64,000 bases of DNA, from the NCBI RefSeq assembly GCF_019697375.1, contig NZ_JAHCDI010000003.1, positions 682,001 through 746,000 on the forward strand, read 5' to 3'. Of this stretch, positions 1 to 64,000 are shown piece after piece; the first letter of the stretch is position 1, and each line of letters opens with the position of its first letter. Under the pieces are notes generated by a model that made no database searches, was not told the origin of the DNA, and was given only the letters and a program-made list of their open reading frames with translations. The DNA is from Micromonospora tarapacensis. GTDB lineage: Bacteria; Actinomycetota; Actinomycetes; Mycobacteriales; Micromonosporaceae. A program made the position numbers and the translations under genes.

Positions 1-1648
1 GCGACGAGGTGGCCTCGTCCAGGATCAGCACCGCCGGGTCGGCCAGGAAGGCCCGCGCGAAGGCGACCAGCTGCCGCTGGCCGGCGGAGAGCCGTCCGCC
101 GCGCCGTTGCACCTCGGTGGCGTATCCGTCGGGCAGCGCCGCGATGAAGTCGTGTGCGCCGATCGCCCGGGCGGCGGCCTCGACGGCGTCGTCGTCGGCG
201 TCCGGGCGGCCGAACCGGATGTTCTCCGCCACGGTGCCGCCGTACAGGTGCGTCTCCTGGGTCACCAGCACCACCGCCCGGCGCAGTTCGGCGTCGGCCA
301 CCTGACGCAGGTCCACGCCGTCGATGGCGACCGTGCCGGCGGCCGGGTCGTGGAACCGGGCCAGCAGCTTGGCGACGGTGGACTTGCCGGCACCGGTCGG
401 CCCGATCAGTGCGACGGTCTGCCCCGCGGGGACGGTGAGATCCAGCCCGGTGAGGATCGGCGAGTCCGGGCGGTACCCGAACGACACCGCGCGGAACCGG
501 GCGGCGCCGCGTCCCGGGCCGCGAGGCAGTGGCACGGGACGAGCCGGTTCGGCGACCGAGGGCCGCTCGTCGAGCACCCCGGCGAGCTTCTCCAACGCCG
601 CCGTCGCCGACTGTAGGGAGTTGTAGAACTGGCTCAGCTCCTGCATCGGCTCGAAGAACCGGCGCAGGTAGAGCAGAAAGGCCGCGAGCACGCCGACCTC
701 GGTGTCGCCGCCGAGCACCCGGGCGCCGCCGTAGCAGAGCACCACCGCCACGGTCACGTTGCCGATCAGTTTGATGCTCGGCGAGTACGTCGCGATCAGG
801 TGGAACGCGTGCCGGCTGGACCGGCGGTAGTCGTCGTTGACCGCGTCGAAGATCCGCTGGTTGCGCGGCTCCCGGCGGTACGCCTGCACGGCTCGGATGC
901 CGCGCATCGACTCGACGAAGTGGACGATGACCAGGGCCATCGCCTCCCGGGTGTGGCGGTACGCGGCGGCCGATGCGCGGGCGAACCAGCGGGACAGCCG
1001 GAACAGCAGCGGGAAGGCGAGCAGGGTCACCGCGGCCAACGGCAGGTCCAGCCAGAGCAGGATGCCGGCCACCGAGACGATGGTCAGGGCGGCCATCACC
1101 AGCGACTCCACGCCCCCGTCGACCAGTTCGGCGATCGAGTCGATGTCACTCGTCAATCGCGAGATCATCCGGCCCGAGGTGTACCGCTCATGGAAGGCCA
1201 CCGGCAGGCGCAGGAAGTGCGCGTACACCCGCTGGCGCAGGTCGAGCAGGACGGCCTGGCCGATGCGGGCGGAGACGGTGAGGAAACCGCGCCGGGCGGC
1301 GTACTCGATCCCGGTCGCCGCGGCGAACGACACGGCGACGGCGATCAGCGGGCCGGACTCGCCGGCCCGCAACGGCTCGATCGCCCGGTCGATGCCGAGC
1401 ATGACCAGGTACGGCCCGGACATGGCCGCGGCGTTCTGGGTCAGCAGCAGCGCGACCGCGGCGCCCAGCCGGGCGCGGTGCGGACGCAGCACGTCGGCCA
1501 GCAGCACCCGGCTGCGGGCGCGTAGCCGGGCCACCGCCACCGGATCGGTGTCCTCGGCGAGGCTGCGGTCGGCGTGCGGGTCGAGGGCCATTCCCCGCCA
1601 GTGGGTCGGGTCGGAGTCGTTGCCCGGCCTGGCGGTGCCGGCGGTCAC
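1..1648 (-). CDS. ABC exporter half-transporter, subunit B (3' end outside window)
   Basis: A fused membrane domain plus nucleotide-binding domain of the type IV (MsbA/LmrA-like) exporter fold. The GTG start at 1648 overlaps the stop of the upstream subunit by four bases (GTGA), so the two are translationally coupled and probably dimerise. Reading from the start there is a charged N-terminal stretch, a six-helix membrane domain, then Walker A (GPTGAGKST), a degenerate signature (RLSAGQRQ, not LSGGQ) and Walker B with the canonical catalytic Glu (LILDEATS) just before the window edge. The C-terminal H-loop is cut off. The substrate cannot be read from sequence; drug, lipid or peptide export are all possible. 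Family assignment is secure, specificity unknown. Confidence 0.93.
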   Translation of the reverse strand, partial: MTAGTARPGNDSDPTHWRGMALDPHADRSLAEDTDPVAVARLRARSRVLLADVLRPHRARLGAAVALLLTQNAAAMSGPYLVMLGIDRAIEPLRAGESGPLIAVAVSFAAATGIEYAARRGFLTVSARIGQAVLLDLRQRVYAHFLRLPVAFHERYTSGRMISRLTSDIDSIAELVDGGVESLVMAALTIVSVAGILLWLDLPLAAVTLLAFPLLFRLSRWFARASAAAYRHTREAMALVIVHFVESMRGIRAVQAYRREPRNQRIFDAVNDDYRRSSRHAFHLIATYSPSIKLIGNVTVAVVLCYGGARVLGGDTEVGVLAAFLLYLRRFFEPMQELSQFYNSLQSATAALEKLAGVLDERPSVAEPARPVPLPRGPGRGAARFRAVSFGYRPDSPILTGLDLTVPAGQTVALIGPTGAGKSTVAKLLARFHDPAAGTVAIDGVDLRQVADAELRRAVVLVTQETHLYGGTVAENIRFGRPDADDDAVEAAARAIGAHDFIAALPDGYATEVQRRGGRLSAGQRQLVAFARAFLADPAVLILDEATSS

Positions 1649-3492
1649 GAGCGCACCAGTGGGGAGCCGCCGGGTGCCGGACCGGCCGCCGTGCGGGGCG
1701 GACCGGCGGGTCCGCCCGGCCCGGCGGAGAGCACCGCACGGTACGCGGGCACGGTGGCCAGCAACTCGGCGTGCCGGCCGACGGCGGTGATCCGGCCGTG
1801 CTCCAGCAGGGCGACCCGGTCGGCGAGGGCGATGGTGGAGGGGCGGTGCACCACCAGCAGGGCGGTGGTGTTGCGCAGCACCCGTCTCAGCGCCGACTCC
1901 ACCAGTGCCTCGGTGTGCACGTCGAGTGCGGAGAGCGGATCGTCGAGGACGAGCACGGCCGGCCGGACGAGCACTGCCCGGGCCAGCGCGAGCCGTTGCC
2001 GCTGGCCGCCGGAGAGCGACAGGCCCTGCTCGCCGAGCCGGGTGCGCAGCCCCCACGGCAGGTCGTACGCGAACTCGGCCTGGGCCAGCGCGAGAGCGGC
2101 CCGGACCTCGTCGTCGGCGGCGTCGGGCCGGCCCAGGGTCAGGTTCTCCCACACCGACATGGAGAACAGCGTCGGCTCCTCGAAGGCCATCCCGACCAGC
2201 CGGCGCAGCGAGGCCAATCGCAGGTCACGCAGGTCGTGTCCGTCCAGGGTGATCCGGCCCGCCTCGACGTCGTGCAGCCGGGGCACCAGGGAGAGCAGGG
2301 TGCTCTTGCCGCTGCCGGTGGCACCGACCACGGCCAGGGTCTCACCGGGCTCCACGGTCAGGTCGATGCCACGCAGCACCGGGGCGGCGGCACCCGGATA
2401 GCGGAAGCTGACGGCCTCGAAGCGGAGCCGGCCACGTACGGTCGAACGGGCCAGGGCGACGGCGACCGGGGCGTCGACGATGGCCGGGGCGGTGTCCAGG
2501 ACCTCCTGGATCCGGTCGGCGGCGGTGGCCGCCTCCTGCCCGTTGGCGATGATCCAACCCAGCGACTGCACCGGCCAGATCAGCATCAACTGGAGGCTGG
2601 CGAAGGCGACGAGCTGGCCGACGGTCAGCCTCCCGCCGGCGACCGCCGCGGTGCCGGCCACCAGCACGATGCCGAGGGTCAGATTCGGCACCAGGTCGAG
2701 CAGCGCGGAGGTACGGGCGAGCAGCCGCCCCTTGCCCACCCCGGTGTCGTGCAGCGCCCGGGTACCGGCGGCGAATCGGCTGATCATCTGCGGCCCCCGA
2801 CCGTACGCCTTCATGGTGCGCAGGCCCTGCGCGGTCTCCTCGATCAGCGTGGCCACATCGCCCTGCTGGTCCTGCATCCGTCGGGACGCCGCGTGGTAGT
2901 GCCGGCCGAAGCGGCGGGCGATCAGGAACAGTGGCGCCGCGCTGGCGGCGACCAGCAGGCCCAGCGCGGGGTGCAGCCGGATCAGCAGCACCACGACGGC
3001 CAGGTAGGTGACCACGTTGAGGATGAGGAAGAACAGGCCGAAGGAGAGGAATCGGCGCAGCACCGACAGGTCGCTGGTGATCCGGGACAGCAGTTGGCCC
3101 GACGGCCACCGGTCGTGGAAGCTGGCCGGCAGCCGTTGCAGATGGGCATAGACGTCGGCCCGGATGGCCGCCTCCATCGCCACCGAGGACGACGACTGCA
3201 CCCACCGACGAATGAAGATCAGCAGGGCTTCGGCGAGCCCGAGCAGCAGCGCGAGCCCGGCCAGGAGGAACAGTCCGGTCAGGTCCCGTCGCGCAACCGG
3301 ACCGTCGACCACCTGCTGCGCCACCAGTGGTACGGCGATGCCCGCCCCGGTGGCGGCGAGCCCGGCCAGCATCAGCCAGCCGAACTCGACCGCGTGCGGA
3401 CGCAGGTAGTGGCGCAGCTGCCAGAGGTTGCGCAGCGGACGGCGACGGACCTTGCCCCGGTCGGCCGGGCCGCCGTCGCTCCCCGCAGCCAC
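1645..3492 (-). CDS. ABC exporter half-transporter, subunit A (degenerate catalytic site)
   Basis: A 615-residue fused membrane/ATPase half-transporter, first gene of a two-gene unit with the subunit that follows it (GTGA overlap). The N-terminal ~320 residues are the six-helix domain. The ATPase domain has Walker A (GATGSGKST), a perfect signature (LSLSGGQRQR) and an H-loop His (VVHRPST), but Walker B reads VLVLDDP: the catalytic Glu is Asp. The partner has the reverse defect (good Glu, poor signature). Together they would form one consensus and one degenerate ATP site, as in heterodimeric exporters such as BmrCD or TM287/288. Substrate unknown. Confidence 0.94.
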   Translation of the reverse strand: MAAGSDGGPADRGKVRRRPLRNLWQLRHYLRPHAVEFGWLMLAGLAATGAGIAVPLVAQQVVDGPVARRDLTGLFLLAGLALLLGLAEALLIFIRRWVQSSSSVAMEAAIRADVYAHLQRLPASFHDRWPSGQLLSRITSDLSVLRRFLSFGLFFLILNVVTYLAVVVLLIRLHPALGLLVAASAAPLFLIARRFGRHYHAASRRMQDQQGDVATLIEETAQGLRTMKAYGRGPQMISRFAAGTRALHDTGVGKGRLLARTSALLDLVPNLTLGIVLVAGTAAVAGGRLTVGQLVAFASLQLMLIWPVQSLGWIIANGQEAATAADRIQEVLDTAPAIVDAPVAVALARSTVRGRLRFEAVSFRYPGAAAPVLRGIDLTVEPGETLAVVGATGSGKSTLLSLVPRLHDVEAGRITLDGHDLRDLRLASLRRLVGMAFEEPTLFSMSVWENLTLGRPDAADDEVRAALALAQAEFAYDLPWGLRTRLGEQGLSLSGGQRQRLALARAVLVRPAVLVLDDPLSALDVHTEALVESALRRVLRNTTALLVVHRPSTIALADRVALLEHGRITAVGRHAELLATVPAYRAVLSAGPGGPAGPPRTAAGPAPGGSPLVRS

Positions 3493-3656
3493 TACCCGAC
3501 GGTAGCTGCAATCGGGAGCGCCGCCGCTGTCAGCTTGCTGTCAACAGAGCCGACTCCGCACCCGATCCCGGGCCACACCCCGTGGCCCGCATCCCGCGTC
3601 TCGTGGCCCGTGACAGTGGGTGCTGGACAAGCCCTCGGTCGGTCACCGACTCCACG

Positions 3657-3783
3657 CGCTTTGCTCTGCTTCAACCCACGCAACGGTCACCCTCCGTACC
3701 GGATGGCAGGCCCTGGTCCGTCTCGCTAGCGACACGTCGCCGCTGCTCAGCGGTGGTTGCGTGGAGTGAAGCAGAGCAAAGCG
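3657..3783. repeat. Dispersed inverted-repeat element, copy 1
   Basis: Two 28-base arms at 3657-3684 and 3756-3783 are inverted copies with two mismatches. The left arm contains CTTTGCTCTGCTTCAACCCA and the right arm is its complement. The loop is 71 bases. A second element with the same arm sequence but a much shorter loop lies at 34043-34108, so this is a family and not a chance hairpin. It fills the 379-base gap between the divergent ABC-subunit and ogt transcription units, where I find no coding sequence. Possible roles are transcription termination, RNA processing or a REP/MITE-like element. Confidence 0.8.
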
Positions 3784-3871
3784 TTTGCCTGGAAACCACC
3801 CGCTCGCCGGCTGTGCCGCGCGAGTCGTCGCGCACAGTGACGGTCGCTGAGGGTGGCCGCTGTGCACCGGC

Positions 3872-4399
3872 CTAGCCGAGTCGTTCGTGATCGAGGAGCC
3901 AGCGTTTCACGGGCAGCCCCCAGCGGTAGCCACCGAGCGCCCCGTCGGTACGCAGCACCCGGTGACAGGGGACGAAGAGGGCGGCGGCGTTGCGGGCACA
4001 GGCCGCCGCCGCTGCGCGCACGGCGGCCGGGCGGCCGGCCAGTGCGGCGTACCCGGTGTACGTGATCGGCTCACCCGGCTTCACGTCGCGTAGCACCTGC
4101 CAGGCGTGGGACATGAACGCACCGCCGGTGTGCTGCTCGACCGGGACGTCGTCGATGGCGTCCAGGTCGCCGCCGAGGTACCCGGCCACGGCCGCGGTGA
4201 TCGGGCCGAGTTCCGGCTGCTGCCGCGGCTCGCCGCGCAAGCTCGGGTGCACCAGCGGCAGCAGGCTCGCCGGTTCGGCGGTGAAGCCGGCGGCCCGCAC
4301 CGCGCCGTCCGGCCCGGCGAGGATGGCGAACGGCCCGACGGGCGTGCCGACGACTGCGCTGTCGATCGTGCCGCGCACGGCGCTGTTCCTACTGTTCAC
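3872..4399 (-). CDS. ogt: Methylated-DNA--protein-cysteine methyltransferase
   Basis: A suicide DNA-repair protein that transfers the methyl group of O6-methylguanine to its own Cys. The 175-residue product has the active-site motif PCHRV with the acceptor at about Cys145, preceded by the conserved ITYTGYA and GRPAAVRA helix-turn-helix region. The GTG start at 4399 follows a GGAGA ribosome site. It lies 20 bases after the stop of the Ada-AlkA gene, so the two alkylation-repair genes form an operon. The ribosome site and start sit inside a 15-base direct repeat of the end of the upstream gene. Confidence 0.95.
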   Translation of the reverse strand: MNSRNSAVRGTIDSAVVGTPVGPFAILAGPDGAVRAAGFTAEPASLLPLVHPSLRGEPRQQPELGPITAAVAGYLGGDLDAIDDVPVEQHTGGAFMSHAWQVLRDVKPGEPITYTGYAALAGRPAAVRAAAAACARNAAALFVPCHRVLRTDGALGGYRWGLPVKRWLLDHERLG

Positions 4400-4419
4400 G
4401 CTGATCTCCAGATTCGGAA

Positions 4420-5862
4420 TTACGCTGATCTCCAGAGGCGGAGCACCGCGTACGAGCGCCAGGGGCGCCAGCGGGCGGCGTACTCGTCAAGGTTTTTCGG
4501 GTCGTCGGGTAGGCCGAGCGCGGTGGCGCCCCGGCGCACCGCGAGGTCGGTGGCGAGGAACACGTCCGGGTCGCCGAGCGCACGCATCGCCAGGTAGCCC
4601 GCCGTCCACGGGCCGATGCCCGGGATCGCGGTCAGTTGTCGCGCCGTCTCTGCCCGATCCCCGCCCGGTTCCAGGTCGAGCCGCCCGTCGGCGACCACCC
4701 GGGCCAGCGCTCGGATCGTCTCCCGCCGTCCCACCGGCATCCGGAACCCGGAATCCGGCGCCGCCAACACCTCCTCGGCAGTGACGAACCCCCGCAGTTG
4801 CCGCCGATCACGACTTCGGTCGGGGGTGGGAAGGGTCATGGTGGAGAGGAGGTGGCTGATGGTGGTGCGGGCCGAGGTCAGGGAAACCTGCTGGGTGGCG
4901 ATGGCGCGGACGGCCATCTCGAAGCCGTCCACCGCGCGGGGGACGCGTACCCCGGGCTCGGCGGCGACGGCGGGGGCCAGCGCCGGGTCGGCGCCGAGCG
5001 TCTGGTCGACGGCGACCGGGTCCGCGTCGAGGTCGAACAGGCGCCGGCAGCGGGCCACGGCCGGGGCCAGGTCGCGTAGGTCGGTCAGGCGCAGTGTCGC
5101 CGCCACGTACCCCGCCACCGGGGTCAGGGCCGCCTCGGCGGTGCCGTGCGGCAACCGGAGGCCGCGGCGGTACGTCCCGTCGATCACCTCGTCCACTTGC
5201 GGCAGCGCGCGCCGGCCGAGGAAGTCGAGCAGTGCGGCGGCGTGCAACGGCGGGCGGTACGCCAACCGCAGGGAGACCGTGCCCGCGCCGCCCGCCACGG
5301 TTCCCCGCGCGGTACGCAGTTGGGACGGCGACGCACCATAGACCTCGCGGACGGTGTCGTTGAACTGCCGGACGCTGCCGAACCCGGCGGCGAACGCGAT
5401 CTCGGCCAGGCCGAGCCCGGTGGTCTCGATCAGGGTGCGGGCGGTCTGCGCCCGCTGGGCACGGGCCAACGCCAGCGGCCCCGCCCCGACCTCCGCCCGC
5501 AGCATCCGGTGCAGGTGCCGCTCGGTGTAGCCGAGCCGGGCGGCCAACCCGGGCACCCCGTCGCGATCCACCACCCCGTCCGTGATCAACCGCATCGCCC
5601 GGGCCACCACGTCGGCGCGTACGTCCCACTGCGGTGACCCCGGGGAGGCGTCCGGGCGGCAACGGCGGCAGGCCCGCAGGCCGGCGCGCTGGGCCGCGGC
5701 CGACGACGGGAAGAAACGTACGTTCTGCCGCTTCGGGGTCATCGCCGGGCAGGACGGCCGGCAGTAGATCCCGGTCGAGGTCACGCCGGTGAAGAACCAG
5801 CCGTCGAACCGCTGGTCGCGGCTGTCGACGGCCCGGTAACACCGCTCGAAGTCCAGTTCCAC
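4420..5862 (-). CDS. alkA: Ada-type methyl-sensor / AlkA DNA-3-methyladenine glycosylase II fusion
   Basis: A 480-residue fusion for alkylation repair. Residues ~1-75 are the Ada zinc domain, with four Cys ligands at about 34, 38, 65 and 68; Cys34 is also the methylphosphotriester acceptor. Next is an AraC-type helix-turn-helix (~80-180), then the AlkA glycosylase: an AlkA N-terminal domain (~190-270) and a helix-hairpin-helix core with PGIGPWTAGY and the catalytic Asp in FLATDLAVRR. This domain order is common in actinobacteria. It probably both senses methylated DNA and excises 3-methyladenine. The GTG at 5862 is chosen because the Ada domain begins at once (ELDFERCYRAV); the frame stays open to 5949. 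Confidence 0.93.
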   Translation of the reverse strand: MELDFERCYRAVDSRDQRFDGWFFTGVTSTGIYCRPSCPAMTPKRQNVRFFPSSAAAQRAGLRACRRCRPDASPGSPQWDVRADVVARAMRLITDGVVDRDGVPGLAARLGYTERHLHRMLRAEVGAGPLALARAQRAQTARTLIETTGLGLAEIAFAAGFGSVRQFNDTVREVYGASPSQLRTARGTVAGGAGTVSLRLAYRPPLHAAALLDFLGRRALPQVDEVIDGTYRRGLRLPHGTAEAALTPVAGYVAATLRLTDLRDLAPAVARCRRLFDLDADPVAVDQTLGADPALAPAVAAEPGVRVPRAVDGFEMAVRAIATQQVSLTSARTTISHLLSTMTLPTPDRSRDRRQLRGFVTAEEVLAAPDSGFRMPVGRRETIRALARVVADGRLDLEPGGDRAETARQLTAIPGIGPWTAGYLAMRALGDPDVFLATDLAVRRGATALGLPDDPKNLDEYAARWRPWRSYAVLRLWRSA

Positions 5863-5929
5863 AACACCGATGATGCGCCCGTCCCCGACTCCCCGGCTGG
5901 CGGAATTCGGACCCCACGCCACCGTTCGC

Positions 5930-6000
5930 CGATCATGGAGTTGTGGCACCTCGCAAAGGCCGCGTCACACCTCAGGTCGGGCGCCACAACTCCATGATCG
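5930..6000. repeat. Perfect 18-bp inverted repeat, 35-bp loop
   Basis: CGATCATGGAGTTGTGGC at 5930-5947 is perfectly repeated in inverse orientation at 5983-6000. It lies upstream of the Ada-AlkA start and just before a G-rich tract. A related, less perfect copy (GATCATGAAGTTGGC arms) lies at 10719-10773, also in a non-coding gap. It looks like a dispersed palindromic element; a transcription-factor operator is the alternative. Confidence 0.75.
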
Positions 6001-6003
6001 CCA

Positions 6004-6047
6004 GGGGTGGGGGTGGGGGTGGGGTGGGGTGGGGGTGGGGGTGGGGA
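6004..6047 (+). repeat. G-rich tract of GGGG(G)T units, potential G-quadruplex
   Basis: About 44 bases made almost only of four- or five-G runs separated by single T residues (eight runs). It sits 55 bases upstream of the start of the next gene on the + strand. By sequence rule it can form an intramolecular G-quadruplex; whether it does in the cell is not shown. Confidence 0.8.
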
Positions 6048-6101
6048 AGTGTCGGTTGTGGTGGGTAGCGTGCGGCCACCAACTCAAGAAGGGGTGCGGC
6101 G

Positions 6102-6587
6102 ATGGTGAGCGCGGTGGGTCCGGCGGCGGCGTCGGAGCACGGGGAGCCCTTGCCGGAGGGGACAGCGGTCCAACGCCTCTTCGACCGGATGCGCGCGGTC
6201 GCGCCCGCCGCCGTCGGTGCCATCGAGCGCGACCGCGCCGGCGACCCGGGCCGCGCCTTCGGGGACACCGCCTGTGGCCGGCTGGTGCGTTCGCTGGATC
6301 ACGACGGCATCCGGGCGCTGGGCATGTGGGTGCACCACTGGTGCATGCGCTTCTACGACGACGACACGCGGGTCGCGCTGCGGCTGCTCCGGGAGATCGC
6401 CGGCCGTCCGGCGCTGGGCTGGACGGCCGACGAGGTGCACTGGATGCTCCGGGAGTCGCAGCACGCCGGGCCGGCCGCCGCCGCACGATTCACGCTGCCG
6501 CTGGCCGCCGCCGCCGAACTCGCACCCGGTGCCCTCCGGATCGACATGCTGGTGCCCCGCCAGCCGGGGCGGCACCGCGATCGGTGA
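6102..6587 (+). CDS. Conserved-looking hypothetical protein
   Basis: A 161-residue protein I do not recognise. ATG at 6102 is preceded by a good ribosome site (AAGAAGGGG). Codon use is typical of the window, and the sequence is mostly alpha-helical and soluble, with no signal peptide or membrane segment. It has an unusual Trp/His/Cys cluster near residues 76-82 (WVHHWCMRFY) followed by an Asp triplet. The C-terminus is Arg/His rich. It stands alone between a repeat region and ychF. Coding status is well supported; function unknown. Confidence 0.65.
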   Translation: MVSAVGPAAASEHGEPLPEGTAVQRLFDRMRAVAPAAVGAIERDRAGDPGRAFGDTACGRLVRSLDHDGIRALGMWVHHWCMRFYDDDTRVALRLLREIAGRPALGWTADEVHWMLRESQHAGPAAAARFTLPLAAAAELAPGALRIDMLVPRQPGRHRDR

Positions 6588-6695
6588 CGGTCCAGCTGCT
6601 CGACACGCCGTTCACCGGGCAGCTGACTCGTCCGCTTCGCGACGCCGGGCCGCGCCGCGGTGAGCCTGCCTGCCGACGGCCGCCCGGTGGCGGCG

Positions 6696-6709
6696 TAGGC
6701 TGGCTGGTC

Positions 6710-6712
<3 letters not shown>
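6696..6712 (+). promoter_or_regulatory. -10 box giving probable leaderless ychF mRNA
   Basis: TAGGCT at 6696-6701 lies eight bases before the GTG start, and no ribosome site is present. This is the typical layout of actinobacterial leaderless transcripts. Confidence 0.55.
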
Positions 6713-7795
<1,083 letters not shown>

Positions 7796-7856
7796 CGGTC
7801 GCCCGTTGGCGACGGCCCCTCGAAGCGATTTGCCCGGCGGCCAGCGAGTCCGAGGG

Positions 7857-8388
7857 TCAGCCGGTGCGCAGGGCGTCGTCGACGCCGGTCTCACGCGGGC
7901 CGAGGTGCGCCGGGTCGCGGCCGGAGAGCACGTCCAGCGCGGCCTTGAGACCGGCGCCGTACTCCCGGGTGGAGCTGACCCGCCAGGTGCGGGGGTTCAG
8001 TTCCCGCGCCGTCTCGTCGCCGACGCCGTTGGCCTCGACGCCGAGGTGCCGGCAGACCGTGACGGCGCGGGCCAGGTGGAAAGACTGGGTCACCACCGTG
8101 GCCCGATCCACGCCGAAGATCCGCTTCGCGCGGGCACACGAGTCGTACGTGTCGAAGCCGGCACAGTCCAGCACCACCTTGTCGCCGGGCACGCCCCGGT
8201 CGACGAGCCAGCGTCGCATCGCCTCCGGTTCGTTGTACTCGTGGCGCGCATTTTGTCGCCGGAGACCAGGATCGCCCCGACTTTGCCGGTGGCGTACAGC
8301 TCGCGGGCGATCTCCAGTCGGGCGCTGAGGAACGGCGACGGGGTGCCGTCGGGCTGGACCCGGGTGCCCAGCACCAGGTGGGGGTGGC
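7857..8388 (-). pseudogene. DUF218 (SanA/YdcF-like) gene remnant, N-truncated and frameshifted
   Basis: The remaining protein matches the vancomycin-sensitivity/YdcF group of DUF218 proteins, which act in the envelope. Recognisable parts are LGTRVQPDGTPSPFL, ILVSGD, EYNEPEAMRRWLVDRGVP, FDTYDSCARAKRIFGV and VVTQSFHLARA. The usual N-terminal ~60 residues with the membrane anchor are absent: the homology begins five bases beyond the stop of the neighbouring methyltransferase. The frame also changes near 8250, at GACAAAATGCG. Loss of the anchor plus a frameshift argues for a true pseudogene rather than only a sequencing error. Confidence 0.75.
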
Positions 8389-8392
8389 GCGG

Positions 8393-9125
8393 TCAGGCGA
8401 GGCGGTAGACGGAGATGTGGGCGGTGCTGTCCGGGCCGAAGGGCGTGCGATCCCAGTCGGCGAACCGCTCGGCCAGGCGGAACCCGGCCCTGCCGGCCAT
8501 CTCGTCGATCTGGTCGGGCCACATGTACCGCATGGCGAACGGGTGCAGGTGCACGGCCCGTGCCGTCGAATGTGATGGTCTGCCGGAGGAACGTCTGCGC
8601 CTCGCGGTCGTAGCGGTGCAGCCGGATGGTGGCCGAGTCCTCGGTCACCTCCCGCATCCGGACCTGCTCGTCTCGGTCGAAGTTCGCCGGGTCGGGCACG
8701 TACGTCTCGATGACGAACGCACCCCCGGGCTCCAGCACCCGTGCGACGTTGCGGAAACAGTCCGCCTGCCGCTCGGCCCGCACCAGGTTGAACAGGGTGT
8801 TGAAGATCAGGTACGCCATCCGGTAGGTCCCGGTAACCGGTACGTCCGCCATGTCGCCGATGGCGACCGGGATGTCGCTGCCGCCGGGCTTGGCGCGCAG
8901 CTTCGCCACCATCTCCGGCGACGCCTCGACCCCTGCCACGGCGATGCCGCGGGCGGCCAGCGGCAGGGCAACCCGGCCGGTGCCGATGGCGAGCTCCAGC
9001 GCCGGACCGTCCCCGACGAGGTCGGCGAGGAACTCCACCGCCGCCGCCGGATCGGGGTTACCGGGCAGGTCGTAGGTGTCGGCCCACATCCGGCCGAAGT
9101 GCCCCGGGTCGTCGAAGACCGACAT
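8393..9125 (-). pseudogene. Class I SAM-dependent methyltransferase, frameshifted near 8555
   Basis: The N-terminal ~190 residues form a Rossmann methyltransferase: ALELAIGTGRVALPLA (SAM-binding motif I), VAGVEASPEMV (motif II) and GGAFVIETYVPD. The frame breaks at about 8553-8561. The other frame restores a normal C-terminus (HLHPFAMRYMWPDQI ... TAHISVYRLA) ending at 8393. ATG at 9125 has a GGAGG ribosome site six bases upstream. The substrate is unknown. It could be a working gene with a sequencing error, but the repair is less obvious here than for other frameshifts in the window, and the adjoining DUF218 gene is truly damaged. Confidence 0.65.
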
Positions 9126-9143
9126 CAGCGGCCTCCGTCGGTG

Positions 9144-9254
9144 CTACCGGCGCCGCGCGGCGCCCTCTCCGATGATGTCCACGTACGCACGAAGCCTCGA
9201 TTCGACGGGGTTGACGCTGACTGCTCGCTGGACGGGCGTCGTGGCGTGCCTCAT
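9144..9254 (-). CDS. Possible 36-residue small protein upstream of methyltransferase
   Basis: ATG at 9254 is preceded by AAGGGAG at good spacing, and the frame ends at TAG 9144. A GGAGG site for the methyltransferase begins soon after, which would make a two-gene operon. The peptide starts MRHATTPVQRAV, is basic at the C-terminus (AARRR) and has no recognised domain. It could instead be a leader peptide or chance. Confidence 0.35.
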   Translation of the reverse strand: MRHATTPVQRAVSVNPVESRLRAYVDIIGEGAARRR

Positions 9255-9347
9255 GTCGTTCGCTCCCTTCGTTCGGCTGGCCGTGAGTCAACCGGCCTCG
9301 ATGGCTCTGGGCAAGCGGATATCGACTTCGCCCCAGGGCAGGGCTGC

Positions 9348-9710
9348 TCAACTGATGTAGTGCAGGATGACGTTGTGCACGTGGTGGCTCTTCTGGTCGC
9401 CGCGGAACTCCACCTCGTAGGTGTGCGTGCCGACGTGGATGGCGATCGACCCGGTGGAGAAGAACGAGCCGCCCCACGACTTGTTGCTGACCACGCTCAC
9501 GCTGGTGATCTTCGAGTACGGAATGCTGGTGATCGCGTACCGCTTGCCGACGAACGAGCGGTCCTGGATGATCACACGCCGGTCGGTCAGCCCGATGAAT
9601 CCGGTGCCGGTGCCGACCGCGTCGTAGACGGCGATGATCTGTTCTCCGTCGAGCAGGCCGCTCTGGATCTGCTGGAACTGCTCCTTGCGGTCATAGGTCG
9701 CGTTGGCCAT
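9348..9710 (-). CDS. Bacterial PH-domain protein
   Basis: A 120-residue cytoplasmic protein resembling the bacterial pleckstrin-homology families (bPH_3 type). It shows the typical alternating beta-strand pattern: GEQIIAVYDAVGTGTGFIGLT, DRRVIIQDRSFVGKRYAIT, IPYSKITSVSV, then a Ser/Gly-rich strand and HTYEVEFRG. ATG at 9710 (MANATYDRKE) is chosen over an in-frame upstream start because the preceding residues are Arg-rich and unlike the family. Such domains often act as small scaffolds; the partner is unknown. Not in an obvious operon. Confidence 0.75.
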   Translation of the reverse strand: MANATYDRKEQFQQIQSGLLDGEQIIAVYDAVGTGTGFIGLTDRRVIIQDRSFVGKRYAITSIPYSKITSVSVVSNKSWGGSFFSTGSIAIHVGTHTYEVEFRGDQKSHHVHNVILHYIS

Positions 9711-9773
9711 GGCGCCACGGTAGATCGCCCTCGCCACCTGACGGTTCACGCGCCGGCCATGGCAAGACCGCAA

Positions 9774-10079
9774 TCAGCTCTCGGTGACCGCCCGGTAGGC
9801 GTCCTCTATCCGGGCGGCCAGCAGGACCTCGCCCTCGGAGAGCGGCTCGTTGCCGTGCCCCACCCGGATCTGGGTGCGGTCGGCACGCCGGCTGATGTCC
9901 GGTCGCAGGTGCAGCGCGTCGGCGACCACCTTGACCCGTTCGGTCAGTGCCGCGTGCTGGGTGTCGTCGATGACCAGCGTGCGCCGGATCTGCTCACCCT
10001 CACGCGTCCAGCCGGACAGTAGGGTGAGAGCGTCGCTGAGGTAGTCGTGCTTGGCCCGACCGCCAAACAGCGCACGCAT
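9774..10079 (-). CDS. Pterin-4a-carbinolamine dehydratase (DCoH)-like protein
   Basis: A 101-residue protein with the general shape of DCoH: a central helix around ALTERVKVVADALHLRPDI, then a strand (TQIRVGHGN) and LSEGEVLLAARIEDAY, which resembles the family's LT..D..LA..I pattern. The family HHP active-site triad is not clearly kept (HLRPDI), so enzymatic activity is doubtful. ATG at 10079 has GGAGG seven bases upstream; an upstream in-frame start exists but reads as low-quality coding. Neighbours give no pathway clue. Confidence 0.6.
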   Translation of the reverse strand: MRALFGGRAKHDYLSDALTLLSGWTREGEQIRRTLVIDDTQHAALTERVKVVADALHLRPDISRRADRTQIRVGHGNEPLSEGEVLLAARIEDAYRAVTES

Positions 10080-10261
10080 CACCGCACCTCCCAGGCTTCG
10101 TTGCCGGCTTGTGGCCAAATCGTCGCCGCCCCGTGTCTTGTCGGTGCCTCTAGTCTTACGTCGCACGGATGGTGTGTCCACGCCCACACTTCCGGGTATT
10201 CCTGGCCTGACGGACGACCAAGCTACCCAAACCGCCGATTGATCTGGCACCCTGGACGCCC

Positions 10262-10702
10262 GTGTGGACCGAACGGGCGAACGCCGGCGGACACGCCGGC
10301 CAGCGGGATCCGAAGGTGATCGTCGGCGCGGCCATCATCCGGGACGGCCGCGTGCTGGCCTGCGCGCGGTCGGCCCCGCCCGAGGTGGCGGGCAGGTGGG
10401 AGTTCCCCGGCGGCAAGGTGGAGCCGGGGGAGAGCGAGACGGCAGCCCTGGCCCGCGAATGCGCCGAGGAACTCGCCGTACGCGTGCAGATCGGTGAGCG
10501 GGTCGGCCATGACGTCCGGATGGCGCACGGCCGATCGGTGCTGAAGGTGTACGCCGCCCGCCTGCTGCACGGCGACCAGCCGCAAGCGTTGGAACACTCC
10601 GCGTTGCGCTGGCTCTCCGCCGCCGAACTGGACACCGTCGCCTGGCTCCCCGCCGACGCCCCCATAGTCGCCGCCCTCCGCCCCCTCCTCACCCCAACCT
10701 GA
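10262..10702 (+). CDS. mutT: MutT-like Nudix hydrolase
   Basis: A 146-residue Nudix protein. The box GGKVEPGES...ECAEEL spans residues ~50-72 with the complete GX5EX7REUXEEXGU spacing except that the Arg of REU is replaced (ARECAEE). Upstream are VGAAIIRDGRVLACAR and the W-EFPGGK entry typical of MutT (8-oxo-dGTP pyrophosphohydrolase). It probably sanitises oxidised nucleotides or is a CTP/dCTP pyrophosphatase. GTG at 10262 is the first start. It is divergent from the DCoH-like gene and stands alone. Confidence 0.85.
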   Translation: MWTERANAGGHAGQRDPKVIVGAAIIRDGRVLACARSAPPEVAGRWEFPGGKVEPGESETAALARECAEELAVRVQIGERVGHDVRMAHGRSVLKVYAARLLHGDQPQALEHSALRWLSAAELDTVAWLPADAPIVAALRPLLTPT

Positions 10703-10718
10703 CCCCACCACCCGCATC

Positions 10719-10773
10719 GATCATGAAGTTGGCGGGCGCATCGGAGATCGAGCTGCTCGCTAACCTCATGATC
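10719..10773. repeat. Imperfect inverted repeat related to the 5930-6000 element
   Basis: GATCATGAAGTTGGC (10719-10733) pairs with GCTAACCTCATGATC (10759-10773) with two mismatches. It lies in the convergent gap between the Nudix gene and sdhB and is followed by a GGGGTGGGG stretch, as is the 5930 copy. Confidence 0.6.
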
Positions 10774-10811
10774 AACGGGGTGGGGCGTGCGGCTGGGGGT
10801 GGGAGACGGGA

Positions 10812-10843
10812 ACGGGGGCCATGGCGGATGCCGCGGCCCCCGT
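10812..10843. terminator. Hairpin downstream of sdhB
   Basis: ACGGGGGCC (10812-10820) and GGCCCCCGT (10835-10843) form a perfect nine-base-pair stem nine bases after the sdhB stop codon. No T tract follows on the sdhB side, which is usual for high-GC terminators. Confidence 0.6.
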
Positions 10844-10851
10844 CCGGGTGC

Positions 10852-11961
10852 TCAGTGCTTCTTTTCGTCCTGGTCGGGGTGGGCGAAGTTGAGGTGCTCC
10901 GGGGGCAGCGGGAAGGTCACGTCGTCGCCGAAGGGCGAGGGTGCCGCCGCGCGGTCGAAGGTGAACTCCGTCAGCGGCAGCCTGCCGCTCGCGTCGGTCG
11001 CCGGGGCGGTGGGGTGCGGCACCTCCCGGTGCCAGTTGACGCCCTGCTGGGCCTGCACCTCGGCCCGGGCGTCGTGCGAGCCGCCCGCGTGCGAGTGCAC
11101 ACCGCCGCCGCCCGTCGCGGCGCTGGAGCCCACCGCGCCCGGGGAGTGTTCGCTGGTCACGCTGGTCTGAGGCACCTGACCCCTCCGGAAGATCTTGCTG
11201 CCGAGCCACACAAGTGGATCGTACCTGCGGTCCACGACCCGTTCCTTCATGGGGATGATCCCGTTGTCGGTGATCTTGATGTGCTCGGGGCAGACCTCGG
11301 TGCAGCACTTGGTGATGTTGCAGAAGCCGAGCCCCTGTTCGGACTGTGCGTAGTCCTTGCGGTCGGTCCTGCTGTCCAGCGGGTGCATGTCGAGTTCCGC
11401 GGCCCGGATGAAGTACCGCGGGCCGGAGAACGCCGGCTTGTTCTCGTCGTGGTCGCGGATGACGTGGCAGACGTTCTGGCACAGGAAGCACTCGATGCAC
11501 TTGCGGAACTCCTGCGAGCGCTCCACGTCGACCTGCTGCATCCGGTAGTCACCGGGGGCCAGGTCGGCCGGGGGAGCGAAGGCCGGCGTCTCCCGCGCCT
11601 TCTCGTAGTTGAACGACACATCGGTGACCAGATCCCGGATGACCGGAAAGGTGCGTAGCGGGGTCACCGTGACCGTCTCGTCCTCCTCGAACGTCGACAT
11701 CCGGGTCATGCAGCTGAGCTTGGGCATCCCGTTGATCTCCATCGAACAGGATCCGCACTTGCCCGCCTTGCAGTTCCATCGGCAGGCCAGATCGGGCGCG
11801 TCGGTGGCCTGCAACCGGTGGATCACGTCGAGGACGACCTCGCCCTCGTTGACCTCGACCGTGTAGTCCTGGAGTTCGCCGCCCTCGGCGTCGCCCCGCC
11901 AGATCCGGAACTGGCGCTTCGCGCCCGGCTGGCCCGGCGCCCCAGACGTTTCGGTACCCAT
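10852..11961 (-). CDS. sdhB: Succinate dehydrogenase iron-sulfur subunit with long C-terminal extension
   Basis: Electron-transfer subunit between the flavoprotein and the membrane anchor. Cys60/64/69/72/84 build the [2Fe-2S] site, and the CIECFLCQNVC and CNITKCCTEVCPEH clusters (~155-165 and ~214-224) hold the [4Fe-4S] and [3Fe-4S] centres. The conserved core ends near residue 260. A further ~105 residues are Gly/His/Ala rich (GGGGVHSHAGGSH) and unlike common SdhB proteins, which end near 250. ATG at 11961 follows the sdhA stop by three bases. Third gene of sdhCAB, of the mycobacterial Sdh1 (Rv0247c) type. Confidence 0.95.
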   Translation of the reverse strand: MGTETSGAPGQPGAKRQFRIWRGDAEGGELQDYTVEVNEGEVVLDVIHRLQATDAPDLACRWNCKAGKCGSCSMEINGMPKLSCMTRMSTFEEDETVTVTPLRTFPVIRDLVTDVSFNYEKARETPAFAPPADLAPGDYRMQQVDVERSQEFRKCIECFLCQNVCHVIRDHDENKPAFSGPRYFIRAAELDMHPLDSRTDRKDYAQSEQGLGFCNITKCCTEVCPEHIKITDNGIIPMKERVVDRRYDPLVWLGSKIFRRGQVPQTSVTSEHSPGAVGSSAATGGGGVHSHAGGSHDARAEVQAQQGVNWHREVPHPTAPATDASGRLPLTEFTFDRAAAPSPFGDDVTFPLPPEHLNFAHPDQDEKKH

Positions 11962-11964
11962 TCC

Positions 11965-13956
11965 TCAGCGCTCCTTCTCGGCGTCGTCAGTGGCGGTAGC
12001 GGCGTCGGTGGCAGCGGCAGCGTCGACGGCGGCGAGGGCGTCGAACTCGGCCAGTTCGGAGTCCGTGAGGTACTTGGCCAGTTCCGCGCGGTCGAAGAGG
12101 CTGACCAGCTCGGTACGCATCTTCGGCAGCGGCTTGCGGGCCAGCCGTACGGTGTCGCCCTCAAGCGAGCAGACCAGGTTGAGTCGCCGCCACTGTGGAT
12201 CCATCGTGGGAAAGTCCTCGCGGGTGTGGCCGCCGCGCGACTCCCGGCGCTCCAGCGCCGCCCTGGCGGTGCACTCGGAGACGACAAGCATGTTGCGCAG
12301 GTCGATCGCGAGGTGCCAGCCCGGGTTGTACCGCCGGCCACCGGCCGCACTGACCTTGGCCACCCGCTCGCGCAGCTCGGCCAGCCGGACCAGTGACTCC
12401 TCCAGCTCGGCCTCCCGCCGGATGATCCCGACCAGATCCCCCATCACCGCCTGGAGGTCCTGCTGCAGGGTGTACGGGTTCTCGCCGGTGTCGCGCTGCA
12501 ACGGGGCCAGGGCGGTCTCCACCGCCGTCTCGACCGCGGTCACCTCGACCCGGGGTCGGCCCCCGGTGAGCTGGTCGACGTAGGTGGCCGCGTGACCGCC
12601 CGCCCGCTTGCCGAAGACCAGCAGATCGGACAGCGAGTTGCCGCCCAGCCGGTTCGAGCCGTGCATGCCGCCGGACACCTCACCGGCGGCGAACAGGCCG
12701 CGCACCGAGCCGTGCGCGGCGCCGCTGTCCGGGTCGACCTCGACACCGCCCATCACGTAGTGGCAGGTCGGTCCGACCTCCATCGGCTCCTTGGTGATGT
12801 CGACGTCGGCCAGTCCCTTGAACTGGTGGTGCATCGACGGAAGGCGACGGCGGATCTCCTCGGCCGGCAGCCGGGAGGCGATGTCCAGGTAGACGCCGCC
12901 GGCCGGGGTACCCCGACCGGCCTTGACCTCGCTGTTGATCGCCCGTGCCACCTCGTCGCGGGGCAGCAGCTCCGGCGGGCGCCGGTTGTTGTCCGGGTCG
13001 GTGTACCAGCGGTCCGCCTCCTCCTCGGTCTCCGCGTACTGCTTGCGGAAGACGTCGGGAACGTAGTCGAACATGAACCGCTTGCCCTCGGAACTCTTGA
13101 GGACACCGCCGTCGCCGCGCACCGACTCGGTGACCAGGATGCCCTTGACCGAGACCGGCCAGACCATCCCGGTGGGGTGGAACTGGAGGAACTCCATGTT
13201 GATCAGAGTCGCGCCGGCGCGCAGCGCCAGTGCGTGGCCGTCCCCGGTGTACTCCCACGAATTCGAGGTGACCTTGTAGGACCGACCGACACCACCGGTG
13301 GCGAGCACGACGGCGGGCGCCTCGAAGAGGACGAACTCGCCGGACTCCCGGTAATAGCCGAACGCGCCGGCGACCCGGTCCCCATCCAGCAGCAACTCGG
13401 TGATGGTGGTCTCGGAGAAGACCTTGATCCGCGCGTCGTACGAGCCGTGCTCGCGCTTGTCCTCCTGCTGCAACGAGACGATCTTCTGCTGGAGGGTGCG
13501 GATCAGCTCCAGGCCGGTCCGGTCGCCGACGTGCGCCAGCCGGGGATACTCGTGGCCGCCGAAGTTGCGCTGCGAGATCTTCCCGTCCTTGGTGCGGTCG
13601 AACAGCGCGCCGTAGGTCTCCAGCTCCCAGATCCGCTGCGGCGACTCCTTCGCGTGCAGCTCGGCCATCCGGAAGTTGTTGAGGAACTTGCCGCCGCGCA
13701 TGGTGTCGCGGAAGTGCACCTGCCAGCTGTCCCGGCTGTTCACGTTGCCCATGGCCGCGGCGGCGCCACCCTCGGCCATCACCGTGTGCGCCTTGCCGAA
13801 CAGCGACTTGGAGATGATGGCGGTCTTCTTGCCGGCCAGCCGTGCCTCGATCGCCGCGCGCAGGCCGGCGCCGCCGGCTCCGATCACGACGACGTCGTAG
13901 TGGTGTCGTTCGATGCGAGTGGTAGCGCTCGTGTCCTGGTGCGAATTGGTCGTCAT
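11965..13956 (-). CDS. sdhA: Succinate dehydrogenase flavoprotein subunit
   Basis: A 663-residue catalytic subunit that oxidises succinate to fumarate with covalently bound FAD. Seen directly: the dinucleotide motif VVIGAGGAGLRAA, the FAD-attachment region KAHTVMAEGG, the substrate segment LQFHPTG, and the C-terminal capping region (YNPGWHLAIDLRNML, SRGGHTREDFP). The start at 13956 (MTTNSHQDTS) is 11 bases after the sdhC stop; longer in-frame extensions overlap sdhC and are rejected. The acidic, Ala/Thr-rich C-terminal tail (~35 residues) is unusual. Length and motifs match the Sdh1 (Rv0248c) type. Confidence 0.97.
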   Translation of the reverse strand: MTTNSHQDTSATTRIERHHYDVVVIGAGGAGLRAAIEARLAGKKTAIISKSLFGKAHTVMAEGGAAAAMGNVNSRDSWQVHFRDTMRGGKFLNNFRMAELHAKESPQRIWELETYGALFDRTKDGKISQRNFGGHEYPRLAHVGDRTGLELIRTLQQKIVSLQQEDKREHGSYDARIKVFSETTITELLLDGDRVAGAFGYYRESGEFVLFEAPAVVLATGGVGRSYKVTSNSWEYTGDGHALALRAGATLINMEFLQFHPTGMVWPVSVKGILVTESVRGDGGVLKSSEGKRFMFDYVPDVFRKQYAETEEEADRWYTDPDNNRRPPELLPRDEVARAINSEVKAGRGTPAGGVYLDIASRLPAEEIRRRLPSMHHQFKGLADVDITKEPMEVGPTCHYVMGGVEVDPDSGAAHGSVRGLFAAGEVSGGMHGSNRLGGNSLSDLLVFGKRAGGHAATYVDQLTGGRPRVEVTAVETAVETALAPLQRDTGENPYTLQQDLQAVMGDLVGIIRREAELEESLVRLAELRERVAKVSAAGGRRYNPGWHLAIDLRNMLVVSECTARAALERRESRGGHTREDFPTMDPQWRRLNLVCSLEGDTVRLARKPLPKMRTELVSLFDRAELAKYLTDSELAEFDALAAVDAAAATDAATATDDAEKER

Positions 13957-13967
13957 GTTCAGGGCCC

Positions 13968-14774
13968 TCAGTTGATGAACCGCAGGTCGGAGATCCACCC
14001 GGCGGCGACGGACATGACGTAGAAGTCGGCCAGCGCCAGCGTGCCGAGCGTGATCCAGGCGAGCTGCATGTGCCGGACGTTCAGCCAGGAGATGTAGCCC
14101 CAGGCCCGGTAACGGACCGGGTGCTTGGAGAAGTGCTTCAGCCGCCCGCCGATGATGTGCCGGCAGGAGTGGCAGGAGATGGTGTACGCCCAGAGCATGA
14201 CCACGTTGCCGAGCAGGATCAGGTTGCCCAGCCCGAAGCCGAAGCCCTCGGGGCTGTGGAAGGCCAGGATCGCGTCCCAGGTGTTGATCAGCGAGATGAC
14301 CATGGCGAAGTAGAAGAAGTACCGGTGCGAGTTCTGCACGATCAGCGGGAACCGGGTCTCGCCACCGTAGGAGGCGTGACCGTCGGGCACCGCACAGGCC
14401 GGCGGGGAGAGCCAGAACGACCGGTAGTACGCCTTGCGGTAGTAGTAGCAGGTCAGCCGGAACAGCAGCAGGAACGGCAGGGTGAACGCGGCGTCCGGGA
14501 TGATCCACCAGCCGGGCAGGTACTGCCCGAAGTGGGATGCCTCCGGGATGCACCGGTCGGTCACGCACGGGGAGTAGAACGGGGTCAGGTAGTGGTAGTC
14601 CTCGACCCAGTACCACCTGTGCATGAAGACCCGGACCGTCGCGTACGTGACCCAGGCGCCGAGCCCGATGACGGTGATCAGTGGGGCAAACCACCAACGG
14701 TCCGTTCGCAACGTCTTCGCCGCGATGGCGGCGCGTGCCCGCGCGCCCCGCGGTTTCGTTGCCGATGATGTCAT
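13968..14774 (-). CDS. sdhC: Succinate dehydrogenase membrane anchor, five-helix Sdh1 type
   Basis: A 268-residue integral membrane protein with about five hydrophobic segments and conserved His residues (MHRWYW, HRYFFYF, SCHSCRHIIGG, NVRHMQLAW) suited to haem ligation. It is a single anchor where E. coli has SdhC plus SdhD. Length and placement equal Rv0249c of mycobacterial Sdh1, which is thought to reduce menaquinone. First gene of sdhCAB. ATG at 14774 is preceded by GGGAG. Confidence 0.9.
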   Translation of the reverse strand: MTSSATKPRGARARAAIAAKTLRTDRWWFAPLITVIGLGAWVTYATVRVFMHRWYWVEDYHYLTPFYSPCVTDRCIPEASHFGQYLPGWWIIPDAAFTLPFLLLFRLTCYYYRKAYYRSFWLSPPACAVPDGHASYGGETRFPLIVQNSHRYFFYFAMVISLINTWDAILAFHSPEGFGFGLGNLILLGNVVMLWAYTISCHSCRHIIGGRLKHFSKHPVRYRAWGYISWLNVRHMQLAWITLGTLALADFYVMSVAAGWISDLRFIN

Positions 14775-15044
14775 TCGCGTCGTCTCCCTGACGGGGCCCT
14801 GTCACGGGCGGCGGAACACTTCTGGGCGGCACGCGGAACGGCGAACCTGCCCCCCGCCTGCCGCGTCATGCGCGCACCAACGACCGCACCGGGCGTACCG
14901 GAGCAGCTAAGTGACACACGTTACGCCGATCTAGGCGGGCCGTCCGCGCAAGGCAGTGTCCCGTGTGTCCCGCCCTTTGGAAACCCTCTCACCATGATCA
15001 AGATGCGGGCGTCCGGAAAAGATCGACCAGCGGTGGACGAGCGG
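14775..15044. promoter_or_regulatory. sdh upstream region with a near-palindromic site
   Basis: A 270-base gap between sdhC and the convergently placed end of tldE, with no coding sequence seen. At 14910-14925, AGTGACACACGTTACG resembles a CRP-family site (TGTGA-N6-TCACA) at 7-8 of 10 informative positions, about 140 bases before the sdhC start. This is suggestive only. Confidence 0.3.
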
Positions 15045-16483
15045 TCAGCCGGACGCCCCACCAGTGAAGTTCCAGGAGGCCAGCCGCAGCGAGGCTGCCT
15101 CCCACCAGACGCCGTCCGCGCGGTCCGGTAGGCGTACCGCACGCCGGCCCACCTCCAGCACCGCGCCGGGCGCGAGCGCCCGAGGGTACGACTCGGTGAA
15201 ACGCAGGTCGCGGACCGCCCCGGTGACCTGGCCGTCCTCGACCAGCCACAGCCCGTTGCGGGTCAGGCCGGTGACGACCAGACTCAACGGGTCGAGCACC
15301 CGGGTGTACCAGAGGTCGCTGACCAGCAGACCGCGCCGCATCCGGGAGACCAGAGCGGCGGTGTCCGGGTCGGCGACCGCCCCGGCCGGCGGGGCGGCTG
15401 GAGCGCCCGCGACTGCGCCGCCCGCCGCGCCCGCCGTGCTCAGCGGGCTCGCGGTGCCGGCGGGGGCCAGGCGCAGGTTGCGGGGGATCGGGCCGAAGGT
15501 GGGGCTGCCGGCCCAGGCATGGCCGGTCGAGGCGGCACCCACTTCGGCGGCGCTACGCCGGTCGTGTGCCACGGCGTTGGTGGTGCCCGCGTCCACCAGG
15601 GTCAGTTCCCGGGTCGGGGTGCCCTCCAGGTCGAACGGCACGCCGGACCCGCCCAGCGGATCGTCGACCAGGGTCACCGCGCGGTCGAACTGGGCCACCC
15701 CGGGTGCGGCGAACGACTGCCGCTCCGCGTACCGCTTGCCGTTGAAGCCGTACCAGGCCAGATTCTCCAGCAGGTCCGCGACGGCGGCCGGTTCCAGCAC
15801 CACCGGATAGCGCCCGGGTGCCAGTTCCACCGGGTCGGCAGCGGCCCGTGCCTTGCCGGCGGCCCGGCGGCCGAGGCCGGCACCGTCGAGATCGGCGAGC
15901 CGGTCGACGCAGTGCCGGGCGGTGCCGTCCGCGCCACCGGCCCGGGCGATGCCGTCCATCGCCGCCTCGGCCCCGCGCCCCGTGCCGAGTGCCCCGCCGA
16001 GTTGGCGAACGCCGCCGCGCGGCGCGCCGTGCGGCAGTAACCGGCGGTTTCCAGCCCGCCGGCCGCGTCGACGAATGCCCGGACCAGGGCCGCCCGCTCG
16101 GCCGGCCCGGCGTACGCGGTCGCCTCGTCCCATCCGGCGGCCGGTATCGCGACCGTGGGCGTGAGCCCCGGCCAGCCCGGATCGGGTGGGGTGAACCGGG
16201 CCGCCGCCAGCACCCGCTCCACCAGCGCACGCAGCCCGTCGGCGGTGACCGTGTTCCCGCTGCCGGTGGCGGTACGCCCGGCCAGGTGGACCCGGAGCCG
16301 GACGTCCACGGCGGACCCGGCGACGTTCTGGTGGATCGCCGAGTTGGCGAACCTGGTCAGCGCCAACTCCGTCCTGCCCACCGAGACCTCGGCCTGCGCG
16401 CCCGCTCCGGCCAGCCGGGCGACCAGATCCACCACCCGTCCGGCGAGGTCCAACTCGGCGTCGTCGGTCGGACCGGTGCTCAC
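15045..16483 (-). CDS. tldE: TldE/PmbA-like metallopeptidase subunit (one-base frameshift near 15990)
   Basis: Partner of TldD in a heterodimeric protease that degrades unfolded or modified peptides. TldE lacks the zinc site. The N-terminal ~190 residues (from TGPTDDAELDLAGRVV) and C-terminal ~290 residues (from AEAAMDGIARAGGADG to WNFTGGASG) lie in different frames. Adding one G to the GGGG run near 15990 joins them and gives 479 residues, the family's length. Most likely a sequencing deletion. The GTG start at 16483 overlaps the tldD stop (GTGA). An Ala/Gly/Pro-rich insertion occurs before the last domain. Confidence 0.85.
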
Positions 16484-17916
16484 GCGCGCACCCCCACCCG
16501 GACGTTGCGGAACCGGGCCGGCGCGGCCGGGTGTCCGGTGTGCCCGACCTGTCCGGGCTGACCCTTGCCGCAGTTCGGCGTGCCCCACGAGACGATCTCG
16601 GAGGAGAGCATGTCCATCGAGCGCCAGAACAGCGGCCCGATGCCGGTGTACGTCGGGTTGCGCAGCATCCGCCCACGCCGGCCGTTGCGGATCTCCCAGC
16701 CGATCTCGCAGCCGAACTGGAAGTTCAGCCGCTTGTCGTCGATGGACCAGGATCGGTTGACGTCCATCAGCACCCCCTCGTCGGTGGCGGCGACGATCTC
16801 CTCAAGGGTGTGCGGGCCGGGTTCCAGCCCGACGTTCGTCATCCGCACCATCGGCAGCCGCGCCCAGCCGTCGGCGCGTACGCTGCCGCCGTAGTCGAGG
16901 CCGGCGACCGCGGCCGAGTCCCGGCCGGCCAGCACCCCCACCCACCGCCCGGCCCGCACCGCGTCGCGCTTGACCGCCGGCGAGCCCTCGTCGTCGTAGC
17001 CGAAGCTGCCCAGCGCGCCCGGGATGGTCGGGTCGATGGTGACGTTCATCAGCTCGGAGCCGTACCGCAGCGAGCCGAGCTGGGCGAGATCCAGCCACGA
17101 GGTGCCGGCGAAGGCCGCCTCCCAGCCGAGGATGCGGTCCAGCTCGATGGCGTGCCCGACCGACTCGTGGATCTGCAACGCCAACTGCTCGCCGCCCAGG
17201 ATCAGGTCGGTCTCGCCGGCCGGGCAGAGCGGCGCGGTCAGCAGCGCCCGCGACTCCTCGGCGATCCGCGCCGCGTGGGCTGTCAGGTCGAGGGAGTCGA
17301 CCAGCTCCCAGCCGGTGGTGCCGTACTGGCCGCGGTAGCTCGGCCAGGACCGGCGTTGCGTCTCGCCGTCGCCGACCGAGGTGGCCGAGATTCCGCCGCC
17401 GCACTCGCGGATGCGCTGGTCGATGCGGTGTCCCTCGCTGGAGACGAACCACTTCGTGGTGTCCCAGACCTGGTAGAGACCCTCGGCGAGGTCGGCCCCG
17501 TGGTCGGCCATCGTGCGGGTGGCGGCCACCAGCAGGTCGCCCTTGGTGGCGAGGGAGACGCCGAGCGGGTCCGCCTCGCACGGCGCGGACCAACTGGCCG
17601 TCGCCGGTGCGGACGGGACCAGGTCGACGGGCTGCCCGGGGACCAGTCCGCTGGCCGTGGCGGTCCGCGCGGCGCGCCGGCCGGCATCGCGGGCGGCCCG
17701 CTCGGACAGCTCCGGTACGGCCTGGAAGCCCCAGCCCGACCCGACCAGCGCGCGGACACCCAGCCCGATGCTCTCGTCCTGGGCCAGCGCCTCGACCTCG
17801 CCGTTGCGGGCGGCCATCGACTCGTAGCGCCGGTGCATCACCCGGGCGTCGGCGTAGCGGGCCCCCGCGTCCAGCGCCGCCTGCACGGCCGCCTCGGCCG
17901 CGTCGAACTCGCTCAT
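16480..17916 (-). CDS. tldD: TldD metallopeptidase, catalytic subunit
   Basis: A 478-residue catalytic half of the TldD/TldE peptidase. The zinc motif HESVGH places His250, Glu251 and His255; a later Cys near the C-terminus (GTPNCGKGQPGQ) is the usual third-ligand region. The domain also shows FGYDDEGSPAVKRD and RMTNVGLEPGP, standard for the family. ATG at 17916 (MSEFDAAEAAV) is chosen because the longer frame upstream runs into a repeat. In E. coli this pair matures microcin B17 and degrades CcdA; the role here is probably general peptide turnover. Confidence 0.95.
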   Translation of the reverse strand: MSEFDAAEAAVQAALDAGARYADARVMHRRYESMAARNGEVEALAQDESIGLGVRALVGSGWGFQAVPELSERAARDAGRRAARTATASGLVPGQPVDLVPSAPATASWSAPCEADPLGVSLATKGDLLVAATRTMADHGADLAEGLYQVWDTTKWFVSSEGHRIDQRIRECGGGISATSVGDGETQRRSWPSYRGQYGTTGWELVDSLDLTAHAARIAEESRALLTAPLCPAGETDLILGGEQLALQIHESVGHAIELDRILGWEAAFAGTSWLDLAQLGSLRYGSELMNVTIDPTIPGALGSFGYDDEGSPAVKRDAVRAGRWVGVLAGRDSAAVAGLDYGGSVRADGWARLPMVRMTNVGLEPGPHTLEEIVAATDEGVLMDVNRSWSIDDKRLNFQFGCEIGWEIRNGRRGRMLRNPTYTGIGPLFWRSMDMLSSEIVSWGTPNCGKGQPGQVGHTGHPAAPARFRNVRVGVRA

Positions 17917-17992
17917 GTCGGTGCTCCGCTGCGCTGCGCGCCGCCATGAGGCACTTTCGCGCTGCGTCGATGATTCACTCGCTGACGCTCGC
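17917..17992 (-). repeat. Repeat-like spacer between S9 peptidase and tldD
   Basis: The 76-base gap is built of short repeated words (on the minus strand GAGCGAGCGTCAGCGAG, then GCGCGCAGCGCAGCGGAG). Its style resembles the junction repeats at 31021, 37853 and 43506. The stop of the upstream gene lies at its edge. No ribosome site of normal strength is visible before tldD. Confidence 0.45.
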
Positions 17993-20140
17993 TCATGGGC
18001 CAAGGTGGGCGCGGAGAAAGTCGAGCTCCAGGTGGAGGAGGCGTTCGGAGAGGCCACCGGCCGCCATGTGGGTGGCGCCGGTCAGCGGCAGCACCGAGTG
18101 CGGCCGGCCGGTGGCCAGCAGCGCCGCGGACAGCCGGAGCGTGTGCGCCGCCACCACGTTGTCGTCCACCATGCCGTGGACCAGCAGCAGCGGTCGGGTC
18201 TGCGCCGGATCGGTGACCGGCTCGGCGGCCAGCTCCACAAGCGAGTGGTGCGCGTACACGTCCTCACCGTCGGCGGGCGGGCCGAGATAGCGCTCGGTGT
18301 ACGCGGTGTCGTAGAGGGCCCAGTCGGTGACCGGCGCACCGGCGATCCCGCACCGGAACAGCTCCGGATGGCGCAGCACCGCCAGGCCGGCCAGCCAGCC
18401 GCCGAACGACCAGCCCCGCACCCCGACCCGGCTCAGGTCCAGGTCCGGGTGCTTGTCGGCGAGCGCGGTGAGCGCCTCCACCTGGTCGAGCAGGATCACG
18501 TCGGCCACCCGCCGGTGGATGGCCTTCTCGTACGACGGGGCGATGCCCGGTGTGCCCCGGTTGTCGACCACCACCACCGCGAAGCCGGCGTCGGCCCACC
18601 ACTGCCGCTCCAGCCAGGCCGACCGGGCGGCGAGCACCTCCTGGTGCCCCGGCCCGCCGTAGACGTCCAGCAGCACCGGCAGGCGGCGGCCGGTGACGTG
18701 GTTGTCCGGGTAGAGCACCGCCGTGGGCAGCCGACGGTCGGTGACCCGTTCCAGCAGCGGCAGCGGGGAGTAGCCGCAGGTGGCGGCCAGCGACCGCAGG
18801 GTGCCCACCTCCCGGTCGCCCTGCCGCACCGTCCACCGGGTGCCCGCGTGGTCGAGTGAGGCGCTGCCGACGACCAGCACGTCGCCGCCGACCGCGGCGA
18901 CGTGCCACCCGGCGTCGCCGGTGAGCCGGCGGGCGTCGACCCCACCGCCGATGCTGGTCCGCACCCGGAACAGGTGCTGCTCGCTCGGTTCCCCGTCGCT
19001 CGCCTCGACCAGCAGGTCGGCCGGGCCGCTGCCGGCGGCGAGCCGGCCGACGACCCGGCGCACGTACAGCGAGGGCGGGGTGAGCAGGGTGCCGTCGGCG
19101 AACAGGCAGCGGGCGTCGTACCCGTCGTGGGCCAGCTCGCCACCGACCAGCACCCGCCCGTCGGGCAGGTGCGCGGGCGTGCCCGGGATCGGCTCCACCC
19201 AGCGCGGGTCGGCCAGCTCGGCGTGCACCTGGGTCTCGCCGGTGCGCGGGTCGACCGCGAGCACGAGCCCGTGCTGCTGCGAGCGGCGCAGCACGGTGAT
19301 CAGCGGGGCGCCGTCGCCCCAGTGCACCGCGGTCAGGTACGGGTAGGTCTCCCGGTCCCAGTGCACGTCGACCCAGCCGCCGTCGAGGTCGAGCAGGTGC
19401 AGGCTGACCTCCGCGTTCGGGCCACCCGCCACCGGGTACGCGACAGCGACCGGCGCGCTGGCCGGCTGCGCCGGATCGTGCAGGTGCCAGCGGGGCAGCC
19501 GGGACTCGTCGACCCGGGCGGCCAGCACCGACCGCCCGTCGGGCGCCCACCAGTACCCGCGGTGCCGCCCGAACTCCTCGGCCGCGATGTGCTCGGCCAG
19601 CCCCCAGACCACCCCGGAGTCCTCACCGGCCAGGATCGTGTCGCTGCCGTCGGCGTCGACCACCCGAAGTTCGCCCCGGCGCACTCCCTCGGCGGCGTCG
19701 GTCACGTAGGCCAGCCGCTGGCCGCCCGGATCCGGCCGGGGGTCGAGCACCGGACCGACGGCGGGCACCTCGATCACGTCGCGGTGCACCAGGTCGGCCC
19801 GGAAGATCCGGCCGGCCAGCGCGAACACCGCCACCCGCCCGGCGCCGTCGAGGGCGTACGCGCCGATGCCCGAGGCGCTCAGCCGCAGCCGCTCCCGCCG
19901 GGCCCGCTCCCCGGGGCTGAGCGCCGCGAGGTCGGCGTCCGCGCCGAGCAGGGCGGCCGGGTCGGCGACCAGCCGCTCCTCGCCGGTCGCGACGTCCAGC
20001 TGCCAGAGCGCGTCGGCCGGGTCCTGCGGTCCCGCCGAGCGCAGGAAGACCACCCGGGCGCCGTCGTCGGCCACGGAGACGGCGCGCGGCGCCCCGTGGC
20101 CGAACCGGCGGGTGCGGGCGGCCAGCTCGGGATAGTCCAC
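17993..20140 (-). CDS. S9 family serine peptidase (dipeptidyl peptidase IV-like)
   Basis: A 715-residue cytoplasmic prolyl-oligopeptidase-family enzyme. The N-terminal ~440 residues form a DPP-IV-type beta-propeller (VVWGLAEHIAAEEFGRHRGYWW is the conserved DPP4 signature region). The C-terminal alpha/beta-hydrolase domain has the catalytic triad: Ser578 in GWSFGG, Asp659 in HGMVDDNV, His691 in GATHM. No signal peptide is seen, so it acts inside the cell, releasing dipeptides from N-termini. The GTG start at 20140 gives DYPELAARTRRFGHGAP. It is followed by tldD-tldE, making a peptide-degradation cluster. Confidence 0.93.
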   Translation of the reverse strand: MDYPELAARTRRFGHGAPRAVSVADDGARVVFLRSAGPQDPADALWQLDVATGEERLVADPAALLGADADLAALSPGERARRERLRLSASGIGAYALDGAGRVAVFALAGRIFRADLVHRDVIEVPAVGPVLDPRPDPGGQRLAYVTDAAEGVRRGELRVVDADGSDTILAGEDSGVVWGLAEHIAAEEFGRHRGYWWAPDGRSVLAARVDESRLPRWHLHDPAQPASAPVAVAYPVAGGPNAEVSLHLLDLDGGWVDVHWDRETYPYLTAVHWGDGAPLITVLRRSQQHGLVLAVDPRTGETQVHAELADPRWVEPIPGTPAHLPDGRVLVGGELAHDGYDARCLFADGTLLTPPSLYVRRVVGRLAAGSGPADLLVEASDGEPSEQHLFRVRTSIGGGVDARRLTGDAGWHVAAVGGDVLVVGSASLDHAGTRWTVRQGDREVGTLRSLAATCGYSPLPLLERVTDRRLPTAVLYPDNHVTGRRLPVLLDVYGGPGHQEVLAARSAWLERQWWADAGFAVVVVDNRGTPGIAPSYEKAIHRRVADVILLDQVEALTALADKHPDLDLSRVGVRGWSFGGWLAGLAVLRHPELFRCGIAGAPVTDWALYDTAYTERYLGPPADGEDVYAHHSLVELAAEPVTDPAQTRPLLLVHGMVDDNVVAAHTLRLSAALLATGRPHSVLPLTGATHMAAGGLSERLLHLELDFLRAHLGP

Positions 20141-20222
20141 AGGCCAGATCGTAGGCCGGTGCCGAGCGGGATGTGAGCGACCTGAGCGGACGCGTCCACC
20201 CGGATCCGGCAGAACCGCCGGA

Positions 20223-20238
20223 TAGAGTGACCGTCGTG
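20223..20238 (+). promoter_or_regulatory. -10 box for mshB
   Basis: TAGAGT at 20223-20228 lies seven bases before the GTG at 20236. It supports that start over the upstream GTG at 20173 and suggests a leaderless mRNA. Confidence 0.5.
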
Positions 20239-21153
20239 ACGACGCTGCCTGACCGCCGCCTGCTGCTGGTCCACGCGCACCCCGACGACGAGTCCATCGG
20301 CACCGGCTCGACCATGGCCCACTACGCGGCCAGCGGTGCCCACGTCACGCTGGTCACCTGCACGCTGGGCGAGGAGGGCGAGATCCACGTGCCGGAGTTG
20401 GCCGGTCTCGCCGCCACGGAGGCGGACCAGCTCGGCGGGTACCGGATCACCGAGCTGGCCGCGGCGTGCGCCGAACTCGGCGTCACCGACCACCGCTTCC
20501 TCGGCGGCGCCGGGCGCTACCGCGACTCGGGCATGATGGGCCTGCCCACCAACGAGCACCCCCGCGCGTTCTGGCGGGCGGATCTCGACGAGGCCGCCGG
20601 GCAACTGCTGGAGATCATCCGGGAGATACGGCCACAGGTGCTGGTCACGTACGACGACAACGGCTTCTACGGCCACCCCGACCACATCCAGGCACACCGG
20701 GTGGCGATGCGGGCCGTCGAACTGGCCGCCGCGGAGGGGCTCGCCCCGGCGAAGGTCTATTGGACGGCCATGCCGCAGAGCGTGCTGGAAGCGGGCATGA
20801 CGCACTTCGCGGAGGCGTCGGACAATCCCTTCGCCGGCATCGCCGACGCCACCGAGCTGCCCTTCTGCACGCCGGACAAGGAGATCGCGGCGCGCGTCGA
20901 CGCCACCGAGCAGCACGCCGCGAAGGAGGCGGCGATGCGCTCCCACGCTACCCAGATCCCGGCCACCTCCTGGCTCTACTCGATCGCCGGCAACTTCGGT
21001 GCCGAGTTCATGGGGGTGGAGTACTTCACCCTCGCGCTGGGGGAGAAGGGGCCGGGCAGGGGCCCGTACGGTTGGGAGCCGGACCTGTTCGCCGGGCTGG
21101 ACGTCGCCGGTGGCCCCGAGCCCGCACCGGCCCCGTCGGCCGGCCGCCGGTGA
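20236..21153 (+). CDS. mshB: Mycothiol biosynthesis deacetylase
   Basis: A 305-residue zinc enzyme of the LmbE/PIG-L family that deacetylates GlcNAc-inositol, the second committed step in mycothiol synthesis. Metal and active-site motifs are AHPDDES (~14-20) and GHPDHIQAH; the family insert [13 protein letters not shown] is present. It separates MshB from the related conjugate amidase Mca by length and by the C-terminal region ([10 protein letters not shown]). Start 20236 is chosen for the -10 box; an in-frame GTG at 20173 would add 21 residues. The downstream membrane gene overlaps it by four bases. Confidence 0.92.
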
Positions 21154-21608
21154 ACCTGCCCACCGCGATGTCGATCGCCCCGCAGGAGCAGGAGCAGCAG
21201 CCACCCCGGCCCGGCCGGCTGCGGCGGCCCCTGGACATCGGTCTGCGGGTGACCGGCGGGGCGCTCGCCGTCGTCGCCGCCGCGGTGAGTGCGGTGCTGG
21301 AACTGCTGCTCGCCCCGCTGCGGGTCGGCGGTTACCTGGTCGGGGTGGCGGTGCTCGTCGCCGTGGCCGTGAACGTCGTGTTGAGTTCGTTCGCCGTCGA
21401 GGCGGTCGGCCGCCGCTGGGCGGTGGCGCTGCCGGCGTTGCCCTGGGTGGCGATCATGGTGGCCGCCGCGGACCGGACCACCGAGGGCGACGTGCTGCTC
21501 GTCGGCGACTGGGTCGGGCTCACCCTGGTGGTCGCCGGCGCGATGACCTTCGCGGTGATGGCGTTCCGGTCGATCCTCGCACCGGCACCGGCTCGCGGCC
21601 GGTACTGA
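21150..21608 (+). CDS. DUF6113-like small membrane protein
   Basis: A 152-residue protein with four hydrophobic segments, starting at GTG 21150 within the mshB stop (GTGA overlap); ATG 21168 is an alternative. The N-terminus is Gln/Glu/Pro rich and cytosolic. A gene like this follows mshB in many actinobacteria, but its function is not known to me. Translational coupling suggests it is needed alongside mycothiol synthesis or is only co-expressed. Confidence 0.75.
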
Positions 21609-21686
21609 CGGCACTCAGCAACGGGTGGTAGATATTCCTGCCAGGAGACCCGCCATCGGGGCGGGCGGTACGGCGGGAGGCGTGTG

Positions 21687-22151
21687 ATGGGACAGCGGTG
21701 GCGTGCGGTCGGGGTGCTCGCGGTCGCACTGTTCGCGGTCAACGTGGCCGCCCGGCTGGTCATCCGGTTCGGTTTCGACGGTGACGACATCGTCGCCGAC
21801 CGGGTGTCGCTCGGGATGTTCGTGGTGATCGGTCTGATCCTGGCCGGCGTCGCGTTCGTGTGGGGCGGGCGGTGGCCACTGGCACAGTGGGCCGGTGACG
21901 TGGCCATCGCGATCGGTGTCGCGCTCGGGCTGACCGTGCTGGTCGGGCCGCTGCTGGTCGGCAACAACCCGTTCGCCGGCGGCGGCAGTACGTTCTTCGC
22001 GCAGATCGGGCTCTACCTGGTGGCGACCACCGCGGGGACGCTCCTGGGTTACCTGCTGCTGACCACGCTGGGTCGCGATCACCGTTCGCAGCGTCTCCAG
22101 CGGTACGCCGAGACCACCGCGGCCAAGCCCCGCCGCGTGGTTCGCCGCTGA
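21687..22151 (+). CDS. Hypothetical four-helix membrane protein
   Basis: A 154-residue protein with about four membrane segments and a basic C-terminus (AAKPRRVVRR). ATG at 21687 follows GGGAGG by six bases. No domain is recognised. It follows the DUF6113-like gene by 78 bases on the same strand and may share its transcript. Confidence 0.7.
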   Translation: MGQRWRAVGVLAVALFAVNVAARLVIRFGFDGDDIVADRVSLGMFVVIGLILAGVAFVWGGRWPLAQWAGDVAIAIGVALGLTVLVGPLLVGNNPFAGGGSTFFAQIGLYLVATTAGTLLGYLLLTTLGRDHRSQRLQRYAETTAAKPRRVVRR

Positions 22152-22164
22152 CCCGCCGGGCCGG

Positions 22165-23154
22165 TCAGCCCGGGGCGACCCGGGTCCGGTAGGTGTGATG
22201 GGTGGTGAAGCCGAGCTTGCGGTAGAGCGTGACGGCAGGCACGTTGCGCTGCTCCACCTGGAGGAAGGCGTCGGTTGCTCCCGTCGCGCCGGCCCACCGG
22301 GCGAGCGCGCCGACCAGTCCGGCAGCCAGGCCACGGCGGCGGGCGGCGGGCAGCACCTCGATCAGGCACAGCCCCAGCCAGCGCCCCTGCCCGGTGACCG
22401 TGCCCCGGCCGATCGCCACCAGTGCGCCGGCGTCGTACGCGTGGGCGAAGCGGACCTGGTCGACGCCGGTGAGCACCTGCCGGGCGGCGGCCGGCAGGCC
22501 ACCCTTGCGGCCGGCGGCCACCGTGAGCCAGTCGTTGGTCGGGGTGGCCGCCAGTTCGACCACGACACCGGCCGGGCCGCCCGTGCCGGCCGCGTCGATC
22601 AGCGGGCCGGTCGGCGACGCCGGCGTGAGGGCGGCGAGCGGGGCCGTCTGCACCAGCACCGGCGGGCGACTGTGCCAACCCCTCAGGTCGAGTTCGGCGC
22701 CGACCGGTGCGGCCAGCGGCAGCGGCGTGTTGACCAGCGCCCGCTGGCCCCGCTCGGCGTACCAGCGTTCGATCTCGTCCAGCGCCGCCGGCAACGGCCG
22801 GTCCGGGTCACCCACCGGCAGGGCCGAGTTGGCCCGGCCGGTCCAGCCGTCGGCGGCGCGCAGCAGCCAGTCACCGAGCCGGTCACGGGTGGGCGCCGGC
22901 CAGGCCTCGTCGGCCGCGAGCTCCAACTCCACCACCGCGGCGGCGGTGGGCCGCCGGGCCGCCGGAACCCGCTTGGCCCGGTGCACCTCCGCGATCGGGA
23001 CACGCAGCCGCCCGTGCCGCGTGGTCAATGTGAGATGGGTCTCGGTCAACTCGACCAGTTCGCCGAGGGCGTCGGAATAGACCGGGCGACCGGCGCGCAT
23101 ACCCGTGCGGCGCCGGACCACGATCCGGTGTCCCACGTCCTGCTCTCGGAGCAC
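22165..23154 (-). CDS. GNAT-family acetyltransferase with N-terminal extra domain
   Basis: A 329-residue protein. The C-terminal ~120 residues are a GNAT fold (LGLCLIEVLPAARRRGLAAGL is the acetyl-CoA loop; then NVPAVTLYRKLGFTTHHTYR). The N-terminal ~200 residues begin with a beta-rich segment (GHRIVVRRR, GELVELTETHLTLTTRHG, RVPIAEVHRAKRVP). This architecture recurs in actinobacteria beside fdxA and dapC. Substrate unknown. The GTG start at 23154 has a strong GGAGGAGG site. Divergent from fdxA. Confidence 0.85.
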   Translation of the reverse strand: MLREQDVGHRIVVRRRTGMRAGRPVYSDALGELVELTETHLTLTTRHGRLRVPIAEVHRAKRVPAARRPTAAAVVELELAADEAWPAPTRDRLGDWLLRAADGWTGRANSALPVGDPDRPLPAALDEIERWYAERGQRALVNTPLPLAAPVGAELDLRGWHSRPPVLVQTAPLAALTPASPTGPLIDAAGTGGPAGVVVELAATPTNDWLTVAAGRKGGLPAAARQVLTGVDQVRFAHAYDAGALVAIGRGTVTGQGRWLGLCLIEVLPAARRRGLAAGLVGALARWAGATGATDAFLQVEQRNVPAVTLYRKLGFTTHHTYRTRVAPG

Positions 23155-23233
23155 GATCGACCTCCTCCCCGGCGAGATACTAGGCTCTTACCGTCGCGGG
23201 TGATCGCGGCGCGTCTTGCGGAGGAGAAGACCG

Positions 23234-23560
23234 GTGACCTACATCATCGCCGAGCCGTGCGTCGATGTGCTCGACAAGGCATGCATCGAGGAGTGCCCGG
23301 TCGACTGCATTTACGAGGGCAATCGGATGCTCTACATCCACCCCGACGAGTGCGTCGACTGTGGTGCCTGCGAGCCCGTCTGCCCGGTGGAGGCGATCTT
23401 CTACGAAGACGACGTGCCGGAACAGTGGAAGGACTACACCGGCGCCAACTACGAGTTCTTCGAGGACCTGGGCTCGCCCGGCGGCGCCTCGAAGATCGGC
23501 AAGGTGGAGAAGGACACCACCTTCGTGGCCGCCCAGCCACCTCGCGGCGAGGGCCACTGA
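23234..23560 (+). CDS. fdxA: Seven-iron ferredoxin
   Basis: A 108-residue ferredoxin with Cys9/17/21/25 and Cys40/43/46/50, the pattern of one [3Fe-4S] and one [4Fe-4S] cluster, followed by the usual actinobacterial C-terminal helix (WKDYTGANYEFFEDLG). It is a soluble electron carrier, comparable to FdxC (Rv1177). The GTG start has GGAGGAG at good distance, and TAGGCT at 23182 could be its -10 box, giving a ~45-base leader. The dapC gene follows with no gap. Confidence 0.95.
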   Translation: MTYIIAEPCVDVLDKACIEECPVDCIYEGNRMLYIHPDECVDCGACEPVCPVEAIFYEDDVPEQWKDYTGANYEFFEDLGSPGGASKIGKVEKDTTFVAAQPPRGEGH

Positions 23561-24666
23561 ACCGGCCCGCCCCGGTCTCGTCGCGGCTGCCTGAGTTCAC
23601 CTGGGACGCCCTGGAGGCCGCGGCCGCGCTGGCCGTGACGCATCCGGACGGCCCGATCAACCTCTCCATGGGCACGCCGGTCGACCCGGTGCCGGAGGTG
23701 ATCCGGCGGGCGCTGGCCGATGCGGCCGACGCGCCGGGCTACCCGTTGACGGCCGGCACCCCGGCGCTGCGGGACGCGATCGCCGCCTGGGTGGCCCGGG
23801 CGTGCGGCGCCGGGGCCGACGGGCTCGGGGTGCTCCCGACGATCGGCTCCAAGGAGCTGGTCGCCTGGTTGCCCACCCTGCTCGGGGTGGGGCCCGGGGA
23901 TGTCGTCGTGGTGCCGCCGATCGCCTACCCGACCTATGAGGACGGGGCCCGCCTGGCCGGGGCCACGACCGTACGCGCCGACTCGCTGACCACCGTCGGC
24001 CCGACCTCCCGGGTACGCCTCGTCTGGATCAACTCGCCGGGCAACCCGACCGGGCGGGTGCTGCCCGCCGCCCACCTGCGCAAGGTGGTGGACTGGGCGC
24101 GGGAGCGCGGCGCGGTGGTCGCGAGCGACGAGTGCTACCTCCCGCTCGGCTGGGACGCCGCACCGGTGTCGGTGCTCTCGCCCGAGGTCTGCGGCGGCTC
24201 GTACGACTCGGTGCTGGCCGTGCACTCGCTGTCCAAGCGCTCCAACCTGGCCGGCTACCGGGCCGGCTTCGTGGCCGGTGACCCGGCGCTGGTGGCCGAG
24301 CTGCTCAAGATCCGGAAGCATGCGGGGATGATCGTTCCCGCGCCGGTGCAGGCGGCCATGATCGCCGCCCTGCGTGACGAGCGGCACGCCGACGAGCAGC
24401 GGGAGCGGTACCGCGCGCGGCGCGAGACGCTGCGGGCGGCGTTCACCGGTGCCGGCTTCGCCGTGGAGCACTCCGAGGCGGGGCTCTATCTCTGGCTGAC
24501 CCGGGGCGAGGACTGCTGGGACACGGTGGACTGGCTGGCCCGCCGGGGGATCCTGGTCGCCGCCGGTGTCTTCTACGGCCCCGGCGCCCGGCAGTACGTC
24601 CGGGCGGCGTTGACGGAGTCCGACGAGCGGATCGCCGCCGTCGCCGCCCGACTCGCCCAACCCTGA
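23557..24666 (+). CDS. dapC: Succinyldiaminopimelate transaminase
   Basis: A fold-type I PLP aminotransferase acting in lysine/diaminopimelate synthesis. Seen: the family opening LPEFTWD, VDPVPEVIR, INSPGNPTGRVLP, the PLP Lys in SLSKRSNLAGYR (~227) and ALTESDERI. Length ~369 fits. No ATG, GTG or TTG lies between the frame's entry and the conserved N-terminus; CTG at 23557, overlapping the fdxA stop (CTGA), is the only plausible start. Either CTG is used or a base is missing. The fdxA-dapC order matches M. tuberculosis Rv1177-Rv1178. Confidence 0.88.
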   Translation: MNRPAPVSSRLPEFTWDALEAAAALAVTHPDGPINLSMGTPVDPVPEVIRRALADAADAPGYPLTAGTPALRDAIAAWVARACGAGADGLGVLPTIGSKELVAWLPTLLGVGPGDVVVVPPIAYPTYEDGARLAGATTVRADSLTTVGPTSRVRLVWINSPGNPTGRVLPAAHLRKVVDWARERGAVVASDECYLPLGWDAAPVSVLSPEVCGGSYDSVLAVHSLSKRSNLAGYRAGFVAGDPALVAELLKIRKHAGMIVPAPVQAAMIAALRDERHADEQRERYRARRETLRAAFTGAGFAVEHSEAGLYLWLTRGEDCWDTVDWLARRGILVAAGVFYGPGARQYVRAALTESDERIAAVAARLAQP

Positions 24667-24801
24667 CGGCACGGCCCGCTCCCGCCCGGCCCCGCGGTCG
24701 CACTCGGCACCGGGCGGCGGTCCGGCTGGGCGATATCCTCGGCGCGGACTTCGCGCGGGGCCGCCCGGCTCCGTGCACGAGACGGAACGCCGAGGTACAC
24801 G

Positions 24802-25813
24802 ATGGTACTCACGGCTGACGGCCGCCCGCGGGTGGCGGTGGTCGGCACCGGGCTGATCGGCGGGTCGGTGCTGCTGCGGCTGCACGCCGCCGGGCTGGAG
24901 GTCACCGGCTGGGATCCGGACGAGGGGACCCGGCGGCAGGCCCGGCTGGCCGGCGTACCGACCGCGGAGCGGCTGGTCGACGCCGTGGCCGACCGGGACG
25001 TGGTCTTTCTCGGCGGGCCGCTGCCCACGCTGCCGGCGACCCTGGTCGAGGTCGCCGGGATGACCGGCGAGGAGTGCCTGCTCAGCGACGTCGGCAGCAC
25101 CAAGGCGGAACTGGCGGCGTTCGCCCTGGCGCGGGGGTTGACCCGCCGCTTCGTTCCCGGTCATCCGATGGCCGGCACCGACCGGGCCGGTCTCGCCGCG
25201 GCGCTGCCGGAGCTGTTTTCCGGCGCCAGCTGGGTGCTCTGCCCCGCGCCGGACGGGCTGGCCGCGTTCCGCCGGCTCGCCACCCTGATCACCGAGGTCT
25301 TCGCCGCCCGGGTGGTGCCGATGGCGGCGGACCGGCACGACGCCGTGGCGGCGCTCGCCTCGCACGTGCCGCACCTGCTCGCGGGGGCGCTGGCCGGCGC
25401 GGCACAGCGGTCGCCGCTGCGCGAGGCGGTCCTCGCGCTGGCCGCCGGAAGCTTCCGGGACGGCACCCGGGTCGCCGGCACCCGCCGCAGCGCACCGCGA
25501 ACATGCTGCGCGGCAACCGCGACGAGGTGCTGGCCGCACTGGCCGAGGTCACCGCCTTTCTCGACGAGTTGGCCGGGGCGCTGCGGTCCGGTGCCGGCGA
25601 GCGGCTCGCGGCCCGGTACGCCGAGGCTGGCGCCGCCCGCGCCGGCCTGGCCGGCCGCCCGTACGACCAGCAGGTGAGGTCCTTCCGGGTCGGCGAGGAG
25701 CGCGCCGAGGTGGCCTGGCTGTGCGGGCTGGGGGCGGCCGGGGACACCTCGGCGCGTGCCGGGTGGCGGACGGCACCGTCGCCTACACCGCCCACCTCCC
25801 GCAGGTCGGCTGA
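24802..25813 (+). CDS. tyrA: Prephenate dehydrogenase (two one-base frameshifts)
   Basis: NAD-dependent enzyme of tyrosine synthesis. The N-terminus has the Rossmann motif VVGTGLIGGS and then LLSDVGSTKAELA and FVPGHPMAGTDRAGL, the active-site segments. The reading frame shifts near 25485 and again near 25735. Adding a G at ACCCG|CCGCAG and one in the GGGG run at GCCGGGG|ACACC gives a continuous 337-residue protein ending GDGTVAY-type sequence at 25813. Both repairs are single missing G residues, so a sequencing artefact is the best reading. ATG 24802 has GAGG six bases upstream. Confidence 0.85.
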
Positions 25814-25892
25814 GCGCGACCGGTCGCTCCGGGGACGGCACCGCCCGCCGCCGGCCCGCCCGCATCGGTGGGCACGGCGGGTGGCCCGCCGC

Positions 25893-25907
25893 TAGGGTGA
25901 GGGCATG
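25893..25907 (+). promoter_or_regulatory. -10 box for SIMPL gene
   Basis: TAGGGT at 25893-25898, six bases before ATG 25905, with no ribosome site; leaderless layout. Confidence 0.5.
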
Positions 25908-26552
25908 GTGGACGGACCGGTGGTGACGGTGCGGGGCGAGGCGTACCGCGAGGTCGCTCCGGAACTCGCCCGGTTCACGGTGACCGCCCTGGCCCGTGAT
26001 CGGGAGCGGGAGCCGACGCTGACCCGGCTGGCCGAACGGGCTGCCGCGATCCGCGTGCTGCTCGACTCGTACGGCCCGACGATCGATCGCCGGGAGGCCG
26101 GCGACCTGCGGGTGCGGCCCGAGACTCGACGCTCCGGTGAGCGGGTGGTGGCCTGGCACGGCTCGGTGGTCACCACGGTGACGGTCAGTGATTTCGCCGC
26201 GCTCGGCGAGCTGATGCTGCGCCTGGCCGACCAGGACCAGGTCGAGGTGGCCGGGCCGTGGTGGTCGCTGCGGCCCGACAGCCCCGCCTACCGGGAGGCC
26301 CGGCACACCGCGATCGGTGACGCCCTGCAACGGGCCCGCGAGTACGCCGAGGCGCTCGGTGCCCAGGTCACCGACCTGGTCGAGTTGGCCGACGAGGGCG
26401 GCACCGCGCAGCCGATGATGGCGCGGATGGCGTTCGACGCCGGTGGTGCCGAGTCCGGCGGGCCGCCGGAGCTGGAACTCGACCCGCAGCCCCAGGGAGT
26501 GCACGCGGCCGTGCGGGCCCGGTTCACGATCAGCCGACCGGTCCTGTCCTGA
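25905..26552 (+). CDS. SIMPL-domain (DUF541) protein
   Basis: A 215-residue protein of the SIMPL/DUF541 family: it begins VVTVRGEAYREVAPELARFTV, has the central RETRRSGERVVAWHGSV-like region and the helix REARHTAIGDALQRAREYAEALGAQV. Unlike most members it has no signal peptide, so it would be cytosolic. Family proteins form large ring oligomers of unclear function. Its stop overlaps the start of the next gene (ATGA-type overlap at 26550-26552). Confidence 0.85.
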   Translation: MVDGPVVTVRGEAYREVAPELARFTVTALARDREREPTLTRLAERAAAIRVLLDSYGPTIDRREAGDLRVRPETRRSGERVVAWHGSVVTTVTVSDFAALGELMLRLADQDQVEVAGPWWSLRPDSPAYREARHTAIGDALQRAREYAEALGAQVTDLVELADEGGTAQPMMARMAFDAGGAESGGPPELELDPQPQGVHAAVRARFTISRPVLS

Positions 26553-27199
26553 TGCCCACCGCCCTGGTCCTGCCCGTCGGGGAACTGGTGGACCGCGCCC
26601 GCGCGTTGGCCGAGGCCGGCCCGCGGCAGCTGCTCGGGATCACCGGCGCCCCCGGGGCCGGCAAGTCCACGCTGGCCGCCCAGGTGGTCGAGGCGGTCGG
26701 TCCGGCCGCCCGACTGGTGCCGATGGACGGCTTCCACCTCGCCCAGGCCGAGCTGCATCGACTCGGCCGGGCCGACCGCAAGGGTGCGATCGACACCTTC
26801 GACGCGAACGGCTACGTGTCGCTGCTTCGCCGGCTGCGCCGCAAGGAGCCGACCTCGGTCTGGGCGCCCGGGTTCCGCCGGGATCTGGAGGAGCCGATCG
26901 CGGGGGCGGTCGAGGTGCCGCCGGAGGTCCGGCTGGTGGTCACCGAGGGCAACTACCTGCTGATCCCGGACTGGCCCTGGGACGAGGTCCGTGCGTTGCT
27001 GCACGACGCGTGGTTCCTGGACCTCGACGTCGACCTACGGCGGCACCGGCTGGTGGCGCGGCACGTCGCGCACGGGCGGTCGGAGCAGGACGCCCGGGCC
27101 TGGGCGCTGGGCAGTGACGAGACCAACGCGGCGCTGGTGGCCGGCACCGCCGGCCGTGCCGACCTGGTGGTCCGGCTAGCCGCGCCCTCGCCGGGGTGA
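26552..27199 (+). CDS. P-loop nucleoside/sugar kinase-like protein (PRK/pantothenate-kinase superfamily)
   Basis: A 215-residue ATP-binding protein with Walker A GAPGAGKST (~33-41), PMDGFHLAQAEL (substrate loop), DTFDANGYVSLLRRLR and VVTEGNYLLIPDWPW. This pattern is found in the uridine kinase/fructose-kinase-like group often annotated as nucleoside/nucleotide kinase family protein. The phosphate acceptor is not determinable. It is translationally coupled to the SIMPL gene and its 3' end overlaps the convergent membrane hydrolase gene by 24 bases. Confidence 0.85.
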   Translation: MPTALVLPVGELVDRARALAEAGPRQLLGITGAPGAGKSTLAAQVVEAVGPAARLVPMDGFHLAQAELHRLGRADRKGAIDTFDANGYVSLLRRLRRKEPTSVWAPGFRRDLEEPIAGAVEVPPEVRLVVTEGNYLLIPDWPWDEVRALLHDAWFLDLDVDLRRHRLVARHVAHGRSEQDARAWALGSDETNAALVAGTAGRADLVVRLAAPSPG

Positions 27200-29804
27200 C
27201 GGGACCGCCCGCCGGAGCAGCCAGGCCACCCGGGATCTTTCCCGGTGGAATTCGTCGGCCGCCGGGTAGCCGCCGTGGCTGCGGATCGGTGGGTCGGCCA
27301 CCTCGCCGTCGCTCGGGTGCAGTGCCTCGGGGTCGGTGACCGCGATGTCCCGTTCCCCTGCGGCGACCGGCCAACCGAGCGGGTCGGTGTCCCGCCAGAA
27401 GTTCGTCCACCTGGTCACGCCGGACGGCCGGGTCAGTGCCCCGGTCAGCACGGGCAGCCGGTCGGGGCCGAAGTAGGCGGGGAAGATCCGGCCGTAGAGC
27501 CGGGTCAGCTGGCAGCCGTAGGAGAAGAACCAGATCCGTCGCCGCCACCGGTGTGGTAGTTGGAGGATCACCGCGGTGCAGATCACGGTGCCCTGGCTGT
27601 GCCCGGAGAGGATGATTCCGTCCATCCGGCGGGGGTCGTGCTCGGTCAGCGCGAGCAGGCCGGCGGTGCGGGTGAGCAGTTCGGGCACGGCCCGCTCGGC
27701 ATAGCTCGGTGGGGCGAGCGGGTGCGCGGTGCGCGGCCAGAACGTTCCCACGTCCCAGACCACCCCGACGGACCGCCGGACGGTGTCGTTGCGGTAGACG
27801 AGCAGGCCGACGGCGGCGACCGCCACCGGCAACCAGCCGAGCAGCGAGCCGCCGATGTCGGCGACGGCCTTGACCGCGGCGGCGCCTGCGCCCGTCGCTA
27901 TCGCCTGCGGGCGGGCGGCGGAGAGGACGGCGACGCAGCCGAGGGCGGCGAGCACGGCCATCGCGCCGGCGTACCAACCGGCCAGCCGCAGCGCGTGTTC
28001 GCCGACCAGCCGGTGCAACGCCTGGTGGGTGCTCACGTCCCGGCCGCGGCGCAGGTCGTGCGCGGAAAGCCGTCCGCCGCGGGCGCTCAGTTCGGCGTAC
28101 TCCTCGCGCCGCAGCCGGTGGAAGAGCACGGCGGCGCGGACGGCGACCAGGGCGAGCAGCAGCAGCGCGACGCCGAAGCCCAGCCCGGCCCAGGGCACCA
28201 GGGTCGGCGGGACCACCACGGACCGCCCGCCGGGCGTGGCCGCGCCGTTGAGCCGGTCGGTGACCCAGTAGAGCACTCCGGTGCTGTACGCGAGGCAGAG
28301 CAGCCAACCGAAGCCGGCGATGACAGCCGGTGCCCGACCTCGCCAGGCGAGGTCGGTGTGCGGCTCCAGCGGTTGGTTCGACGCGGTGGGCCGGGTCCGG
28401 GGCAGCAGCAGGCCGGTCCCCGCGAGGGCCAACAGCGGCAGGGTCAGCTGCCACACCTCAAGCGGTGCCGGCCCGACGCCGGGCAACCAGCCGTGGCACC
28501 AGCCGGCGGCGCCGGCGATCAGCAGCGTGGCGGCGGCGGGTGTCGCGACGCCGCGCCGCCCGGAGCGCGCGGCTGCCCCGATCGCGATGAGCAGCAGCAG
28601 TTGGCCGGTGCCCAGCCAGGCGATGATCCGGTCGTAGCCCGGCAGCGACCGGTCCGCCAGGCAGCCGGCCAGGGCCGGGTCTTCGGCGCATCCCGCGGGT
28701 GGGCGTAGCTCGGCCAGGGGCGTGCCGGCGGCGCCGTCGGGCAGCATCAGCACCGCGACGGTGCCGGCCAGGCCGAGGCCGGTGAGGACGACGACCATGG
28801 CGCTCCACGGGCCGAGCGGGGTGGCCCCGTCGCGCCGGGTCAGGAACGGCCGGCCGATGGCCACCAGCGTGATCACCACGACCGCGATCATCCCCGCCGC
28901 CGCGGTCCAGGCGATGGCGGCCCGCGCCCCCGCGGCGGGTCCAGCATCGCGACCGTGCCGAGCGGGACCGCCGCGGCCACCACCGTGGCGGTGCAGAGGT
29001 GCAGCACGGCCGCGCGCCGCAGCTGCCCCTCGCCCCACCAGAACGTCGGGTCCTGAAGTGGGTTGGCGAGCGGGGCCGGCGGCGGTTCGGGAAGGGAGGC
29101 GGTTCCGGCGCCGGCTGGCTGACCGGCACGTCGGCGTCGACCGGCGCCGGCGTACGGCGCACCGGCGGGTTCGTCGTCGGGTCGGCGGGCATCACCGCCT
29201 CGTACTGGTACGTCCGCCAGGTGACCAGGCCGAGCACGGCGATCAGGGCGAGCGGCACGAGCAGGCCGACGGCCAACGTCCGGCCGCCCTGCTGCCACCA
29301 GGGGCTGGCGAGGAACTCCCACGGCCCGGGGACGTGGCGCAGGCAGGTCTCGTCCACGCACTGCCAGCCGATGAGGTCGACGCCGACTCCGGTGAGCGCG
29401 ATCACGGGCGTGCCGGTCAGGGTCAGGCAGAACAGCCGGATCAGCCATGCGGTCATCCCGGATCGGCTGGCCAGCCGTTCGGTGGTCGGGTCGGGCGGTA
29501 TCCCGGGCCGGGCGTGCAGTGCCACATTGGCGAGGGTGAAGGGCAACAGCAGCGTCCAGAGGGCCCGCTCCACGTCACGGGCGGTCCGCGCGCCGGAGGT
29601 CAACTGCCCCCAGCTGTACGCCTCGACGACGATCGGATCGAGTGGCGTGGCGGTGGGAGAGCGGTAGAAGCCGGTGACCGGGCCGCCGGCGACCAGCCGT
29701 GGCTGGAGTGCCTCGCCGGCCGGTTCCGCCGTCAGACCCAGGATCTCGGCGGGCGGCGTGTTCGACACTCCGTGTACGCGAAGTTCGAGAATCCGACTGC
29801 CCAT
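27176..29804 (-). CDS. Large membrane protein with C-terminal alpha/beta-hydrolase-like domain (two frameshifts)
   Basis: About 876 residues once two missing bases are restored (one C near 29095, one G near 28930). The N-terminus MGSRILELRVHGVSNTPP is a conserved-looking opening. Many membrane segments follow through ~600 residues, then a soluble region with GIILSGHSQGTVICT, a nucleophile elbow (GHSQG), and FFSYGCQLTRLYGRIFP. The layout suggests a membrane-embedded lipase/esterase or a signalling protein, but the other triad residues are not certain. The start at 29804 has GGGAGG upstream. The 3' end overlaps the convergent kinase gene. Function unknown. Confidence 0.75.
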
Positions 29805-30026
29805 GCCAAGCCTCCCGGTGACGCCTGTGTTACCCAGAGTGCCTGATCCGTCGGCCCGGGTGCCACTCGCCGTAGAGGTGTTTGTGCTGGTGGGAGCCCC
29901 TGGTTGGTCAGTTGAGCTGGCATGAGCAAGGACGATCGCGTCGCCGATGGTGATGGGTCGCGCCGCCTCCCACGTCGCCCGGCGCGGTTCTGGAGTCGCC
30001 TTCGTCGACGAGACCGTTGCCGGCTC

Positions 30027-30986
30027 TCAGTCGTTGGCGTGCAGGGCGGCGTTCAGCTCGATGCCCCGGCCGGTGCGGGGCCGGGCCTCCAGCGCTCCGG
30101 TGACCGAGTTGCGCCAGAGGAGCAACCCGTCGACGCCGGACAGCTCGCGGGCCTTGACCACCCGGCCGTCCGGCAGGCCGATCTTCGAGGCGGCGGTGAT
30201 GTAGCAACCTGCCTCGACCACGCAGTCGTCGCCGAGCGAGATGCCCACGCCGGCGTTCGCGCCGACCAGGCTGCGTTCGCCGATGCGCACCTTGTCGGTG
30301 CCGCCGCCGGAGAGGGTGCCCATGATGGAGGCGCCGCCGCCGATGTCCGAGCCGTCGCCCACCACCACGCCCTGCACGATGCGACCCTCGACCATGGAGG
30401 TGCCCAGCGTGCCGGCGTTGAAGTTGACGAAGCCCTCGTGCATGACCGTGGTGCCCGCGGCGAGGTGTGCGCCGAGGCGGACCCGGTCGGCGTCGGCGAT
30501 CCGCACCCCCGCGGGGACCACGTAGTCCGTCATCCGGGGGAACTTGTCCACTCCGTACACGCCCAGGTGGCGGCCGGCGGCCCGTTCGATGACGCGCAGT
30601 TCGTCCACCCGCTCCGGCGGGCAGGGCCCGGCCGAGGTCCAGGCCACGTTGGCCAGCTTGCCGAAGATGCCGTCGAGGTTGAGCTCGTTGGGCCGCACCA
30701 GGCGGTGCGAGAGCAGATGCAGCCGCAGGTACGCGTCGGCCGCGTCCTTGATCGGGTCGTCCAGCGAGCCGATGACGGTGACCACCTGGACGGTACGCAG
30801 ACCCGGCAGCGCGCGGTCGCCGATCGCGCCCGGCGGCAGGTCCAGCACGTCGGCCTCGTCCTCGCCGGCGATCAGCGGCAGCTCGCCGAGGCCCAGCTTG
30901 CCGGTCGGGTACCAGGTGTCGAGCACCTGGTCGCCGGCGGTGACGGTGGCCAGGCCGATGCCCCACGCGGATTGTGTGGACGTCAT
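30027..30986 (-). CDS. dapD: Tetrahydrodipicolinate N-succinyltransferase
   Basis: A 319-residue trimeric acyltransferase that succinylates tetrahydrodipicolinate in diaminopimelate synthesis. It is of the actinobacterial DapD type: N-terminal alpha/beta domain, then a left-handed beta-helix of hexapeptide repeats ([62 protein letters not shown]) and the catalytic loop with [15 protein letters not shown] at 30986 has GAGAGGTGA upstream. Divergent from dapE, the same arrangement as Rv1201c/Rv1202. Confidence 0.96.
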
Positions 30987-31020
30987 TTACTCACCTCTCG
31001 TTCCCATGGGCTTGCTGCTG

Positions 31021-31056
31021 CTCGCGACTGCGGGGCTCGCAAGCTCACTCCTCGCG
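31021..31056 (-). repeat. Junction repeat, copy between dapD and dapE
   Basis: On the minus strand: CGCGAGGAGTGAGCTTGCGA followed by GCCCCGCAGTCGCGAG. The same words occur twice at 43506-43614 and partly at 37853-37879. Here it lies 35 bases upstream of the dapD start, within the divergent promoter region. Confidence 0.7.
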
Positions 31057-31099
31057 TTTCGCCGAAGGGCTCGCGTCTCACGGTCGCCGGTTGTGACGG

Positions 31100-31115
31100 T
31101 ACCGTGCGGACCATG
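31100..31115 (+). promoter_or_regulatory. -10 box for dapE
   Basis: TACCGT at 31100-31105, seven bases before ATG 31113; no ribosome site, so probably leaderless. Confidence 0.5.
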
Positions 31116-32186
31116 GAGAACCCGCTTACCCCCGAGGTCCTCGCCGATCCGGTGGCGTTGACCCGCGCGCTGGTCGACATCAAGTCGGTGTCCCTCAACG
31201 AGACGGCCATCGCCGACTGCGTCGAGGAGATCCTGCGGGTGGTGCCGCACCTGACCACGAGCAGGCACGGCAACACGGTGATGGCCCGTACGGACCTGGG
31301 CCGGAGCTCCCGAGTGGTACTGGCCGGGCACCTGGACACCGTCCCGTTGAACAACAACTTCCCGTCGACTCTGCGCGGCGACCTGATCTACGGCTGCGGC
31401 ACCTCGGACATGAAGTCCGGGGTCGCCTTCGCGCTGCACCTCGCGACCACCCTGGCCGAGCCGCGCTACGACGTCACGTACTTCTTCTACGAGGCCGAGG
31501 AGATCGAGTCCAGGTACAACGGGCTGCACCTGGTGGCGCAGGCGCACCCCGAGTGGCTGACGGCCGACTTCGCGCTGCTGCTCGAACCGACGTACGGCGT
31601 CGTGGAGGCCGGCTGCCAGGGCACCATGCGGGCGACGGTGGTGACCACCGGGGTCCGGGCCCACTCGGCCCGTTCCTGGCACGGGGTCAACGCCGTGCAC
31701 GACGCCGGTGAGGTGCTGCGCCGGCTGTCGACGTACCAGGCACGGCGGGTGACCATCGACGGGTGCGAGTACCGCGAGGGGATGAACGCGGTGCGGATCT
31801 CCGGTGGGGTGGCCGGCAACGTCGTGCCGGACCGGTGCGAGATCGAGGTGAACTACCGCTTCGCGCCCGACCGGACGCCGGCCGAGGCCGAGGCGCACCT
31901 GCGCGAGGTGTTCGCGGGGTACGAACTCGCGGTGACCGACTGCGCGGCCGGGGCACTGCCCGGTTTGGCGGCCGCCCCCGCGCGGGAGTTCCTGGCCGCG
32001 GTGGGTGCTGCCCCGATCGGCAAGCTGGGCTGGACCGACGTGGCCCGGTTCGCCGCGATGGGGATTCCGGCGCTGAACTTCGGCCCGGGTGACCCGAACC
32101 TGGCCCATCATCCCGACGAGCACGTCGAGATCGGCAAGATCCGGGATGGCGCCGCCACCCTGTACCGCTGGCTCGCCCCCGCCTGA
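31113..32186 (+). CDS. dapE: Succinyl-diaminopimelate desuccinylase
   Basis: A 357-residue M20-family zinc amidohydrolase that releases succinate from succinyl-diaminopimelate. Metal motifs are GHLDTVP, YGCGTSDMKSG and YEAEEIESRYNG, with the dimerisation (lid) domain between and the terminal metal His in LAHHPDEHVEI. Length agrees with Rv1202. With dapC and dapD in the same window, three of the succinylase-branch enzymes are present. Confidence 0.96.
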   Translation: MENPLTPEVLADPVALTRALVDIKSVSLNETAIADCVEEILRVVPHLTTSRHGNTVMARTDLGRSSRVVLAGHLDTVPLNNNFPSTLRGDLIYGCGTSDMKSGVAFALHLATTLAEPRYDVTYFFYEAEEIESRYNGLHLVAQAHPEWLTADFALLLEPTYGVVEAGCQGTMRATVVTTGVRAHSARSWHGVNAVHDAGEVLRRLSTYQARRVTIDGCEYREGMNAVRISGGVAGNVVPDRCEIEVNYRFAPDRTPAEAEAHLREVFAGYELAVTDCAAGALPGLAAAPAREFLAAVGAAPIGKLGWTDVARFAAMGIPALNFGPGDPNLAHHPDEHVEIGKIRDGAATLYRWLAPA

Positions 32187-32254
32187 GCCTCCTCGGGCCG
32201 GAGGTTCGCCCCGTGGTCGGCCGGGTGACGTGGCCGCCCGGTGACGCGGTGGGG

Positions 32255-32407
32255 TCAGACGGCGCTCAGGTGCGAGTCGGTGCTGGGCTCGACGGGCGGT
32301 TCGGGCGGGTTCTCGAGCAGCCGGGCGCGCCGGCGCTCGGCCACCACGTCGCGGATCCGTCGCTGCATCTGGCGTCGGATCCGGACCCGTTCGTTGTTGT
32401 TGATCAC
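32255..32407 (-). CDS. Small basic protein, 50 residues
   Basis: GTG at 32407 lies six bases after a strong GGAGGAG site. The peptide starts INNNERVRIRRQMQ, is very Arg rich over the first 30 residues (likely one long helix) and ends in a Pro/Glu/Ser-rich tail. It is convergent with dapE and divergent from the first LOG gene. No family is recognised. Ribosome site, codon use and position make it credible. Confidence 0.6.
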   Translation of the reverse strand: MINNNERVRIRRQMQRRIRDVVAERRRARLLENPPEPPVEPSTDSHLSAV

Positions 32408-32532
32408 GCTGTCTCCTCCCCCGAAGCCGCGTGCCGAGGCATACCCGGTATGTGAATAGTAAGACGTACGGGAAAGGGGTTTGGTTGCACAAGATCACGA
32501 AGTGTTTGCCGGGTTCTCCGGTCGGACTCCAC

Positions 32533-32548
32533 TACGGTTGCTCCCATG
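32533..32548 (+). promoter_or_regulatory. -10 box for first LOG gene
   Basis: TACGGT at 32533-32538, seven bases before ATG 32546; leaderless layout. A short palindrome CATACC-C-GGTATG lies about 90 bases upstream in the divergent region. Confidence 0.5.
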
Positions 32549-33385
32549 ACCCAGAGCAACCGCCGTGAACCAGGACAGGAGCGGCACCGCGGCGCCGTCA
32601 CATTCCGTCGCCAGTCAATTACCTCAAGCACCGCCGACCAGGGGCTGCTGGACTCGCGGGCGCGCGCCGACTGGAAGACCAAGGACGCCTGGCGGGCGCT
32701 GCGCATTCTCTCCGAGTTCGTCGAGGGCTTCGACACCCTCGCCGACCTGCCACCGGCGGTGAGCGTCTTCGGCTCGGCCCGTAGCAAGCCGGACAGCCCG
32801 GAGTGCCAGCTCGCCGAGGCGCTGGGTGCGGCACTGGCCCGAGCCGGGTACGCCGTGATCACCGGCGGTGGGCCCGGCGTGATGGAGGCGGCCAACCGGG
32901 GTGCGAGCGAGGCGGGTGGCCACTCCGTCGGTCTCGGCATCGAGCTCCCCTTCGAGCAGGGCATCAACGACTGGGTCGACCTGGCCATCGACTTTCGCTA
33001 CTTCTTCGCCCGCAAGACCATGTTCGTCAAGTACGCGCAGGCGTTCGTCGTGCTGCCCGGCGGCTTCGGCACCATGGACGAACTCTTCGAGGCACTCACC
33101 CTGGTGCAGACCGGCAAGGTCACCCGGTTCCCGGTGGTGCTGATGGGCGCGGAGTACTGGCAGGGTCTGCTCGACTGGCTGCGCGACACGATGGCGGCGG
33201 AAGGGAAGATCGGTCCGGTCGACCTGGAGCTGATCTGCGTCACCGACGACATCGCCGCGGCGGTGCGGCACATCGTGGAGGCCGAGGCGGCCATCAGCGC
33301 CGAGCAGGAGGCGGTCCGCGAGGAGGCCGTCGCCCGGGTCGCCGCCGACCAGCGGGCCGCGGCCGACGAGTCCACGGAGCGCTGA
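32546..33385 (+). CDS. LOG-family (TIGR00730) nucleotide phosphoribohydrolase-like protein, long form
   Basis: A 279-residue Rossmann-like protein with the LOG signature PGGFGTMDE (171-179) and ITGGGPGVMEAANRGA (nucleotide loop). LOG enzymes cut cytokinin riboside 5'-monophosphates or related AMP derivatives, releasing free base. This form carries a ~65-residue basic N-terminal extension and a charged helical tail (EQEAVREEAVARVAADQR). A second, shorter paralogue starts four bases downstream. Confidence 0.88.
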   Translation: MTQSNRREPGQERHRGAVTFRRQSITSSTADQGLLDSRARADWKTKDAWRALRILSEFVEGFDTLADLPPAVSVFGSARSKPDSPECQLAEALGAALARAGYAVITGGGPGVMEAANRGASEAGGHSVGLGIELPFEQGINDWVDLAIDFRYFFARKTMFVKYAQAFVVLPGGFGTMDELFEALTLVQTGKVTRFPVVLMGAEYWQGLLDWLRDTMAAEGKIGPVDLELICVTDDIAAAVRHIVEAEAAISAEQEAVREEAVARVAADQRAAADESTER

Positions 33386-33388
33386 CCC

Positions 33389-33934
33389 GTGGCCGCGATC
33401 TGTGTCTTCTGCGCCTCCTCCCGTACTCTCGACCAGCGCTGGCTCGACCTCGCCGCCGCCACCGGCGCGGAGATCGCCCGGCGTGGGCACACGCTGGTCA
33501 GCGGTGGCGGCTGCGTCGGGATGATGGGTGCGCTGGTCGACGGCGCACGGTCGGCGGGTGGCCGGACGATCGGCGTGATCCCGCAGGCGCTGGTCGACCT
33601 GGAGGTTGCCGACCTCGCCTCCGACGAGCTGCTCGTCACCGATTCGATGGCCAGCCGGAAGATCCTCATGATCGAGAAGTCGGACGCCTTCCTCACGCTG
33701 CCGGGTGGTCTCGGCACCCTGGACGAACTCTTCGAGGTCTGGACCACCGCCACGCTGGCCCTGCACCGCAAGCCCATGGTGTTGGTGGACAGCGACGGGT
33801 TCTACGGCCCACTGCTGGACTGGCTGCGCAGCCTGACCGACCAGACCTTCCTCAAGCCCGCCGGTTTTGGCCTGCTCCGGCTGGCCGACACCGTTCCCAC
33901 CGCCCTGGACCTCCTCGAATCCCACCTCGCCTGA
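33389..33934 (+). CDS. LOG-family (TIGR00730) protein, short form
   Basis: A 181-residue compact LOG protein: ICVFCASSRTLDQRW, LVSGGGCVGMMGALVDGA and the catalytic PGGLGTLDE (105-113). It is closer in length to characterised cytokinin-activating LOG enzymes than its upstream neighbour. The GTG start is three bases after the upstream stop, so the two paralogues are one operon. A tandem repeat follows its stop. Confidence 0.9.
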   Translation: MAAICVFCASSRTLDQRWLDLAAATGAEIARRGHTLVSGGGCVGMMGALVDGARSAGGRTIGVIPQALVDLEVADLASDELLVTDSMASRKILMIEKSDAFLTLPGGLGTLDELFEVWTTATLALHRKPMVLVDSDGFYGPLLDWLRSLTDQTFLKPAGFGLLRLADTVPTALDLLESHLA

Positions 33935-33941
33935 ACCACGG

Positions 33942-34017
33942 CCCGACCCGTCCGTGCCCGACCCGTCAGTGCCCGACCGGTGTGTGCCCCGACCCGTGGG
34001 TACCCGACCCGTCCGCG
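33942..34017 (+). repeat. Five-copy ~15-bp tandem repeat
   Basis: Five degenerate units of CCCGACCCGTCCGTG follow the LOG stop after seven bases. Non-coding, likely variable between strains. Confidence 0.7.
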
Positions 34018-34042
34018 CCGCCGGTGGCTACCTGGCACACAC

Positions 34043-34108
34043 TTGGCTCTGCTTCAATCCACGCAACAGAAGCTGCCTCGACCGGTGCGTGGGGTGAGGC
34101 AGAGCAAA
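34043..34108. repeat. Dispersed inverted-repeat element, copy 2
   Basis: Arms at 34043-34067 and 34083-34108 carry the same TGGCTCTGCTTCAATCCACG-type sequence as the 3657-3783 element, here with a 15-base loop and more mismatches. It lies in the 349-base gap between the LOG operon and adnA. The rest of that gap (34109-34283) holds no gene that I can support. Confidence 0.72.
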
Positions 34109-34283
34109 GGGCGCGGAGTGGTACCGGTAGGCGGTGGCGCTCCGGCACCGTGCGCCGCAGTGCGATGGGGCGCCCAGCGGCCCTCCGGGCACCGATCGGC
34201 GGGGACCAGGCCGGGGCGCGAGCTGGGGCTCGGAAGGGTGTGGCGCGGCGGCAAGTGTCGCAGGGGCGTGATGGGATGTCGGG

Positions 34284-37200
34284 ATGCAGGCGTACCGGTT
34301 GGTGCGTCGGCCCGCCGGGCCGACCGACGGTGGTGGCCCGTCGGCCGGGCAGTCACCGGTCGACGCCCACCCGGAAGCCGACCCGGCTCCGCCCATCCGA
34401 GGCCGCGGGCCGGGAGGATCTCGGGCAGGCGGAGGTCGTCGCGCACACCGACGGGCCGATGCTGGTCCTCGGCGGGCCGGGCACCGGGAAGACCCGCACG
34501 CTCGTCGAGGCGGTCGCCGCGCGGGTCGCCGAGGGCGTCGATCCGGAGCGGATCCTGGTGCTCACCTTCAGCCGACGCGGCGCCGCCGACCTGCGGCATC
34601 GAGTCGAGGCCCGGATCGCCGCGACCGGACAACGGGTGTTGCGCGAACCGCTGGTACGCACCTTCCCCGCGTACGCGTTCGGGCTGCTGCGGCGCGCCGC
34701 CGCCGAGCGGGGTGAGCCGTCACCCCGGCTGCTCACCGGCCCGGAACAGGATCTGATCATCCGTGAGCTGCTGGACGTGGTCGGTGCGGAATCCGGCGAG
34801 GAACCCGGCGACGACCCGGTCGGCTGGCCGGTGGAGCTACGCCCGGCACTGCGTACCCGGGCGTTCGCCGCCCAGCTGCGTGACCTGCTGATGCGCGCCG
34901 CCGAGCGTGGGGTGGGCCCGGTCGAGCTGGCCCGGCTCGGCGAGCGGTTGGGCCGCGCCGACTGGCCGGCCGCCGCTCGGTTCCTGCGGGAGTACGTCGC
35001 GGTGCTGGCGCTGCGCGACGTGGCCAACCGGGGCTCGGTCGCCTACGACCCGGCGGAACTCGTGCGGGCGGCCACCGGGATGCTGCGCGACGACGCGGAG
35101 CTGCTGTCCGCCGAGCGGCGCCGGCTGGCGTACGTCTACGTCGACGAACTCGCCGACACCGACCCCGCGCAGCTCGACCTGTTGGACACCGTCGCCGGTG
35201 GCGGGATTCCGCTGGTCGCCTTCGCCGATCCCGATTCCTCCACCTATGCCTTCCGGGGCGCCGACCCGGCCGGTGTGACGACCTTCCCGCACCGGTTCCG
35301 CACCGCCTCCGGTGCGCCGGCCGCGCAGGTGCTGCTGAGCACCAGCTACCGCGCCGGGGCCGGTTGCTGGCCGCCTCCACCCGGCTGGCCCGGCGGCTGC
35401 GCGGCCCGGCGGCACATCGGCGGCTGCGCCCGCTGCCGGACGCACCCGCGGGAGCGCTGGAGGTACGCACGTTCTCCTCGACCACCAGCGAGGCGGCCTG
35501 GCTGGCGCACGCGTTGCGTGCGGCGCACCTGCTCGATGGACTGCCCTGGGCGCGGATGGCGGTGCTGGTCCGCTCCACCGCCCGGCAGTTGCCCGGGTTG
35601 CGCCGGGCGCTGCACGCGGCCGGCGTACCCACCGTGGTGCACGGTGAGGATCTCCCCCTGCACCTGCAACCGGCGGTCGCGCCGCTGCTGCTCCTGCTGC
35701 GCTGTGCGCTGGAGCCGGAGCGGCTCGACGAGGAGGCCGCCGTCGCACTGTTGCACTCGCCGCTCGGCGGCGCCGACCCGCTGGCCGAGCGGCGGCTGCG
35801 GCAGGGCCTGCGGGCACTGGCTCTCGCCGGCGGCGACCGGCGGCCCTCCGGCGAGCTGATCGTCGAGGCGCTGCGCGACCCGGCCGAGCTGGCGGGCGTC
35901 GAGCGGCGCTGGGCCGAGCCGGCGCACACAGTGGCCGGCCTGCTGGGCGTGGCCCGGGAGGCGGCCGGCCGGCCGGGCGCCACTGCGGAGGAGGTCCTCT
36001 GGGCCGTCTGGCGGGCCAGCGGGCTGGCCGAGTTGTGGTCCGCCGCGCTGACCCGGGGCCCGGCCGTGGCCGGCGAGGGCGACCTCGCCCGCCGCCGCCG
36101 GGCCGAGGCGGCCGATCGTGACCTTGACGCGGTGATGGTCCTCTTCGACGCCGCCGCCCGGTTCACCGACCGGCTGCCCGGTGCCCGCACCGAGGTCTTC
36201 CTCGACCATGTGCTCGGCCAGGAACTGCCCGCCGACACCCTCGCCCCGACCGCGGACCGCGGCGACGCCGTGCGGCTGCTCACCGCGCACGCCGCCAAGG
36301 GCCTGGAGTGGGACCTGGTCGCCGTGGTCGGGGTGCAGGAGGGTGTCTGGCCGGATCTGCGGCTGCGTGGCAGCCTGCTCGGCTCGGAACGCCTGGTCGA
36401 CGTGCTGGCCGGCCGCGCGGACGGCGCCGGCGGGGTGGCCACGCTGGTCGGGCAGACCTCCGCCTTGCTCGACGAGGAACGGCGGCTGTTCCACGTCGCG
36501 GTGACCCGGGCCAGGCGGCGGCTGCTGGTCAGCGCGGTCGCCTCGGCCGCGGTCGGCGGCGACGACCACGAGGAGCAGCCCAGCCGGTTCCTCTACGAAC
36601 TCGGCACCACCGGCCAGCCCGGCGACGAGCCGGGTCCGGGCGACGCGGCCGGCGGCCCACCGGATCCCGGCCCGGCCGATCCCGGCCCGGCCGATCCCGG
36701 CCCGCCGGATCCCGGCCCGCCGGATCCCGGCCCGCCGGATCCCGGGCCGTTGGGCCCGCCGGTGCCGGCCGCCGGGCCGCCGGACCGCGGCCCGGCCGCC
36801 GGGCCCGCCCCGACCGGCGAAGGCCATGCCGGCGCCGCCGGCCCGCGTAAGCTCCCGCTGAGCCGGCCACCCCGGGCACTCACCCTGCCCGCGTTGGTGG
36901 CGGAACTGCGTACCGCGGTCGTCGACCCGGCGGCCCCGCCCGCCCGGCGGCACGCGGCGGCGGCCGAACTGGCCAGGCTGGCCGCCGCCGGGGTCTCCGG
37001 CGCGCACCCCGACGACTGGTGGGGGTTGCGCCCGCTGTCGGACGATCGGCCGCTGGTGGACGACGGGAAGCCGGTCCGGGTCACCCCGTCGGGGATGGAG
37101 AGCGCGCTGCGGTGCAGCCTGCGCTGGCTGCTGGAACGGCACGGCGGTAGCGCGCCGGCCAGCACCCCGCAGGGCGTCGGCAACCTGGTGCACGCGGCGG

Positions 37201-37865
37201 CGATGCTCGCCGAGGACGCCAGCGTCGACCGGGGCGCACTGCTGGACTACGTGGCCGCCCGGTTCGACGCGATCGAGTTGGCGGCCCGCTGGATGGTCGG
37301 GCCGGAGCGGGCCCGCGCCGAGGCGATGGTCGACAAGCTGCTGCGCTGGCTGGCCGCCAACCCGCGCCGGCTGCTCGCCATCGAGCACGAGTTCGCGGTA
37401 CGCCTGGACGACCCGCACCGGCCGGTCGAGCTGACCGGCCGGGTGGACCGGCTGGAGGTCGACGCGGACGGCCGGCTGGTGGTGGTGGACCTGAAGACCG
37501 GCAAGTCCACCGCCGTCACCGAGAGTGAGGTGGCCGAGCATCCGCAGCTGGGTGCGTACCAGGCTGCCGTGGAGGCGGGGGCGTTCGCCGAGTTCGGCGA
37601 CGAACCCGGGGGGGCGGCACTGGTGCAGCTCGGCACCGGCGCCAAGGACGCCCGGGAGCAGGCCCAGCCACCGTCGACCGACGGTCCTGAGGCCGGCTGG
37701 GCGACCGCGCTCGTCCGCCGTACCGCCGATACGATGGCCGCCGCCACCTTCGCCGCGGTCGCCAACTCGAAATGCCGGGTGTGCCCGGTCCGCGCCAGCT
37801 GCCCGGTTTCCGGGCAGGGGCGTCAGGTGGTCGAGCCGCCGACCGTCCGGCAGCGCGAGGAGTGA
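34284..37865 (+). CDS. adnA: AdnA-like helicase-nuclease subunit (frameshifts near 34380 and 35360)
   Basis: Upstream subunit of a mycobacterial-type AdnAB motor-nuclease for double-strand break end resection. The N-terminal UvrD-like motor has Walker A GGPGTGKT and motif II YVDELADTD; later EVRTFSSTTSEAAW and AHAAKGLEWDLV. The C-terminal nuclease has VVDLKTGKS and Cys residues CRVCPVRASCP for an iron-sulfur cluster. The frame shifts near 34380 (after HPEADP) and near 35360, where one added C restores YRAG-RLLAASTRLARR. A six-unit pentapeptide linker separates motor and nuclease. The adnA/adnB assignment rests on gene order. Confidence 0.82.
36663..36752 (+). repeat. Six 15-bp units inside adnA encoding Asp-Pro-Gly-Pro-Pro/Ala
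   Basis: GATCCCGGCCCG begins at 36663, 36678, 36693, 36708, 36723 and 36738. It encodes a Pro/Gly-rich linker between the motor and nuclease modules. Unit length is a multiple of three, so copy-number change keeps the frame. Confidence 0.85.
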
Positions 37866-37879
37866 GCGTGCGAGCCCCG
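37853..37879 (+). repeat. Partial junction repeat between adnA and adnB
   Basis: GCGCGAGGAGTGAGCGTGCG then AGCCCCG. The adnA stop codon (TGA 37863-37865) lies within this repeat, and adnB starts 12 bases after it. Confidence 0.6.
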
Positions 37880-37890
37880 AAGAAGGCGGC

Positions 37891-40800
37891 ATGACCCAGC
37901 CCGCTCTGTTCAACCCCGCCGCCCCGGCGCCCCGGGCGGCCGACGCCGGCCCTCGGTACACCCCGGTGGAGCTGGCCAAGCTACTGCGCCTGCCGGCACC
38001 GACGCGGGAGCAGGCGGCGATCATCGCGGCACCGGTGGAGCCGCTGCTGGTGGTCGCCGGCGCCGGCTCGGGCAAGACTGAGACGATGGCCGCCCGGGTG
38101 GTCTGGCTGGTGGCCAACTCGTACGTCCGGCCGGAGCAGGTGCTCGGCCTCACCTTCACCCGCAAGGCCGCCGGTGAGCTGGCGCACCGGGTGCGTACCC
38201 GGCTCGACCAGTTGGTCCGCCGGCTGGGCCGGCGCGGGCGGGACCCGCTCGACGACCCGCTCGCGGGAGAGCCGACGGTCGCCACCTACCACTCGTACGC
38301 GGGTCGGATCGTCACCGAACACGGCCTGCGGGCCGGCTACGAGCCCTCCACCCGGCTGCTCACCGAGGCGTCCCGCTGGCAGCTGGTCGACCTGATCGTG
38401 CGCAACTACGACGGCGACATGTCCGAGGTGGACCGGATGCCCAGCACCGTCACCGACGCGGTGCTGGCGCTCGCCGGCGAGCTGGACGAGCACCTGGTCG
38501 ACCCGGACGAGCTGGCCGCCTGGACCGGCCGGTTCTTCGCCGACGTGCAGTCCCGCCCGGGGCGGATCTACGCCGACGTGCGCAAGGCTCTCGCGCTCCA
38601 GCGGACCCGGCTCAGGCTGCTGCCGCTGGTGCGGGCGTACGCCCGCCGTAAGGACGACTTCGAGGCGATGGACTTCGCCGACCAGCTCGCCCGCGCCGCA
38701 CGGGTGGCCCGCGACCATCCGGCGGTGGGCGAGATCGAGCGCAGCCGCTACCGGGTGGTGCTGCTCGACGAGTACCAGGACACCAGCCATGCCCAGGTGG
38801 TGCTGCTCGGCGCGCTGTTCGGCGGCGGGCATCCGGTGACCGCGGTGGGCGACCCCTGCCAGTCGATCTATGGCTGGCGGGGGGCCAGCGCCGGCACCCT
38901 GGACCGCTTCCCGAGCGAGTTCGCCCGCGCCGACGGCGCCCCGGGCCAGGTGCTTGGGCTGACCACCAGCTGGCGCAACCGGCCGGAGATCCTCGCGGTG
39001 GCGAACGCGCTGGCCACCCCGTTGCGCGCCGCCGGCGCCCGGGTGCCCGAGCTGCATGCCGCGTTCAGCGTCGACGATCCGATCCCGCACCGCACCCCGC
39101 GTGGTGCCGCCGCCGGCACCGTGCACTGCGCGCTGCTGCCGACCTACGCCGACGAGGCCGACTGGATCGCCGACAGCCTGCTGGCCTCCTGGCGGGGGGC
39201 GGCCGGGACGCCCGGTGCGCTGCCCGAACAGATCCCGGTCGCGCTGCGCCCGACCACGGCGGTGCTGGTCCGGCTGCGCAGCCAGATCCCGACGATCGCC
39301 GCCGCGCTGCGCGGGCGTGGCCTGCCCGTCGAGGTGGTCGGGCTGGGTGGGCTGCTGGACACCCCGGAGGTGCGCGACGTGGTGTGCACGCTGCGGGTGC
39401 TGGCCGACCCGACCGACGGGGCGGCGCTGCTGCGCCTGCTGACCGGCGCCCGGTGGCGGATCGGGCCGCGGGATCTGGTCGCCCTGCACCGCCGGGCCAA
39501 GGCCATCGCGGCGGCCCGCCGCCAGCTCGCCGACGACGGCGCGCCCGAGATCACCCCCGACCGCCTCGACGAGGCGACCCTGGTCGAGGCACTGGCCGAC
39601 CTGGGTCCCGCGCAGGCGTACTCGGCCGAGGGATATACGCGGTTGCGCGCGTACGCCCGGGAACTGGGCCTGTTGCGGTACCGGCTGGACCAGACGTTGC
39701 CGGAACTGATCGCGGACGTCGAGCGGACCACCGGCCTGGACGTGGAGGTGGCGGTGCGAGCCGGCCGGGACGGCACCGGCGACGCCGGGTTGGCCCGGGG
39801 CCACCTGGACGCGCTGGGCGACGTGGCGGCCCGGTTCAGCGGGGAGTCCCCGGCCGCCACCCTCGCCGGCTTCCTGGCCTATCTCACCGCGGCCGAGGAC
39901 GAGGAGCGCGGTCTCGCCCCGGGCGAGGTGGAGGTGGTCGAGGGTGCCGTGCAGATCCTCACCGCGCACGCCGCCAAGGGGCTGGAGTGGGACGTGGTCG
40001 CGGTGGCCGGGCTGAGCCGGGGGGTGTGGCCGGGACCGGTGCGCAACTCGGACCACTGGCTCGGCGGGCTGGGCGTGCTGCCGTTCCCGCTGCGCGGCGA
40101 CGCGGACGGGCTGCCCGAGCTGGCCCTGGCCGGGGTGGACGACCAGCGCGGCGTGGCCCGAGCGGTAGCCGACTTCACCGACGCCTGGCGGGCCCACGAC
40201 GAGCGGGAGGAACGGCGGCTGGCGTACGTGGCCGTCACCCGCCCGCGCCGCCTGCTGCTCTGCTCCGGTCACTGGTGGGGTGAGGGGACCAAGCGCCCAC
40301 GCGGGCCGTCGGCTCTGCTGCGCGAGGTGCGCGACGCCTGCCTGGACGCCGGTGCCGGTCGTCTGGTCGACGTGTGGGCTCCGGAGCCGGCGCCGGACGC
40401 GGTGAACCCGACCACCGAGGTGGTGCTGCGGGCCGAGTGGCCGGCCGATCCCCTCGGCGCCCGCCGCCCGCCGCTGACCGAGGCGGCGGCGCTGGTCCGC
40501 CGATTCCTGACCGAGGGCGGCGCGGAGGCCCGGCCGGATGAGGCGGTGCCGGACCCGGAGGTTGTCCGGTGGGCTCGGGAGGCCGACCTGCTGCTGGCCG
40601 AGCGGGCGGAGCTGAGCCGGCTCTCCGGCCCGGTCGACGTGGCGCTGCCCGAGCACCTGTCGGTGACGCAACTGGTCGCGCTGCGCCGGGATCCGGCGGC
40701 GCTGGCCCGGGCACTGCGCCGGCCGCTGCCGGCCGAGCCCAACCCGTACGCCCGCCGGGGCACCGCGTTCCACGCCTGGCTGGAGCAGCGGTTCGGGGCG

Positions 40801-41244
40801 GACCGACTGCTCGACACCGACGAGCTGCCGGGGGCGGCGGATGCCGACGCCGCCCCGGACGAGGCGTTGGCCGAGCTTCAGCAGCGCTTCCTGGCAAGCG
40901 AGTGGGCGCAACGGGTGCCGGTCGAGGTGGAGGTGCCGTTCGCCACGGTGATCGGCGGCGTGGTGGTGCGGGGCCGGATGGACGCCGTGTTCCGCCGTCC
41001 CGGCGACCGCTTCGACGTGGTCGACTGGAAGACCGGCGCCCGCCCGGTCGGCACGGCGGCCGAGGTGGCCGCGGTGCAGCTGGCGGTCTACCGACTGGCC
41101 TGGGCGGAGCTGTCCGGCGTGCCGGTCGACCGGGTCGGCGCGGCCTTCCACTACGTGCGGGACGGGGTGACCGTCCGTCCGGCGGACCTGCTCGATGCCG
41201 ACGGGCTGACCCGGCTGGTCAGTTCTGTCCCCGAGTTGCCGTAA
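37891..41244 (+). CDS. adnB: AdnB-like helicase-nuclease subunit
   Basis: A 1117-residue UvrD/PcrA-like motor with C-terminal RecB-type nuclease, intact. Motor motifs: Walker A GAGSGKT (57-63), Ia TFTRKAAGEL, II LLDEYQDTSHAQ, III GDPCQSIYGWRG, IV SWRNRPEI, V LTAHAAKGLEWDVV, VI AYVAVTRPRRLL. Nuclease: GTAFHAWLEQRF, GRMDAVFRR, VVDWKTGARP (catalytic Asp and Lys), then VQLAVYRLAWA. Partner of the preceding gene. Together they should unwind and digest DNA ends, the actinobacterial counterpart of RecBCD/AddAB. ATG 37891 is preceded by GAAGAAGG. Confidence 0.93.
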   Translation: MTQPALFNPAAPAPRAADAGPRYTPVELAKLLRLPAPTREQAAIIAAPVEPLLVVAGAGSGKTETMAARVVWLVANSYVRPEQVLGLTFTRKAAGELAHRVRTRLDQLVRRLGRRGRDPLDDPLAGEPTVATYHSYAGRIVTEHGLRAGYEPSTRLLTEASRWQLVDLIVRNYDGDMSEVDRMPSTVTDAVLALAGELDEHLVDPDELAAWTGRFFADVQSRPGRIYADVRKALALQRTRLRLLPLVRAYARRKDDFEAMDFADQLARAARVARDHPAVGEIERSRYRVVLLDEYQDTSHAQVVLLGALFGGGHPVTAVGDPCQSIYGWRGASAGTLDRFPSEFARADGAPGQVLGLTTSWRNRPEILAVANALATPLRAAGARVPELHAAFSVDDPIPHRTPRGAAAGTVHCALLPTYADEADWIADSLLASWRGAAGTPGALPEQIPVALRPTTAVLVRLRSQIPTIAAALRGRGLPVEVVGLGGLLDTPEVRDVVCTLRVLADPTDGAALLRLLTGARWRIGPRDLVALHRRAKAIAAARRQLADDGAPEITPDRLDEATLVEALADLGPAQAYSAEGYTRLRAYARELGLLRYRLDQTLPELIADVERTTGLDVEVAVRAGRDGTGDAGLARGHLDALGDVAARFSGESPAATLAGFLAYLTAAEDEERGLAPGEVEVVEGAVQILTAHAAKGLEWDVVAVAGLSRGVWPGPVRNSDHWLGGLGVLPFPLRGDADGLPELALAGVDDQRGVARAVADFTDAWRAHDEREERRLAYVAVTRPRRLLLCSGHWWGEGTKRPRGPSALLREVRDACLDAGAGRLVDVWAPEPAPDAVNPTTEVVLRAEWPADPLGARRPPLTEAAALVRRFLTEGGAEARPDEAVPDPEVVRWAREADLLLAERAELSRLSGPVDVALPEHLSVTQLVALRRDPAALARALRRPLPAEPNPYARRGTAFHAWLEQRFGADRLLDTDELPGAADADAAPDEALAELQQRFLASEWAQRVPVEVEVPFATVIGGVVVRGRMDAVFRRPGDRFDVVDWKTGARPVGTAAEVAAVQLAVYRLAWAELSGVPVDRVGAAFHYVRDGVTVRPADLLDADGLTRLVSSVPELP

Positions 41245-41270
41245 ACACTGGCGCCGCGCTGGATCCATGG

Positions 41271-41474
41271 TAAGGTGCCTGCGTTGCAGTTTTGGTTACC
41301 AGCTCTGTTTGCGCCTGGCGGATTGTGGCCCCAGGCGCTCTTTGTTATGTCCGGAGTTCTCCGGGCGGGGCGACCAGAAGCGACAGGCGTTCCGGGCACG
41401 TTCGCACGGGACATTCCTCTTTCAACCCCACAACAGGTGTGGGGTTGACGTTCCGTCAAGGAGACGAAACAAGC
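41271..41474 (+). promoter_or_regulatory. cspA promoter and ~190-base structured leader
   Basis: A -10-like TAAGGT lies at 41271-41276, giving a leader of about 190 bases. Two perfect hairpins are visible. The first has stem GCGCCTGG / CCAGGCGC at 41311-41318 and 41331-41338, followed by U-rich TCTTTGTT (attenuator-like). The second has stem CAACCCCACA / TGTGGGGTTG at 41423-41432 and 41438-41447, ending 12 bases before the ribosome site AAGGAGA. Long structured leaders are known for cold-shock mRNAs; this fold has not been tested. Confidence 0.6.
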
Positions 41475-41678
41475 ATGGCTATTGGCACCGTCAAGTGGTT
41501 CAACGCCGACAAGGGCTTCGGCTTCATCACCCCGGACGGCGGCGGCGCTGACGTCTTCGCCCACTTCTCGGCGATCCAGTCCTCCGGCTACCGCAGCCTG
41601 GACGAGAACCAGCGGGTTGAGTTCGAGGTCGTCCAGGGCCAGAAGGGCCCGCAGGCAGAGAACATCCGCCCCGTCTGA
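41475..41678 (+). CDS. cspA: Cold-shock protein
   Basis: A 67-residue single cold-shock domain. RNP1 is KGFGFI (13-18) and RNP2 DVFAHFSAI; it begins [17 protein letters not shown]. It binds single-stranded nucleic acid and acts as an RNA chaperone. ATG 41475 follows AAGGAGA. Regulation by its leader is likely. Monocistronic, with a terminator hairpin 26 bases after the stop. Confidence 0.97.
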
Positions 41679-41703
41679 CCCCACGGGTCACCGGCTACCG
41701 GCC

Positions 41704-41740
41704 GGGTCGCCGCCGTGCACGTTCGTGCCGGCGGCGGCCC
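41704..41740 (+). terminator. cspA terminator hairpin
   Basis: GGGTCGCCGCCG / CGGCGGCGGCCC (one G-U pair) with a 13-base loop. A second perfect ten-pair hairpin, CCGACAGTCG / CGACTGTCGG, follows at 41788-41813. Confidence 0.65.
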
Positions 41741-41883
41741 GGCCGTTCGCACGTCCGGCGCCGGAACCTGAGTCGGCAATCAGCCGTCCGACAGTCGGGT
41801 GGGCGACTGTCGGCACCGCTCGGCTGGGCGACGCTGGGGTCCGGGGAGAGCCGGGGGGATCGGCTCGGGTGGGAGGGGCGACC

Positions 41884-42072
41884 ATGCCGGGCTACGCGGC
41901 GGTGCGTGAACTGCTTCTGGTTGTCGCGGTGGCGGTGGTCGGGTTGCTGCTCGCCACGGCGGCGGCATTCACGCCCTGGCCGGTCACGCCCGGCGGGCCC
42001 GCCCCGGCCGGCCTTGTCGGGCTGCACGGCACGCCGGGGTCGACCGACCGGCTCGGCAGCGCGTCCGGCTGA
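41884..42072 (+). CDS. Small single-pass membrane protein, 62 residues
   Basis: ATG 41884 is preceded by GGGAGGGG at five bases. One hydrophobic helix (ELLLVVAVAVVGLLLATAAAF, about residues 9-29) follows a short N-terminus, then a Pro/Gly-rich tail of ~30 residues. No family is recognised. It sits before the M16 peptidase genes, with 125 bases between. Confidence 0.55.
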   Translation: MPGYAAVRELLLVVAVAVVGLLLATAAAFTPWPVTPGGPAPAGLVGLHGTPGSTDRLGSASG

Positions 42073-42184
42073 CCGCGAGGCCCCTCTCGACGTCTCCGGC
42101 GCCGCCGAGACCCCGGTCGACAGGGGCAGGCTGTCAAACGGCTTCCTTCCTCCCGCGCAGACGTCGGCGCGCGCGCCGAGACGT

Positions 42185-42200
42185 TAGGGTCGGATTCGTG
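42185..42200 (+). promoter_or_regulatory. -10 box for M16 peptidase operon
   Basis: TAGGGT at 42185-42190, seven bases before GTG 42198; leaderless layout. Confidence 0.5.
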
Positions 42201-43508
42201 CCGACCCGCAGAGCGAGAATTCCAGCGACGAGCTACCCCGTCGAGCGGTTCACCCTCGACAACGGCCTGCGGGTGGTCCTCACCCCCGATCGCAGTGCCC
42301 CGGTCATCGGGGTGGCGGTCGTCTACGACGTCGGCATCCGGTCCGAGCCCGAGGGACGCACCGGGTTCGCCCATCTCTTCGAGCACCTGATGTTCCAGGG
42401 TTCGGCGAATCTGGAGAAGCTGGCCCACTTCCGGCACGTGCAGGGCGCGGGCGGGACCTTCAACGGCTCCACCCACCTGGACTACACCGACTACTTCGAG
42501 ACCCTGCCCAGCAACGCCCTGGAACGGACGCTGTTCCTGGAGGCCGACCGGATGCGCGGTCCCCGGCTGACCGAGGAGAACCTGCGCAACCAGGTCGACG
42601 TGGTCAAGGAGGAGATCCGGGTCAACGTGCTCAACCGACCGTACGGCGGGTTTCCCTGGCTGACCCTGCCACCGGTCATGTTCGACACGTTCCCGAACGC
42701 GCACGACGGGTACGGTTCGTTCGTCGACCTGGAGTCGGCCACGGTCGCCGACGCCGCCGACTTCTTCCGGCGCTACTACGCCAGCGGCAACGCGGTGCTC
42801 GCGGTCAGCGGCGACATCGACACGGTCGAGGCGGTCGAGTTGATCGAGCGGCACTTCGGCGACGTTCCGGCCCGTCCGGCGCCCGACCGGCCGGACTTCA
42901 CCGAGCCGGGCCTGACCGCCGAGCGGCGCACCGCGTACACCGACCAACTGGCCCCGCTGCCGGCGGTGGCGGCGGCGTGGCGGGTGCCCGACCCGGTCGG
43001 CGACTTCGCCGCCTATCTGCCGTACGTGGTGCTGGCCGAGGTGCTCACCGACGGTGACGCCTCCCGGCTGGTGGAGCGGCTGGTCCACCGCGACCGCGCG
43101 GTGACCAGCGTGGGCGGCTATCTCGGGTTCATGGGGGATCCCTTCGACGTCCGCGACCCCACGGCCCTGCTGCTCCAGGCGCACCTGCCGCCCGGCGGCG
43201 ACGTCGACAAGGTGCTACGCACCCTTGACGAGGAGTTGGACCGGCTCGCCACCGACGGGCCCACCGACGGCGAGTTGGCCCGTACCCAGGCCCGGATGGC
43301 AACCCACCTGCTGCGCGACACCGACGCGGTGCTCGGCCGCGCGCTGCGGATGGCGGTGCTGGAGCAGCAGCGTGGCAAGCCGGAGCTGCTCGGCGAGCTG
43401 CCCCGGCTGGTCGGTGAGGTCACCGACGATCAGGTCCGCGCCGCTGCCGCCGCCCTGCGACCCGAGCGCCGCGCGTCCGTCGAGGTCATTCCGGGAGGTG
43501 CCCGGTGA
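42198..43508 (+). CDS. M16 family zinc metallopeptidase, catalytic subunit
   Basis: A 436-residue pitrilysin/insulinase-family protein with the inverted zinc motif HLFEH (His59, Glu62, His63), an opening ERFTLDNGLRVVLTP and the third-ligand region QVDVVKEEIRVN. No signal peptide, so probably cytosolic. The next gene encodes a second M16 protein without the zinc motif. Such pairs form heterodimers in which the partner supplies the Arg/Tyr substrate site. The stop lies in the first copy of a 47-base repeat. Confidence 0.93.
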   Translation: MPTRRARIPATSYPVERFTLDNGLRVVLTPDRSAPVIGVAVVYDVGIRSEPEGRTGFAHLFEHLMFQGSANLEKLAHFRHVQGAGGTFNGSTHLDYTDYFETLPSNALERTLFLEADRMRGPRLTEENLRNQVDVVKEEIRVNVLNRPYGGFPWLTLPPVMFDTFPNAHDGYGSFVDLESATVADAADFFRRYYASGNAVLAVSGDIDTVEAVELIERHFGDVPARPAPDRPDFTEPGLTAERRTAYTDQLAPLPAVAAAWRVPDPVGDFAAYLPYVVLAEVLTDGDASRLVERLVHRDRAVTSVGGYLGFMGDPFDVRDPTALLLQAHLPPGGDVDKVLRTLDEELDRLATDGPTDGELARTQARMATHLLRDTDAVLGRALRMAVLEQQRGKPELLGELPRLVGEVTDDQVRAAAAALRPERRASVEVIPGGAR

Positions 43509-43614
43509 GCGCGAGGAGTGAGCCGGGTTTGCGAGCCCCGCAGTCGCGAACGAAAGGTTGGGCCTGTTGAGCGCGAGGAGTGAGCCGGGTTTGCGAGCCC
43601 CGCAGTCGCGAACG
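43506..43614 (+). repeat. Tandem 47-bp junction repeat (two identical copies)
   Basis: Copies at 43506-43552 and 43568-43614 are identical and begin TGAGCGCGAGGAGTGAGC. The first copy supplies the stop codon of the catalytic M16 gene; the second encodes the first residues of its partner (SARSEPGLRAPQSR). Confidence 0.9.
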
Positions 43615-44925
43615 CTGCCGCCGCTCGGCCCGACCCGCCGGCTCAAGCTGCCCCGGCAGGCCGAGCGCACGCTCGACAACGGGCTCACCGTGATCGCGGT
43701 ACGCCGACCGGCGGTCCCGCTGGTGGAGCTGCGACTCTGGATGCCCTTCGGGCGGGCCAACCTGGCGCGCGCTCACCTGCTCGCGCAGACCCTGCTCTCC
43801 GGCACGGAGACGATGAGCAGCGTGCAGATCGCCGCGGAGTTGCAGCGGATCGGCGGCGTGCTCTCCGCCGGGCTCGACCCGGACCGGTTGATGATTTCCG
43901 GTGCCGGTCTGGCCACCGGGCTGGACCGGATGTTGGAGCTGCTCGCCGAGGTGCTCACCGGCGCCAGCTACCCGGCCGGCTGGGTGGGCGTCGAGCGGGA
44001 CCGGCTGGTCGACGGGATCCAGGTCGCCCGAAGCCAGCCGGGGCACCTGGCCCGCACGGCGTTGCTGAAGCGGATCTACAGCCGGCACCCGTACGCCGTC
44101 CAGACGCCGGAGCCGGAGCAGGTCAGGGCGGTCCGTCCGGCTGCGCTGCGGACGCTGCACGGCCAGCGGGTGCATCCGGCGGGAGCGGTGCTCGTGCTGG
44201 TCGGCGACGTGCGTCCGGGGCGGGCGTTGGACGCGGTGGAGAAGGCTCTCGGCGGCTGGAACGGCACCGGTCATCCGGCCGGCCTGCCGCCCGCCCCACC
44301 GCTGGAGCCCGGTCCGCTGCTGCTGGTCGACCGGCCCGGGTCGGTGCAGTCGTCGATGCGGGTGGCGTTGCCGGCGATCCCGCGCACGCATCCCGACCAT
44401 GCCGCGTTGCAGCTGGCCAACCTGATCTTCGGGGGCTACTTCTCCTCCCGTTGGGTGGAGAACATCCGCGAGGACAAGGGCTACACGTACGGGCCGCACT
44501 CGGTGATCGAGCACTCGGTGGCCGGCTCGGTGCTGCTCGCCGCCGCCGAGGTGGCCACCGAGGTGACCGCACCGGCGCTGCTGGAGACGAGTTACGAGTT
44601 GGGCCGGCTCGCGACGAGGCCACCCGCGCCGGACGAGTTGGAACAGGCCCGGCAGTACGCCCTCGGCACGCTCCAGCTCGGCGTCTCCACCCAGGCGGGG
44701 CTGGCGTCGCTGGTGAGTGCGTACGCCGGCAGCGGGCTGCGGTTGGACTTTTTGTCCGAGTACGCGGCCCGGCTGGCAAGGGCCAGCATCGACGACGTGG
44801 CGGAGGCCGCCGCCCGATACCTCGCCCCGTCGCGGGCGGTCACCGTCGTGCTCGGCGACGCCGAGCGGGTCGCGGCGTCGCTGGCCAACCTGACCCCGGT
44901 GGAGACCGTGCCGGTGCCGGCATGA
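43567..44925 (+). CDS. M16 family peptidase-like protein, non-catalytic subunit
   Basis: About 452 residues. It has the M16 fold (TLDNGLTVIAVRRPAVPLVELRLWMPFG) but the zinc motif HxxEH is absent at the expected place (LARAHLLAQTLL). The C-half has the Arg/Tyr signature SRWVENIREDKGYTYG. It should be the partner of the preceding subunit. The start is uncertain: TTG 43567 or TTG 43558, both in or next to the repeat, so the first ~16 residues are repeat-encoded and may not be native. The stop overlaps the next gene (ATGA). Confidence 0.9.
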   Translation: MSARSEPGLRAPQSRTLPPLGPTRRLKLPRQAERTLDNGLTVIAVRRPAVPLVELRLWMPFGRANLARAHLLAQTLLSGTETMSSVQIAAELQRIGGVLSAGLDPDRLMISGAGLATGLDRMLELLAEVLTGASYPAGWVGVERDRLVDGIQVARSQPGHLARTALLKRIYSRHPYAVQTPEPEQVRAVRPAALRTLHGQRVHPAGAVLVLVGDVRPGRALDAVEKALGGWNGTGHPAGLPPAPPLEPGPLLLVDRPGSVQSSMRVALPAIPRTHPDHAALQLANLIFGGYFSSRWVENIREDKGYTYGPHSVIEHSVAGSVLLAAAEVATEVTAPALLETSYELGRLATRPPAPDELEQARQYALGTLQLGVSTQAGLASLVSAYAGSGLRLDFLSEYAARLARASIDDVAEAAARYLAPSRAVTVVLGDAERVAASLANLTPVETVPVPA

Positions 44926-45902
44926 GTGGGCGTGGCATGGGTGGGCGTGGCCTGGGTGGGCGTGGCGAGACCGACCCGCCGCTGGCCCGTGCCACACTGG
45001 ACCGGACGGCGCACCGGCGTACCGACGCGCAGTGGCTGGCGCAGGCGTGGAGCGGGGCACGGGTGCTGGTCCTCGATGTCGAGTCCGGCGGGCAGGCGCT
45101 GGTGCGCACCGACACCTCGGTGCCGGCGCTGGTCCTGGCGGAGGCCGATGCCCTGCCACCGGCGCTCGCCACCGGCGCGATGTTTCTCGGCGTCGAACCG
45201 GACGGGGTGCCGGTCTTCTGTGTGCACACCACGCTGGCGGTCGTGCCGAATACCCGGTCGGCCCACCTGCGGAGCGTCGGGCACCTGCTCAGCGACCGCG
45301 ACGCGGGCCTGTTCACCACGGCGCTGGCACTGACCAACTGGCACCTGCGGCATCTCTACCACCCGGTCACCGGCGAGCCGACCCGGGCGGACGAGGGCGG
45401 CTGGTCCCGGGTGGACCCTACGGGCGAGCGGATGTGGCCGCGTACCGACCCGGCGATGATCGTGCTCGTGCACGACCGGGTGGACGGCTCCGACGGGCGG
45501 TGCCTGCTCGGCAACAACGCCACCTGGCCCAGCGTCGAGGGCCGGCGCCGGTTCTCCTGCCTGGCCGGTTACGTCGAGCCGGGGGAGTCGGCGGAGGCCG
45601 CGGTGCGCCGGGAGGTACGCGAGGAGGTCGGCGTCCCGGTCTCCGACATCAGGTACGCGGGCAGCCAGGCGTGGCCGTTCCCCGGCTCGCTGATGCTCGG
45701 CTTCCTGGCCACCGCCGACCCGGAGCATCCAGTGCGGACCGATCCTGCCGAGATCGCCCAGGCGCGCTGGTTCTCCCGGCGGGAGGTCGGTGCGGCGCAG
45801 GCCGGCCGGCCGGTCGATGTGGGCGGCGCTCGGCTGCTGTTGCCCCCGCCGTCGTCGATCGCACTGTTCCTGATCCACCGTTGGCTCGACGGGCACTGCT
45901 GA
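44922..45902 (+). CDS. nudC: NudC-like NAD(H)/NAD-capped RNA pyrophosphatase
   Basis: A 326-residue Nudix protein. The Nudix box spans ~216-238 (GYVEPGESAEAAVRREVREEVG) and is followed by the NudC signature SQAWPFPGS (248-256), which defines NADH pyrophosphatases. The usual four-Cys zinc ribbon before the box (~140-165) is replaced by a His-rich stretch, NWHLRHLYHPVTGEPT, with no Cys. The N-terminus carries a repeated GRGMGGRGLGGRG segment from a 15-base tandem repeat. ATG overlaps the M16 stop. M. tuberculosis Rv3199c is the positional equivalent. Confidence 0.87.
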   Translation: MSGRGMGGRGLGGRGETDPPLARATLDRTAHRRTDAQWLAQAWSGARVLVLDVESGGQALVRTDTSVPALVLAEADALPPALATGAMFLGVEPDGVPVFCVHTTLAVVPNTRSAHLRSVGHLLSDRDAGLFTTALALTNWHLRHLYHPVTGEPTRADEGGWSRVDPTGERMWPRTDPAMIVLVHDRVDGSDGRCLLGNNATWPSVEGRRRFSCLAGYVEPGESAEAAVRREVREEVGVPVSDIRYAGSQAWPFPGSLMLGFLATADPEHPVRTDPAEIAQARWFSRREVGAAQAGRPVDVGGARLLLPPPSSIALFLIHRWLDGHC

Positions 45903-45912
45903 ACGAGTGCGG

Positions 45913-45956
45913 CCCCGGCCCGTGACCGTCGTTGCCGCGGCGGTCACGGGCCGGGG
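45913..45956. terminator. Strong terminator hairpin after nudC
   Basis: CCCCGGCCCGTGACCG (45913-45928) and its perfect complement (45941-45956) form a 16-pair stem, ten bases after the stop. Confidence 0.75.
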
Positions 45957-45963
45957 ACACGGG

Positions 45964-46018
45964 CCGTCGTGGTCGGCTGGTTGAGGAACACGGCGGGGGA
46001 GCCGGTCGACCACGACGG
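45964..46018. terminator. Second hairpin, in the convergent gap
   Basis: CCGTCGTGGTCG (45964-45975) pairs perfectly with CGACCACGACGG (46007-46018). It lies beyond the end of the minus-strand gene that stops at 46032, and may terminate it. Confidence 0.5.
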
Positions 46019-46031
46019 ACGTGTGGTGGGC

Positions 46032-46304
46032 TCAGGTGCCGGGCCCGCCCGGCCGGGTCCGTCGGTGCGTCGGTGCGTCCAGCGGCAACACCTTGACCCG
46101 TTGCTTGCCGGATCGTACGGCGCCCACGGTGGCCAGTGCCCGGGCCAGCAGCAGCGCGGCGTCGCGGTCCTCGGCGTGGACGACCTGGCGGCGCGGCTCG
46201 GGCCGGGTGGTCTCGTCCCGCAGCCGGCGACCGCCGGCCCAGGCGGCCGTGATGTCGGTCTCGGCGACGGCGCGGATGTCGGTGCGAACGATCAGGAACC
46301 GCAT
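46032..46304 (-). CDS. Hypothetical protein, 90 residues
   Basis: Not recognised. ATG 46304 has GGAG seven bases upstream. The N-terminal half predicts a beta-strand start (MRFLIVRTDIRAVAETDI) and a helix with AALLLARALATVGAV; the C-terminus is basic. Codon use fits the window. A palindromic site lies 27-47 bases upstream of the start, so it may be specifically regulated. Confidence 0.55.
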   Translation of the reverse strand: MRFLIVRTDIRAVAETDITAAWAGGRRLRDETTRPEPRRQVVHAEDRDAALLLARALATVGAVRSGKQRVKVLPLDAPTHRRTRPGGPGT

Positions 46305-46330
46305 GTGGGTCTCCGGATGTGCCGCGACGG

Positions 46331-46351
46331 GTGGAACGGTGGAAGTTCCAC
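46331..46351. promoter_or_regulatory. Candidate operator: palindrome plus extra half-site
   Basis: GTGGAA-G-TTCCAC (46339-46351) is a perfect palindrome, and another GTGGAA lies at 46331-46336 in the same phase (eight bases). It lies just upstream of the 90-residue gene. Confidence 0.45.
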
Positions 46352-46473
46352 GTCACTACCCCGTCATCGTACGCCCGACTCGCGTCCCAGTGAGTAAAAC
46401 GCGCCCACTGGCTCGCAGCGTCGTCCGATCATCCGACCCCAGCTCAGCGGGGTCGTCGGGGTCGTACCACGAC

Positions 46474-46503
46474 GGGGCCGCCGGCAGAGGTGCCGGCGGC
46501 CCC
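46474..46503. terminator. Terminator after DUF397 gene
   Basis: GGGGCCGCCGGC / GCCGGCGGCCCC, twelve perfect pairs with a six-base loop, 17 bases past the stop. Confidence 0.7.
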
Positions 46504-46519
46504 GCGAGGTGTCCGGGTG

Positions 46520-46756
46520 CTAGTTCAGGTCGAACTGCCCGTTCTTGGCACCGGACATGAAGCCCAGCCATCCGGCCCGGTTGAACAGCAGCACCGGGCC
46601 ACCACGGTCCTTGCTGTCGCGCAACGCGACCGTGGCGGGACCGTCGGACAGCGGCGCGACCTCCACGCAGTTGGAGGTCTGGCTGCGTGTGCTGGTGCGC
46701 CAGGGGGCGTTGGCGAGTTGGGCGAGGACGGACGGCGTGTTGCGGAACTCGTTCAT
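46520..46756 (-). CDS. DUF397 protein
   Basis: A 78-residue DUF397 protein: W-RTSTRSQTSNCVEVAPL, VALRDSKDRGGPVLLF and WLGFMSGAKNGQFD are the family's hallmark strands. DUF397 proteins pair with XRE/DUF5753 regulators (WhiJ-type systems in Streptomyces development) and probably modulate them. ATG 46756 has AGGAG. The regulator gene is 67 bases upstream on the same strand. Confidence 0.92.
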   Translation of the reverse strand: MNEFRNTPSVLAQLANAPWRTSTRSQTSNCVEVAPLSDGPATVALRDSKDRGGPVLLFNRAGWLGFMSGAKNGQFDLN

Positions 46757-46823
46757 CGTTGCGCTCCTGAGGTGAATCGATGGAACGAGTGGCGCGCACC
46801 TCCCGACGGCGGTCCGGAGTTGG

Positions 46824-47804
46824 TCACCGCTCCGTGAGGCGCCCGGAGGATCCGCGGCGTTGGGCCGGCGCCGTTGCCGGACCGTTCGCCACGGTCGGCG
46901 GGCTCGCCGCCACGGACAGCCGTCCCGAAGACTCCATCAGCCAGGAAAGGGTGTCCGTTGCGGAGAGTGCCGCCGTGCATAGCCACTCGAACACCACTTT
47001 ATAGCTATTTAGGGTGATTACCTCGGTCGACATGACGTCGGTGAAGCCACCTTCGATGGCGAGCGTCTCCGGATCGAGGGGATCGGCGAACCGGTAGACC
47101 GAGAACGCGGTCGGTGGTAGGTACCACCGACCGATCGGGGTGTCCCGGAGCAACACGTGCAACGTGACGTTCGGCAGCATGGCCAGCTCGCAGAGCTGTG
47201 CCAACTGTTCGCGGAGCACCTCGGGCGGCCCGGCCCGGTGGCCGAGCGCCGTCTCCTCAAGCACTGCCGTGTAGCGGGGTGCGTCGGTCTCCCGGGTGAG
47301 CGCCGACTGTCTCGCCTGCCGGGCCCGGATCTCGGTCTCGATGTCCTCTTCGGCCTCGGGGGCGCCGGCGGCCTGGTCGACCTGCCAGGCCGAGGAGATC
47401 CGCAGCCGGGCGTACCCGCTGGTCTGCAACAGCCCCGGCACCAGCACCGGGTTGTACTCGGAGATCTCGGCGCAGCCCGCCTCCAGCTCGGCGAAGCCAC
47501 GCTGCTGCCGCGTCATCGCCGGATAGCTCCTCAACCAGCCGCGCATGTCGCCGGCCTCGTGGGTGATGCCGAGCAGTTCCAACCGGAGCGCGTCGCCGAC
47601 GAGATACAGATCAAGCAGATTCCGGACGTCCTGCGGGTCTGGCCGGCTGCGACCGTTCTCCAGCCGGGACAGCTTGGATGCGGAGGCCCAGCCGACGCGT
47701 TCGATCACCTGGTCTCCGGTGAGCCCGGCAGCCTCGCGCAACCGGCGCAGTTCGCCGCCGAGCCGGCGGCGCCGCAGGATCGGGCTGGGTACGGCAGGAG
47801 GCAC
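46824..47804 (-). CDS. XRE-family regulator with DUF5753 domain (WhiJ-like)
   Basis: A 326-residue protein with an N-terminal helix-turn-helix (ELRRLREAAGLTGDQVIERVGWASASKLSRLENGR, residues ~17-51) and a C-terminal DUF5753 domain (EYNPVLVPGLLQTSGYAR, TETDAPRYTAVLEETAL-like, LHVLLRD). The GTG 47804 start has GAGGACA upstream; the longer frame to 48026 overlaps the divergent promoter and is rejected. It likely controls its own operon and the divergent MFS gene may be a target, which is inference only. Confidence 0.9.
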   Translation of the reverse strand: MPPAVPSPILRRRRLGGELRRLREAAGLTGDQVIERVGWASASKLSRLENGRSRPDPQDVRNLLDLYLVGDALRLELLGITHEAGDMRGWLRSYPAMTRQQRGFAELEAGCAEISEYNPVLVPGLLQTSGYARLRISSAWQVDQAAGAPEAEEDIETEIRARQARQSALTRETDAPRYTAVLEETALGHRAGPPEVLREQLAQLCELAMLPNVTLHVLLRDTPIGRWYLPPTAFSVYRFADPLDPETLAIEGGFTDVMSTEVITLNSYKVVFEWLCTAALSATDTLSWLMESSGRLSVAASPPTVANGPATAPAQRRGSSGRLTER

Positions 47805-48025
47805 CCTGTCCTCTTTTCCGTCGACCGCCGCGAACACGACGGTAACTGTATGAAATTCGCCCCCCACGGTCAGTATGGACGTCGCGGCCGGCGCCGGAGG
47901 TACCGGCGGAGGGCGTGTCACCAGAAATACGCCGGACCCGACACCGGAAGGGGCCGCCGGTCCTGAGTCGCCGGCCCAGGCCGGGCCGTCTGCCACCGGT
48001 GAGCCGTGCCACCTGCGGAGGATCA

Positions 48026-49317
48026 ATGCGCACCGTCCTGAGTCGCCCGGATTTCCGCCTGCTCTTCGGCGGGCTGCTGGCCAGCATGACCGCCGAGTCG
48101 ATCCTGCTGCTGGCGCTCGCCATCTGGGTGAAGGACCTGACCGGATCGGACGGCCTCGCCGGCGCCACGATCTTCGTCATCCTCGCGCCGCGGACGCTCG
48201 CCCCGGTGGTGGGCTGGTTCGTCGACCGGTACCCTCGGCGGCCCTTCTTCGTGGTCACCAACCTCGCGATGGCACTGCTGCTCGCCCCGCTCTTCACGGT
48301 CCGGGACGCGGGCGACATGTGGATCATCTATGCGGTCGCCGCGCTGTACGGGCTGGCGAACCTGACCGTCGGCGCGGTGCTCAGCCGGCTGATCCGGGAA
48401 CTGGTGCCCACCGAACTGCTCGGTGAGGCGAACGGGGCGCTGCAGACGGTCCGGCAGGGACTGCGGCTGATCGGCCCGCTGGCCGGTGCCGGGCTGTACG
48501 CCGTCCTCGGCGGCTGGATGCTGGCCGCCGCCGCGATGGCCGGCTTCCTGGTGGCCGCCGCCGTGGTCGGCCCGCTGCGGGGGCCGAGCCGCCCGCCCGG
48601 CCCCGGCCCGTCCCGGGACAGCGCCACCCGGGCCCGGCGCTGGTCGTCGGAACTGGTCGCCGGGCTGCGCCACCTCGTCGGGGAGCCGGCGTTGCGGCGG
48701 GCGTTGGTCGGCTACGGCCTCGGCTCGCTGGTGATGGGCTTCACCGAGTCGCTCATTTTCGCGTACGTCGACCGGGGGCTCGGCCGGGACGCCGCGTTCG
48801 TCGGCGTGCTGGTCACCGTGCAGGGCATCGGTGGGCTGGTCGGCGGGCTGTGCTCCGCCGCCGTCCTCCGCCGGGTCGGTGAGCTGGGCACCCTCGCCGC
48901 CGGTGTCGCGTTCTTCGGTCCCGCAGCGCTGGCGCTGGCGTACCCGAACCTGTGGCTCGGCTTCGCCGCGGTGCTGATGGCGGGTCTGTCACTGCCACTG
49001 ACCCTGGTCGGGCTGCACACCCTGATCCAGCGGCGGACCCCGCCCGAGCTGCTCGGCCGGGTCGCCGCGGCCGCCGAGGCCGTGGTCAGAGGGCCGCAGG
49101 CGCTCTCGATCGGAGTGGGTGCCCTGGTCGTCGGCGTGCTCGACTACCGCATAGCCTTCGCGTTGATCGGTCTGGCCACCCTGCTCGCGGGTGGCTACCT
49201 CTGGCGTGGGCGCCGGCTCAGCCCGCCGGCCGGGCCGGCGGCACGCCCCGGATTCCGGCGCCGCGACCGGCCCCCGACGTCGAGGTCGGCACCCTCGCCG
49301 GAAACCCGGGCCGCTGA
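48026..49317 (+). CDS. MFS transporter (C-terminal frameshift near 49230)
   Basis: About 430 residues with twelve membrane segments in the pattern of MFS_3/enterobactin-exporter-like drug transporters (FRLLFGGLLASMTAESILLLALAIW; VVGWFVDRYPRRPFFV is the loop 2-3 motif). As read, the frame runs on to 49543 over the mycoredoxin gene. One added G at 49220-49240 gives a natural end (PDVEVGTLAGNPGR) at 49317. ATG 48026 follows GGAGG. Substrate unknown. Divergent from the XRE regulator. Confidence 0.85.
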
Positions 49318-49377
49318 CCGCCGCCCGCGCTCCAGGGCCGCTGCCCGTGACCGCCGCCACGGCTGGCTGTGCGGGTG

Positions 49378-49620
49378 TCAGGCGGTGATGCTCGCGAGGT
49401 GGCTCTTGACCTGCTTGATCGAGGGGTTGGTCAGCGCGCTGCCGTCGGCGAAGCGCAGCGTGGGAACGGTCTGGTTGCCGCCGTTGACCCCCATGACGAA
49501 CTTCGCGGCTTCCGGATCCTGCTCGATGTCGACCACCTCGTAGGTGACTCCCTCCCGGTCGAGCTGCGACTTGAGCCGGTGGCAGTAGCCGCACCAGGGA
49601 GTGGAATACATCGTCAACAT
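49378..49620 (-). CDS. mrx1: Mycoredoxin
   Basis: An 80-residue glutaredoxin-like protein with WCGYC (Cys10, Cys13) and the cis-Pro loop NQTVPTLRF. Mycoredoxin reduces mycothiol mixed disulfides, so it works with mycothiol made via mshB in this window. ATG 49620 (GGAGG upstream) is preferred over GTG 49641. Divergent from uvrD2, as Rv3198A is next to uvrD2 in mycobacteria. Confidence 0.93.
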   Translation of the reverse strand: MLTMYSTPWCGYCHRLKSQLDREGVTYEVVDIEQDPEAAKFVMGVNGGNQTVPTLRFADGSALTNPSIKQVKSHLASITA

Positions 49621-49712
49621 GCGCAGATCCTCCAACGTCACGCCCGGCTGCTTGCCGACCAGGCACAGGCTATCCGCTGCAACGCCCGCGGAAGCTGCGA
49701 CAATTCCCCGCT

Positions 49713-51862
49713 GTGGTGGTTAACTCCGCGTCCGAACGCGTGCTCGCCGGGCTCGATCCGGAGCAGCGGTCGGCGGTGATCGCCCCGGCCGGTCCGGTCT
49801 GCGTGCTTGCCGGCGCCGGCACCGGCAAGACCCGGGCGGTGACCTCCCGGATCGCGCACCGGGCACTGATCGGCGAGATATCGGCCCGGCACGTCCTCGC
49901 CGTCACCTTCACCGCCCGCGCCGCCGCGGAGCTGCGGCATCGGCTCGTCCGGCTCGGCGTGGCCGGCGTGCAGGCACGCACCTTCCACGCGGCGGCCCTG
50001 CGCCAGGTCCGCTACTTCGCGCCCCGGATGCTCGGCGGGCGGGCCATGCCAGAACTGCTGGACAGCAAGGTCCGGCTGGTCACCCTCGCCGCGGCCCGGG
50101 CCGGACTGCGGGCCGACCGGGCGGCGGCGAGGGACCTCGCCGGTGAGATCGAATGGGCGAAGTCCTCCCTGGTCGAGCCGGGCGAGTACGTGGTGGCCGC
50201 GGCCAAGGCGCTGCGGGAGACCCCGCACGATCCGGCGAAGGTCGCCGAGGTCTTCACCGCCTACGAGAAGTCGAAGCGAAGCGGCGGGGTGATCGACTTC
50301 GAGGACGTGCTCCGCGCCGCGGTCTGGGGGATCGAGGAGCATCCGGACGTCGCGGAGCAGGTCCGCGGCCAGTACCGGCACTTCGTCGTCGACGAGTACC
50401 AGGACGTGAACCCGTTGCAGCAGCGACTGTTGGACGCCTGGCTCGGTGGCCGTGACGACGTGACCGTGGTCGGGGACGCCAGCCAGACGATCTACTCCTT
50501 CACCGGCGCGACGTCGTCGTACCTGGTCGACTTCGCCCGCCGGCACCGGGGCGCGACCGTGGTCCGACTGGTTCGCGACTACCGGTCCACCCCGCAGGTG
50601 GTCGGGCTCGCCAACGCGGTCATCTCGCAGGCGCGAGGTGTCGAGTCGCGGCTGCGCCTGGAACTGGTCGGCCAGCGCCCGCCCGGTCCCGAGCCGGAGC
50701 GGCGGATCTTCACCGACGAGCCGGCCGAGGCGACCGCGGTGGCCGCCCGGTGCCGCGCGCTGGTCGAGGCCGGCACGCCGGCCCGTGAGATCGCCGTGCT
50801 GTTCCGCACCAACGCGCAGTCCGAGGCATACGAGAAGGCGCTCGCCGAGGCGGGCGTGCCGTACCTCATCCAGGGCGCGGAGCGGTTCTTCGAGCGGCCG
50901 GAGATTCGCCAGGCGATGGTGGCGTTACGTGCGGCGACCCGGTCGATCCCCGGCGAGACCCCGCTGCGGACGGCCGTGGTGGAGGCACTGGCCGGCGTCG
51001 GGTGGGCCCCGACGCGCCGCCGCCCGGTGGGGCCGCCCGGGAACGGTGGGAAGCGCTGGCCGCGCTGGTCCAACTCGCCGAGGAGTACGCGGCGGCCCCC
51101 GAGATCCTGCCCCTCGGGGTGGCCGCCACGGTGGAACGCCCGACCACGCTTGTCGCATTCACCGACGAGTTGGCCCGGCGGGCGGCTCAGCAGCACGTCC
51201 CGACCGTGGACGGGGTGACCCTGGCCTCCCTGCACTCCGCCAAGGGCTTGGAGTGGGACGCGGTCTTCCTGGTCGGCCTCGCCGAGGGCACCCTGCCCAC
51301 CACGTACGCCCGCACCGGCGAGCAGGTCGAGGAGGAGCGTCGGCTGCTCTACGTCGGCGTCACCCGCGCCCGCCAGTGGCTCTGGCTGTCGTACGCCTCG
51401 GCGCGCTCGCCGGGCGGGCGGGCCCGGCGACCGTGCCGGTTCCTGCCTCAGCTGGCCCCCGCGGGCGGCGCGGAGCGGGCGACCGGCGGCGGGCCGGCGC
51501 CTGGCCAGCAGCGGCGGGCCACCCGGATCGTCTCCTGCCGGATCTGCGGGGCGACCCTGCTCGCCGGGCCGGACCGCAAGCTCGGTCGCTGCGCCACCTG
51601 CCCCTCCGACATCGACGACGAGCTGCACGAGCGGCTGCGCGAGTGGCGGTCGCGGGTGGCCGGCGCGCAGAAGGTCCCCGCCTACGTGGTCTTCACCGAT
51701 GCCACGCTGGTCGCGCTGGCCGAACGGCGGCCGGGCCGCGCCGAGGAACTGGTCGCGATCGCCGGGATCGGGCCGCGCAAGTTGGGCCTGTACGGGGAGG
51801 CGGTGCTGGCGTTGGTGGAGGGCGCCGCAGTCGACCAGATCTGCCCGGAGAAAAGTTTCTGA
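49713..51862 (+). CDS. uvrD2: ATP-dependent DNA helicase UvrD2 (one-base frameshift near 51010)
   Basis: A superfamily 1A helicase: Walker A GAGTGKT, motif II VVDEYQDVNPLQ, GDASQTIYSFTGA, SLHSAKGLEWDAV, YVGVTRARQWLWLS. The C-terminus has the tetra-Cys zinc element (CRICG ... CATC) and an HRDC domain (VPAYVVFTDATLVALAE, IAGIGPRKLGLYG), the defining UvrD2 layout. The frame breaks after GVGWAP; one extra C in the CCCC run joins WAP to DAPPPGGAARERW and gives 716 residues. In mycobacteria UvrD2 is essential, so a sequencing error is likely. Its stop lies just upstream of the whiB7 promoter. Confidence 0.93.
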
Positions 51863-51870
51863 ATCTGACC

Positions 51871-51910
51871 GTTAATTCGTTTGCCCTCGCCCCACCGGCC
51901 GGCATAGCCT
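51871..51910 (+). promoter_or_regulatory. Probable whiB7 promoter with AT-rich upstream element
   Basis: -35 TTGCCC (51881-51886), 18-base spacer, -10 TAGCCT (51905-51910). The AT-rich block GTTAATTCGT directly abuts the -35, as at promoters activated by WhiB7 with SigA (known from mycobacteria and Streptomyces). Autoregulation is therefore likely. Confidence 0.65.
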
Positions 51911-52001
51911 CAGGGCACACCTCGGGAGGGGGCCCTGTTCGGGCTGCTCACGGGGTCTGTGTTCGGGTCGACCACGAGTGAAGGTCAAGGAGGTGGCACC
52001 G

Positions 52002-52286
52002 ATGGAGAGCTACATCTACCAGCGTCCGACGGCGCTTCCCGTTGCCGTCGCTCCGCTGTCGGCTGCCCTGGCCACCGTCGCTCCGTTGACGGGAGGCGGG
52101 GTCGCCGCCGTCGCCACGCGACCGTGGGCTCCGCAGGCGCACCGGATCGAGGTTCAGGCCGAGCTGATCCTCGCACCGATGCCGAACGGGCTCCAGGGAA
52201 GCAGTGGCTTCACGGGCAAGGGCGTCGATGGCGTCGACAAGCGGATGGACGTCCGCGGTGTTCCACCTCGAGGTAGACCGGTCTGA
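52002..52286 (+). CDS. 94-codon leader open reading frame of whiB7
   Basis: ATG 52002 has a strong AAGGAGG site eight bases upstream. The frame (MESYIYQRPTALPVAVAPL...) ends at TGA 52284-52286, inside the hairpin region just before the terminator. No homologous family is recognised. whiB7 leaders in other actinobacteria carry upstream reading frames whose stalled translation by antibiotics prevents termination; this one is longer than the mycobacterial uORF. Alternatively it is a separate small protein. Confidence 0.55.
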   Translation: MESYIYQRPTALPVAVAPLSAALATVAPLTGGGVAAVATRPWAPQAHRIEVQAELILAPMPNGLQGSSGFTGKGVDGVDKRMDVRGVPPRGRPV

Positions 52287-52357
52287 CCAACCAGACCACC
52301 GGCTCACCTCGAGGCCGCGGAACCCGCACACCGGGATCCGCGGCCTCAGTTTTTTTT
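52263..52357 (+). promoter_or_regulatory. whiB7 transcription attenuator
   Basis: Terminator: GAGGCCGCGG (52311-52320) pairs with CCGCGGCCTC (52338-52347), followed by eight T residues (52350-52357). Competing structure: two copies of CACCTCGAGG (52264-52273 and 52305-52314). Their self-complementary CCTCGAGG cores can pair with each other and occupy the 5' terminator arm (antiterminator). Between them is a hairpin GGTCTG / CAGACC. This is the layout expected for antibiotic-induced antitermination. Confidence 0.8.
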
Positions 52358-52421
52358 GCACCGCCGAAGTACGTCTGAACAGCGATCCACGAGATCGCAG
52401 TGAGAGAGAGGTGACCGGGCG

Positions 52422-52787
52422 ATGAGTCTGGCGTTGGCCCCACTCGACGTGAGCGTCGAGGTGGAGGCGAACCTGCCCTGCCGGAAGTTCGACCCCGACC
52501 TGTGGTTCTCCGACTCGCCCACCGAGCTGGAACTGGCCAAGTCGCTCTGCGGGGACTGCCCGCTGCGCGTCGAGTGCCTGGCCGGCGCGGTCGAGCGCGC
52601 CGAGCCGTGGGGCGTCTGGGGCGGCGAGATCTTCGAGCGTGGCGCGGTCGTTCCGCGTAAGCGGCCCCGGGGCCGGCCACGCAAGGAGGACCTCGCCCGT
52701 GACGCGGAACTGCGGGTCGAGGCCGAGGCGCGGCTGGCGGCCAACGGGCTGTCCGCGTCCCGCAGCGCTGTCCGGCTGGCTGCCTGA
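52422..52787 (+). CDS. whiB7: WhiB7 iron-sulfur transcription factor, antibiotic-resistance master regulator
   Basis: A 121-residue Wbl protein. Cluster ligands are Cys20, Cys43, Cys46 and Cys52 (CGDCPLRVEC); GVWGGE at 64-69 is the sigma-interacting turn; the AT-hook RGRPRK at 83-88 is specific to WhiB7. It activates resistance genes with SigA after ribosome-targeting antibiotics. It lies beside uvrD2 and upstream of a convergent ABC1 kinase, the conserved actinobacterial position (Rv3197A). Confidence 0.97.
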   Translation: MSLALAPLDVSVEVEANLPCRKFDPDLWFSDSPTELELAKSLCGDCPLRVECLAGAVERAEPWGVWGGEIFERGAVVPRKRPRGRPRKEDLARDAELRVEAEARLAANGLSASRSAVRLAA

Positions 52788-52848
52788 CATGTACCGGATC
52801 CGGACCAACCCCACCGGTGTCAAGCCGGCCGACAGAAAGCTGACCACC

Positions 52849-53022
52849 ATGCTGCACCTTCCGAACGCCGAGATGCATCTACTCCACGAAGCGTTGTCGA
52901 GGGCTCGAATGCTCCGGCCTCAGGCCGGTCGCACCACCACGAGCACTGAGGCAACCCGATCCGCCCGCACCGTCGCCATGGCCGGCCGCGCCCGGTCAGC
53001 CCGCGAGCTGGGCGTTCTCTAG
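52849..53022 (+). CDS. Small basic protein downstream of whiB7, 57 residues
   Basis: The frame from ATG 52849 (MLHLPNAEMHLLHEAL...) gives a helical, Arg-rich peptide ending ARELGVL; ATG 52789, two bases after the whiB7 stop, is an alternative. The ribosome site is weak (AGAAAG) and third-position GC is lower than in its neighbours. A strong terminator follows. It may be co-transcribed with whiB7, in which case it is induced by antibiotics. Confidence 0.45.
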   Translation: MLHLPNAEMHLLHEALSRARMLRPQAGRTTTSTEATRSARTVAMAGRARSARELGVL

Positions 53023-53036
53023 GACACGCACCGCAA

Positions 53037-53068
53037 CGGCGGGCGGGGACACCGATCCCCGCCCGCCG
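53037..53068. terminator. Bidirectional terminator between whiB7 unit and ABC1 kinase
   Basis: CGGCGGGCGGGGA / TCCCCGCCCGCCG, 13 perfect pairs, six-base loop, placed 14 bases from each convergent gene end or nearly so. Confidence 0.75.
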
Positions 53069-53086
53069 AGTCACGTCGCCGGGCGG

Positions 53087-54415
53087 TCAGCCGACCGGGG
53101 CGAACCCGGGCAGCCAGCGTTCGAGGATGCCCCGGTAGGGGGCCTTGGCCTCCAGCTGGCACAGCACCCCGATCGACCCGAGCGTGACCCGGTGGATGAG
53201 CAGGTACGACGGTGGCAGGTTGAGCTGCCGGCCGAGTTGGTAGGCCGGTGAGCGGGGACTCGCCAGCCTGGTGGCCTCGGCGCGCAGCCAGGCCCGGGTG
53301 AACCGGAACTCGTCGGCGGCGATCGGCTCCAGCATCGGGCGCAGGAAGCCCAGCAGCGCGTGGGCGTCGATCGGCTCCTCGGTACTGACGAAACCCTCGT
53401 CCCGCAGTCCGGCCACCACCTCGTCGCCGTCGCCACGCAGAGCCAGTCCGGCGATCCGACCGATCGGTTCCGGCGTACCTTCCGGCATCCGCGCCACCGC
53501 GCCGAAGTCGACCACCCCGAGCCGGCCGTCGGGCAGCAGCCGGAAGTTGCCGGGGTGCGGGTCGGCGTGCAGCAGCCCTACCCGGGCCGGCGCGGAGAGG
53601 TGGAGGGTGGCCATCAGCCGTCCCGCCTCGTTGCGCTGCTCCTCGCTGCCGTCCCGGATGATGTCGGCGAGCGGCGTGCCCTCGATCCATTCGGTCACCA
53701 GAAGCCGGGGAGAGGCGAAGAAGACCGCCGGTACGAAGATCTCCGGGTCGTCTGCGTAGGCGGCGGCGAAGGCCCGCTGCGACTCCGCCTCCAGCTCGTA
53801 GTCCAGTTCTTCGGTGATCCGTTCGCGCAGCTCGGCGAGGAGCGGCTTGACGTCGAGCCCGGGCTGGATGGCGCGGAACATGCCGCCGAGCCGGGAGAGC
53901 TGCTTGAGGTCGGCGAGCAGGGCGTCGCCCGCTCCCGGGTACTGGATCTTCACGGCGGTGTCCCGGCCGCTGCCGTCCGGCAGCCGCCACACCGCGCGGT
54001 GCACCTGGCCGATGCTGGCCGCCGCCGCCGGGGAATCGTCGAAGCTCACGAACCGGTCCCGCCAGGCGGGACCCAACTGCTCGGCCAGCACCTTGTGCAC
54101 GGTGGCCGCGGGCAGCGGCGGTGCGGCCTCCTGGAGCTTCGTCAGGGCCTGCCGGTATGGCGCGGCGATCTCCTCCGGCAGGGCGGCCTCGAAGACCGAC
54201 AGCGCCTGGCCGAACTTCATCGCTCCGCCCTTGAGCTGGCCGAGGACGCTGAACAACTGCTCGGCGGTGCGCTGCTGGATCTCCGCGGAGATCACGTCGG
54301 AGGCGAGCCCGGTGACGCGCTTTCCCATGCCGAGGACGGTCCGTCCGGCGAAGCCGAGCGGCAGAGCGGCGAGCTTGGCGGTCCGGGACACGGCCCGGCG
54401 CGGGATGTCGGTCAC
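53087..54415 (-). CDS. ABC1/AarF/UbiB atypical kinase
   Basis: A 442-residue protein kinase-like ATPase. KxGQ signature in GGAMKFGQALSVFEAALPEE, VAIQ-type Lys in AVKIQYPG, catalytic-loop HADPHPGNF, metal-binding VVDFGAVARM. In mycobacteria the positional equivalent Rv3197 (MABP-1) is linked to macrolide tolerance near whiB7; family members act in quinone or lipid metabolism. GTG 54415 is taken as start. The frame is open upstream into the ThiF-like gene, but this is explained by a missing base there. Confidence 0.92.
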   Translation of the reverse strand: MTDIPRRAVSRTAKLAALPLGFAGRTVLGMGKRVTGLASDVISAEIQQRTAEQLFSVLGQLKGGAMKFGQALSVFEAALPEEIAAPYRQALTKLQEAAPPLPAATVHKVLAEQLGPAWRDRFVSFDDSPAAAASIGQVHRAVWRLPDGSGRDTAVKIQYPGAGDALLADLKQLSRLGGMFRAIQPGLDVKPLLAELRERITEELDYELEAESQRAFAAAYADDPEIFVPAVFFASPRLLVTEWIEGTPLADIIRDGSEEQRNEAGRLMATLHLSAPARVGLLHADPHPGNFRLLPDGRLGVVDFGAVARMPEGTPEPIGRIAGLALRGDGDEVVAGLRDEGFVSTEEPIDAHALLGFLRPMLEPIAADEFRFTRAWLRAEATRLASPRSPAYQLGRQLNLPPSYLLIHRVTLGSIGVLCQLEAKAPYRGILERWLPGFAPVG

Positions 54416-54482
54416 GTGGTCATTGTTACCGACTCGGCCGGCCCGTTGCTGGAGTGCGGCCGGGCTGGCCCTCGTCCGCCGG

Positions 54483-55534
54483 CTACGGGCCGCACCGGCA
54501 CCGGGGTGCGGCGGCCAGTGCCGGCGCCGGAGGCTGCCCGCCGCCACCTCGATCGCCCCGCCGAAGGTCTCCGGGGTTCCGCCGTCCAGCTGGGTGAGCG
54601 CCTCGGCGACGGCGTACCCGCTCGCCGCCAGCAGGGTGCTGGTGGCGCAGGCCGGTGCGACCGGATTGCCGGCGAGTTGGGCGGCGAGCATCGGCCAGCC
54701 CGGGTCCCGGTCGGCCCGGTGCAGGTCGAGACAGCGCAGGCAGGGACCGACCGGCGGGCGGACCAGCGGACCGATCGCCGGTGCTCCCTCCCTGACCTCC
54801 ACCAGCAGGTGGGGTTGTCGCCGCTGGGCGTGACCGGCGGCCACCAGCGCGGCCGGCCGATCGGTGCCGAGCTGGATCACCAGGTCGGGGCGGGGCCGGC
54901 GGAGCGGCCCGGTCCCGGTGCCGGGCGCGGCCCGCGCAACCGCCGCCCGGACCGCCGCGCCGAGCGGTCGGCCGATCTCGCCGGCGCCGATTCCGCTGCC
55001 GACGAGGTCGACCGGGCGGACCGTCCCCGGCAGGTCAGGATGCACGTGCCCGACGCCGGCCTGGGCCAGTGCGACCGCGATGGCGGCGCCGAGCGGACCG
55101 GTGCCGGAGACCACCACGCGGGCGGCCAGGCGCCGCCGGAGCACCTGGGCCGGGGTGCCCGGCAGCCGGGCGGCGGCCAGCGCCAGCGCGCCGGCCTCCG
55201 CGGCGAGCCAGGTCCGTCGTGGCTCGGCGAGATCCCGGGGTAGGAGTGTGTGCGCCGGCACCACCAGGCCGGCGGCACACAGGGCGTCGAGCAGGGCGCG
55301 GGCGTGCTCCGGGCGGGCACCCGCCCCGGTCGTCCCGGCCAGCACCTGCCGCTCGCTACGGGTGCCGTCGAGCAGATCGAGCAGCCGGGCCGCCCGAGGG
55401 TCGGCCACCTCGACCAGGACGGCCCGCTCCTGGTGGAGCCCGAGTTGGAGCGTGTGCCGGTCGCGCCAGAATCGGCTGAGCCCGGGTAACAGGCGGGGAC
55501 GGAGGGACGGCGAGCGCCCGGTGGACTGGGTCAC
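54483..55534 (-). CDS. ThiF/E1-like protein with N-terminal winged-helix (RRE-like) region
   Basis: About 350 residues. The N-terminal ~90 (LLDLLDGTRSERQVL ... ALLDALCAAGLVV) resembles the small winged-helix peptide-binding domain of TOMM/RiPP cyclodehydratase partners. Next is an E1-like Rossmann domain (ARVVVSGTGPLGAAIAVALAQAGVGHV), then a zinc CxxC (CLRCLDLHR). Near 54502 one C is missing; restoring it gives HPGCRCGP and a stop at 54483, completing the zinc site. As read, the frame fuses with the ABC1 kinase. No YcaO partner or precursor is nearby, so it is an orphan of unknown role. Confidence 0.75.
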
Positions 55535-55574
55535 GGGAACGAATAGTGACCGTGTCCGTGCTTTCCGTCGATCG

Positions 55575-55636
55575 TTGTCCACAGCCGGGCGCCCCCGGAT
55601 CCTGGCCTGTCCACAGGATTCGGCGAGATATCCACA
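55575..55636. promoter_or_regulatory. Cluster of three DnaA-box-like sequences
   Basis: TTGTCCACA (55575-55583, the high-GC actinobacterial consensus), CTGTCCACA (55607-55615) and ATATCCACA (55628-55636), all in the same orientation, in the gap upstream of the ThiF-like gene. No origin-type AT-rich element or dnaA/dnaN gene is present, so a titration or regulatory site fits better than oriC. Confidence 0.6.
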
Positions 55637-55680
55637 ACCGGTCGGTAACAGAGTCGGTCGCCCGACAGTGACCGGGAGAC

Positions 55681-55715
55681 GCGAAGGGGGGTGGTCGCCC
55701 ACCACCCCCCTTCGC
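55681..55715. terminator. Perfect hairpin after DUF5679 gene
   Basis: GCGAAGGGGGGTGGT / ACCACCCCCCTTCGC, 15 perfect pairs, five-base loop, 13 bases beyond the stop at 55728. Confidence 0.8.
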
Positions 55716-55727
55716 GGTACGCGTACG

Positions 55728-55898
55728 TCAGACCTTCGCCTTGCCCAGGATGCGGTTCACTGTTGTGCCACACACGGGACACTTGCCCTTGGCCATGTTC
55801 ATACCGGTCTTCGAGACCTCCACGCGGCCCTCGAAATCCCGCTTCTCCTTGCACTTGACGCAGTAACCGTTGTAGGTCGTCTGGGCCTGGTCGGCCAC
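55728..55898 (-). CDS. DUF5679 small zinc-ribbon protein
   Basis: A 56-residue protein with two Cys pairs (YCVKCKEKR and CPVCGTTVNRI) forming a zinc ribbon, and a Lys-rich end. GTG 55898 has GAGGAGG at seven bases. The family is widespread in actinobacteria and uncharacterised; it may bind RNA or ribosomes by analogy with other mini zinc ribbons (inference). It is upstream of the ThiF-like gene but separated by a terminator. Confidence 0.9.
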   Translation of the reverse strand: MADQAQTTYNGYCVKCKEKRDFEGRVEVSKTGMNMAKGKCPVCGTTVNRILGKAKV

Positions 55899-56431
55899 GG
55901 TGTGCCTCCTCGTCTCGTCCACCGGTCGAAACCGACCTGGCGGGTTCCCGGCGGCGGTCGCGTACGGCGCCCGGCGCTGGGCATCTTCCGCAGCCACCCA
56001 CGTGGCCACTGGTTGGCGGACCCTACCCAGGTGTGGGCGGTTCCATGTCAGCTGCGCATTGCCACTGTGAGCAAGGCGACGTCGAGAGTGTGCACGGCGA
56101 ATCGGGTCAGATCAGTCAGTTTGGCGGGGACACGCCGACCGGGGACCCGCAATTGCGCTGGTAGGGCCCCGAAGCCCGGGGGAGTGACCCCGATGCGGGG
56201 GACCGAGGAATGATCACTTACCGTGGTGGCCGGTCCCGATGTGACACCTCGCCGGTCACCACGAAGGGTGACCGTGACGTCTGCCGTCGGTCCGGCAAGA
56301 ATTTTTTCGGGACTCCTGGCGACCAATCCCCATTTTCCGGACGCGTGTCGGGGGGTTGACTCTTGCGGACCCCTGGTCACAACGCATTAGCTTGCCAACG
56401 TGACAGCAAACCGAGGCTGCGCGGTCCACTG
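55899..56431. other. 533-base gap without supported gene
   Basis: The frame 56380-56048 on the minus strand is open but its codon use (many third-position A/T) is unlike the window, so it is not called. A perfect eight-pair hairpin, CGGTCACC / GGTGACCG, lies at 56253-56274. Possible promoter parts for the next gene are TTGCGG (56363) and TAGCTT (56388). The lower GC content could mark a non-coding RNA or long leader. Confidence 0.4.
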
Positions 56432-56953
56432 ATGGCCGGGGTGCGGAAGCCGGTCGTCGAGGTGCGGCGCAGCCAGCGCCGACGACGCACGGTGTCTGCC
56501 TACCGCGACGGTGAACGGGTCGTTGTTCTCATCCCCGACCAGTTCTCCCGCGCCGAGGAGAGCGAGTGGGTCGACCGGATGCTGGCCCGGCTCGCCGCCC
56601 GGGAGGGGCGCCTGGTCCGCTCCGACACGGAACTGCTGGCCCGGGCCAACCGGCTGATCAGGCTCTACCTGACCGAGTACGGCGCCCAGGCACTGCCGGT
56701 CAGCGTCCGGTGGGTGAGCAACCAGAACGGCCGGTGGGGCTCGTGCACCCCGGCGGACCGATCGATCCGGCTGTCGCACCGGATCCAGGAGATGCCGGAC
56801 TGGGTGATCGACTACGTGCTGCTGCACGAGTTGGTCCACCTCATCGTGCCCAGTCACAACGTCCAGTTCTGGGCCCTGGTCGGCCGGTATCCGAAAACCG
56901 AACGCGCCCGGGGCTACCTGGAGGGCGCGGCGGCCGTCGCCGGCACCCCCTGA
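56432..56953 (+). CDS. YgjP/DUF45-type zinc metallopeptidase
   Basis: A 173-residue SprT-like gluzincin: HELVHL with His132, Glu133, His136 and the downstream ligand His142 (SHNVQFW), preceded by RWGSCTPADRSIRLSHRIQEMP, the family core. Members are small proteases, possibly acting on DNA-protein crosslinks or stress-damaged proteins. ATG 56432 gives MAGVRKPVVEVRRS; an upstream in-frame start (56363) is possible. Confidence 0.9.
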   Translation: MAGVRKPVVEVRRSQRRRRTVSAYRDGERVVVLIPDQFSRAEESEWVDRMLARLAAREGRLVRSDTELLARANRLIRLYLTEYGAQALPVSVRWVSNQNGRWGSCTPADRSIRLSHRIQEMPDWVIDYVLLHELVHLIVPSHNVQFWALVGRYPKTERARGYLEGAAAVAGTP

Positions 56954-56964
56954 GCGTCCGGCGG

Positions 56965-56979
56965 TAGGGTCGGTGGATG
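56965..56979 (+). promoter_or_regulatory. -10 box for 56977 gene
   Basis: TAGGGT at 56965-56970, six bases before ATG 56977; leaderless layout. Confidence 0.5.
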
Positions 56980-57606
56980 GCCCGACGTGTGGTGGTGGCG
57001 CTGCTCGCGCCGGTCCCCTGGACGCCACCCGGTCTCGACCCCGTGCAGTGGCGCGGGGCGCTCGCCGAGGACGTGGTGGATCTGCTCGCCATGCTCAACG
57101 AGGTGGACACCGCGGTGGCGGTCACCCGGGCGGACCGCTGGCTGGCCGAGGCGGTGATCTGGCCCGGCACGCGCGTCTACGAGGTGCCCGAGGCGACGCC
57201 GAACGCCGTCTTCGCCGCGCTCGGCGGGCCTGACGTGCTGGACGGTGGTTACGAGCAGGCGGCGGTGGTGGCCGGTGACGCGCCCGACCTGCCCGGACTG
57301 ACCGTCGGAAAGCTGCTGCGCCCGCTCACCAGCCGACCGGTCGCGCTCGCCCCGGTCGAGGGCAGCGTTCCCGGGTTGCTCGGGGTGGCGGCCCGGCTGC
57401 CCGCACCGTCGTGGCTGCCGCCGCTGGACATGGACGCCGCGGTGCCCGCGGACGTGCGCGCGACCGCACCCCGTCCGGGCGACCTGGCCGTGACGCCCTC
57501 CTGGCACCGGCTGCGGGGGCCGGCGGACCTGGCCCGGCTCGACCCGGCGCTGGACGGGTGGGAGAACACCCGCGCCCTGCTCTCCGGCACCGGGACGCGC
57601 GGCTGA
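56977..57606 (+). CDS. Hypothetical protein, DUF2064/glycosyltransferase-like fold suspected
   Basis: A 209-residue soluble protein. QAAVVAGDAPDLPGLTVGKLLRPLTS followed by VALAPVEGSVPGLLGVAARLP resembles the core of nucleotide-diphospho-sugar transferase-like DUF2064 proteins, where an Asp in the first segment binds metal. Other landmarks are weak, so function is open. It follows the YgjP-type gene by 23 bases on the same strand with its own -10 box. Confidence 0.65.
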   Translation: MARRVVVALLAPVPWTPPGLDPVQWRGALAEDVVDLLAMLNEVDTAVAVTRADRWLAEAVIWPGTRVYEVPEATPNAVFAALGGPDVLDGGYEQAAVVAGDAPDLPGLTVGKLLRPLTSRPVALAPVEGSVPGLLGVAARLPAPSWLPPLDMDAAVPADVRATAPRPGDLAVTPSWHRLRGPADLARLDPALDGWENTRALLSGTGTRG

Positions 57607-57654
57607 GGCTCGCGTCGCCCGGCGCGCCGGCGCCCGGCCGGCCGGGATGATCTG

Positions 57655-58953
57655 TCAGGTGCGGTTCTCGCCACCCTCGGTGTCGTCACGCTGCTCCGGG
57701 TCGCCCGGCGCCTTCTCCTCCGGCCCGCCCGGTGCGGAGAAGTCGAAATTGTCCAACTCGGTCATCACGTCCAGGTCGGCCATGGCGAAGGCCACCGGGT
57801 CGGCGAAATCGTCGTCGGAGGGCAGCAGGTCGGGGTGCCCCCACAGCGCGTCCCGGCCGGCGATGCCGCGACGCTCGGTGAGCGCCGCCCAGAGCGCGGC
57901 GGCCTCGCGCAGCCGGCGGGGCCGCAGCTCCAGCCCGACCAGCGCGGCGAACGTCTGCTCCGCCGGACCGCCGGCCGCCCGGCGTCGGCGGAACGCCTCG
58001 CCCAGCGCCACCACGTTCGGCAGCCGGCCGGCGGCGGCTCCGTCAACGACGTGGCAGACCCAGCCCTCCACCAGGGCGAGGGCGGTCTCCAGCCGGGCCA
58101 GCGACGCCTTCTGCGCCGGGCTGTCCTCCGGGGTGAAGATCCCCTCCAGGGCGATAGCCTGCATCGACTCCGGGTCGGTCGGATCGACGCGGCCCATCGC
58201 CTCCTCGATCGCCTCGCGGTTGACCCGGATGCCGGCGGCGTACGTCTCGACGGCGTTGAGGACGTGGCCGCGCAGCCACGGCACGTGCTCGAAGAGCCGC
58301 TGGTGTGCCGCCTCGCGCAGGGCCACGTAGAGGCGTACCTCGTCCTCGGGCAGCTCCAGGCCCTCGCCGTACGCCTTGATGTTGGCCGGGATCAGCGCGG
58401 CCGTGCCGGCCGGTCCGAGCGGCAGACCGATGTCGCCGGCGGAAAGCACCTCCGCGGCGAGCGAACCGAGTGCCTGCCCCAGTTGGCCGCCGAAGAGCGC
58501 GCCCCCCAGGGTCGCCACCATCGACTGCATCGGGCCGAGCTGGGCCCGGGCCTCCGGTGGCACCAGGTCGCCCATCGCACCGACCATCCGGCTGGCCACG
58601 GGGTCACACAGCTTGCGCCAGACGTCGAGCGTCTTGAAGATCCATTCGTTCCGGTTCCAGGCAACCGTGTTGCGGATGCCGGACGGGAGGGCGGAGGCCG
58701 GCTCCAGCCAGAGATCGGCGATGCGCAGCGCCTCCTGCACCGCGTTGCGTTCGTACGGCGAGACCGCCGGGTCGCCCGTCGCGGCGAGCTGGCTGGCCGC
58801 GACCTGCCGGGCCAGGTCCCAGTTGACCGGCCCGTTCCCCGGGGCGGAGAGCAGGTGCTGTAGCTGCGACATGAACTGCTGCATCTGCGCGGGGTCGTTG
58901 GGGTCGGGCGGCTGCCCACCCGGTAGCGCGAAACCGAACGGAATATCAGGCAC
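57655..58953 (-). CDS. DUF2342 zinc-dependent metalloprotease-like protein
   Basis: A 432-residue protein of the DUF2342 / 'F420 biosynthesis-associated' family (Rv3195 type). It opens VPDIPFGFALPGG, contains GGALFGGQLGQALGSLAAEVLSAGDIGLPLGP, LYVALREAAHQRLFEHVPWL (metal-binding helix EAAHQRLFEH) and DPVAFAMADLDVMTELDNFDF. Enzymatic activity is unproven. The GTG 58953 start lies seven bases after TACCGT, so the mRNA is probably leaderless. Divergent from the Lon-like gene. Confidence 0.9.
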   Translation of the reverse strand: MPDIPFGFALPGGQPPDPNDPAQMQQFMSQLQHLLSAPGNGPVNWDLARQVAASQLAATGDPAVSPYERNAVQEALRIADLWLEPASALPSGIRNTVAWNRNEWIFKTLDVWRKLCDPVASRMVGAMGDLVPPEARAQLGPMQSMVATLGGALFGGQLGQALGSLAAEVLSAGDIGLPLGPAGTAALIPANIKAYGEGLELPEDEVRLYVALREAAHQRLFEHVPWLRGHVLNAVETYAAGIRVNREAIEEAMGRVDPTDPESMQAIALEGIFTPEDSPAQKASLARLETALALVEGWVCHVVDGAAAGRLPNVVALGEAFRRRRAAGGPAEQTFAALVGLELRPRRLREAAALWAALTERRGIAGRDALWGHPDLLPSDDDFADPVAFAMADLDVMTELDNFDFSAPGGPEEKAPGDPEQRDDTEGGENRT

Positions 58954-59055
58954 GACGTCTACGGTACGCGCGCCGAGCCCCAGGCCGCCGCTGCCGCGGT
59001 TGCGCTGAGGGCGAAGTCGTTCGTCGTGCCGGCCGGGCGCCGTCACCCGGATCGG

Positions 59056-59071
59056 TACGCTCTGCCGCATG
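59056..59071 (+). promoter_or_regulatory. -10 box for PDZ-Lon-like gene
   Basis: TACGCT at 59056-59061, seven bases before ATG 59069; leaderless layout. Confidence 0.45.
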
Positions 59072-60082
59072 AGACGTCGAGGCCTGACCGTCCTGCTCGG
59101 TGCTCTGCTCACCGCGCTGCTCAGCATCGGGGTGCTCGGCGCGCCCGTGCCCTACGTGGTGCTCGGTCCCGGTCCGACCGTCGACACCCTGGGCCAGGAG
59201 GACGGCAAGGAGGTCATCCAGGTCACCGGCCGGGACACCTCCACCTCCGCCGGGCAGCTGCGGCTGACCACGGTGGGTGTGCAGCCCGGCGTCAAACTGC
59301 GTTCGGCCATCCAGGGCTGGCTCTCCGACGAGGAGGCGGTGGTGCCGCGCGAACTGGTCTACCCGCCGGGGGAGAGCCAGGAGGAGGTCGAACAGCGCAA
59401 CGCCGAGGACTTCCAGGTCTCACAGACCAGCGCGGAGACCGCCGCGCTGCGGGAGTTGGGGTACGAGGTGCAGGTCGTGGTGAAGGCGGTCGCCGCCGAC
59501 GGCCCGGCGGCCGCAGTGCTCCGCGCGGGCGACGTGGTGACCTCGGTGGACGGGGAGCCGGTGCCGCTCGCGTCCCGACTGACGGAGCTGATCAGGGCGA
59601 AGCCGGCGGGCACGGCGCTGCGGATCGGTTACACCCGCGACGGCGCGGCCCGCACCGGCACGATCACCAGCCGCGAACAGGACGGCCGGCCCCGGATCGG
59701 TATCGAGATCGAACAGCAGCAACCGCACCCGTTCACGCTCTCCTTCGACCTGAGGGACATCGGCGGCCCCAGCGCGGGCCTGATGTTCGCGCTGGGCGTC
59801 ATCGACAAGCTGACCGCGGAGGATCTGACCGGCGGCCGGATCATCGCGGGCACCGGCACCATCGACGACGCCGGGCAGGTCGGCCCGATCGGCGGCATTC
59901 CGCAGAAGCTGGTCGGCGCGAAGCGGGCCGGCGCGACGGTCTTCCTGGTGCCGGCGGCCAACTGCGTCGAGGCGGTGGCCAACCGGCAGCCGGATCTGCC
60001 GCTGGTGCGGGTGGGCACCCTCGACGAGGCGCTCGACGCCCTGGACACGCTGCGGTCCGGGGGAGAGCCGAAGCACTGCTGA
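59069..60082 (+). CDS. Membrane-anchored PDZ-Lon-like serine protease (YlbL/Rv3194c type)
   Basis: A 337-residue protein: an N-terminal signal-anchor helix (LTVLLGALLTALLSIGVLGA), an extracellular PDZ domain (~125-200, AVLRAGDVVTSVDGEPV), and a C-terminal Lon-type protease domain with the Ser-Lys dyad Ser235 (GGPSAGLMF) and Lys280. It should cleave envelope or secreted substrates. Divergent from DUF2342 and upstream of UPF0182, the same order as Rv3195-Rv3194c-Rv3193c. Confidence 0.93.
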   Translation: MRRRGLTVLLGALLTALLSIGVLGAPVPYVVLGPGPTVDTLGQEDGKEVIQVTGRDTSTSAGQLRLTTVGVQPGVKLRSAIQGWLSDEEAVVPRELVYPPGESQEEVEQRNAEDFQVSQTSAETAALRELGYEVQVVVKAVAADGPAAAVLRAGDVVTSVDGEPVPLASRLTELIRAKPAGTALRIGYTRDGAARTGTITSREQDGRPRIGIEIEQQQPHPFTLSFDLRDIGGPSAGLMFALGVIDKLTAEDLTGGRIIAGTGTIDDAGQVGPIGGIPQKLVGAKRAGATVFLVPAANCVEAVANRQPDLPLVRVGTLDEALDALDTLRSGGEPKHC

Positions 60083-60188
60083 CCGGCACCGCAACCGTCC
60101 GCATCGACCTTGCGCCGAGGCGTTCAGGAACACCCCGTACTCTGGGTGCCTGGTCGGAGCCGATCATATCGAGCGTGCGGAGCCAACA

Positions 60189-63100
60189 GTGGTCATGCGT
60201 AGCAGCAGCCCCCTGCCGAGGATGAGCCGACGCGGTCGCGTCACGATTGCTGTTCTGGTCGGAGTGTTCGTTCTGTTCACCCTGCTCGGCTGGGGAGTGC
60301 AGGCGTGGACGGACTGGCTCTGGTTCTCCGAGGTCGACTACACCGAGGTCTTCCGTGGAGTGCTGGTCACCAGGCTGTTGCTCTTCCTGGCCGCCGGGCT
60401 CGGGATGGCGGCGGTCGTCGGCGGCAACCTCTGGCTCGCGCAACGGTTGCGTCCCCGGATCCGGACGCACTCGCCGGAACAGGCCACCCTGGAGCGCTAC
60501 CGGATGCTGCTCGGGCCCCGGCTCGGGCTGTGGATCACGGTGGCCGCCGCGGTCGTCGGTCTCTTCGCCGGGTTGTCGGCGCAGAGCCGCTGGAACCAGT
60601 GGCTGCTCTTCCTGCACGGTGGCGACTTCGGCGTCGACGACCCGGAGTTCGGCGTGGACGTCGGCTTCTACATCTTCCAACTGCCCTTCTGGCGGTTCCT
60701 GCTCGGGCTCGGCTTCACCGCGGTCGTGCTGGCGCTGATCGGCTCGCTGGCCGTGCACTATCTCTTCGGCGGGGTGCGCCTACAGGGCGTCGGTGACCGG
60801 ATGAGCAACGCCGCCCGCGCCCACCTGAGCACCCTGGTGGCGGTCTTCGTCCTGCTCAAGGCCGTCGCGTACGTGCTGGACCGGCGGACGATGCTGCTGG
60901 AGTACAACGACGGTGTGGGCGTCTACGGCGCCGGGTACGCCGACATCAACGCGCTGCTGCCGGCCAAGGAGATCCTCGCCTACATCTCGGTGGTGGTGGC
61001 GATCGCCATCCTCGTGTTCTCCAACGCCTGGATGCGGAACCTGGTCTGGCCGGGTATCTCGCTGGCCCTGCTCGGGGTCTCCGCGGTGGCGATCGGCGGC
61101 ATCTACCCCTGGGCGGTGCAGACCTTCGAGGTCAAGCCCAGCGCCCGGGACAAGGAGGCGCCGTACATCCAGCGCAGCATCGACGCCACCCGCGCGGGCT
61201 TCGGGCTGGACAGCGCCCAGTCCTCGGCGTACGCGGCCGGCAACCTCAACCCGCCGGAGAGCCTGGCCACCGACACCTCGGTGGTGCCGAACGCCCGGCT
61301 GCTCGACCCACAGCTGGTCAGCGAGACCTACACCCAGCTCCAGCAGGTCCGTGGCTTCTACGACTTCGGTCCCAAGCTCGACATCGACCGGTACACGATC
61401 GCCGGGAACACCCAGGACTACGTGGTCGGCGTCCGTGAGATCAACTACGGTGAGCTGACCGCCCAGCAGAGCAACTGGATCAACCGGCACACCGTCTACA
61501 CCCACGGGTACGGGGTGGTCGCCGCCCCCGCCAACCGGGTGGTCTGCGGCGGTCAGCCCTTCTTCGTCTCCGGCTTCCTCGGCGAGCGGACGCGGGAGAC
61601 GTGCTCCTCGCCCGATGACCAGATCCCGGCCAACCAGCCCCGGATCTACTACGGCGAGCGGATGCAGGACGGTGACTACGCGATCGTCGGCAGGCCCAAC
61701 CCGGACGCCAACCCGGCGGAGTTCGACCGGCCGGCGGGGGACGGCGGCGAGGGCAGCGAGTCGTACTACACCTACACCGGCTCGGGTGGCGTCGAGATCG
61801 GGTCGTTCGGCCGGCGACTGCTGTACGCGATCAAGCAGCAGGAGGCGAACTTCCTGCTCTCCGAGGCGGTCAACGAGAACTCCAAGTTGCTCTACGTGCG
61901 TAACCCCCGGGACCGGGTGGAGAAGGTCGCGCCGTTCCTCACCCTGGACGGCGACCCGTACCCGGCGGTGGTGGACGGCCGGGTGCAGTGGATCGTGGAC
62001 GGCTACACCACCGCCGCCACCTACCCGTACGCCGAGCGGGTCAACCTCCAGCAGGAGACCACCGACGAGCTGACCGGCCGGGGCACCATCCAGCTGGCCC
62101 GGGAGAACGTCAACTACATCCGCAACTCGGTCAAGGCGACCGTCGACGCCTACGACGGCACGGTCAACCTCTACGAGTTCGACGAGAACGACCCGGTGCT
62201 CAAGGCGTGGAACAAGGCGTTCGGCGGCGACCTGGTCAAACCACGCGCCGAGATCCCGCCGGCGCTGGCCGACCACTTCCGCTACCCGGCCGACCTGTTC
62301 AAGGTGCAGCGCAACCTGCTGACCCGGTTCCACGTCACCAACCCCGGTGACTTCTACTCCGGGCAGGACTTCTGGCAGGTGCCGAACGTGCCGGACGCGC
62401 CGGACAGCGGGCAGAAGCAGCCGCCGTACTACCTCTACACCCAGTTCCCCGGTCAGGAGGGCCCGCGCTTCCAACTCACAAGCGCGGTCACCCCGAACGG
62501 CCGGCAGAACCTCGCCGCGCTGATCTCCGGGTCGTACCAGGACGGCCGGCCGATGTTGCAGGTGCTGGAGCTGCCGGACCAGACCGCGATCTCCGGGCCG
62601 GTGCAGGTGCACCAGCGGATGACCAACACCAACGCGACCATCCGGCAGCAGCTGAACCTGCTCTCCTCCAACCAGGCCCAGGTGCAGTACGGCAACCTGC
62701 TCTCGCTGCCGTTCGGCAACGGGATGCTCTACGTCGAACCGGTCTACGTGAAGAGCAACCAGCAGGACGCGTACCCGCTGCTGCAGAAGGTGCTGATGTC
62801 GTACGGCGACGGGGGTTCCTACGTCGTACTCGCCGACAACGTGACCGACGGCATCGAGCAGCTCGTCGAGCAGGGCAGGCAGGCGGCAACCGGCAACCCG
62901 CCGCCGACCGGGGGTGAGGAGCCGCCGGAAGAGGGCGAGGAACCGACGCCGACGCCGTCGAGCCCGCCGCCGTCGGGCGGGCCGCCGCCGCCCGCCGGCG
63001 ACCTGGCGGCGGCCGCCGACCGGGTGCAGGCCGCGATCACCGAGGTGCGGGCCGCCCAGGCGTCCGGCGACTTCGAGCGATACGGTCGGGCGCTGAAGGC

Positions 63101-63218
63101 GCTCGACGAGGCGCTGACCGCGTTCCAGCAGGCTCAGGGAGCGCCCAACACCGGTGGCGGATCGGGGGTCACCCCGACACCGGCGGACAGCGGTGCTGCT
63201 TCGCCACCGGGTGGATGA
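60189..63218 (+). CDS. UPF0182 large membrane protein
   Basis: A 1009-residue UPF0182 (COG1615) protein. About seven membrane segments fill the first ~320 residues (VFVLFTLLGWGVQAWTDWLWF; FLLGLGFTAVVLALIGSLAVHYLFGG), then a large extracytoplasmic domain (NYGELTAQQSNWINRHTVYTHGYG is its hallmark) and a Pro/Gly-rich linker with a final helical segment. Function is unknown in all species to my knowledge. The GTG 60189 is chosen because GCGGAG lies six bases upstream; ATG 60195 is an alternative. Confidence 0.93.
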   Translation: MVMRSSSPLPRMSRRGRVTIAVLVGVFVLFTLLGWGVQAWTDWLWFSEVDYTEVFRGVLVTRLLLFLAAGLGMAAVVGGNLWLAQRLRPRIRTHSPEQATLERYRMLLGPRLGLWITVAAAVVGLFAGLSAQSRWNQWLLFLHGGDFGVDDPEFGVDVGFYIFQLPFWRFLLGLGFTAVVLALIGSLAVHYLFGGVRLQGVGDRMSNAARAHLSTLVAVFVLLKAVAYVLDRRTMLLEYNDGVGVYGAGYADINALLPAKEILAYISVVVAIAILVFSNAWMRNLVWPGISLALLGVSAVAIGGIYPWAVQTFEVKPSARDKEAPYIQRSIDATRAGFGLDSAQSSAYAAGNLNPPESLATDTSVVPNARLLDPQLVSETYTQLQQVRGFYDFGPKLDIDRYTIAGNTQDYVVGVREINYGELTAQQSNWINRHTVYTHGYGVVAAPANRVVCGGQPFFVSGFLGERTRETCSSPDDQIPANQPRIYYGERMQDGDYAIVGRPNPDANPAEFDRPAGDGGEGSESYYTYTGSGGVEIGSFGRRLLYAIKQQEANFLLSEAVNENSKLLYVRNPRDRVEKVAPFLTLDGDPYPAVVDGRVQWIVDGYTTAATYPYAERVNLQQETTDELTGRGTIQLARENVNYIRNSVKATVDAYDGTVNLYEFDENDPVLKAWNKAFGGDLVKPRAEIPPALADHFRYPADLFKVQRNLLTRFHVTNPGDFYSGQDFWQVPNVPDAPDSGQKQPPYYLYTQFPGQEGPRFQLTSAVTPNGRQNLAALISGSYQDGRPMLQVLELPDQTAISGPVQVHQRMTNTNATIRQQLNLLSSNQAQVQYGNLLSLPFGNGMLYVEPVYVKSNQQDAYPLLQKVLMSYGDGGSYVVLADNVTDGIEQLVEQGRQAATGNPPPTGGEEPPEEGEEPTPTPSSPPPSGGPPPPAGDLAAAADRVQAAITEVRAAQASGDFERYGRALKALDEALTAFQQAQGAPNTGGGSGVTPTPADSGAASPPGG

Positions 63219-63248
63219 GCAGTACCTCGCCAGACGCGACAGGACAAA

Positions 63249-63288
63249 CAGTGGGGCCCTCGGTCGGAATGAACCGGGGGCCCCACTG
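63249..63288 (+). terminator. Terminator after UPF0182 gene
   Basis: CAGTGGGGCCCTCGGT and its near-perfect complement (one G-U pair) with an eight-base loop, 30 bases past the stop. Confidence 0.75.
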
Positions 63289-63315
63289 TGATCAGTGGAG
63301 GGCACCTGGGTCGTT

Positions 63316-63345
63316 TTGCGGTGGCCAGGGGTGGTGCGCTACGGT
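63316..63345 (+). promoter_or_regulatory. Promoter of first initiator tRNA
   Basis: TTGCGG (63316-63321), 18-base spacer, TACGGT (63340-63345); the tRNA begins 11 bases later. The second tRNA has TAGGGT at the same distance (63572-63577). Confidence 0.6.
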
Positions 63346-63356
63346 AGATCTACCGA

Positions 63357-63430
63357 CGCGGGGTGGAGCAGCTCGGTAGCTCGCTGGGCTCATAACCCAG
63401 AGGTCGCAGGTTCAAATCCTGTCCCCGCTA
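63357..63430 (+). tRNA. Initiator tRNA-Met (CAU), copy 1
   Basis: A full cloverleaf of 74 bases without encoded CCA. The acceptor stem has an unpaired first position (C1 opposite T72) and the anticodon stem has three consecutive G-C pairs (GGG/CCC) around CTCATAA; both are hallmarks of initiator tRNA. T-arm GGTTCAAATCC is normal. Confidence 0.95.
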
Positions 63431-63440
63431 CGACTGGAAC

Positions 63441-63472
63441 GAGGCCCCGGGATCCGTCCCGGGGCCTCTTTT
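63441..63472 (+). terminator. Terminator of first initiator tRNA
   Basis: GAGGCCCCGGGA / TCCCGGGGCCTC with a TCCG tetraloop followed by TTTT. Confidence 0.85.
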
Positions 63473-63588
63473 CCGTTCCGCGCCAGGCCCGCCCGCGGGC
63501 AACGGCGTCGACCGGTGCCCCGCTCCGACGGATCGTCGGGGGTGGGCGAATGGCGGCGGCGGTGGATGGGGTAGGGTGGATCTAGCGA

Positions 63589-63662
63589 CGCGGGGTGGAG
63601 CAGCTCGGTAGCTCGCTGGGCTCATAACCCAGAGGTCGCAGGTTCAAATCCTGTCCCCGCTA
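63589..63662 (+). tRNA. Initiator tRNA-Met (CAU), copy 2
   Basis: Identical to copy 1 over all 74 bases, with the same initiator features. The three bases before and ~40 after are also identical, including the terminator hairpin, so the unit is a recent duplication. Confidence 0.95.
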
Positions 63663-63672
63663 CGACTGGAAC

Positions 63673-63700
63673 GAGGCCCCGGGATCCGTCCCGGGGCCTC
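63673..63700 (+). terminator. Terminator of second initiator tRNA
   Basis: Same 12-pair stem as copy 1; it is followed by GTTCGC rather than TTTT, so termination may be weaker. Confidence 0.7.
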
Positions 63701-63806
63701 GTTCGCTGCCGGCTCGAACTCGCCGTCTGTCACGCGAGCGCGCCCTGGTCGCCGACACGAATACCGTTCACCGGCTGAGGTTGCGCGGCTCGGCGAGGAT
63801 GGGGCC

Positions 63807-64000
63807 ATGTCTTCCTTTGGCAAGTGGTGGGGTCGGCTTGGCACGATCCTGGGTACGGTCGTGCTGACGGTGTTCGTTCCGGTGGCCGCGTGGGCGTCGA
63901 CCGGCACCGGGGAAATGGTGGTCGAGGCCGCCCGGCGGCGCGGTCGGGGCTTCGGGTTCTTCGGCTTCCTGAGCCTGCTCTGTTGCCTGGCCGTGGTGGC
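63807..64000 (+). CDS. Membrane protein, 5' part only
   Basis: ATG 63807 (MSSFGKWWGRLGTILG) opens a frame that runs past the window end. A hydrophobic segment (TILGTVVLTVFVPVAAWA) is followed by a basic loop (EAARRRGRGFGFFGF) and a second hydrophobic stretch (LSLLCCLAVV). Not recognised from this fragment. GAGGATGGGG lies before the start. Confidence 0.55.
   Translation, partial: MSSFGKWWGRLGTILGTVVLTVFVPVAAWASTGTGEMVVEAARRRGRGFGFFGFLSLLCCLAVV

Follow-up and report, generated by a model that had tools for sequence, protein, structure and literature searches.

Introduction

Attenuators of whiB7/wblC that work through an upstream open reading frame (uORF) are said to have been set out for Streptomyces and mycobacteria by Burian and Thompson in 2018 and by Lee, Lee and Roe in 2022, the latter reportedly being the primary paper. 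WhiB7 itself is described as central to the intrinsic resistance of actinomycetes in the available sections of PMC11550727 and PMC10727445. The second of these describes the actinobacterial whiB7 gene as typically having a long leader that contains a uORF and a terminator; when ribosomes stall, an antiterminator forms from sequence that overlaps both. The available portions of PMC11550727, PMC4128351, PMC13236596 and PMC13393426 agree with this account of whiB7/wblC attenuation through a uORF. An initial reading of the present locus from sequence only had regarded leader attenuation of whiB7 as already known elsewhere, and with the mechanism in print in PMC10727445 this holds. The leader studied here therefore belongs to a known design, of which it is one well-preserved copy.

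We analysed a whiB7 leader from Micromonospora tarapacensis; "the window" below is the whole stretch of DNA, 64 kb in length, in which it lies. From sequence comparison and folding models we consider it likely, at a probability of roughly 0.9, that this leader, with its uORF and two folds predicted to exclude each other, is a ribosome-coupled transcription attenuator. Among the papers listed by our search of the open-access literature, none deals with the whiB7 leaders of this family, the Micromonosporaceae, and a survey of novel RNAs in 50 genomes (PMC11109978) has no mention of "whiB" or "wbl". Four points could be added to the published design: an overlap between the two folds of only four bases (GAGG), a choice between them that should be kinetic, a nearly neutral uORF body, and a Pro-Pro end of the uORF that hints at a possible brake over arm 1 of the antiterminator.

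The whiB7 gene and its leader

The identification of the gene at 52422..52787 as a true whiB7 is well supported by its sequence. The 121-residue product matches the Pfam Whib family, its closest solved relative is the WhiB7 chain 7kif (E 4.9e-33), and in the alignment it carries EPWGVWGGE, which includes the GVWGG motif, and the AT-hook RGRPRK; a comparison with NCBIfam gave no match at 0.001. The best 80 named whiB7 relatives come mostly from Micromonospora, one of them identical across the 77 residues compared. A strong whiB7 match was obtained in 146 of 150 genomes of the family, and 144 upstream regions were examined. Across family genera the gene shows dN/dS values of 0.06–0.22, summed over pairs with no tree. 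In one family genome (G088, a single contig, listed as 100% complete) the best whiB7 match reaches only E 6.5e-10, while its genus mates have a strong match.

Upstream of the leader is a UvrD2-like helicase gene (49713..51862) with UvrD and HRDC domains, in which two frames meet near 51000. Nine of its relatives, among the matches listed, read through in one frame; the break is either a genuine mutation or an artefact of sequencing. Elsewhere in the window ARAGORN predicts a tRNA-SeC on the reverse strand (57546..57642), which is absent from the Rfam matches and hints at selenoprotein synthesis, and within 63357..63663 two genes for tRNA-Met, scored equally by Rfam, lie about 160 nt apart. Rfam at gathering scores left the leader unmatched and called only two tRNAs in the window.

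All the features of the leader, like whiB7 itself, are on the forward strand. A −35 element TTGCCC (51881..51886), recognised from the sequence and from comparison of family promoters, is followed after 18 nt by a −10 element TAGCCT (51905..51910), which would place the transcription start near 51917 and give a leader of about 505 nt up to whiB7 at 52422. An AT-rich block, TTAATT (51872..51877), lies 3 nt 5′ of the −35 element, at the place of reported WblC/WhiB7 binding. Both the promoter with its abutting AT-rich block and the leader of about 500 bases had been read from the sequence at the outset, and both are upheld. The promoter geometry is present in all 140 family loci scored, compared with 7 of 2800 mononucleotide shuffles, and the position of the block holds a 6-mer with at least four A/T in the same 140. 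The spacer measures 18 nt in 132 of these loci and 17 nt in the other 8, and the −10 element is most often spelled TAGCCT (104), TAACCT (17) or TAGCGT (16). For WblC a GAAAWY motif and its spacing to the −35 element are reported in the available text of PMC7157823; TTAATT differs from this motif at two of six bases, and the block may be a site of WhiB7 autoregulation. A simple consensus scan, at the settings used, called neither promoter nor terminator in the leader. An inverted repeat resembling GAGCRGC...GCTGYTC (51915..51965), found at the same place in several of the relatives listed, is possibly a hairpin at the 5′ end of the leader.

Further downstream a strong Shine-Dalgarno sequence, AAGGAGGTG (51987..51995), recognised from the sequence and the family comparison, precedes a predicted uORF of 94 codons (52002..52286) that begins with ATG and ends in RGVPPRGRPV and a TGA stop (52284–52286). 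The sequence-only reading had called the leader complete; the parts of the attenuator that it named stand, but it had missed this uORF, the would-be link of the RNA switch to ribosomes. The Shine-Dalgarno region of whiB7, GAGAGAGGTG, is at 52404..52413.

Two predicted rival folds

The sequence CCTCGAGG occurs twice in the leader. The first copy (arm 1, 52266..52273) is within the final codons of the uORF, where it is read as CCT CGA GGt, and the second (arm 2, 52307..52314) lies beyond it; covariation and folding support their pairing. Between them is an inner stem and loop (52274..52306), in which 52274–52285 would pair with 52292–52306 and which contains the uORF stop. These are the only copies of CCTCGAGG in the window. 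Their number is ordinary, as 2.88 are expected by chance per 64 kb, while their separation of 41 nt is unusual, with simple arithmetic predicting about 0.007 such pairs.

The second fold is an intrinsic terminator (52311..52357), seen by folding and in the family alignment. A perfect ten-pair stem followed by eight Ts had been proposed here; the terminator and the T8 run (52350–52357, preceded by AG) are retained, whereas the stem consists of 11 pairs (52311–52321 with 52337–52347) and a further 4-pair upper stem, with a folding energy of −31.2 kcal/mol. The antiterminator and the terminator have only four bases in common, the GAGG of arm 2 (52311–52314), and are predicted to be mutually exclusive.

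Folded alone, the antiterminator (52264–52314) has an energy of −28.2 kcal/mol (z −5.97, none of 200 shuffles reaching it) and the terminator (52287–52349) one of −33.1 kcal/mol (z −7.06). The full-antiterminator and full-terminator states, at −49.9 and −51.7 kcal/mol, are at most 1.8 kcal/mol apart. At equilibrium, and with no ribosome, the transcript from 52200 to 52357 forms the terminator with a probability of 0.90, which speaks against a purely thermodynamic switch. Nascent RNA ending between 52330 and 52343 instead forms the antiterminator with a probability of 0.92–0.99, and the antiterminator loses once the last bases of the terminator emerge. When arm 1 is masked, as it would be by a ribosome on the last uORF codons, the terminator probability becomes 1.00. 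Since the terminator is favoured at equilibrium, the choice that permits read-through should be kinetic.

Conservation in Micromonosporaceae

To find the arms in other loci of the family we used a pattern that admits non-complementary arms, applied within 420 nt of whiB7 and counting G-U as a pair. All eight arm pairs can form in 142 of 144 loci, the exceptions being L117 and L126, each with 7 of 8 pairs; the arms of L126 lie 483 nt upstream, beyond the first search range. The commonest spelling is the palindromic CCTCGAGG/CCTCGAGG found in the window, with 98 of the 142 loci, followed by CCTCGAGA/TCTCGAGG (15), CCTCGAAG/CTTCGAGG (11), CCTCGAGG/CCTTGAGG (9), CCTCGAGG/CTTCGAGG (6), CCTCGAAA/TTTCGAGG (2) and CCTCGGGG/CCTTGAGG (1). 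Three of these seven spellings change both sides of a pair.

An alignment of 135 distinct family sequences over a stretch of about 118 nt allowed both folds to be compared. The antiterminator is paired in 90.4% of cells, falling to 24–43% when it is slid by 1–3 columns, and one of its inner pairs is unpaired in 86 of the 135 sequences. Covariation of the family leaders, named at the outset as a check, amounts to 81 cells with two-sided changes against 20.8 ± 3.8 in shuffles. These compensatory changes support an attenuator in which the two copies of CCTCGAGG pair against the terminator, as the sequence-only reading had suggested. The terminator is the better conserved fold, with 97.7% of cells paired, and compensatory changes maintain both folds. 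The CCTC of arm 1 is invariant in all 135 sequences, as would be expected if the GAGG sequence had two partners to serve, though the search pattern fixes part of each arm and so partly imposes this invariance, the four arm pairs that never vary being partly a product of how the loci were picked.

The uORF is also a feature of the family, with a Shine-Dalgarno match of at least 5 nt in 140 of 142 loci. We counted frames in the 125 loci that have a start with a Shine-Dalgarno match of at least 6 nt, 150–450 nt upstream of arm 1 (the other 17 being without such a start), and in 124 of them this start shares the frame of arm 1, with no stop in between. Length varies from 77 to 282 codons with a median of 98.5 (140 loci, match of at least 5 nt), the longest being cases without a stop near the arm. 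In 126 of 142 loci the stop comes 18–27 nt after arm 1 begins and in three more 30–36 nt after it, while one genus lacks a stop within 27 nt in 13 of its 15 loci. In none of the 15 loci of that genus (L121, L122, L124, L125, L128, L133–L135, L137, L138, L140–L144) does the uORF end 18–21 nt past the beginning of arm 1; the stops lie 24–258 nt past it, in 11 cases past about 95 nt, which is beyond the terminator, and the L135 frame continues into whiB7 with no stop at all. The arms of this genus are nevertheless maintained, through changes on both sides (CCTCGAGA/TCTCGAGG).

In five genera (16, 14, 11, 7 and 15 loci) the uORF body has dN/dS values of 0.74, 0.83, 1.00, 0.91 and 0.93, summed over pairs with no tree and lying within the range of a shifted-frame control (0.62–1.22). 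By this sequence measure the body is nearly neutral, with almost no amino-acid constraint, which argues against a drug-specific arrest peptide encoded there; we do not retain that candidate. No conserved run of codons for a single amino acid was seen in the body. Alanine makes up 15.1% of the family uORF residues scored and 14 of the 94 here, a figure that includes any effect of GC-rich codon use.

Distribution beyond the family

A covariance model was built on the Micromonosporaceae alignment and searched against genomes. It finds one real place in the genome of the window and matches 58 of 61 family genomes, including 57 of 57 good ones, with all 58 matches lying 31–432 nt from a whiB7 match. 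Matches on the opposite strand coincide with the sense element, as is usual for hairpins. At E ≤0.01 the model matches 181 of 246 genomes of the class, from 77 of the 103 genera sampled (its own genus included). The CCTCGAGG antiterminator had been thought special to this lineage and perhaps undescribed; with the fold this widespread, and the mechanism published in the available text cited above, we reject a lineage-specific element. Reuse at other genes was likewise rejected: four second matches in the family search (L230–L233, E 3.8e-5 to 7.1e-4) have no WhiB gene within the 1.3–1.4 kb taken, and these weak matches are probably due to chance.

Among outside loci, picked from the better matches, a WhiB gene is present in 76 of 78, the exceptions being L225 and L226, and an AT-hook-like string lies downstream in 66 of 67, counted with a loose pattern in any frame and with no control. 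Arm 1 most commonly contains CCTGGAG (23 of 67 loci). Two-sided changes recur at the fourth arm pair, with GC in 22, CG in 18 and TA in 12 of 57 loci. The uORF ends in WSPP plus one residue in 20 of 58. Mycobacterium loci, among 43 further loci, match only weakly (E 1e-6 to 0.006), and the model therefore does not cover all whiB7 leaders. It could nevertheless be applied to the annotation of many such leaders across the class, the mycobacterial ones being weakly matched.

Discussion

The behaviour that we infer for this leader, including its response to antibiotics, translation of the uORF, ribosome-polymerase coupling and early termination, would run as follows. In an undisturbed cell, a ribosome that arrives at the end of the uORF would cover arm 1, so that the terminator could complete against the T-run and transcription would stop early. 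A drug or starvation that holds ribosomes early in the uORF, or a state in which none start, would leave arm 1 free to pair with arm 2 before the 3′ strand of the terminator is made. This would pull the terminator stem off the T-run, and RNA polymerase would continue into whiB7, whose product would in turn stimulate its own promoter by way of the AT-rich block. The choice between the folds would be kinetic.

The alternative that fares best, though we hold it to be unlikely, is that the conserved end of the uORF encodes an arrest or slow-translation peptide, G-V-P-P-R-G-R-P-V, which would sense drugs directly or park the ribosome, and that the peptide and the kinetics of the ribosome, beyond simple coverage of arm 1, set the switch. 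We examined 124 family uORFs with a Shine-Dalgarno match of at least 5 nt whose stop comes no more than 27 nt after arm 1 begins, 18 of the 142 loci having been dropped for a weak match or a distant stop. Their end has the fixed form G-(V/I/L)-P-P-R-G-R-P-V-stop. The Gly three codons before arm 1 (−3) and the Pro one codon before it (−1) are present in 124 of 124, encoded by four and three different codons respectively, as a constraint on the peptide would allow. Against this, extended pairing of the antiterminator in nascent RNA (GCGG:CCGC with a probability of 0.97 at 52322, GTTCC:GGAAC with 0.99 at 52326) can account for the same bases, and the third base of the codon at position −4 from arm 1 is always C, which an RNA constraint predicts. 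Selection on the peptide is therefore not established by the invariant Gly and Pro, since RNA pairing explains them as well.

Pro-Pro within the last ten residues occurs in all 124 family uORFs, where the second Pro sits in arm 1, is always CCT and is thus fixed by the arm, and in 36 of the 58 outside uORFs, directly before the last residue in 31 (58 of 67 outside loci gave a uORF with a Shine-Dalgarno match of at least 5 nt). Three mycobacterial uORFs that were read, 47–49 residues long and Ala-rich, end without Pro-Pro, so a brake, if there is one, would not be a general feature. The bodies are in turn poor in such pairs when 40 hand-picked family representatives and 57 outside uORFs, sequences that share history, are compared with shuffles: Pro-Pro occurs 4 times against 20.5 expected in the family and 5 against 16.1 outside, Gly-Pro 3 against 24.1 and 14 against 24.6, and Pro-Gly 9 against 24.2 and 16 against 24.6. 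In 30 ordinary proteins of the window the corresponding ratios are 0.93, 1.02 and 1.07. Other dipeptides also depart from the shuffles, however: in the family VV is scarce while AP and PV are in excess, and outside it TT and QQ are in excess. When the same DNA is read in shifted or antisense frames, the Pro-Pro ratio ranges over 0.50–1.29 and Pro-Gly is low in several frames. The depletion is suggestive only.

A related and equally tentative idea is that the uORF acts as a ruler of ribosome progress that is blind to sequence, with an open body poor in Pro-Pro, Gly-Pro and Pro-Gly and a terminal Pro-Pro that parks the ribosome on arm 1. If this were so, only unhindered translation would lead to termination, and any drug that halts ribosomes earlier would give read-through. 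The near-neutral body and fixed end thus pose the question of whether the uORF is read only for the progress of ribosomes, with its last codons providing the timing.

Much less probable is a simple terminator that reduces whiB7 expression to a constant degree and in which the arms are incidental. The terminator does win at equilibrium and is the better conserved fold, but such an element leaves unexplained the compensatory changes in the arms, both within and outside the family, and the fixed relation between the uORF frame and arm 1. Least probable of all is a ligand-binding riboswitch or protein-bound leader in place of a uORF switch. In its favour, the leader is long, structured and without an Rfam family at gathering score; against it, the roughly 118 nt aligned keep two helices and a uORF end, not an unpaired core, and the known biology of whiB7 is that of ribosome stress.

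The proposed ribosome-coupled attenuator can be set beside several described systems. The ilvB1 leader attenuator of M. tuberculosis, in the available sections of PMC13236596, is similar in that translation of a uORF decides between antiterminator and terminator, but unlike amino-acid attenuators of that type the whiB7 uORF has a body that changes freely here. The attenuators of the ABCF genes tiaA and are5sc, as described in the accessible part of PMC12421871, respond to ribosome-targeting drugs through a terminator and antiterminator, as this leader would; their uORFs have 3–9 codons and stall ribosomes at the start codon, whereas the uORF here has 94. The toiL uORF of E. coli topAI, in the portion of PMC12121999 available, would resemble it in that one uORF senses several drug classes, and differs in gene and host; the same source describes ribosome stalling within the whiB7 uORF as untested. 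Closest are the whiB7/wblC attenuators themselves (PMC10727445 and PMC11550727, in their available text), with which this leader shares the gene, the long leader, the uORF, the terminator and an overlapping antiterminator. Four marks of that group are found together here, namely a true whiB7, a predicted uORF with its Shine-Dalgarno sequence, a terminator, and an antiterminator that overlaps both uORF and terminator. What sets this copy apart from whiB7/wblC attenuators elsewhere is that its arms are the palindrome CCTCGAGG used twice and that its uORF ends in PPRGRPV.
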